Origin: a bacterium
GTDB lineage: Bacteria; Bacillota_I; Bacilli_A; RF39; UBA660
Direction of reading: 5' to 3'
DNA: 34,805 nucleotides
NCBI GenBank assembly: GCA_029012525.1
Contig: JAQXMG010000017.1
Location: 1-34,805, forward strand
The notes under the pieces are model-generated. The model was given only the letters and a program-made list of their open reading frames with translations. It was not told the origin of the DNA and made no database searches. Shown piece by piece: positions 1 to 34,805 of this stretch (position 1 is the first letter of the stretch; each line of letters opens with the position of its first letter). The translations under genes were made by a program, and so were the position numbers.

Positions 1-179
1 ATTATTCTTTATATAAAAATAATAATAAAATATCTTCAGGAGTGTTGTCTAATTTAGTAGATAATGTTTTAACAACAACAACAACTTTATCCAATTCAAA
101 AGATTTGTATGAGTTAAGATTATGGAGTAATGAAATAACAAAAGATGGTTTTAAATATATGATTGAGGTGACTGATTAA
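1..179 (+). CDS. C-terminal fragment of a probable secreted/surface protein (5' end outside window)
   Basis: Open frame from position 3 to TAA at 177-179: ...KISSGVLSNLVDNVLTTTTTLSNSKDLYELRLWSNEITKDGFKYMIEVTD*. The YELRLW... ending resembles C-termini of Gram-positive camelysin/TasA-like or Ig-like surface proteins. TAATG overlap with next ORF. Confidence 0.5.
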   Translation, partial: YSLYKNNNKISSGVLSNLVDNVLTTTTTLSNSKDLYELRLWSNEITKDGFKYMIEVTD

Positions 180-868
180 TGAAAGAAATAAAAGAAATGA
201 TAAGTGAATTTTCATCATTATTTGCTGATAGTTTGTGTATTATTTGTATATTTCTATCTGGATTTCTAATTCTTATTAATATTTATCATTATCAAGAAAT
301 AAGCTATAAAATTAATAATGAATATATTAATTCTGAAGAATATAAAGCTAATAAAAATAATATCATGATTTTAAAAGAAAAAATTAATAATATATCTGAT
401 AACAAAGTTTCTCAATCTGATTATTTTATTTTTAGTCAAACTAAAATAAAATTGAATGCTTGTTTAGAAGCATTAGAAAATAGCAGTTTTTATACTATGA
501 ATATAGATAAAGTAGGTTTATTAGATTTATATAATTTTAATAACGAATTAACAAATAATCTTCAATATAAATGTTTATTTGAAATTGATTATACTATTTC
601 AAGTGGAATTGAAGAGTATAATTCAAGTTTAGATTATGATTTGACTGAAGAAGTAGAAAATGTTAGAAATGACATTATGTTCTATGGAGACTACTTAAAA
701 AATCAATTACTTGCTAATGGAAGTTACTATTATTCAACAGAAAATTCAAAAGTATCAATCTATAATGACACTTTAAGTTATTATAATTTAATTACTCATA
801 ATTATAATAAATTAGCAAATGAAACTGATAAATTAGCAAATTGGTTTTTGGAAGAATTTGGGAGGTAA
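179..868 (+). CDS. Hypothetical membrane-anchored protein (N-terminal TM, helical extracellular part)
   Basis: 229-aa ORF; N-terminal hydrophobic segment LCIICIFLSGFLILINIY; start overlaps preceding stop. Confidence 0.6.
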   Translation: MKEIKEMISEFSSLFADSLCIICIFLSGFLILINIYHYQEISYKINNEYINSEEYKANKNNIMILKEKINNISDNKVSQSDYFIFSQTKIKLNACLEALENSSFYTMNIDKVGLLDLYNFNNELTNNLQYKCLFEIDYTISSGIEEYNSSLDYDLTEEVENVRNDIMFYGDYLKNQLLANGSYYYSTENSKVSIYNDTLSYYNLITHNYNKLANETDKLANWFLEEFGR

Positions 869-871
869 TAT

Positions 872-1390
872 ATGAAAAAAATATTATCAAAAATGTTAAA
901 TGTATTAAGTTTTATTTTAATGTTTGCCTCTTTTGCTTTAATTTTAATAGGAATACTTTTTACCTATAAAAGATTAGAAAAAAGTTTAGTTGAAGCAATT
1001 AATATATTTATTCCATTTATTTTAGTTATATTCTTGACAGTTATAAATATGTTTAATAAAAAAGCAAAAACTAGTGAAAATTTACTTTTTAACTTTACTA
1101 AATTTTTAGTATTTATAGTCATAATTATTATTGGATTAAGAGCAAAATTTGATACTAATATGCTGTTGTATCAAAAATATCAAATAAATTATAATCCAAA
1201 CTATTTAGCTGATAATTTATCTACTATTAAAGTATTACTATATTGTTTAAGTGGCGCAAATGTATTTATATTGTTTAACTCATTATTAAAAGAAAAAAAA
1301 TTAATAGTAAAACAAGAAGATATAAAAGAAGAAAAAGCTGTTTTTTTACAGAATAAGGAACAAATTAGTAATAATACGGAAGAATTATAG
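872..1390 (+). CDS. Hypothetical multi-pass membrane protein
   Basis: 172-aa ORF with SD GGGAGG; four hydrophobic segments. Confidence 0.6.
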   Translation: MKKILSKMLNVLSFILMFASFALILIGILFTYKRLEKSLVEAINIFIPFILVIFLTVINMFNKKAKTSENLLFNFTKFLVFIVIIIIGLRAKFDTNMLLYQKYQINYNPNYLADNLSTIKVLLYCLSGANVFILFNSLLKEKKLIVKQEDIKEEKAVFLQNKEQISNNTEEL

Positions 1391-1454
1391 CAATATGATT
1401 CTTTTTTTGGTATAATCTATTTTTGTAGAAGTAAAAGAAGGGTGTAGATGTAAA

Positions 1455-2240
1455 ATGGGATTTAGATTTAAAAAAAAATTAGGTCAAAATTTTTTGACAC
1501 AAATAAGTATTACAAGAAAGATTGCTCAGGTTGTAGATGATAAAGAAAATTCTTTAGTAGTTGAAATAGGATGTGGCGATGGTAGACTTACTAAACAACT
1601 ATGTAAATTGTATTCAAGGGTTTTGGGATATGAAATAGATAAAGAAGTTATACCATATTTGTACAATAATTTAAAAACGGTTGATAATTGTATAATAATA
1701 TGCGATGACTTTATGAAAAGAGATTTAAAAAAAGATTTGCTAACGTATCAATATGATAAGCTATATATCTTTGGTAATTTACCTTATTATATAACGACTC
1801 CAATTATTGAAAAATTAATAAATACTAATTTAGATATTAATGAAATGGTATTTATGGTTCAAAAGGAAGTGGGGGATAGATTTGTTGCAAGACCAGGATC
1901 TAAAGATTATGGTTCAATTACAGTTTTCTTAAATTACTATTATGATTTAAAAAAGGAATTTTTTGTTTCTAAAAAAAATTTTGAACCTATGCCAAATGTT
2001 GATAGCGTTGTTATTTCATTTAAAAAGAAAGAAAATCCATGTAAGGTAAAGAATGAAGAATTGTTTTTTAAACTAGTAAAAGATAGTTTTACTCATAAAA
2101 GAAAGACATTAAAAAACAATTTAGAAGGTTATAATTTAGAAAAAGTTTCAGAAGTTTTAAATAAATATGATTTAGATTTATCTGTAAGAGCTGAAAATAT
2201 TCCGTTAGAAATATTTATTGAAATTGCTAATAATTTATAA
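1455..2240 (+). CDS. rsmA: 16S rRNA (adenine1518-N6/adenine1519-N6)-dimethyltransferase RsmA/KsgA
   Basis: KKLGQNFL, VVEIGCGDGRLT, GNLPYYITTPI motifs of the KsgA family; followed by yabG as in Bacillus. Confidence 0.95.
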   Translation: MGFRFKKKLGQNFLTQISITRKIAQVVDDKENSLVVEIGCGDGRLTKQLCKLYSRVLGYEIDKEVIPYLYNNLKTVDNCIIICDDFMKRDLKKDLLTYQYDKLYIFGNLPYYITTPIIEKLINTNLDINEMVFMVQKEVGDRFVARPGSKDYGSITVFLNYYYDLKKEFFVSKKNFEPMPNVDSVVISFKKKENPCKVKNEELFFKLVKDSFTHKRKTLKNNLEGYNLEKVSEVLNKYDLDLSVRAENIPLEIFIEIANNL

Positions 2241-2288
2241 ATTAATAATAATTATAAGTTTAGCATATAATTACTTAGAGGTGATTAT

Positions 2289-3080
2289 ATGCTTTTTAAT
2301 ATTGGAGATTTAGTTACAAGAACGTCTCATAATAATGATACAATTTTTAAAATAATAGATATTAAAAATAATATTGCAATTTTAAAGGGAGTAAATATTC
2401 GTTTGATTGCAGATAGTGATATTAATGATTTAAATCCAGTAAAAAAAGATGAAGCAGATATAACAAAAGACGATAGAACATTAATTAATAATATGGAAGA
2501 ATTTATAAATTTAAACAGAGATGAGTATTTTTATTTGCCTGGAAAAATACTTCATATTGATGCTGACAAAGATTATTTGGAAAGATGTATGAATTTTTAT
2601 AAAGAAATGAATGTTTTATCTTATGGAGTAGTTGAAAAAGAAAGTGATGTTTCAAGTAAAGTAATTAATTATTTAGAAAAAATAAGTCCTGATATTTTAG
2701 TTATAACAGGACATGATGCTTTTTATAATAAAACAGATGATTATAATGATAATTCTAACTATAAAAATAGTACAAATTTTATTAATGCAGTAAAAGCTGC
2801 CAGGGGTTATGAAAAAGATCATGGTAAATTAATAATAATAGCAGGAGCTTGTCAATCAAACTATGAAGAATTAATAAAAGCAGGATCAAATTTTGCCTCA
2901 AGTCCTAAAAGAATAAATATTCATGCTTTAGATCCTGCGATAATTGCAACAAGTGTAAGTTTATCTAGTAAAAGTAAAGATATTGATTTATTAAAAATAT
3001 TAGAAAAGACTAAATATGGTACTGATGGTGTTGGAGGAATAATAACCAGTGGTACTATGTATATAGGGTACCCTAGATAA
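2289..3080 (+). CDS. yabG: Sporulation-specific protease YabG
   Basis: YabG family features (FNIGDLVTR..., ITGHDAF..., IIIAGACQSNYEELIKAGSNFASSP...); position after rsmA. Confidence 0.92.
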   Translation: MLFNIGDLVTRTSHNNDTIFKIIDIKNNIAILKGVNIRLIADSDINDLNPVKKDEADITKDDRTLINNMEEFINLNRDEYFYLPGKILHIDADKDYLERCMNFYKEMNVLSYGVVEKESDVSSKVINYLEKISPDILVITGHDAFYNKTDDYNDNSNYKNSTNFINAVKAARGYEKDHGKLIIIAGACQSNYEELIKAGSNFASSPKRINIHALDPAIIATSVSLSSKSKDIDLLKILEKTKYGTDGVGGIITSGTMYIGYPR

Positions 3081-3295
3081 TGGAAATAGATAAAACTAGA
3101 TTATTTATAGAGAATAATTTAAATAAACAAATATTTTTTAAATTTAATGGTAATAGAAATATGGTTGAAGAATTTAGTGGTAAAATAGTAAAAACTTACA
3201 AATGCGTTTTTTTAGTTAAAGTTGATAATCAAGATGTTCTAAGATCATTTTCTTATTCTGATGTTTTAATTGGAAGTTTAGAGTTATTTGTTTAA
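3080..3295 (+). CDS. veg: Veg family protein (DUF1021)
   Basis: 71-aa protein with [16 protein letters not shown]...[15 protein letters not shown]; directly follows yabG as in B. subtilis. Confidence 0.85.
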
Positions 3296-3335
3296 CAAAT
3301 TATATACATTTTTATGTAGAATTTTTTTAAAAATA

Positions 3336-3364
3336 TTGACTTTTATGTTAGTTTTACTTAAAAT
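3336..3364 (+). promoter_or_regulatory. Sigma-A-type promoter for spoVG (TTGACT-17-TAAAAT)
   Basis: TTGACT 3336-3341, 17-nt spacer, TAAAAT 3359-3364. Confidence 0.6.
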
Positions 3365-3420
3365 TATAAGTAAGAAGCAGTTTGCTCTTAATTGCTTTTT
3401 GAAAAAGGAGGAACAGAAGA

Positions 3421-3677
3421 TGAAAATAACATCAGTAAATGTACGTAAAATTGAAAAAGAAGGATCTCGTATGAAAGGAATTGCATCAGTTTTAATAGAC
3501 GACGCATTTGCAGTTCATGATATTCGTATTATTGAAGGAGACAATGGTTTATTTATAGCTATGCCAAGTAGAAAAACTGCAACAGGAGGATATCGCGATA
3601 TAGCTCATCCAATTAATCCTGAAACACGTACAAAATTTGAAGAAGCTATCTTAGAAGCATATAAGACTGCTGAATAA
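3421..3677 (+). CDS. spoVG: Septation regulator SpoVG
   Basis: [11 protein letters not shown]...[41 protein letters not shown] 12-6 nt upstream. The ORF-track start at 3288 runs through the promoter and is not real. Confidence 0.96.
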
Positions 3678-3687
3678 TATAGTTAAT

Positions 3688-3712
3688 AAATCCCTTTTGG
3701 GATTTTTTTTTG
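3688..3712 (+). terminator. Intrinsic terminator after spoVG
   Basis: AAATCCC-TTTT-GGGATTT followed by T-run. Confidence 0.9.
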
Positions 3713-3759
3713 TTATATAATTTAATTTTTCTCATATATTTTAGTGGAGGATATAAATT

Positions 3760-4059
3760 ATGGACAAAAATATAAATAGTTTAAGCAGTATTAGCCAAAA
3801 TCATGGTATTAGTATTAATGAAAGAAAAAATATGTATATAACTGGTGTTATAAAAATTGATAGTTTTGATGAAGAAGAATTTTTAATTGAAACTACTATG
3901 GGTTACCTTGTTATTAAAGGAACTGATTTAGAAATAGTAAAATTGGATACTAAAGATGGCATTATTTCTATAAAAGGTTCATTAATAAGTTTAAGTTATA
4001 TAGAAGAATTGAAAAAAATGAATAAGGAAAATAGTTTATTCAATAAATTGTTTAAATGA
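3760..4059 (+). CDS. yabP: Sporulation protein YabP
   Basis: YabP-like sequence (ITGVIKIDSFDEEEFLIETTMGYLVIKGTDLEI); paired with yabQ upstream of divIC. Confidence 0.85.
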   Translation: MDKNINSLSSISQNHGISINERKNMYITGVIKIDSFDEEEFLIETTMGYLVIKGTDLEIVKLDTKDGIISIKGSLISLSYIEELKKMNKENSLFNKLFK

Positions 4060-4334
4060 AGTTAAATACTCAAATAATATCAATATTATTTTGTATGGCA
4101 TATGGTATTTTTTTTGCACTATGTTTTAATCTATTTTATACCTATTTATTTTTTAGTAATAAATATATTAAGATAATAAATAATATTATATTTATGCTAA
4201 TTATGTTTTTTATTTTTACTATTTCAAATACACTTATAAATAGTGGAGTTATCCATATTTATTTTTTAGCAATTTTTATATTTTCTTTTTTCCTTGGAAA
4301 TAAAATATTCAAAAAGATAAGATGTAAACTTTAA
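4056..4334 (+). CDS. yabQ: Spore cortex biosynthesis protein YabQ
   Basis: Small multi-TM protein starting 4 nt inside the yabP stop; yabP-yabQ-divIC synteny. Confidence 0.78.
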   Translation: MKLNTQIISILFCMAYGIFFALCFNLFYTYLFFSNKYIKIINNIIFMLIMFFIFTISNTLINSGVIHIYFLAIFIFSFFLGNKIFKKIRCKL

Positions 4335-4398
4335 AGATATTTTGTCACATTTATTGAAAAAAAACTTTACTTTTGCTAAAATTATAATGAATAGGTAG

Positions 4399-4698
4399 GT
4401 GAAGTTTGTGGCAAGAAAAAAATCAAAAAAGTCTATAAGAAGAATGGTTGTTTTTGGTGCGCTTTGTCTTGCTGTAAACAGCACTATTATTTATTCATTA
4501 TTTAATACCTGGACTGAAATATATGAAAAAAGACAAGAAAAAAAAGATTTAAGTGAAAATTTAGTTACTTTAAAAGAAGAAGAAGAAAGTTTAAAAGTTG
4601 AACTTAATAAATTAAAAGATCCTTCTTATGTTGCAAAATATGCAAGAGAAAAGTTGTTTTATTCAGAAAGCGATGAGTATATTATTAAAATCAAATAA
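4399..4698 (+). CDS. divIC: Septum formation initiator, DivIC/FtsL-like
   Basis: Single TM plus coiled coil, KDPSYVAKYAREKLFYSESDEYIIKI; alternative GTG start at 4408. Confidence 0.85.
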   Translation: MKFVARKKSKKSIRRMVVFGALCLAVNSTIIYSLFNTWTEIYEKRQEKKDLSENLVTLKEEEESLKVELNKLKDPSYVAKYAREKLFYSESDEYIIKIK

Positions 4699-4718
4699 TA
4701 ACTAAAGTTATTATTTTT
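4694..4718 (+). terminator. Intrinsic terminator after divIC
   Basis: AATAATAACT-AA-AGTTATTATT plus T-run. Confidence 0.8.
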
Positions 4719-4784
4719 TTGCATATAATGTTGCTTTTGTTTTGATTTTAAATTAATATATTATATCAAGGAGAAATTAAATTT

Positions 4785-6104
4785 ATGAATGATGTTTATT
4801 TATATTTAAAAAAATTGTTGAAAAATGATGATGTTATCGTACTTGGTTGTTCTGGAGGACCAGATTCTATGGCTCTTTTAGATTTACTTATTAAAGTACG
4901 ACGTGAAAAAAAAATTAAAATAATTTGTGCTCATGTTAATCATAACGTTAGAAAAGCATCATTTAAAGAAAAAATATTTGTAGAAAACTATTGTAAAGAT
5001 AATGATGTTGTTTTTGAATATATGCTTATCGAAAAATATGGAGATGATAATTTTCATAACGAAGCTAGAACAATCAGATATAAATTTTTTAATAGTTTAA
5101 TAGAAAAATATGACGCAAATTATCTAACAACTGCTCATCATGGTGATGATTTAGTAGAAACTATTCTAATGAGAATAGTAAGGGGATCTACTTTAAATGG
5201 TTATGCTGGATTTGCTAGAGAAATAGATTATGGTAATTATAAATTAATAAGACCACTTATAACACATACTAAAGCTGAAATAGAAGAATATGACAAATTA
5301 AATAATATTCCTTATGCAATTGATAAATCAAATTTTAAAACAAAATATACTAGAAATCGATATCGTAAATATGTTTTACCTTTTTTAAAAAGTGAAGAAA
5401 AAAATGTTCATGAAAAGTTTTTAAAATTTAGTAATGAACTTCTAATGTATGATAATTATATCGAGGAAGAAGTTAAAAATAATTTTGATAAAGTATATCA
5501 TGATAATAAATTGGATATAGAAAAATTTAATTCTCTAAAAGAATTATTAAAAAATAAAATAATTTATCGTATCTTAAAAGAATATTATCAAGATGATTTA
5601 ATGCTTATAACTGATGTTCATGTTTTACTAATAAAAAAACTAATTGCTTCAAAAAAAGCATCTTCATATATTTATCTTCCTAATAATGTTAAAGTGGTAA
5701 AAAGTTACAATGAAATATTTTTTGGTCTTGAAACGGGAGAAATTGATAGTTATGAAATAGAACTTGGGGACTTAGCTAATTTACCAAATGGTAAAACTAT
5801 TGAAAAAGTAGAAGAACAAACATCAAATTCAAATTATTATTGTAGATTAAATAAAAATGATGTTGTATTACCACTTCATGTTAGAACTAGAAAAAGTGGA
5901 GATAAGATGATTGTAAAGGGTATGAATAAACCAAAAAAAGTAAAAGATATTTTCATAAATAGCAAGATTCCAATAAAAGATAGAGATCTGTGGCCAATTG
6001 TTGTTGATTCAAAGGATAGAATAGTTTGGATTCCAGGATTAAAAAAATCACAATTTGATGTTGAGAAAAATGAAAATTGTGATATACTATTAAGGTATTA
6101 TTAA
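4785..6104 (+). CDS. tilS: tRNA(Ile)-lysidine synthetase TilS
   Basis: LGCSGGPDSMALLDLL PP-loop, AHVNHNVR, TAHHGDDLVET, RYRKYVLPFL. Confidence 0.95.
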   Translation: MNDVYLYLKKLLKNDDVIVLGCSGGPDSMALLDLLIKVRREKKIKIICAHVNHNVRKASFKEKIFVENYCKDNDVVFEYMLIEKYGDDNFHNEARTIRYKFFNSLIEKYDANYLTTAHHGDDLVETILMRIVRGSTLNGYAGFAREIDYGNYKLIRPLITHTKAEIEEYDKLNNIPYAIDKSNFKTKYTRNRYRKYVLPFLKSEEKNVHEKFLKFSNELLMYDNYIEEEVKNNFDKVYHDNKLDIEKFNSLKELLKNKIIYRILKEYYQDDLMLITDVHVLLIKKLIASKKASSYIYLPNNVKVVKSYNEIFFGLETGEIDSYEIELGDLANLPNGKTIEKVEEQTSNSNYYCRLNKNDVVLPLHVRTRKSGDKMIVKGMNKPKKVKDIFINSKIPIKDRDLWPIVVDSKDRIVWIPGLKKSQFDVEKNENCDILLRYY

Positions 6105-6123
6105 AAAACAAGGAGGAAATTTG

Positions 6124-8085
6124 ATGAAAAATAAAAATAATAGTAAAAATTATATATCATATGGAACATTATTTCTATTTTTAATAGGTATTTTTATCTT
6201 AGCCAACCTCTTAAATGTAGTAAAACATGAATTTTCATATGACCAATTTGTTAATTATTTAAATGAAGGAAATATAACTGAATTAAAAATAACACCAAGA
6301 GCTAATTCATCCGTTTATGAATTAACTGGAAAGCTTGATGGATATAAAAATAATGAAACGTTTAAATTAGTAGCACCACTTTCTGATTCAGTTATCTCAA
6401 GTATTTTGGAAAAGAGTGAGACACAGAATTTTAAAATAAATGTAAAACAGGATAATAGCAATATGTTTATGGCTATTATAAATACTCTCCCTATAATTAT
6501 TTTAGGAGTTGGAGCATTCTATTTTTTAAATAAACAACTAAATACTAATGGTAAATCATTTGATTTTGGAAGAAGTAAAGCAAGACTTAATTCTGATCGT
6601 GATAAAAAGACATTTAATGATGTTGCAGGATTAGTCGAAGAAAAAGAAGAAGTAAAAGAAATTATAGATTTCTTAAAAAATCCTAAAAAATTTCAAAAGC
6701 TTGGAGCAAGAATCCCTAAAGGAGTACTTTTAGTAGGTCCTCCAGGAACTGGTAAAACACTTCTTGCTAAAGCAGTTGCAGGAGAAGCTAATGTTCCTTT
6801 CTACTTTATAAGTGGTTCTGACTTTGTTGAATTATTCGTAGGGGTTGGAGCAAGTAGAGTTAGAGATATGTTTAAACAAGCTAAACAAACTGCACCATGT
6901 TTAATATTTATCGATGAAATAGATGCAGTTGGTCGTCAACGTGGAACAGGACTTGGTGGAGGACATGATGAAAGAGAACAGACATTAAACCAATTACTTA
7001 CTGAAATGGATGGGTTTGGCGCTAATGAAGGAATAATAATTATTGCAGCAACCAATAGACCAGATGTATTAGATCCAGCACTTTTAAGACCAGGAAGATT
7101 TGATAGACAAGTTACAGTTTCACTTCCAGATACTAAAGAAAGAGAAGCTATTTTAAAAGTTCATGCTAAAAACAAAGTACTTGCTAAAAACGTAACTTTA
7201 GATTATTTAGCAAAAAGAACTTCAGGTTTTTCTGGAGCAGACTTAGAGAATCTTTTAAATGAAGCTGCACTTCTTGCTGTAAGAAGAAACAAAGATGAAA
7301 TAACAATGGCTGAAATAGATGAAGCACATGATAGAGTATTAATGGGTCCTGCTAAAGTCAGCAGAAAACCAAGTATTGAAGATAAAAAAATTACTGCTTA
7401 CCATGAAGCGGGTCATGTTGTTGCAGGATTAAAGCTTGAAAAATCAAGTATAGTTCAAAAAGTAACAATAATACCTCGTGGTATGGCTGGAGGTTATACA
7501 AATATTCAAGAAGAAGAAGAAAAAATGCATACTACAAAAAGTGAACTCCTTGAAACAATTTCAACCCTTCTTGCAGGAAGAGTAACTGAACAAATTGTAT
7601 TTAATGAAATAACAACCGGAGCATCAAATGATATTGAAAGAGCAACTAAAATTGCAAGAGCTATGGTTACTGAATATGGTATGAGTGATCTAGGACCAAT
7701 TCAGTTAGAACAAAATAACTCAAGTGTCTTTTTAGGAAGAGATTATAATAAATCAAGAAATTCTTCTGATCAAGTTGCCTTTGAAATAGATCAAGAAATA
7801 AGAAAAATAATTGATAATTGTTACAAAAAAACAGAATCAATTATAAAAGAAAATATGGATTCAGTTAAATTAATTGCAGATACTTTAGTAGATAGAGAAA
7901 CTCTTACTAAAGAGCAAATCGATTATTTATTAGAACATAAAAAGTTACCTGATGAAGATTATGATGTTATGGATTTTGATAGCTTAAAATCTGCTGCTAA
8001 AGAAAAAGGTATAAAAGGATATACCAAAATGAGTCAAGAAGAACTTTTAGAAGCTTTGAAATCTTTAAACAAAGAAAATGAATAA
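6124..8085 (+). CDS. ftsH: ATP-dependent zinc metalloprotease FtsH with an extra Rho_N/SAP-like C-terminal tail
   Basis: [21 protein letters not shown] region, HEAGH zinc motif. ATG 6124 lies 7 nt after AGGAGG. Tail [28 protein letters not shown]. Confidence 0.97.
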
Positions 8086-8110
8086 AAGTATGATTTAATC
8101 ATACTTTTTA
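8084..8110 (+). terminator. Intrinsic terminator after ftsH
   Basis: AAAAGTATGAT-TTA-ATCATACTTTTT. Confidence 0.85.
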
Positions 8111-8128
8111 TTTGAAGGGAGGATTTTT

Positions 8129-9028
8129 ATGTATCAAGATATTATAAAAGAAATATGTGATGAAAAAGATATATCATATAAATTAATTTCAAATAACTAT
8201 CTTATTATGTTACAAAAAGATAATAAAACAAAATTTATCTGGGGTCATAAATTCGATTTAAATAATCATGCAATTGGTCTTGTTTTAGATGATAAATATG
8301 CTATTTATGATATGTTAAAAAATAATGATATACCAGTTATAGAACATAGTATCATTTACAAAAATGGTAGTAAAATAAAATATGCTAAAAATTTAAACAC
8401 TAAAAAATACTATTATGATTTATTTTTAAAATATAACAAAAACATTGTTTTAAAAATTAATAATGGTAGTTGTGGTAATGGAGTATATCATATTAAAAGT
8501 TTTAATAAGTTTATTGCTATTTCAAATAAATTATTTAAAAAACACATATCTCTTAGTGTATCACCTTTTGTAAAAATAGATTGTGAATATCGCATAATTG
8601 TTTTAAAAAAACGAGTTATGTTAATCTATGGTAAAAAACCTCCAGTGGTTATTGGAGATGGTAAAACTTCATTGAAAGATTTATTGTTAGAATTTAATTA
8701 TAATTACTTTAAAAATAAAAAAGTAAAAAACTATGTTCCTAAAAAAGGTGAATTTTATAATTATAGTTTTAAATTTAATTTATCTAAAGGAGCAATAGTA
8801 ACAGAAGTAAAAGATGAAAAAGAAAAATTATTAGAAATAGTAAATGATATTATTAATAAATTAGATATTAATTTTTGTAGTATTGATATAGTAAAAACAG
8901 AAAATACTTTTAAAGTTTTAGAAATTAATAGTGGAGTTATGATAAATAAATATATTAAATTAGTTCCAAATGGTAGAAATATTGCAAAAGAAATATATAA
9001 ATGTGCTATAATGGAGATGTTTAAATAA
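8129..9028 (+). CDS. Stand-alone ATP-grasp ligase-like protein
   Basis: KINNGSCGNGVYHI, VIGDGKTSLKDLL, FCSIDIVKTENTFKVLEINSGVMINKY are ATP-grasp signatures (CphA/GshF/RimK-like). Confidence 0.8.
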   Translation: MYQDIIKEICDEKDISYKLISNNYLIMLQKDNKTKFIWGHKFDLNNHAIGLVLDDKYAIYDMLKNNDIPVIEHSIIYKNGSKIKYAKNLNTKKYYYDLFLKYNKNIVLKINNGSCGNGVYHIKSFNKFIAISNKLFKKHISLSVSPFVKIDCEYRIIVLKKRVMLIYGKKPPVVIGDGKTSLKDLLLEFNYNYFKNKKVKNYVPKKGEFYNYSFKFNLSKGAIVTEVKDEKEKLLEIVNDIINKLDINFCSIDIVKTENTFKVLEINSGVMINKYIKLVPNGRNIAKEIYKCAIMEMFK

Positions 9029-9044
9029 AATATTTGAGGTTGAT

Positions 9045-9479
9045 ATGGTAGAAGAAATAAAAAAAGATGAAATATATAAACTAAAAAACATATACAAGTT
9101 TGATATATATAAAATATTAAGAGATAGTTTAGGATCTGATATTGCAAATGGTAAAAAGGTTGTTTTAGCATATATAGATAATTATATAGTAAAAGGAGCA
9201 ATTACTTTAAATATAGATGATTCTTCTATTCATTTAAATAATTTAATAGTATTAAGTGAGTATAGAAAAAAAGGTATTGGAACTATTCTTGTTTCTTCTG
9301 CTATAAAATATGGTTATGAGAATAATTTTAGTAGTATAAATTTATCAGTTAGAGAAGATAATGATGCTGCTATAAAAATATATGATAATGAAGAATTTAT
9401 AGTAACTAGTGTAAAGTCTGACAATATAGGAAAATATTTTGAAATGACAAAAGATTTGGACAAGAAAAAAATAAGATAA
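9045..9479 (+). CDS. GNAT family N-acetyltransferase
   Basis: LIVLSEYRKKGIGTILVSSAIKYGYENNFSSINLSVREDNDAAIKIYDNEEF is a GNAT acetyl-CoA-binding motif. Confidence 0.88.
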   Translation: MVEEIKKDEIYKLKNIYKFDIYKILRDSLGSDIANGKKVVLAYIDNYIVKGAITLNIDDSSIHLNNLIVLSEYRKKGIGTILVSSAIKYGYENNFSSINLSVREDNDAAIKIYDNEEFIVTSVKSDNIGKYFEMTKDLDKKKIR

Positions 9480-9506
9480 TTAAAATAAAATTAAAAAAAT
9501 ATTTAC

Positions 9507-9534
9507 TTGAATTTTTGTTAATTAATATTATAAT
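9507..9534 (+). promoter_or_regulatory. Sigma-A-type promoter for the small hydrophobic peptide ORF
   Basis: TTGAAT 9507-9512, 16-nt spacer, TATAAT 9529-9534. Confidence 0.65.
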
Positions 9535-9601
9535 TATGCATATGAAATATCAGTTATTGAAGTGTCTACCTCTATTTTTTTACAAAATTGGAGGTGATGT
9601 A

Positions 9602-9694
9602 ATGAAAACAAAAACTTTTATTATAAAGTTCCTAAAACTCATTTGCATCATTTTATTGCTCCTTACTTTATTAGTATTAGTAATAAAAAAATGA
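9602..9694 (+). CDS. 30-aa hydrophobic lysine-flanked peptide, candidate type I toxin
   Basis: MKTKTFIIKFLKLICIILLLLTLLVLVIKK*; GGAGGTGAT (9590-9598) is a perfect 9-nt anti-SD complement; absent from the ORF track. Confidence 0.75.
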   Translation: MKTKTFIIKFLKLICIILLLLTLLVLVIKK

Positions 9695-9719
9695 CACTTA
9701 AGTCAATGACTTAAATGTC
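9685..9719 (-). terminator. Intrinsic terminator of the antisense RNA
   Basis: 12-bp stem with one G-U wobble on the minus strand, followed by a 7-T run; on the plus strand the wobble becomes a C-A mismatch. Confidence 0.75.
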
Positions 9720-9797
9720 TTCAAAAACAATTTTGGTAGACATTCAATATAGCAAAATTGAATATTCCCTATTTAATATATACAAGAAATCCTTGAT
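9685..9797 (-). ncRNA. Candidate antisense RNA antitoxin convergent with the peptide mRNA
   Basis: Minus-strand promoter TTGATA (9832-9827)-17-TATTAT (9809-9804). Minus-strand terminator: stem GACATTTAAGTC-ATT-GACTTAAGTGTC (9719-9693), then A and T7. Confidence 0.65.
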
Positions 9798-9842
9798 GTA
9801 TACATAATAACATAAAAATAGAAATTTATCAAGGGTTTTATA
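9787..9842 (+). terminator. Possible terminator of the peptide mRNA
   Basis: AAATCCTTGAT ... ATCAAGGGTTT (one G-U) followed by TTAT; large loop. Confidence 0.4.
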
Positions 9843-9857
9843 AATGGAGGTATTAAA

Positions 9858-10841
9858 GTGAGCATAAAAATTGGAAATGTAAAAATAAATGGAAAAACTG
9901 TTATGGCACCTATGGCTGGTATATCAAATAGTGCTTATAGAACAATATGTAAAAGTATGGGTTGCTCATTAATTTATGCAGAAATGGTAAGCGATAAAGC
10001 AATTTATTATAATAATGCTAAAACAATAGATATGTTATATATGACAGATTATGAAAGACCAATAGCTCAACAAATATTTGGTAGTGATGAAAAATCTTTC
10101 GTTGAAGCTGCAAAATATATTGAAAAAGTAATGAAACCAGATATTATTGATATAAATATGGGTTGTCCTGTTCCAAAAATAGCTATAAGATCTCAAGCAG
10201 GAAGTGCTCTTTTAAAAGATCCCCAAAAAATAAAAGAAATAGTATCAAGTGTTGTAAAAAGTGTTAGTTGTCCTGTTACAGTTAAAATAAGAAGTGGTTG
10301 GGATAGCAATAGTATTAATGCAGTAGAAGTTGCCAAAATAGTTGAAGAAGCAGGAGCAAGTGCTATAACAATTCATCCAAGAACAAGGGCACAAGGTTAT
10401 TCAGGAAATGCTGATTGGAATATTATAAAACAAGTAAAAGAAGCAGTAAAAATTCCAGTAATTGGTAATGGTGATATAAAAAGTTGTTTTGATGCTAAAA
10501 AAATGATAGATGAAACAGGATGCGATTTAGTTATGGTAGGAAGAGCATGTCTTGGTAATCCTTGGATATTTAAAGAAATAAATGCCTATTTAGAAGATGG
10601 TACTATAATAGATAAACCAACACCTATAGAAAAAATAGATATGTGTCTAAAACATTTTAATTTATTACTTGAAACGCAAAACAAAAAACAAGCAGTACTT
10701 GAAATTAGAAGTCATATTGCTTGGTATTTAAAAGGAATTGAAGGATCAAAAGAAATAAAAGATAAAATATTTAAAACCAAAGATGAAGAAGAAATAAAAA
10801 ACATTTTATATGATTTTAAAAAATTAATTAGTAAAAATTGA
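9858..10841 (+). CDS. dus: tRNA-dihydrouridine synthase
   Basis: MAPMAGISNSAYR, DINMGCPVPKI, TIHPRTRAQGYSG, VMVGRACLGNPWIF; GTG start with GGAGG. Confidence 0.95.
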   Translation: MSIKIGNVKINGKTVMAPMAGISNSAYRTICKSMGCSLIYAEMVSDKAIYYNNAKTIDMLYMTDYERPIAQQIFGSDEKSFVEAAKYIEKVMKPDIIDINMGCPVPKIAIRSQAGSALLKDPQKIKEIVSSVVKSVSCPVTVKIRSGWDSNSINAVEVAKIVEEAGASAITIHPRTRAQGYSGNADWNIIKQVKEAVKIPVIGNGDIKSCFDAKKMIDETGCDLVMVGRACLGNPWIFKEINAYLEDGTIIDKPTPIEKIDMCLKHFNLLLETQNKKQAVLEIRSHIAWYLKGIEGSKEIKDKIFKTKDEEEIKNILYDFKKLISKN

Positions 10842-11074
10842 AAGTGTTTACCAATATAAGTGGGGTTTCCGATTTAATAAAAAATGATATTTACGATGAA
10901 AAAAATTGTTTATAAATATATATTGTAAGTATGAATAGTTAGTAATATGAGCACTAATAAATAAAATTATTAAAAAATATTTTAATAACTTTAATTTAAC
11001 AATATTTTTTAAAAATGTTATGACTTTTTAACAATTTGTGTTAAAATATACCTATAAAAAGGAAGTGTTAATTT

Positions 11075-12559
11075 ATGAGAGAAATTACAGAACAAGAACA
11101 AGTAAGACGTGATAAGTTAAAAGAAATAAAAAATCCTTATCCAGAAAGATATGAAGTAAATTATAGTTTAAAAGAAGCAAGTAAATTAGAAGATGGTACA
11201 ACTGATGTAAAAGTCGCAGGTCGTATTGTTTTAATGAGAAAAATGGGTAAATTATCATTTTTAACTATTCAAGATATTGAAGGTAGAATTCAAGCATGTA
11301 TGAAATTAGATTTGCTTGGTGAAGAAAAATATCAAGAATTTAAACATAATTTTGATCTTGGGGACTTTATTGGTATAAATGGTGAAGTATTTACAACTCA
11401 AACTGGTGAAAAAACAATAAGAGTTCATGATTTTACATTTTTAGGTAAGGCTTTAAAGCCTCTTCCTGAAAAATTTCATGGTTTGGTAGATCAAGAAACT
11501 ATTTATAGAAATAGGTATATTGATTTGATAACAAGTGAAGAATCAAGACGTAAGTTTTTATTTAGGTCAGCATTTATAAGAGAACTTAGGAACTATTTAA
11601 ATAGTATCGGTTATATTGAAATTGAAACACCTATTTTAAATAATAAACCAAGTGGAGCAACAGCAAGACCTTTTGTTACTCATCATAATGCTTTAGATAT
11701 TGATTTGTATTTAAGAATAGCTCCTGAAACATATCTTAAAAGAGCAGTTGTTGGTGGTTTTACTAAAGTATTTGAAATTGCAAGATGCTTTAGAAATGAA
11801 GGAATGGATTCATCTCACTTACAGGATTTTACTATGATCGAAGGATATGGTGCTTATTTAAATTATGAAGATAATATGAAATTATTAAAGGATATGCTTC
11901 AGACAATTATTTATAAAATGTTTGGAACATTAAATGTTATGGTTGGGGATAAAGAAGTAGATTTATCTGGAGATTGGGAAGTTGTTTCATTTAGAGATTT
12001 AATTTTAAGATATTCTGATATTGATATTGATGTTTATAATACTAAAGAAAAATTACTTGATAAAATAAAAGAAGAAAAACTTGAAATTGATAGTGAAACA
12101 CCTCTTGAAGATTTGGGATATGGTAATTTAGTAGATCAATTATATAAGAAAGTTGCAAGATGTCATATCGTAAAACCTATTTATTTAACTAAACATCCAA
12201 TTAGTTTATCACCACTTGCTAGAGCAAATGATGAAAATCCAAATATTACAGATAGATTCCAACTTGTTATAAATGGTGCTGAAATAATTAACGCTTATTC
12301 TGAATTGGTTGATCCAATTGAACAAGAAAAAAGATTGCTTGAGCAAGCTAAGTTAAAAGAAGCTGGAGATGCTGAAGCTATGCCAATGGATTATGATTAT
12401 ATCGATGCTATGAGTTATGGTATGCCACCTATATCAGGTTGGGGTATGGGAATAGACAGAATAGTTCAACTTTTAACAAATAGTGAAAACATTAAAGATT
12501 GTGTTATGTTCCCACTTATGAAACCATTAAATGAGAATAAAACAACAGAAAATGAATAA
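11075..12559 (+). CDS. lysS: Lysyl-tRNA synthetase, class II
   Basis: Class II motifs: FRNEGMDSSHLQDFTMIE, PSGATARPFVTHHNALDIDLYLRIAPE, GWGMGIDRIVQLLT. Confidence 0.97.
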   Translation: MREITEQEQVRRDKLKEIKNPYPERYEVNYSLKEASKLEDGTTDVKVAGRIVLMRKMGKLSFLTIQDIEGRIQACMKLDLLGEEKYQEFKHNFDLGDFIGINGEVFTTQTGEKTIRVHDFTFLGKALKPLPEKFHGLVDQETIYRNRYIDLITSEESRRKFLFRSAFIRELRNYLNSIGYIEIETPILNNKPSGATARPFVTHHNALDIDLYLRIAPETYLKRAVVGGFTKVFEIARCFRNEGMDSSHLQDFTMIEGYGAYLNYEDNMKLLKDMLQTIIYKMFGTLNVMVGDKEVDLSGDWEVVSFRDLILRYSDIDIDVYNTKEKLLDKIKEEKLEIDSETPLEDLGYGNLVDQLYKKVARCHIVKPIYLTKHPISLSPLARANDENPNITDRFQLVINGAEIINAYSELVDPIEQEKRLLEQAKLKEAGDAEAMPMDYDYIDAMSYGMPPISGWGMGIDRIVQLLTNSENIKDCVMFPLMKPLNENKTTENE

Positions 12560-12572
12560 AATATAACAAAAG

Positions 12573-12595
12573 AAGTGCAAAAATGCACTTTTTTC
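12573..12595 (+). terminator. Intrinsic terminator after lysS
   Basis: AAGTGCA-AAAA-TGCACTT plus T-run. Confidence 0.85.
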
Positions 12596-12644
12596 TTTAT
12601 TTTTTATATAAAAAGTGTAATAATTAAATATAGGAGGTAAAAAA

Positions 12645-14054
12645 ATGAAAAAACATGATTTATTTAAAATACTTGGGATAGTAATTTTAGTATATGTTGT
12701 ATTAACATGGATTTTTGATGCATCACATTATTCAGGATTTTTACAAGTAGTAGGTAAAGAAGAAGTTGGTCTAGGTTATCTAATTAATGTGCCAATTCAA
12801 ACACTAGGTTATTTTTCTTATTTATTTGTATTTATCTTAGCAATTGGAGCATTCTATGAACTTTTAAATGCCACTGGATTATACAGAAAAACATTGGATG
12901 CTATTGTTAAAAAGATTAAAAAACATAAACAAATTGCTTTAATAACTATTACTGTATTAATTGCTGTAATTTCATCAGTCACAGGACTTGAAGTTGGAAT
13001 GCTATTTATATTCCCATTTGTTATATCTTTAATAATTTTATTAGGATATGATAAACTAACAGCACTTGCTGCAACTGTTGGAGCAACACTTGTTGGTATG
13101 ATGGGCTCAACTTATTCTTATAATTCATATGGTATTGTAAACAGCATTTTAGGTACAACTTATAATGATGGTATAGTTGTAAAACTAATTTTATTAGTTT
13201 TAGGAATACTACTTTTAGTAGGATTTATGTTACTACATATTAGAAAACAAAAGAATCAAAAAGATGTTAACAAAGAAGCATTAGAACTAGTACCTGAAAA
13301 AGGAGAAACAAGAAAAGGAGTTTGTAAACATATTTGGCCAATTATAACTATTCTTGCTGTTATATTTGTAGTATTAATGGTTGGAACAATTAATTGGGCT
13401 AATGTTTATGAAATTGATTTCTTTGATAAAGCTCTAGAAAAAATTAATGAAACTACAATTTTTGGATATCCATTATTTGATAATTTATTAAGTGGAATAA
13501 CTGCATTTGGTTCTTGGAATGGACCTAGTAAGTTCATTTATTTTACTGGAACAATTCTTATTTTTAGCATTGTAATTGCTATAGTATATAAAATTGGTTT
13601 AAATAAATACTTAGAAACAATAGCAAGTGGTGCTAAAAAGAACTTAAAATCAGCAGTAATTATGGTACTTGCTTATGTAGTATTAGTTATTGTTAGTTCA
13701 TTCCCAGTATTCTTGACAATTACTCAAAAAGTTACTGGTGAAACATTTAATGTTGCAACTACTGGTATAATGAATTTATTCGGTAGTGCCCTTTATGTTG
13801 ATATTTATTACTATCCACAATATGTGTTAGAATATTTTGCATCATTTAAAGATGTTAATCCAAATGTTTTAAGTGTTTTATTTGTAAGTATATATAGTGT
13901 TGCAATGCTTATAGCTCCAACAAGTATATTACTTATTACAACATTACAAAATACAGATACAAAATATGTTGATTGGGTTAAATTTATTTGGAAATTATTC
14001 TTAGCACTATTACTTGTAGTATTTATTGTGTTGTTAGTATATTTCTTAATTTAA
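12645..14054 (+). CDS. Multi-pass transporter, YfcC/C4-dicarboxylate-carrier-like
   Basis: About 12 TM segments; ALAATVGATLVGMMGSTYSYNSYGIVNSILGTTYNDGI resembles the YfcC/ArcD2-type family. Confidence 0.6.
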   Translation: MKKHDLFKILGIVILVYVVLTWIFDASHYSGFLQVVGKEEVGLGYLINVPIQTLGYFSYLFVFILAIGAFYELLNATGLYRKTLDAIVKKIKKHKQIALITITVLIAVISSVTGLEVGMLFIFPFVISLIILLGYDKLTALAATVGATLVGMMGSTYSYNSYGIVNSILGTTYNDGIVVKLILLVLGILLLVGFMLLHIRKQKNQKDVNKEALELVPEKGETRKGVCKHIWPIITILAVIFVVLMVGTINWANVYEIDFFDKALEKINETTIFGYPLFDNLLSGITAFGSWNGPSKFIYFTGTILIFSIVIAIVYKIGLNKYLETIASGAKKNLKSAVIMVLAYVVLVIVSSFPVFLTITQKVTGETFNVATTGIMNLFGSALYVDIYYYPQYVLEYFASFKDVNPNVLSVLFVSIYSVAMLIAPTSILLITTLQNTDTKYVDWVKFIWKLFLALLLVVFIVLLVYFLI

Positions 14055-14058
14055 TAAA

Positions 14059-14084
14059 AAGATGCCTTATGGTGTCTTTTTTTA
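14059..14084 (+). terminator. Intrinsic terminator
   Basis: AAGATGCC-TTAT-GGTGTCTT plus T-run, two G-U pairs. Confidence 0.75.
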
Positions 14085-14164
14085 TTGCTTTTTGTTTTTT
14101 GCTTTTTGACTAGAAAATAAATTTTTTAATCATTATAAACATAGAATATTAAAGGAGGATATTT

Positions 14165-16465
14165 ATGTTTAAAAAATTTGATGAAGAAGCAAAGAAAGTG
14201 TTAGTAAATATGCGAAGTGAAATGGTTAATTTAAGACATCCTTATATAGGAAGTGAACACTTATTTCTATCAATTCTAAAATGTGGCAATAAAGATATAG
14301 TAGAAAAATTAGAAAAGTTTGGAGTAACATATAAATCATTTAAAACAGAATTAATAAATATTGTTGGTTTAGGAAAAGAAAGCAATGATTTCTATTTATA
14401 TACTCCGCTTTTAAGAAATGTATTACAAGTAGCATCAGATAATGCTATAGATAAAGGAAAAGAATATGTTGATGTTAATGATTTATTACTTGCGCTTCTT
14501 GAAGAAGGAGATGGAATAGCAATAAGAATAATGATGGGAATGAACATAAATGTATCTAAAATGTATGAAGAATTTTTAAATAAAAATGTAAAACCCCATA
14601 AAAAAGGTAAAATGTTAATAGATAGTTTTGGAGTTAATTTGAATGAAAAAGTAAAAAACAATGAAATTGATCCTGTTATAGGTCGTGATAAAGAAATAAA
14701 AAGAATGATAGAGATACTATCAAGAAGATGCAAAAATAACCCTTTATTAATTGGAGAAGCAGGAGTTGGAAAAACTGCAATAGTTGAAGAATTAGCAAGA
14801 ATGATAGAAAATGATGAAGTTTACACTCTAAAAAATAAAAAAATTATTTCAATATCAATGGCTAATTTAGTTGCAGGTACAAAATATCGTGGAGAATTTG
14901 AAGAAAGACTCGGGAAAATTATAAAGGAGTTGGAAAAATGTGATGATGTTATAATATTTATTGATGAAATTCATACTCTTGTTGGAGCAGGAGGAGCAGA
15001 AGGAGCAATTGATGCTTCAAATATTTTAAAACCAGCTCTAGCACGAGGTAAAATAAAATTAATTGGTGCAACAACAATTGATGAATACAAAAAATTTATT
15101 GAAAAAGATAAAGCATTAGAAAGAAGATTTCAAGTTTTAGAAGTAAAAGAACCATCTCTTGATGTTGTATCAAACATTTTAAAAAGATTAACACCGATAT
15201 ATGAAGGTTATCATAAAGTAAAATTAAGTGATGCAATAATAAATTCAATTGTAGAATTATCTGATAAATATATTTATGATCGAAAAATGCCAGATAAAGC
15301 AATCGATGTTTTAGATGAAGTATGTTCTAAAGTATCAATTACAACCAGTAAACATGAAGAACAATTGGAAAACTTAAAGAATAAAATTAAAATAACTAAA
15401 AATTTAAAAAATAATTCAATTATAAATAATAATTTTGCTGATGCAGTATCATATAAACAAGAAGAGAATAAATTGTTTGATGAACTAAATAAATTAGAAT
15501 TAAAATATAGTAATGAAGATTCTTTAAAAGTTGTTACAATAAAAGATGTAAAAGAAGTAATTGAAGAAAAAAGCAAAATTCCTGTATTTGAAAAAGAGAA
15601 TAGTCAAGATCTAAAAAGTTTTAGAACTAAGCTAAATAATATTGTAATAGGGCAAGAAAATGCAGTTAATATACTATACAATACAACTAAAAAAATAAGA
15701 TATGGTTATAAAAAAAATAGTGTTCCTTATTCTTATCTTTTTATAGGAAAAACTGGAGTAGGCAAAACACTTCTTGCTAAAGAATATGCCAAGCTTTGTT
15801 ATGGTATGGATAATTTTATAAGAATAGACATGAGTGAATATAAAGAGCCACATTCTATAAGCAAATTAATAGGAAGCCCTGCAGGATACGTTGGCTATGA
15901 TGATAATAAAAATGTTTTTGAAGAAGTTAGAGATAAACCATATTCTGTTATTCTTTTAGATGAAGTCGAAAAGTCTTGTAAAGAAGTGCTTAACTTGTTT
16001 TTACAAATATTAGATGAAGGAAAAATAAAAGATTCTAAAAAAAATACCATTAGATTTGATAATACGATAATTATTATGACCTCTAATTTGGGAACAAGTA
16101 CTAGTAATATTGGATTTAATTCAAAACAAGAAGAAGCAAATTTTAAAGAACTGCAAAATTTTTTTGGCATAGAGTTTTTAAATAGAATAACAAATATCAT
16201 TTATTTTAATAGTTTAACAGAAAAAGATATCGAAAAAATAGTTAATAAAAAAATCTTAGAATTAAAAAAGAATTATCAACAAAGAGATATTAAGTTTACT
16301 ATTAATAAGAAAATTTTGAGTGAAATAATAACTCTTTGTGAATATGAGAAATATGGAGCTAGACAAATTGATAAAGTAATTAGTGATTATCTAGAAAATG
16401 AAATAATAGATAAATTAATCGAAGGAACAAAAGATATTAAAATAAATAAGTTGGTAAAAATATAG
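14165..16465 (+). CDS. clpC: AAA+ chaperone ClpC (Clp ATPase)
   Basis: Clp_N repeats, [15 protein letters not shown] and [15 protein letters not shown] Walker A, NIGF loop compatible with ClpP docking. Confidence 0.9.
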
Positions 16466-16519
16466 ACAAAATTTATGAAAGTATGTTAAAATCTATTATA
16501 TAGTAGACATACTTTTTTG
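16463..16519 (+). promoter_or_regulatory. Composite terminator/promoter upstream of surface protein gene
   Basis: TAGACA 16463-16468, 18-nt spacer, TAAAAT 16487-16492; overlapping hairpin AAGTATGT/ACATACTT (16479-16514) then T-run. Confidence 0.55.
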
Positions 16520-16550
16520 TTGTACTTTTAATTTAATTGGAGATGATTAG

Positions 16551-17762
16551 ATGAAAAAAAGTGATGATGATTGTAAAGAAAATGATACTTTTAGTTCAAA
16601 AATGTATAATTTTTTAATTCAAGATATTGATTTATGGCACAATTATTATCTATTTGGACTTATTTTCTTTGTTTTATTCGTTATTGGTTATACTTCATAT
16701 TCATTATTTAGTTATGAGATAGAACAGGAAAGTAATATAAGAGTTGTTTTTAGTGATATTAATGGACCATCTTGTGTAATTGAAGGACCTAATTCTTCTG
16801 AAATAGGTATAAATAGTAGTACCGCATATATTATGAATTGTACAGATTCATTTGGAGTTGCCTCTTCTACTTTAACAAGTGATAATTTTATGGTAACGGG
16901 AGATATAACTATAGATAGTATTAATAAAGAAGAAATAACAAATGGTTATAAGTACACAATTAATATTTTATCTGGTACAACAGATACAACAGGTAGTATA
17001 AAATTAAATGCCAATGTTATGCAGGATAATAATGGTAATTATAATAAAGAATCAAATATAAGTAATAATGTTAATGTAATTTTATATAAGACATTTTATT
17101 TAACATATAATAGTACTAATTATGAGTATCATTTTGATGAAGGAATGACTTGGACATCTTTTGTAAATAGCAGTTATAATGACGGGAATTTTACTATAAG
17201 CGGTGAAAATATTAAATATTATAATACTAAGGTTGCTTTAAATGATACTGTTGTTAGTAGTACTGCTACTTTATCTGAAACAACTTATCAAACAAAAGCA
17301 ATAGTATATGCTTGGAATAAATACACAACAGATAGTGTAAATAAAGGAAGTGCTGCTACTGAATATTTTGATGTTGTTATATATGACTACAAAGAAAGCG
17401 GAAGTCAACTTCAATATGTAAGATATTATTCAACTCCAGCACCAAGTGAAATTATTGCTAATGGTACGACTCTTTCAGGTACGTATTATACTTATACTAA
17501 TTTTAATCCATTAAAAGGATATTATTACATTTATTCTAAAGTTGATGATAGTTTAGATTCTGGATGGGATACTGATATGATACGTTATATTCCTGGCAAT
17601 GCTACAATCCAAAGAAAAATTGATGGTGATGTTTATTTGGTATATTTTACATATAGTTATGATGTTAATAAAGAATATCTTACAAGTGAGGATAGTAATG
17701 CATATCCAAAAAATGCTTGGTCTGGGTCAACAATTTATTATGAATTTTTAGGAGAAGTATAA
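16551..17762 (+). CDS. Surface-anchored Ig-like ectodomain protein (intact paralog)
   Basis: N-terminal TM (YYLFGLIFFVLFVIGYTSYSLFSY) then beta-rich ectodomain; paralog of 34455-34805. Confidence 0.7.
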   Translation: MKKSDDDCKENDTFSSKMYNFLIQDIDLWHNYYLFGLIFFVLFVIGYTSYSLFSYEIEQESNIRVVFSDINGPSCVIEGPNSSEIGINSSTAYIMNCTDSFGVASSTLTSDNFMVTGDITIDSINKEEITNGYKYTINILSGTTDTTGSIKLNANVMQDNNGNYNKESNISNNVNVILYKTFYLTYNSTNYEYHFDEGMTWTSFVNSSYNDGNFTISGENIKYYNTKVALNDTVVSSTATLSETTYQTKAIVYAWNKYTTDSVNKGSAATEYFDVVIYDYKESGSQLQYVRYYSTPAPSEIIANGTTLSGTYYTYTNFNPLKGYYYIYSKVDDSLDSGWDTDMIRYIPGNATIQRKIDGDVYLVYFTYSYDVNKEYLTSEDSNAYPKNAWSGSTIYYEFLGEV

Positions 17763-17780
17763 AAAATAATAATAAAATGA

Positions 17781-17815
17781 AATAAGATAGAATATATTTT
17801 TCTATCTTATTTATT
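17781..17815 (+). terminator. Intrinsic terminator
   Basis: AATAAGATAGA ... TCTATCTTATT. Confidence 0.75.
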
Positions 17816-17883
17816 GTTATTAAAAAATTTAATTGTTAAATCTTTAATTTTTTGATATCATATCTTTATAAGGGAGGCCTTTT

Positions 17884-19278
17884 ATGAAATTATATAATAC
17901 ATTAACTAAAAAAGTAGAGGAATTTGTACCTAGAAATAAAAATGAAGTATCCATGTATACTTGTGGTCCTACAGTTTATAACTATGCTCATATTGGAAAT
18001 TTGCGTACTTATATTTTTGAAGATATTTTAGAAAAAGGTTTAAAATATTTAGGATATAATGTTAAAAGAGTTATGAATATAACAGATGTAGGACATTTAA
18101 CAAGTGATGGTGATACTGGAGAAGATAAGATGCTTAAGGGCGCCAAAAAGGAAGGAAAAACGCCCCAGGAATTAGCTAAGTTTTATACCGAAGCATTTTT
18201 TAATGATTTGAAAAAACTTAATTTAAAAAAACCTGATTTAGTAGAAAAAGCAACGGATCATATTAATGATTATATTAAAGTAATAGAAGTTTTATTAGAA
18301 AAAGACTATGCTTATAAATCTAATGGTAATATTTATTTTGATATATCTAAAGCAAAAGATTATTATAAATTGTCTGGAAAAACATCTGAAGATTTAATTG
18401 TAGGAGCAAGATCTGATGTTTCTTTTGATAATTTTAAGAAAAATCCTTATGATTTTGTATTGTGGTTTACAAAGAGTAAGTTTGAAGATCAAGATCAAAA
18501 ATGGGATAGTCCATTTGGAGTTGGTTATCCTGGTTGGCATATTGAATGTTCTACTCTTGCTAGTTTATATTTTGGAGAGTATTTAGATATTCATTGTGGT
18601 GGGGTTGATAATATATTTCCTCATCATACTAATGAAATTGCTCAATCTGAAGCATATTTTGGACATAAATGGTGTAATTATTGGTTACATGCAGAACACT
18701 TAAACGATAAAAATGGTAAAATGAGTAAATCAAAAGGAGAGTTTTTAACTTTAAAATTATTGGAAGAAAAGGGTTATAATCCTTTAGTTTATAAGTATTT
18801 TTGTTTAGGATCACATTATCGTAATCAATTATTATTTAGTTATGATTCTTTAAATGTTGCAAAAACTTCTTATGAAAAATTAAGAAAAAAAACATCATCA
18901 TTAAAAGAAGATGGAAAAATAGATACTGAAAAAGTCAAATTCTATAAAGAAAAACTTAAAGAAGCTATATCAAGCGATTTAAACACTTCACAAATGTTAA
19001 CATGTGTTTACGACGCTTTAAAAGATAGTTTATTAAATGATAATACTAAAAGAGAAATAATAAAATCTTATGATGAAGTTTTGGGACTTGATTTATTAGA
19101 AAAAGATGAAAAAGAAAGTGTTTTATCAGAAAAATACATTTTAGATAAAATAAAACAAAGAAGTGAAGCAAAACAAAACAAAAACTATGATGAAGCAGAT
19201 TCAATAAGAGATGAACTTTTAAAACAAGGTGTAAAACTTATTGATAAAGTTGACAAAACTGAATATGAAATAATTTAA
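17884..19278 (+). CDS. cysS: Cysteinyl-tRNA synthetase
   Basis: CGPTVYNYAHIGNLRTY, WHIECS, HCGGVDNIFPHHTNEIAQSEA, KMSKSKG. Confidence 0.97.
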   Translation: MKLYNTLTKKVEEFVPRNKNEVSMYTCGPTVYNYAHIGNLRTYIFEDILEKGLKYLGYNVKRVMNITDVGHLTSDGDTGEDKMLKGAKKEGKTPQELAKFYTEAFFNDLKKLNLKKPDLVEKATDHINDYIKVIEVLLEKDYAYKSNGNIYFDISKAKDYYKLSGKTSEDLIVGARSDVSFDNFKKNPYDFVLWFTKSKFEDQDQKWDSPFGVGYPGWHIECSTLASLYFGEYLDIHCGGVDNIFPHHTNEIAQSEAYFGHKWCNYWLHAEHLNDKNGKMSKSKGEFLTLKLLEEKGYNPLVYKYFCLGSHYRNQLLFSYDSLNVAKTSYEKLRKKTSSLKEDGKIDTEKVKFYKEKLKEAISSDLNTSQMLTCVYDALKDSLLNDNTKREIIKSYDEVLGLDLLEKDEKESVLSEKYILDKIKQRSEAKQNKNYDEADSIRDELLKQGVKLIDKVDKTEYEII

Positions 19279-19339
19279 TGGCTAAAAAATGGGATGATAA
19301 TACAAAAATAAGAACCATAAATGGATAGAGGTAATAAAT

Positions 19340-20044
19340 ATGTTAGTATATGGAAAAAATAGTTGTTATGAATATTTGCAAAATGAGAGTTCTATTAAAA
19401 AAGTTTATTTAGATAGAAATTTTAGTGATGATAAAATTATATCTTTGATAGATAAGTTAAAACTAAATCCTTATTTTTTAACTAGATCTGAACTTGATAT
19501 ATTAGCTAATGGTAATCATCAAGGAATAGTATTGGATATAGGGGATTATAAATATGTTGATATAGATGAAATTATTCGTGAAAATGGTTTTATTGTAATG
19601 TTAGATCATTTGGAAGATACACATAATTTTGGAGCAATTATAAGAACATGTGAAGCTGCAGGAGTTGATGGTATTATTATTCCAAAAGATAGGAGTGTCT
19701 CTGTTAATTCTACTGTTATGAAAACTAGTAGTGGTGCGGCAGTTGATATGAAAATATGTATGGTTACTAATTTAAATCAAACAATAAAATATTTAAAAGA
19801 TAAAGGATATTGGATTACAACAACTGATATGGATGGCCAAAATTATAGCGATATATCTTATCTTGAAAGTACATGCATTGTAATAGGAAATGAAGGTCAT
19901 GGTGTGTCAAATTTAGTCAAAAAATCATCTGATTTTGTAGCATCAATACCTATGGTTGGAAAAATAAATAGTCTTAATGCTTCAGTTGCTGCAGGAATTA
20001 TGATTTATGAAGTGGTAAGACAGAGAAACAAAAATGGAATATAA
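19340..20044 (+). CDS. rlmB: 23S rRNA (guanosine-2'-O)-methyltransferase RlmB/TrmH family
   Basis: SpoU motifs: LDHLEDTHNFGAIIRTCEAAGVDGIIIP, IVIGNEGHGVS, SLNASVAAGI. Confidence 0.93.
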   Translation: MLVYGKNSCYEYLQNESSIKKVYLDRNFSDDKIISLIDKLKLNPYFLTRSELDILANGNHQGIVLDIGDYKYVDIDEIIRENGFIVMLDHLEDTHNFGAIIRTCEAAGVDGIIIPKDRSVSVNSTVMKTSSGAAVDMKICMVTNLNQTIKYLKDKGYWITTTDMDGQNYSDISYLESTCIVIGNEGHGVSNLVKKSSDFVASIPMVGKINSLNASVAAGIMIYEVVRQRNKNGI

Positions 20045-20624
20045 ACAAAACGATTATGAACTTGTTTACATGATTGGTGAACATGATGAAGATGCATTGC
20101 AAATATTATTAGAAAAGTACGATTACGTTATTAAAAACTGGGCTTACTATTATTGGAATAAATTCAGCAAATATAGTATTTCTGTAGATGATTTAATCCA
20201 AGAAGGAAAAATTGGCCTATACATTGCTTCAAAAAAATATACTGAATCTAAAGATGTTAAATTTTATACTTTTGCATTAATATGTATAAAAAGAATTATG
20301 ATGAATTATGTTACTTCACATACTAGAGTTAAAAACTTAGTCTATGCCAATCAAGTTCCAATTGAAAACCATGAAAATGAATTGTTTTATGATGAAAATC
20401 CACTTGATATGATAGAAAATTTTGAATTTCAAAAAAAGATTATTGAATTTAAAAATAGTTTAGATTTTTTAGATGCTAATATTTTTGAACTTAGATATAA
20501 TTTGTTTTCTTATAATGATATAGCAACATTACTTGATATAAATAAAAAGAAAGTTGACAATAGTCTTGTAAAAAGCAAAGCAAAGCTAAAAAAATTTTTA
20601 TTAGAGAATGATTTTTTAATATAA
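20034..20624 (+). CDS. sigH: RNA polymerase sigma factor, SigH-like
   Basis: Sigma region 2 (SVDDLIQEGKIGLYIASKKY..FYTFALICIKRIMMNYV) and a region-4 HTH; cysS-rlmB-sigH synteny. Confidence 0.8.
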   Translation: MEYKQNDYELVYMIGEHDEDALQILLEKYDYVIKNWAYYYWNKFSKYSISVDDLIQEGKIGLYIASKKYTESKDVKFYTFALICIKRIMMNYVTSHTRVKNLVYANQVPIENHENELFYDENPLDMIENFEFQKKIIEFKNSLDFLDANIFELRYNLFSYNDIATLLDINKKKVDNSLVKSKAKLKKFLLENDFLI

Positions 20625-20654
20625 AAAATACTAAAAATATGATAATAATTGATA

Positions 20655-20708
20655 GTTATTGACAATTTTTAATATTAAATGTACAAAATTAGTCAATAAC
20701 TTTTTTTT
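20655..20708 (+). terminator. Strong intrinsic terminator after sigH
   Basis: GTTATTGACAATTTT ... AAAATTAGTCAATAAC (15 bp, one bulge) followed by T8. Confidence 0.85.
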
Positions 20709-20752
20709 ATGATAAATAAATTATAAAAATAGTTATTATATACTAAATAATA

Positions 20753-20782
20753 TTGCTAAATAACAAAACATTATGCTATAAT
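20753..20782 (+). promoter_or_regulatory. Promoter of orphan two-gene operon
   Basis: TTGCTA-18-TATAAT (20777-20782). Confidence 0.5.
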
Positions 20783-20805
20783 GTACTATGATAGGTGATG
20801 TTGTT

Positions 20806-21426
20806 ATGGATAGTAATATTGAAACATTAAGAGAATTCCTAAACGATGATACGATTAATAAAACTGAATTAAAATTAAATACTTTTTGCGAACTAATGAG
20901 AAATGTATCAAAAAAAATTGAGGAAGAACAGAGAAATATTATAAAAATCAATCTTGATGAAATAGAAATTAACAAAATAACAGGTGAAGTTATTTTGCCT
21001 GAAAAATTATTTAGTAAAGAAAATGATCTAGATAAAACAATGGCAGGATTTAATACTGGCGTAAGTTTAATCGCAGATAGAAAATCAACTAAAGAACATA
21101 AAAGGATTTCTTTTGCTTTAATGGTTTTAGGTTGGTATTGTAATCCTAATAAAGATGCTATATCTAATGATTTAGATGTTTTAGAAAATTTTTCTTATTA
21201 TATGTCTAAAGTACCAGAATGGTTGAGACCATTTTTTATAAATATATTTAGAAAAATGGAATATGAAACCTCTTTTGAAGAGTATTATGATCAAAACTTT
21301 ACAGAAAAAATAAAAAATGAAGTAAAAAAATCATTTTCTGGTTATAATTTAAACGATGAACAAATAAATAGAATATGTAATGTTGTAATAAATAAAGGAA
21401 TAAGAGAAGGTGCACAAAATGAGTAA
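20806..21426 (+). CDS. Hypothetical soluble protein (possibly a degenerate protein-kinase-like C-lobe)
   Basis: 206 aa from ATG 20806 with AGGTGATG SD; the 20788 ATG lies at or before the predicted transcription start. Confidence 0.65.
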   Translation: MDSNIETLREFLNDDTINKTELKLNTFCELMRNVSKKIEEEQRNIIKINLDEIEINKITGEVILPEKLFSKENDLDKTMAGFNTGVSLIADRKSTKEHKRISFALMVLGWYCNPNKDAISNDLDVLENFSYYMSKVPEWLRPFFINIFRKMEYETSFEEYYDQNFTEKIKNEVKKSFSGYNLNDEQINRICNVVINKGIREGAQNE

Positions 21427-21781
21427 TGGATTTGAAGAACAAAATGCGATAAATAGTTGTGGAAAAAATATTGAAGATACTAAAAAAAGGTTAAATTTAG
21501 AGGAAGTAGTTCAACGAGATAGTTTAGAAACATCAAATTCAGGAATAGATAAATCTAATGTAAGAGTAAGAACTGATGGAATGCCTCATACCTTACCAAA
21601 TTTGGAAAATAATAATTCTAACCAAAATCAAACAAGCTATTATACTGGAATGCCAATTTATCAAACAACAGAAAGCAGTAATAATAAAGCTTTTGCAGCA
21701 GTTTTAGTTGTAATGGAAGTTGTATCTCTTATTTTTTTAGTATCATTAATAACATTTGTCGTACTTAAAGGAATTTCTTAA
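21419..21781 (+). CDS. Hypothetical tail-anchored membrane protein
   Basis: Overlaps the upstream ORF by 8 nt; N/Q/S-rich linker and a C-terminal TM (AFAAVLVVMEVVSLIFLVSLITFVVLKGIS). Confidence 0.65.
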   Translation: MSNGFEEQNAINSCGKNIEDTKKRLNLEEVVQRDSLETSNSGIDKSNVRVRTDGMPHTLPNLENNNSNQNQTSYYTGMPIYQTTESSNNKAFAAVLVVMEVVSLIFLVSLITFVVLKGIS

Positions 21782-21788
21782 AAAAAGC

Positions 21789-21885
21789 TTGTAAAATTTA
21801 ATAAATATTGATATAATACCAATCGAGTAATTAATTTACTCCTTGCTTCGATAGAAGCCTTATGTCCAAAAGGAGGTGTAAAAAT
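21789..21885 (+). promoter_or_regulatory. rpsF promoter and candidate autoregulatory S6:S18-type leader
   Basis: TTGTAA-17-TATAAT (21812-21817); hairpins GAGTAA/TTACTC and GCTTC/GAAGC; CTCCTT (21839-21844) complementary to the SD AAGGAG (21870-21875). Confidence 0.55.
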
Positions 21886-22173
21886 ATGAATAAATATGAA
21901 ATTATGTTTATTGTTAATCCTACTTTAGATGAAGCATCAATCAAAAAAGTTGCTGAAGATATGAAAGATATTATCGTAAAAGCTAAAGGAGAAATAACAG
22001 AAGAACAAGAAATGGGCCAAAGAGATTTAGCTTATGAAATTAATAAACATAAAAAAGGATATTATTTCTTTTATGCAGTTAATACAACACCAGATGTTAT
22101 AAAAGAATTTAATCGTCTTGCAAACGTTAATGAAAACGTTATTCGTCATTTAATTGTAAAAGTAGAAAAATAA
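21886..22173 (+). CDS. rpsF: 30S ribosomal protein S6
   Basis: MNKYEIMFIVNPTLDE...; AGGAGGTG SD; rpsF-ssb-rpsR order. Confidence 0.96.
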   Translation: MNKYEIMFIVNPTLDEASIKKVAEDMKDIIVKAKGEITEEQEMGQRDLAYEINKHKKGYYFFYAVNTTPDVIKEFNRLANVNENVIRHLIVKVEK

Positions 22174-22183
22174 GAGGTATAAA

Positions 22184-22666
22184 ATGAATAAAGTATTTCT
22201 AATTGGAAGACTTACTCGTGATCCTGAACTTAGATACACTGGAAGTAATATTCCAGTTGCAACTTTTACGATAGCAGTAAATCGTAATTATACAAGTCAA
22301 AATGGAGAAAGAGAAGCAGATTTTATTCCTGTAGTTGTTTGGAGAAAACAAGCAGAGAATGTTAAAAATTATACAAATCAAGGTAGTTTAGTGGCAATAG
22401 ATGGACGTATTCAAGTGAGAAACTATGATGATAAAGATGGCGTTAAAAGATACGTTACAGAAGTTATTGCAGATAATATTCAATTTTTAGATACTAAAGC
22501 TAGTCGTGAAAAAAATAACTCTAATCCAAGTCCTTATGATATGCCAGCTTATATTGATAATGCTGCAGGAGTTGATATGGATGTTAGAGGTGAAGATTTA
22601 AAAGATGATCCTTTTAAAGACTTTGGTGAAGAAATAAAGATTGAAGATAGTGAATTACCATTTTAA
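22184..22666 (+). CDS. ssb: Single-stranded DNA-binding protein
   Basis: MNKVFLIGRLTRDPELRYT OB-fold; acidic tail DSELPF. Confidence 0.97.
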   Translation: MNKVFLIGRLTRDPELRYTGSNIPVATFTIAVNRNYTSQNGEREADFIPVVVWRKQAENVKNYTNQGSLVAIDGRIQVRNYDDKDGVKRYVTEVIADNIQFLDTKASREKNNSNPSPYDMPAYIDNAAGVDMDVRGEDLKDDPFKDFGEEIKIEDSELPF

Positions 22667-22684
22667 TCAGAAAGGAAGAATATT

Positions 22685-22900
22685 ATGGCAGAATTTTTTA
22701 GAAAAAAGAAAAAAGTTTGTTATATGTGTGCTGGAAAAGATATTAATTATAAAAATGTTGAAATCTTAAAAAAGTACGTTAATGATAAAGGTAAAATTTT
22801 ACCAAGACGTGTAACTGGAGCTTGTGCTAAACATCAAAGATATATAGCAGAACAAGTAAAAAGAGCAAGAGCAATTGCCTTATTACCATATACAAAATAA
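22685..22900 (+). CDS. rpsR: 30S ribosomal protein S18 (CxxC...CxxH zinc-type)
   Basis: [16 protein letters not shown]...[30 protein letters not shown]. Confidence 0.97.
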
Positions 22901-22901
22901 A

Positions 22902-22927
22902 GTTTGTGATTACTTCACAAATTTTTT
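22902..22927 (+). terminator. Intrinsic terminator after rpsR
   Basis: TTTGTG-ATTACT-TCACAAA plus T-run. Confidence 0.8.
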
Positions 22928-22983
22928 ATTTTATTTGCTAATAATATTATAAATAGGTTATAATACTTATAAGGGTGATAATT

Positions 22984-23754
22984 ATGAGAAGTAGTGATAT
23001 AAAAAAGAAAAAAGCAGATGAAGAAGTGTATGAAGAAGTTGGTGAAGAAGTTTTTGGAAGTGATACTTATGAATCGCCATTTGTAATTTATATTAATAAT
23101 TTTGTCTATAAATTTAATCAATTTAAGAAGAAAAAAATATTTATTCCAGTAATGTGTTTAGCAGCCTTTTTGTTATTTGTAATCATTGTAGTTATTTCAT
23201 TTAATGCATCAGGAAGTAGCAAAAAAACAGGAATAACAGATATAACTATAAAAACTCCTAAAGTAGTTTATCTAGAAGAAGAAACTGATTTTAGTGTTAA
23301 TGTTTATGGAGTTGGTGATTTAGAAAAAACTAAATTGAATTTCACTATATCTGGGACTAAGGTTGCTGATTTGAAAAATGAAAGTTTAACTGGTAGTAAT
23401 GTTACTAACACAATTATTCCTAAGACAACTGGAACATTTTATATAAATGTCAAAGTTGAAGGTGGTAAACAAAGCGAAGCCGCAGTAAGTGATAAAATAG
23501 CAGTATGTAAAAAATTAAGTAGTGATTTGTTTGATAGTACTATAATTAATGTTGAAAAAGATAGTACAACACGTTTACGATTTGATATCGGAACCCCAGA
23601 TGCTTGTTATGAAAATTTAAAATATGTGATAGAAGATCCTAGCATTGCAGCATTTACAACAGGCGATAAAATTCTTGGCATTAAATCTGGAACCACTAAA
23701 TTAATAATAACCGCTGGTACTCAAAAACTTGAGTTAACAATAAAGGTTTTGTAA
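22984..23754 (+). CDS. Membrane-anchored protein with bacterial Ig-like (BIG2-like) domains
   Basis: TM IFIPVMCLAAFLLFVIIVVISF; C-terminal DPSIAAFTTGDKILGIKSGTTKLIITAG BIG2-like motif. Confidence 0.7.
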   Translation: MRSSDIKKKKADEEVYEEVGEEVFGSDTYESPFVIYINNFVYKFNQFKKKKIFIPVMCLAAFLLFVIIVVISFNASGSSKKTGITDITIKTPKVVYLEEETDFSVNVYGVGDLEKTKLNFTISGTKVADLKNESLTGSNVTNTIIPKTTGTFYINVKVEGGKQSEAAVSDKIAVCKKLSSDLFDSTIINVEKDSTTRLRFDIGTPDACYENLKYVIEDPSIAAFTTGDKILGIKSGTTKLIITAGTQKLELTIKVL

Positions 23755-23757
23755 TAT

Positions 23758-24693
23758 ATGAAAAAAAAGATTGTAGTTTTTGGTGGAGGAACAGGATCAA
23801 ATATTCTTTTATCAGGACTTAAAGATTATGATTATGATTTAACTGCGGTTGTTTGTGTATCTGATGATGGTAGATCAACTGGAAAATTAAGAAAAGAATT
23901 TAACATGCCTGCGGTTGGAGATATCAGAAATGTTATTGTAAGTCTTGCTGATACGGATTCTAAAATTAAAGATTTATTATCTTATCGTTTTGATACTTAT
24001 AGTGACTTAGATGGACATCCAATTGGTAATTTAATACTTGTTGCTATGTATAATTTAACTGGTAGTCTAAAAGAATCAATTGAGGTATTAAGTAAATTTT
24101 TAAATATTAAAAGTAAAGTATTTCCAATAAGTGAAGATAATCTAACTTTAGTGGGAGAAACTAAAACAGGTAGAAAAATATTTGGTGAAGAAAATATAAC
24201 GATGGCAAATTTAAATTTTGATAAAATATCATATTTAGAAGAGCCGCATGTTTTAAATGAAGTAAAAGATGCTGTTATTGATGCTGATTTAATAATCTTT
24301 AGCATGGGTAGTTTGATAACAAGTATCTTACCGCATTTGTTATGTAAAGAGTTAATTAATGTATTAGATAAATCAAGAGCTAAGATATTGTATTGTTGTA
24401 ATGCAATGACAGAAAAAGGAGAAACAGATTGTTTCAACGTATCTGATCATATTAATTTATTAAATAAATATTTAGGAAAAAGAAAAATAGATGTAGTTAT
24501 TGCTTCAAATACACAATTATCTGATGATATCCTAAAAAAATATGCCACTGAATTTAAAAATATGGTAAAAATAGATAAAGAAAAAATAAGTTGTGAATTA
24601 ATTGAGGATGATCTTTTGACTATCAAAGATAATTTTATTCGTCATGATAGTAAAAAACTAGCTCAAATAATCAACACTTATTTAATGAGGTAA
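23758..24693 (+). CDS. yvcK: YvcK/CofD-like protein (gluconeogenesis factor)
   Basis: KKIVVFGGGTGSNILLSGLKDY, VSDDGRSTGKLR, GHPIGNL; upstream of whiA. Confidence 0.93.
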   Translation: MKKKIVVFGGGTGSNILLSGLKDYDYDLTAVVCVSDDGRSTGKLRKEFNMPAVGDIRNVIVSLADTDSKIKDLLSYRFDTYSDLDGHPIGNLILVAMYNLTGSLKESIEVLSKFLNIKSKVFPISEDNLTLVGETKTGRKIFGEENITMANLNFDKISYLEEPHVLNEVKDAVIDADLIIFSMGSLITSILPHLLCKELINVLDKSRAKILYCCNAMTEKGETDCFNVSDHINLLNKYLGKRKIDVVIASNTQLSDDILKKYATEFKNMVKIDKEKISCELIEDDLLTIKDNFIRHDSKKLAQIINTYLMR

Positions 24694-24695
24694 AT

Positions 24696-25625
24696 ATGTC
24701 TTTTAGTACTGAAGTTAAAACTGAAATATGTATGTTAAAAAATAGTAGACCAGAGTATATTTCTGAACTTTGCGCTTTTGTTAGGAATAATAGGTTAAAA
24801 GAAAACAATGTCATTTTAATGATGACTGAAAATCCTAAGGTTGCAAGAAGAGTATTTACTTTATTTAGAGATATTTACGAAGTAAATGCTATTATTGAAC
24901 AAAAAAAGGGTGTTAATTTTTCTAAAAAGAATTTCTACTATTTAACGATAAATGAAAAGGTGGAAGAAATAACTGAAGATTTGATGCTTCCATATGATAC
25001 TCCTAAAGATTATATAATTGATTCGGATGATCTTAAAAAATCTTATTTAAGAGGGGCATTTTTAGCATCAGGAAGTATAAATGATCCTAAAACATCAAGA
25101 TATCATTTGGAATTTTTAATAGAAAAAATAGAAGAGGCAAATTTTATATCAAAAATATTAACTTATTTTAATATAAATAATAAAATAATAAATAGAGAAA
25201 ATGGATTTATGATATATGTTAAAGAAGCTGATAAAATAGGAGATTTTTTAAGAATAGTAAATGCCAATAAAGCTGTTTTATACTATGAGGATATAAGAAT
25301 ATACAGAGACCATAAAAATATGACTAATAGATTAAATAATTGTGAACAAGCTAATATGAATAAAACAATCAATTCATCACTTATTCAAATTGAAGATATC
25401 GATAGAATTATAGAACTTATTGGACTTGATGCTATTCCTGAAAAATTAAAGGAAGTAATTGTTTATCGTAAAAAATATCCAGAGGTTTCTTTAAAAGAGC
25501 TTAGTGAGATTATGTCTTATGAAACAGGAGTTCCTATTACAAAATCAGGACTTAATCATAGAATGAGAAAAATAAAAGAGTTAAGGCAAAAACTTGAAGG
25601 ATTTAAAAAAAATACTAGTGATTAG
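24696..25625 (+). CDS. whiA: DNA-binding protein WhiA
   Basis: SFSTEVKTEIC, YLRGAFLASGSINDP, SLKELSEIMSYETGVPITKSGLNHRMRKI. Confidence 0.93.
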   Translation: MSFSTEVKTEICMLKNSRPEYISELCAFVRNNRLKENNVILMMTENPKVARRVFTLFRDIYEVNAIIEQKKGVNFSKKNFYYLTINEKVEEITEDLMLPYDTPKDYIIDSDDLKKSYLRGAFLASGSINDPKTSRYHLEFLIEKIEEANFISKILTYFNINNKIINRENGFMIYVKEADKIGDFLRIVNANKAVLYYEDIRIYRDHKNMTNRLNNCEQANMNKTINSSLIQIEDIDRIIELIGLDAIPEKLKEVIVYRKKYPEVSLKELSEIMSYETGVPITKSGLNHRMRKIKELRQKLEGFKKNTSD

Positions 25626-25631
25626 TATTTT

Positions 25632-26549
25632 TTAATTTTTAAATAAATTGTTTAAATTCTTTTTAGGTAAAAGCATTTTTATATTTTTATTAACAGTAAT
25701 ATGATAAACTAATTTCTCATCTTTTAATTTTTCACCATCTATAGTCCAATGAAGTTTGTTTCGTTTTTTAAATTTTATTGTTATTTCATTAGTTCTATGA
25801 CAATAAATACCTGGGATAGTTGTAATATCATGAGTAAGTAACATAATTATTGATTTTGCTAAATCACCACGTCTTGTTAAGTTACAAAAAGTAACTTCTA
25901 ATTTATTATCGTCAAGTTTTACATCTTTATAAATGTTGTTAAATCCTGCGATTCTAGTGGCATTAGAAATTAAAATTAAAGAATAAAGCCCATGGTAAGT
26001 TTTGCCATCTATTTCATATTCAAGTTCATAAAGCCTTGTTTTTTGAAAAAATTCTTTAGCGCCATTTATAAGATAAGCCAAGTGTCCAAATTTTTTCTTA
26101 AATTTTCTATTTGTCTCATAAGGAACATTGATAAACTTTCCAAAACCAGCGACATAGACAAATGGATTATTGTTAATAAGTCCAATGTCTACTTGTTTTA
26201 TTTCACCATTTAAAATATCTTGTACATTTTTTATAATATTTTTACTCATTCCAAGCATATTACCAATATCATTTGTAGTACCGACAGGAATATGGGATAA
26301 AACAAGTTTTTCTTTTCTTTTAAAGTTTCCAGTTACAACTTCGTTAAATGTTCCATCTCCTCCGATTGATAAAACAAGATCACAATAAGGCATGTTTTGT
26401 ACAAAAATTGTAGCATCATTTTCTTTTTTTGTTATGTGAAGTTTTACTTTATAACCATTTTTAGTTATTAAATTTTTAATAAGTTCAATATCTTTTTCTT
26501 TTATTCCTTTTCCACTTTCCAAATTGCATATAAGGACACAACTTTTCAT
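25632..26549 (-). CDS. Diacylglycerol/lipid kinase (DagK/YegS-like)
   Basis: LVLSIGGDGTFNEVVTG and VGTTNDIGNMLGMS motifs; start at internal Met7 of the track ORF. Confidence 0.9.
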   Translation of the reverse strand: MKSCVLICNLESGKGIKEKDIELIKNLITKNGYKVKLHITKKENDATIFVQNMPYCDLVLSIGGDGTFNEVVTGNFKRKEKLVLSHIPVGTTNDIGNMLGMSKNIIKNVQDILNGEIKQVDIGLINNNPFVYVAGFGKFINVPYETNRKFKKKFGHLAYLINGAKEFFQKTRLYELEYEIDGKTYHGLYSLILISNATRIAGFNNIYKDVKLDDNKLEVTFCNLTRRGDLAKSIIMLLTHDITTIPGIYCHRTNEITIKFKKRNKLHWTIDGEKLKDEKLVYHITVNKNIKMLLPKKNLNNLFKN

Positions 26550-26603
26550 ATGAATCACCGACTTCATTATACTATATAACTAATAAAAAATCAAAATCAG
26601 TTC

Positions 26604-27179
26604 TTATTTTGTAATAACTTTATCAATTAATCCATAATCTTTTGCTTCTTTGGCACTTAGAAAATGGTCTCTTTCCGTATCCTCTTCTATTTTTTTTATA
26701 TCTTGACCAGTATTAATTGATAAAAGTTCATTCATTTTTTGTTTTAATTTAAGGATTCTTTCTGCGGCAATTTTAATTTCAGTTGCTTGGCCTTGAACTC
26801 CTCCAAGAGGTTGATGAATCATGACTTCAGAATTAGGAAGAGCATATCTTTTGCCCTTTTTGCCACTAGATAAAATAAAAGCAGCCATAGAAGCACACAT
26901 TCCAATACAAATTGTAGACACATCACTTTTAATAAAATTCATAGTATCATAAATTGCCATACCAGATGTTACTGATCCTCCATTAGAATTAATATATAAA
27001 CTAATATCATTATGATTTTGACTATCTAAATAAAGAAGTTCTGCTACGACAATATTTGATGTATTATCATCAATTTCTCCATTTAAGATTATTATTCTAT
27101 CTTGAAGTAATCTAGAATAAATATCATAACTTCTTTCTCCATTACTGCATCTTTCAACTACTGATGGAATTAAATTCAT
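26604..27179 (-). CDS. clpP: ATP-dependent Clp protease proteolytic subunit ClpP
   Basis: [45 protein letters not shown] catalytic Ser; MIHQPLGG catalytic His. Confidence 0.97.
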
Positions 27180-27288
27180 TATTTTATCACCTATTAATAA
27201 AATAGTTAAAAAAAATAAAATTATTCATTCTAAAATATTACAATATATGATAAAATAGTATTATATAGTAAAAAGGGTAAGTGATAAT

Positions 27289-28950
27289 ATGGATAATATA
27301 GACAAAATAAATTGTATAGTTAATGGGGAAAGTTATAGTTTTTCTAAAAATACTACACTTTTAGGTATATCAAAACAAGTAGATACAGGACTTTTAAATC
27401 ATCCGCTTGTTGCATATGTTGATAATGTCATTACAGAATTAGACTATAAAGTAAAAAATGATTGTCATATTACATTCATTGATTGTAATGACAGAGTAGG
27501 AAATAGAATATATCAAAAAGGATTAATATTTTTGCTTTTAGCAGCAATTAATGAATTATATGGAAAAGATTATCGCATTAAAGTATGTCATTCTATAGAT
27601 AAAGCAATTAGCATTAAAACTTATTTTTCATTAACTGAAGAAATACTAAATAATATAAAATTGAAGATGCAAGAGATGGTTGCCTTAAATTTACCTATTT
27701 CTAAATGTTTGAGTTTAAAAAAAGATGCTGTTAAGTATTTTGATAATATGTTAGATAATAAAAAAGCTGATACATATCTTTATCAGACATCACTTTATGT
27801 AACACTTTACAGATTAGGTAATATTTATAATTATTTTTATAGTTGTTTACCTATTAGTACCTCATGTCTAAATAGCTTTGATTTAAAATACATTGATAAT
27901 AGGGATTTTGTTTTACAGTTTCCAACACCATCAAGTAATGGTTTGATTCCTAGTTATAATAATCATCCAAAAATTATTGATGCATTTAATAAAAATTATA
28001 AGTATGCTAAACAATTAGATATATTCACATCATCTGATATTAATAAAAAAGTAGCAAGTGGTAAAATTAGCGATATTATAAAATTAGATGAGACTTTGGC
28101 AAATAATAATTTATTTGAAATAGCAAAGGATATTTATGAAAGAAAAGATAAGATTAAAATAGTTTTAATGGCTGGCCCATCATCTAGTGGAAAAACAACA
28201 ACTTCTAAAAAGTTATCATTATATCTTAATAGTTTTGGTTTAAATCCTAAGCCTATTTCTATTGATGATTATTTTTTGCCAAGAGAACAAACCCCAAAAT
28301 TACCAAATGGAGAATATGATTTTGAATCTTTAAATGCTTTAAACATACCACTATTTAATGAACATTTAGAGAAACTTTTAAATCATGAAGAAGTTTATCT
28401 TCCTAAGTTTGATTTTATAACTGGAGTACCTACCATAAGTGATAAACCATTTAATTTAGAAGAAAATGATATAATTATAATTGAAGGATTACATGGTTTA
28501 AATGAAGAATTAACTGGTCATATAAAAAAGGAGAACAAATATAAAATATATATTTCACCACTTACTGATTTAAATATTGATAATCATAATATTGTTTCAA
28601 CTAGTGATGTTAGACTTTTAAGAAGAATAGTAAGAGATAATAGAACTAGAGGCTATAAGGCAGAAGAAACAATTAGAAAATGGAATTTAGTAAGAGAAGG
28701 TGAGGAAAATTATATATTTCCTTATCAAGATGAAGCAGATAAAATCTATAATACTGCTTTAACTTATGAAATAGGAGTTTTAAAATTATATGCAGAGCCA
28801 CTTCTTTATGAAGTTGATTCTAGTAGTATATATTATGAAGAAGCTAGAAGATTACTTGATTTTTTAGATATGTTTTTAGCAATTCCAACTGAAGTAATTC
28901 CAAGTGATTCTATTTTAAGAGAATTTATTGGAAATAGTTATTTTGAATAG
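27289..28950 (+). CDS. TGS/ThrRS-like plus uridine-kinase-like fusion (nucleoside kinase)
   Basis: N-terminal TGS-like segment, LMAGPSSSGKTTTSKKL P-loop, ISIDDYFLPREQTP, IIIEGLHGLN. Confidence 0.88.
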   Translation: MDNIDKINCIVNGESYSFSKNTTLLGISKQVDTGLLNHPLVAYVDNVITELDYKVKNDCHITFIDCNDRVGNRIYQKGLIFLLLAAINELYGKDYRIKVCHSIDKAISIKTYFSLTEEILNNIKLKMQEMVALNLPISKCLSLKKDAVKYFDNMLDNKKADTYLYQTSLYVTLYRLGNIYNYFYSCLPISTSCLNSFDLKYIDNRDFVLQFPTPSSNGLIPSYNNHPKIIDAFNKNYKYAKQLDIFTSSDINKKVASGKISDIIKLDETLANNNLFEIAKDIYERKDKIKIVLMAGPSSSGKTTTSKKLSLYLNSFGLNPKPISIDDYFLPREQTPKLPNGEYDFESLNALNIPLFNEHLEKLLNHEEVYLPKFDFITGVPTISDKPFNLEENDIIIIEGLHGLNEELTGHIKKENKYKIYISPLTDLNIDNHNIVSTSDVRLLRRIVRDNRTRGYKAEETIRKWNLVREGEENYIFPYQDEADKIYNTALTYEIGVLKLYAEPLLYEVDSSSIYYEEARRLLDFLDMFLAIPTEVIPSDSILREFIGNSYFE

Positions 28951-28960
28951 GAGATGAATT

Positions 28961-29962
28961 ATGAAAGTAGCAATTAATGGATTTGGGAGAATAGGCAGAT
29001 TAGTATTTAAATTACTTTGTGATGACAAAGATTTTGATGTTGTAGCAATTAATGATTTGGGGGATTCATCTGAACTTGCTTATTTACTAAAGTATGATAC
29101 AAATTATGGTAGTTATAAGGTAAATGAGATTAGTTTTGATGAAAATAGTTTATATGTAGGTAATAAAAAGGTTAATATTTTTAGGTGCATGGATCCTAAA
29201 GATTTGCCATGGAAAGATCTAGGTATTGATTTAGTTTTTGAATGTAGTGGTAAGTTTACTAAATATGAAGATTCTTATAAACACATTGAAGCTGGTTGTA
29301 AAAAGGTTATAATATCAGCACCAGGTAAGGGTAATATGAAGACAATTGTTTATAATGTTAATCACGAAATCTTAGATGGAAGTGAAGAGGTTATAAGTGC
29401 TGCTAGTTGTACTACAAATTGTTTAGCACCAGTTCTTAAATTAATTGAAGATAATTTTAAAATAGAAAAAGGATTTATGACAACAGTTCATGCTTATACT
29501 AATGATCAAGTAATTCTTGATGTAAGTCATAAAAAAGGAATTAAAGAAAGAAGAGGAAGAGCTGGAGCATTAAATATAATTCCAACATCAACTGGAGCAG
29601 CATCTGCCATAGGAAAAGTAATTCCTAGTTTGGAGGGGAAACTTGAAGGTTATGCACTTCGTGTTCCAGTACAAGATGGATCAGTAGTTGACTTGGTATT
29701 AGAACTTGATAAAAATGTCAGTGTTGATGAAATTAACAATTTGTTTGTTAATAATAAAAATGAAACTATTAATATAACATTTGATCCAATAGTATCAAGC
29801 GATGTTATTGGATGTACATCAGGATGCTTAGTAGATGGCAGTTTAACAAAAGTTGTTGAAAATGATGGTAAACAACTTGTAAAAGTAGTATGTTGGTACG
29901 ATAATGAAATTGGTTATACTGCACAAATGATTAGAACTGCTAAATATTTAATGAAAAGATAA
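28961..29962 (+). CDS. gap: Glyceraldehyde-3-phosphate dehydrogenase, type I
   Basis: INGFGRIGRLVFK, SAASCTTNCLAP, RRGRAGALNIIPTSTGAA, WYDNEIGYT. Confidence 0.95.
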   Translation: MKVAINGFGRIGRLVFKLLCDDKDFDVVAINDLGDSSELAYLLKYDTNYGSYKVNEISFDENSLYVGNKKVNIFRCMDPKDLPWKDLGIDLVFECSGKFTKYEDSYKHIEAGCKKVIISAPGKGNMKTIVYNVNHEILDGSEEVISAASCTTNCLAPVLKLIEDNFKIEKGFMTTVHAYTNDQVILDVSHKKGIKERRGRAGALNIIPTSTGAASAIGKVIPSLEGKLEGYALRVPVQDGSVVDLVLELDKNVSVDEINNLFVNNKNETINITFDPIVSSDVIGCTSGCLVDGSLTKVVENDGKQLVKVVCWYDNEIGYTAQMIRTAKYLMKR

Positions 29963-29984
29963 AAATAATTTTAGTTTATTTTAA

Positions 29985-30014
29985 AAAGATTCAGATTAAA
30001 GCTGAATCTTTTTA
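29985..30014 (+). terminator. Intrinsic terminator after gap
   Basis: AAGATTCAG-ATTAAAG-CTGAATCTT plus T-run. Confidence 0.85.
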
Positions 30015-30150
30015 ATTATTTTGGTCATCAAATGTTTACTTATATCTATTTCCAATGCATTGGAAAATTTTCTAATAATTTCTAGTGTTGTAATTTTATC
30101 AATACTTAGACATTATAAATTTCTTACATAGCCATGAGTTAAAGATGTAT
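29996..30150 (-). pseudogene. Decayed XRE-family HTH regulator fragment
   Basis: Minus-strand translation ...TSLTHGYVRNL*CLSIDKITTLEIIRKFSNALEIDISKHLMTKIIKKIQL*, with the in-line stop, resembles the C-terminal half of an XRE domain. Confidence 0.5.
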
Positions 30151-30187
30151 ATGTTATAATATAAAAAACATATAAATTAAAAATTAA

Positions 30188-31453
30188 TTATTGTTTTGTT
30201 TTCTTCTTCATAAGCTTTCTAAAGAATTTACTTTCACAATACCACTTATAAATAGTAGGCTTTATAACTAAATCAAATTCACCGATATATTCTGTAACAT
30301 CGGCATTAAATCCTAATTTTGATTCATTTAAACCACGATATTTACTATTATCTCCAAAGTATCCTGTTATAGCATTCATATCAAAATAAATTGCACCTTG
30401 TTTTGCATATTTATCAATAATATGCCATTTAAGTAAATATATTGGATAAAAAAGACCATAAGTTGGATTTTGACCATCAATTAAAAATTCAACACCATTT
30501 CTATCTAATACAACAGCACATGATGCTATAACAATGCCTTCAGGATGTTTTTCAAACAATTTTGATGCTTCTTGTAATTCATTTTTGTAAGTTGCCACTA
30601 ATTTATCTGATTCTAATTTTAAATTCATTAATTTATCAGAAATGCTATTAGTTAAACTCTTTTCTTGAATTTCATTATTTAATTTTTCTAGATTAAGCAT
30701 CTCAATTTCATATAATTTTTTAACATTAGTTAAGTATTTTTCAGTATTAAGTCTTGCAAAATATATTTCAAAGTTTTTCCCAAAACATGAGGCAAAATTT
30801 TTATAGTAAGCAAGGTTATGACTTTGTTTTCTAGCTATAAAACTATAAAATAATTTAATATTATTTTCCGTTCCTTGAAATATTTCAACTCCTCTACTTT
30901 GAGCTTTTCTAATTTTATTTCTAGTTGAATCATCAAAGTTTTTAAATAGAGTTACACTAGATCCTGTTACCTTTAAAATAGCATTCCAACGTGGCTTCAG
31001 TGTTCCAAAATATTTATTTTCTCCATAATATTTATAACCGATACTTTGTAAAAAAGGAACTAAATCACTTGAATAAGGACTAGGAATAATATTTCCTTCT
31101 TTATCCCTCTTATTATTTATAACAAGTGGATCCATTTTTAAAAATAAATAATTTTTTTTATCTAAATAATTTTTAAATTTAGTTGTTATTTCCTTTAATA
31201 ATTCTTTATTATCATAATCTATTAAAAATCCTCTAGGACAATAAGCATATTTAAAATTTCCTAAAATATTTTGGCTAATCATCATAGTTGCACCGATTAG
31301 TTTTCCTTCATTATCAACAAATCCATAATAAGATGGAACATAGTTATAATTTGACATTAAATTAGCATACATACTTGTCTGGTAAAATGAATGCATATGG
31401 TGATTATAAGAAAAAAAATCAAATTGTTGTGGAGTTAAACTGACTATTTTCAC
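30188..31453 (-). CDS. FemA/FemB/FemX-family peptidoglycan bridge aminoacyltransferase
   Basis: FYQTSMYANLMS, YCPRGFLIDYDN, coiled-coil insertion, YFDMNAITGYFGDNSKYRGLNESKLGFNADVTEYIGEFDLVI; GTG 31453 or 31462. Confidence 0.9.
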   Translation of the reverse strand: MKIVSLTPQQFDFFSYNHHMHSFYQTSMYANLMSNYNYVPSYYGFVDNEGKLIGATMMISQNILGNFKYAYCPRGFLIDYDNKELLKEITTKFKNYLDKKNYLFLKMDPLVINNKRDKEGNIIPSPYSSDLVPFLQSIGYKYYGENKYFGTLKPRWNAILKVTGSSVTLFKNFDDSTRNKIRKAQSRGVEIFQGTENNIKLFYSFIARKQSHNLAYYKNFASCFGKNFEIYFARLNTEKYLTNVKKLYEIEMLNLEKLNNEIQEKSLTNSISDKLMNLKLESDKLVATYKNELQEASKLFEKHPEGIVIASCAVVLDRNGVEFLIDGQNPTYGLFYPIYLLKWHIIDKYAKQGAIYFDMNAITGYFGDNSKYRGLNESKLGFNADVTEYIGEFDLVIKPTIYKWYCESKFFRKLMKKKTKQ

Positions 31454-31577
31454 AAAAACCACGTTCCTTTCTCTTTTTATTATACCTTAATAATATAATT
31501 TTTTTTACTAAAAATCAATAATTATCTTTTAATTGATTTTAAAATTAGCTATAATTATTATATAAGGAGGTTAATCT

Positions 31578-32792
31578 ATGAAAATAGTTGATATAAAATG
31601 TCGTGAAATATTAGATTCAAGAGGATTTCCTACAGTTGAAACTGATGTTATTTTAGATGGTGGTATAATTGGACGCGCAAGCATTCCAAGTGGTGCTTCA
31701 AAAGGTTTTAATGAAGCACTTGAACTTCGCGATAATGAAAAAAGATTTATGGGAAAAGGAGTAAAAAAAGCTGTATCTAATGTTTTAGATATTATAAAAC
31801 CAAATATTGTTAATCTTAATATAAAAGACCAAAAGGAACTTGATGATTTATTAATAAAACTAGATGGTACAGAAAATAAAACTAATCTTGGTGCTAATGC
31901 AATTCTTTCAGTATCTTTGGCATATTTAAAAGCATGTGCTAAATTTTATGGTAAAGAGTTATATGAATATGTTGGAAATTCCTATTCAATACCAAAGTGT
32001 ATGTTTAATATATTAAATGGTGGCATGCATTCAGATAATAATGTTGATTTTCAAGAACTTATGATAACAGTAAATAGAGAATCTATAAAAGATCAATTAG
32101 AAGTGGCAGGTTTAGTTTTTCATACTTTGAAAGAATTACTAAAAGAAAATAATCTTGCAACAAGTGTTGGTGATGAAGGAGGTTTTGCTCCAGATTTAAA
32201 AGATAATGAAGAAGCTTTAAAGTTTGTTTGTGAAGCAATAAATAAAGCTGGATACAAATTAAAAGAAGATGTAAGTATTTGTTTAGATGTTGCTGCCACA
32301 AGTTTTTATGATGAAGAAAAAAGTATATATCATGTAAATAATAACAATTTAACTAAAGAAGAACTTCTAAATTATTATAAATATTTAATTGCAACTTATC
32401 CAATTATTTCTATCGAAGATCCTTTTAATGAAAATGATTTTGAAAGTTTTCATAAATTAAAAGAAGAAACAGATATTATGGTAGTAGGTGATGACTTATT
32501 TACTACTAATAAAAAACTTCTTCAAAAAGGGATAGAGCTTGATAGTTGTAATGCAATTCTTTTAAAGGCAAATCAAATAGGTACAATTACTGAGATGATT
32601 GAAACAATTGAATTAGCAAAAAATAACAATTACAAAACTATTATTTCTCATAGAAGTGGTGAAACAGAAGATACTTTTATATCAGATTTAGCTGTTGGTC
32701 TTAATTTATCTTGGATGAAGTCAGGTTCATTATCAAGAGGAGAAAGAATTTGTAAATATAATAGATTAATAAGAATAGAAGAAAACTTATAA
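31578..32792 (+). CDS. eno: Enolase (short, 404 aa, divergent)
   Basis: REILDSRGFPTVETDV, NGGMHSDNNVDFQE, VGDEGGFAPDL, VVGDDLFTTN, ILLKANQIGT, ISHRSGETEDTFISDLAVG. Confidence 0.95.
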   Translation: MKIVDIKCREILDSRGFPTVETDVILDGGIIGRASIPSGASKGFNEALELRDNEKRFMGKGVKKAVSNVLDIIKPNIVNLNIKDQKELDDLLIKLDGTENKTNLGANAILSVSLAYLKACAKFYGKELYEYVGNSYSIPKCMFNILNGGMHSDNNVDFQELMITVNRESIKDQLEVAGLVFHTLKELLKENNLATSVGDEGGFAPDLKDNEEALKFVCEAINKAGYKLKEDVSICLDVAATSFYDEEKSIYHVNNNNLTKEELLNYYKYLIATYPIISIEDPFNENDFESFHKLKEETDIMVVGDDLFTTNKKLLQKGIELDSCNAILLKANQIGTITEMIETIELAKNNNYKTIISHRSGETEDTFISDLAVGLNLSWMKSGSLSRGERICKYNRLIRIEENL

Positions 32793-32835
32793 TAATACTT
32801 AGAATCATATCATATATTTTACAAGGAGAAAAGTT

Positions 32836-33783
32836 ATGATTCTAGTATTTTTTTTATTCCTTTCAATTTTGACAATTTTTTTAAGTATTAAAATGTCTTA
32901 CTATGCTGATGTATTATCTAAAACTACAAAAGCAAGTATCGAAGCAATAGGAGGTATTCTTTTAGCAGGAATTACTAGTTTACCTGAACTTATTACTTGT
33001 TTTTCATCAATTTATTTAGATAATATCTATTTAGCTGTAGGAGATATAATAGGAAGTAACTTATTTAATATAACTATAATTTGTTTTTTTGATATTATCT
33101 TTGTAAAAAAAATGATGTTTAATAAAACAACGTCTAAAGCATTAGTTTATATTATTTTGTTAATAAACTATTTTTTTATTTATTTATCACTAAATGGTAA
33201 TATAAGTTTATCTTTGTTTAATATAGGATTTCCAACCTTTATTGTGTTGTTTACTTATACTTTTTATATAAAAAAACAATTAAAAACGCAAAATGAAAGT
33301 TCTAATGATATAGTTAAAAAAGAAAAATTTATTGTTTTAAAATTTATTTTAACAGCAATTTTTTTAGTTTTAATAAGTACATTATTAACAATAATTGTTA
33401 ATAAGATATCTATTATGTATCCAAGTTTTTCATCTAGTTTTATTGGAGCAATATTTCTTGGTATTACGACAAGTCTTCCCGAAGTTATAACTTTTATTTC
33501 TCTTATTAAGTTGGAAAATTATGATATGGCTTTATCTGATATAATTGGAAGTAATTTATTTAATTTACTTGTTTTATCAATCGGTGATATTATTTTTAGA
33601 CATAATCAAATTTATTATTATGCTGATTTTTCTAGTGTTTTAATGTTAAAACTTTGCATTATAACAACTTTTATTAGTTTTGTTCAAAATAAAAGAAATA
33701 AAAGTTTCTGTAAGATAACTTATATAATACCATCAATTATTGTAGTTTTATTGTATTTTATGTTTTGGCTTTTAAATATTTAA
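32836..33783 (+). CDS. Calcium/cation antiporter (CaCA family, YrbG-like)
   Basis: Two alpha repeats: AGITSLPELIT...DIIGSNLFN and GITTSLPEVIT...DIIGSNLFN. Confidence 0.9.
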   Translation: MILVFFLFLSILTIFLSIKMSYYADVLSKTTKASIEAIGGILLAGITSLPELITCFSSIYLDNIYLAVGDIIGSNLFNITIICFFDIIFVKKMMFNKTTSKALVYIILLINYFFIYLSLNGNISLSLFNIGFPTFIVLFTYTFYIKKQLKTQNESSNDIVKKEKFIVLKFILTAIFLVLISTLLTIIVNKISIMYPSFSSSFIGAIFLGITTSLPEVITFISLIKLENYDMALSDIIGSNLFNLLVLSIGDIIFRHNQIYYYADFSSVLMLKLCIITTFISFVQNKRNKSFCKITYIIPSIIVVLLYFMFWLLNI

Positions 33784-33835
33784 ATTTTTGCATAAAATTT
33801 TTTAAAAATAATCATTATTACTTTGGGTGATAGTA

Positions 33836-34366
33836 ATGAAAAAAGTTTTAATTGTTCTAGCAATTTTAGTTTTAGGATATGTCTTTATAAGTAAAAAACA
33901 AGATTATTATATAATTCCAGATGATTCAATTAGATTTAGAGTTATTGCAAATAGTAATAGTGTCTATGATAAATATGTAAAAATTAAAGTTAAAGAAAGT
34001 TTGGAACAAAGTTTTTATGATGATTTAAGTAATTCTACTTCCATTGAAGAATCAAGACAAATTATTACGAATAATATTGAAGACTATAAAAGTATAGTTC
34101 AAGAAACTTTAAATGATTTATCTTATGATGAAGGTTTTACTATTAATTATGGTCTTAATTATTTTCCAGAAAAAGAATATAAAGGAGTTATTTATGAAGA
34201 GGGAAATTATGGGTCATTAGTTATAACAATTGGAAAAGGTGAAGGTGAAAACTTCTGGTGCGTTCTATTTCCACCAATTTGTACTTTAGAAGCAGAAGAA
34301 ACTGATGATATTGAATATAGATTTTTAATTAAAGATTTGTTTGATAAGTATATTTTAAATAAATAG
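33836..34366 (+). CDS. spoIIR: Stage II sporulation protein R
   Basis: IRFRVIANSNSVYDKYVKIKVK and GEGENFWCVLFPPICTLE match SpoIIR motifs; GGGTGAT SD. Confidence 0.92.
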   Translation: MKKVLIVLAILVLGYVFISKKQDYYIIPDDSIRFRVIANSNSVYDKYVKIKVKESLEQSFYDDLSNSTSIEESRQIITNNIEDYKSIVQETLNDLSYDEGFTINYGLNYFPEKEYKGVIYEEGNYGSLVITIGKGEGENFWCVLFPPICTLEAEETDDIEYRFLIKDLFDKYILNK

Positions 34367-34369
34367 TAA

Positions 34370-34428
34370 TAGACAAAAAATATAAAAATGTGTTAGAATT
34401 AATTCATAAGAATATAACACATTTTTTT
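34370..34428 (+). promoter_or_regulatory. Composite terminator/promoter upstream of phase-variable gene
   Basis: TAGACA 34370-34375, 18-nt spacer, TAGAAT 34394-34399; hairpin AATGTGTTA/TAACACATT (34387-34423) then T7. Confidence 0.55.
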
Positions 34429-34454
34429 GTGTTAAAAAATGGAGGCATAAAAAA

Positions 34455-34805
34455 ATGCAAACAAAAATTCAATATGGGGGGGGCAAGTTAAAAAACTAAG
34501 AAGCTTCCTCTTAACCGATGTGAAAATAATAAATAAATATTTATTAATAACGATAATACTTGTAATACTATCATGTGTAGGACTAACATCTTATGCATTA
34601 TTTAGTTATGAAGTTGAACAAGAAGGTAATATTAAAATAGTATATAGTGATTTAAAAGGACCAATATGTGTAATAGATGGACCAGATACTTCTGAAATAG
34701 GAGCAAATAGTAATGTAAATTATACTATGAATTGTATAGATAATTTTGGTGTAGTTGATACTACTTTAACAAGTGATAATTTTATTGTAACTGGTGATAT
34801 AACGA
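34455..34805 (+). pseudogene. Surface protein paralog, frame-interrupted at a G8 tract (probably phase-OFF); 3' end outside window
   Basis: GGAGG plus ATG 34455 reads MQTKIQYGGGKLKN* at G8. With 9 (or 6) Gs it reads on through ...FLLTDVKIINKYLLITIILVILSCVGLTSYALFSYEVEQEGNIKIVYSDLKGPICVIDGPDTSEIG..., homologous to 16551-17762. Confidence 0.75.
34476..34483 (+). repeat. Homopolymeric G8 tract (candidate slipped-strand contingency locus)
   Basis: TATGGGGGGGGCAAG within a very AT-rich genome, near the 5' end of a coding region. Confidence 0.85.

Follow-up and report, generated by a model that had tools for sequence, protein, structure and literature searches.

A large and apparently undescribed family of probable type I toxin-antitoxin loci in uncultured gut Bacilli, with predicted competition between toxin leader and antisense RNA

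Introduction

In the tisB/istR system of E. coli, a short membrane peptide is encoded behind a LexA-controlled toxin promoter. In the bsrG/SR4 system, binding of the antisense RNA SR4 to bsrG mRNA extends the hairpin that holds the Shine-Dalgarno sequence (SD) from 4 to 8 bp (PMC6562991). In aapA3, the SD is hidden by long-distance pairing and the mRNA is activated by 3' trimming (PMC6733600).

The locus described here was found in a 34.8-kb stretch of DNA (hereafter the window) from a bacterium of the family UBA660. An earlier note on this DNA had proposed a type I toxin-antitoxin locus in which an antisense RNA runs convergently over the 3' end of a short toxin gene. That layout was strongly supported in the present work by conserved coding, by an antisense promoter at fixed spacing, by covariation in an antisense terminator and in 5'-3' pairing, and by dispersed copies of the locus. 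It is very likely that the locus is one copy of a large chromosomal type I family of uncultured gut Bacilli, in which toxin leader and antisense RNA compete. Judged from the genomes compared, the family very probably represents a large and apparently undescribed type I superfamily; no description of it was found in the open-licence papers searched. The analysis was computational throughout and drew on genomes that were mostly assembled from metagenomes.

Results

Predicted toxin and antisense genes

The features of the locus are given below in window coordinates.

9507–9534, plus strand: toxin promoter TTGAAT-16-TATAAT; −10 kept in aligned relatives; no LexA box in this copy
9541–9601, plus strand: toxin mRNA 5' leader, predicted start at ~9541; near-copy of the antisense RNA core
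9561–9570, plus strand: leader element E2 (AGTGTCTACC), pairing with 9735–9744; from cognate versus permuted pairing
9568–9572, plus strand: anti-SD ACCTC, pairing with GGAGGT at 9590–9595; from folding and cognate versus permuted pairing
9590–9598, plus strand: Shine-Dalgarno GGAGGTGAT, read from sequence
9602–9694, plus strand: predicted toxin ORF, 30 aa (MKTKTFIIKFLKLICIILLLLTLLVLVIKK); one hydrophobic segment, net charge +6
9735–9769, plus strand: hairpin T2, terminator-like; in relatives it is the terminator of the toxin mRNA; each of its arms pairs with the leader as well
9693–9719, minus strand: hairpin T1, the antisense terminator; 12 pairs and a T-run; arms covary
9686–9797, minus strand: predicted antisense RNA, ~110 nt; fold z −3.3; promoter and terminator conserved
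9804–9832, minus strand: antisense promoter TTGATA-17-TATTAT with extended −10 (TG); score and spacing conserved in relatives

The sense promoter, the 30-codon ORF and the SD claimed by the earlier note were all in place, and no other ORF of 18–60 aa on the two strands of the window had a GGAGG ribosome site. Promoter-like matches in the AT-rich region were no commoner than expected by chance (19 versus 18.2 ± 3.9), and both promoters therefore rest on conservation rather than on the scan. The plus-strand toxin mRNA folded with a z of −5.7 relative to shuffles.

The minus-strand promoter, also noted previously, recurs in relatives at a fixed spacing, its −10 lying 34 nt from the T2 U-run (5th–95th percentile 32–36). 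Antisense promoters scoring at least 10 of 12 were observed in 33 of 49 copies, as compared to 2.6 expected from shuffles. T1 was the only terminator detected in the scan (1 versus 0.2 expected). As had been claimed, it overlaps the toxin stop codon, extending from 9719 to 9693 with its tail in the IKK-stop codons (9692–9686). The last codons of the toxin, ATA AAA AAA TGA, thereby double as the antisense U-run, and the C-terminal IKK may be conserved because its codons serve in this role. The earlier estimate of an antisense RNA of about 110 nt held for the predicted RNA itself; if the toxin mRNA stops just past T2, however, the overlap of the two RNAs would come to ~86 nt and would not take in the whole antisense RNA. 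The antisense −35 is flanked in relatives (e.g. L087, L088 and L023) by a small hairpin, with a mean MFE of −3.8 versus −1.7 for shuffled sequence, that is possibly an insulating terminator.

A hydrophobic ORF was located upstream of 97 of 104 non-redundant antisense units, by a loose test that also passed several frameshifted or spurious ORFs. By eye, roughly 15 of the 104 units had retained the antisense gene beside a decayed toxin ORF. Broken ORFs in otherwise conserved loci had been named beforehand as evidence that would count against a toxin; this minority is not taken as a refutation because decay of this kind is the usual path of toxin genes and most copies are intact. The reverse loss, an intact ORF without an antisense promoter, was seen in L019, L069 and L021 of a sample collected by peptide, and the difference between the two rates is too small to carry an argument. 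Directly downstream of the toxin copy in L019 and L069, where the antisense promoter is lost, apparent tRNA genes were noted by eye.

RNA pairing and a predicted Shine-Dalgarno switch

The helices are mutually exclusive, so that a plain RNAalifold run over the concatenated alignment yielded no usable consensus, and helices were therefore tested singly by comparing cognate with non-cognate pairing. As shared ancestry inflates such permutation tests, a non-redundant set and permutation within peptide types were used. The family leader, GGGAAYAUYAGUUGUUGAGUGUCUACCUC, resembles the antisense RNA core (GGGAACAUUCAGUUUUAGCGAGUUGAAUGUCUACCC); it pairs with each of the two T2 arms. Among 79 non-redundant copies, cognate leader:T2 pairing averaged −31.6 kcal/mol versus −21.3 for permuted and −26.6 for within-type permuted partners (0/10,000 in each case). 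Cognate pairs likewise beat permuted ones for E1:T2, E2:T2, the T1 arms and the T2 arms, and for anti-SD:SD (0/10,000; 85/10,000 within types). At least 8 pairs between leader and 3' untranslated region were present in the MFE fold of 73 of the 79 copies. A hairpin of the AUG region showed no within-type covariation (2519/10,000), though its codons ATC ATT TTA are nearly invariant.

The energy needed to open the SD was then compared between states of the mRNA, using approximate transcript ends. By folding, opening cost 5.4 kcal/mol in the full-length mRNA, 8.1 upon removal of the 3' end and 7.6 when the 3' untranslated region was occupied by antisense RNA; in the window copy the corresponding values were 5.8, 10.6 and 9.4. 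Because the SD is costlier to open with the 3' end removed or occupied, antisense binding is predicted from these models to tighten the SD hairpin, as SR4 does on bsrG mRNA.

These energies bear on a different explanation, namely a timer of the hok/AapA kind in which 5'-3' pairing keeps the full-length mRNA inert and translation becomes possible only once the 3' end is trimmed. The 5'-3' pairing in the toxin mRNA is indeed strong and conserved and, together with the anti-SD hairpin, recalls aapA3 (PMC6733600). Pairing in aapA hides the SD, however, whereas here 85% of 72 copies had an SD that was harder to open after 3' truncation, as against 3% in which it was easier, a trend in folding energy opposite to the exposure expected of that class. 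A homologous toxin peptide was not found either, the best hok-type match being HokA at E 0.12 and 12.4 bits versus a cut-off of 89. We consider a timer unlikely, and competition between leader and antisense RNA remains the preferred reading.

In the window copy the ORF and the SD are intact, as are the promoter and terminator of the antisense gene. Its leader:T2 pairing is weaker than in most copies (−20.4 versus a mean of −32.4) and its T2 U-run is degenerate and interrupted, on account of which this copy may be more poorly insulated from dus or in the process of decay. T2, the anti-SD hairpin, the 5'-3' pairing, the mimicry of the antisense RNA by the leader, the LexA boxes and the paralogous family were all absent from the earlier note.

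Peptide types and coding evidence

At least five peptide types of 23–37 aa were found on the common RNA chassis. All are short, with a positively charged N-terminus and one hydrophobic segment.

Type A: MKTKTFIIKVLKLI...
Type B: MNKKDFLILSLV...
Type C: MKKKDLLISFLI...
Type D: MTKREFSQFIIILLLF...
Type E: MRKSEKYLCTIIILL...
A further, longer peptide: in genome G035

Across 58 copies of the type-A ORF, pN/pS was 0.48 (mean pN 0.22, pS 0.47), the median dN/dS was 0.36 and variability was highest at codon position 3. By these measures the type-A ORF is under purifying selection and its peptide is really coding. Codons 16–18 (ATC ATT TTA; 9647–9655 in the window) hardly vary even at synonymous sites, which suggests a role or constraint at the RNA level inside the ORF. 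None of the peptide types gave a significant match in Pfam, NCBIfam, PADLOC, PHROGs or PDB sequences; this agrees with the earlier impression that the peptide is unlike known toxins. In Rfam no match reached the gathering score, and the best on the locus among those up to E 10 had E = 1, far below the cut-off.

LexA boxes in toxin promoters

A LexA motif was built from the operators upstream of the family's own lexA genes (CAAACAAATGTTTG type), a lexA gene being present in 25 of 25 sampled family genomes. Of 138 toxin promoters, 38 (28%) carry the box, placed 1 nt ahead of the −10, versus 0.0 expected from shuffles; they belong to types A–E. A second element, TGTTCG[AC]TTG, touches the toxin −35 in 34 of 143 copies (e.g. 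L012, L025 and L034) as compared to 2.0 expected. The two never occur in one promoter (Fisher P 1.4e-7), and the toxin promoter of the window has neither.

Distribution of the family

The search of related genomes that had been suggested for a conserved peptide with the same flanks found homologues in 24 of 60 relative genomes; almost all of these genomes belong to the same family (UBA660), and one genome may have up to 6. In a sample of the class, 31 of 395 members matched, 26 of them in the host's family. DNA identity is 72–78% over the whole locus, which is bounded by the toxin −10 and the antisense promoter; similarity ends at these boundaries and the surroundings differ. The DNA pattern from the T2 U-run to the antisense −10 was found in at least 117 stretches of GTDB species genomes, and those listed were nearly all labelled as uncultured Bacilli, Tenericutes or Bacillales; Candidatus Onthousia and Candidatus Ventrenecus are among them. 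No match to this one exact pattern was found in viral contigs, and no peptide homologues were found in the phages, plasmids and viral contigs searched.

Two more copies with other peptides reside in the host genome, on contigs C71 (MTQREKILFIIILLLFFIIIKLL) and C101 (MNRKDYSFFIIILLLFFIIITLLYR). A match to the antisense promoter at G000:C95 is not a copy of the locus, and its architecture is lacking at the weak matches to the peptide in genomes of other families (G080, G168, G265 and G404). One near-identical full locus (L218; G220:C32:11853-11942) lies near a contig end in a genome placed in another family and may reflect transfer or a binning error. The gene dus also adjoins a locus copy in two other genera (L046 and L048); directly upstream of dus in G003–G008 there is no copy. 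Tandem arrays of two to four copies were observed in L144 (4600–6100, minus strand), L166 and L078, one of them with a lost promoter.

The purifying selection, the LexA boxes that some copies have, the chromosomal location and the lack of any mobile-element link seen would also suit a small regulated membrane protein under antisense control, with a physiological and non-toxic role as a stress sensor or envelope modulator. Such a protein would not readily explain several unrelated-looking hydrophobic peptides on one chassis, which is typical of toxin loci, nor the toxin-typical tandem copies (L144 and L166), decayed ORFs with the antisense gene kept and very tight locking of the leader; we regard it as improbable, somewhat more so than the timer. 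It is most improbable that the locus is a selfish repeat or structured non-coding RNA with an incidental ORF: multiple dispersed copies, strong RNA structure and units without an intact ORF would fit, but the ORF carries codon-pattern selection (pN/pS below 1), the SD is kept and copies are dissimilar outside the two promoters, at which similarity stops so that there are no terminal repeats.

Discussion

Two of the features that define a type I toxin-antitoxin locus were present here, namely a coding gene for a short hydrophobic peptide and an overlapping antisense gene whose promoter, terminator and spacing are conserved in relatives. Toxicity of the peptide and its repression by the antisense RNA are presumed, and closure of the SD is predicted by folding in the models above.

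Built on the anatomy, coding, conservation, covariation and LexA boxes that are read from the genomes, the mechanism that we infer would proceed in the following order. A short mRNA would be transcribed and would encode the single-segment membrane peptide that is the presumed toxin, and a convergent, constitutive-looking antisense RNA would overlap it from the stop codon to past the terminator. As the leader nearly copies the antisense RNA core, the two would be rivals for a single 3' hairpin, T2. As long as the mRNA is free, its 3' end would hold the leader, leaving the SD less occluded. Occupation of the 3' end by antisense RNA would release the leader, upon which ACCTC would close the SD, and the long mRNA:antisense duplex that forms would presumably be a substrate for RNase III. 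Under stress, meaning DNA damage where a LexA box is present, the mRNA would outrun the antisense RNA and the peptide would act on the membrane. In a fuller proposal, which we hold as evenly balanced, the toxin leader would be a decoy that copies the antisense RNA of its own locus, and it would flip onto the ribosome site when the antitoxin binds; the chassis would carry interchangeable membrane toxins, and many copies would be tied by LexA to the SOS response.

The family would add what appears to be one of the larger type I toxin-antitoxin groups, none having been found described in this uncultured, small-genome gut lineage. As a single RNA switch occurs here in hundreds of natural versions with swapped toxins, competition between leader and antisense RNA could be tested directly. 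Boxes matching lexA's own operators also provide a predicted trigger, something often missing from chromosomal type I systems.

Comparison with known systems

In Clostridioides difficile, likewise a Gram-positive anaerobe, the genes for toxin and antisense RNA are also convergent in the group of CD2517.1-RCd8 and its relatives (PMC6563280). Its toxins are 34–59 aa and largely on prophages, whereas those of the new family are 23–37 aa, with none in viral contigs by the one exact pattern searched. With tisB/istR the new family shares a short membrane peptide and, in some of its copies, a toxin promoter under predicted LexA control; istR, however, is divergent and targets the leader, and the sequences are unrelated. 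Like aapA/IsoA of Helicobacter pylori, the new family is chromosomal and multi-copy, with long-distance 5'-3' pairing and a local anti-SD hairpin (PMC6733600). IsoA is described as cis-overlapping, whereas the antisense RNA here overlaps the 3' end of the toxin mRNA, and the long-distance pairing is predicted to relieve occlusion of the SD where that of aapA adds to it.

The TxpA/BsrG class, in the form of bsrG/SR4 of Bacillus subtilis, is alike in its convergent antisense RNA over the toxin mRNA 3' end, its short hydrophobic peptide and an SD inside a hairpin whose occlusion should grow upon antisense binding (PMC6562991). The convergent, 3'-overlapping antisense gene of that class was thus found in the new family; a homologous toxin was not, as judged from Pfam and NCBIfam profiles. 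The new family also differs in having no detectable peptide or RNA family match and in its antisense RNA of ~110 nt as compared to 180 nt for SR4. Its leader repeats the sequence of the antisense core and is able to pair with the hairpin of the terminator, its antisense U-run is encoded by the last codons of the toxin, and it comprises many chromosomal copies with several toxin types.
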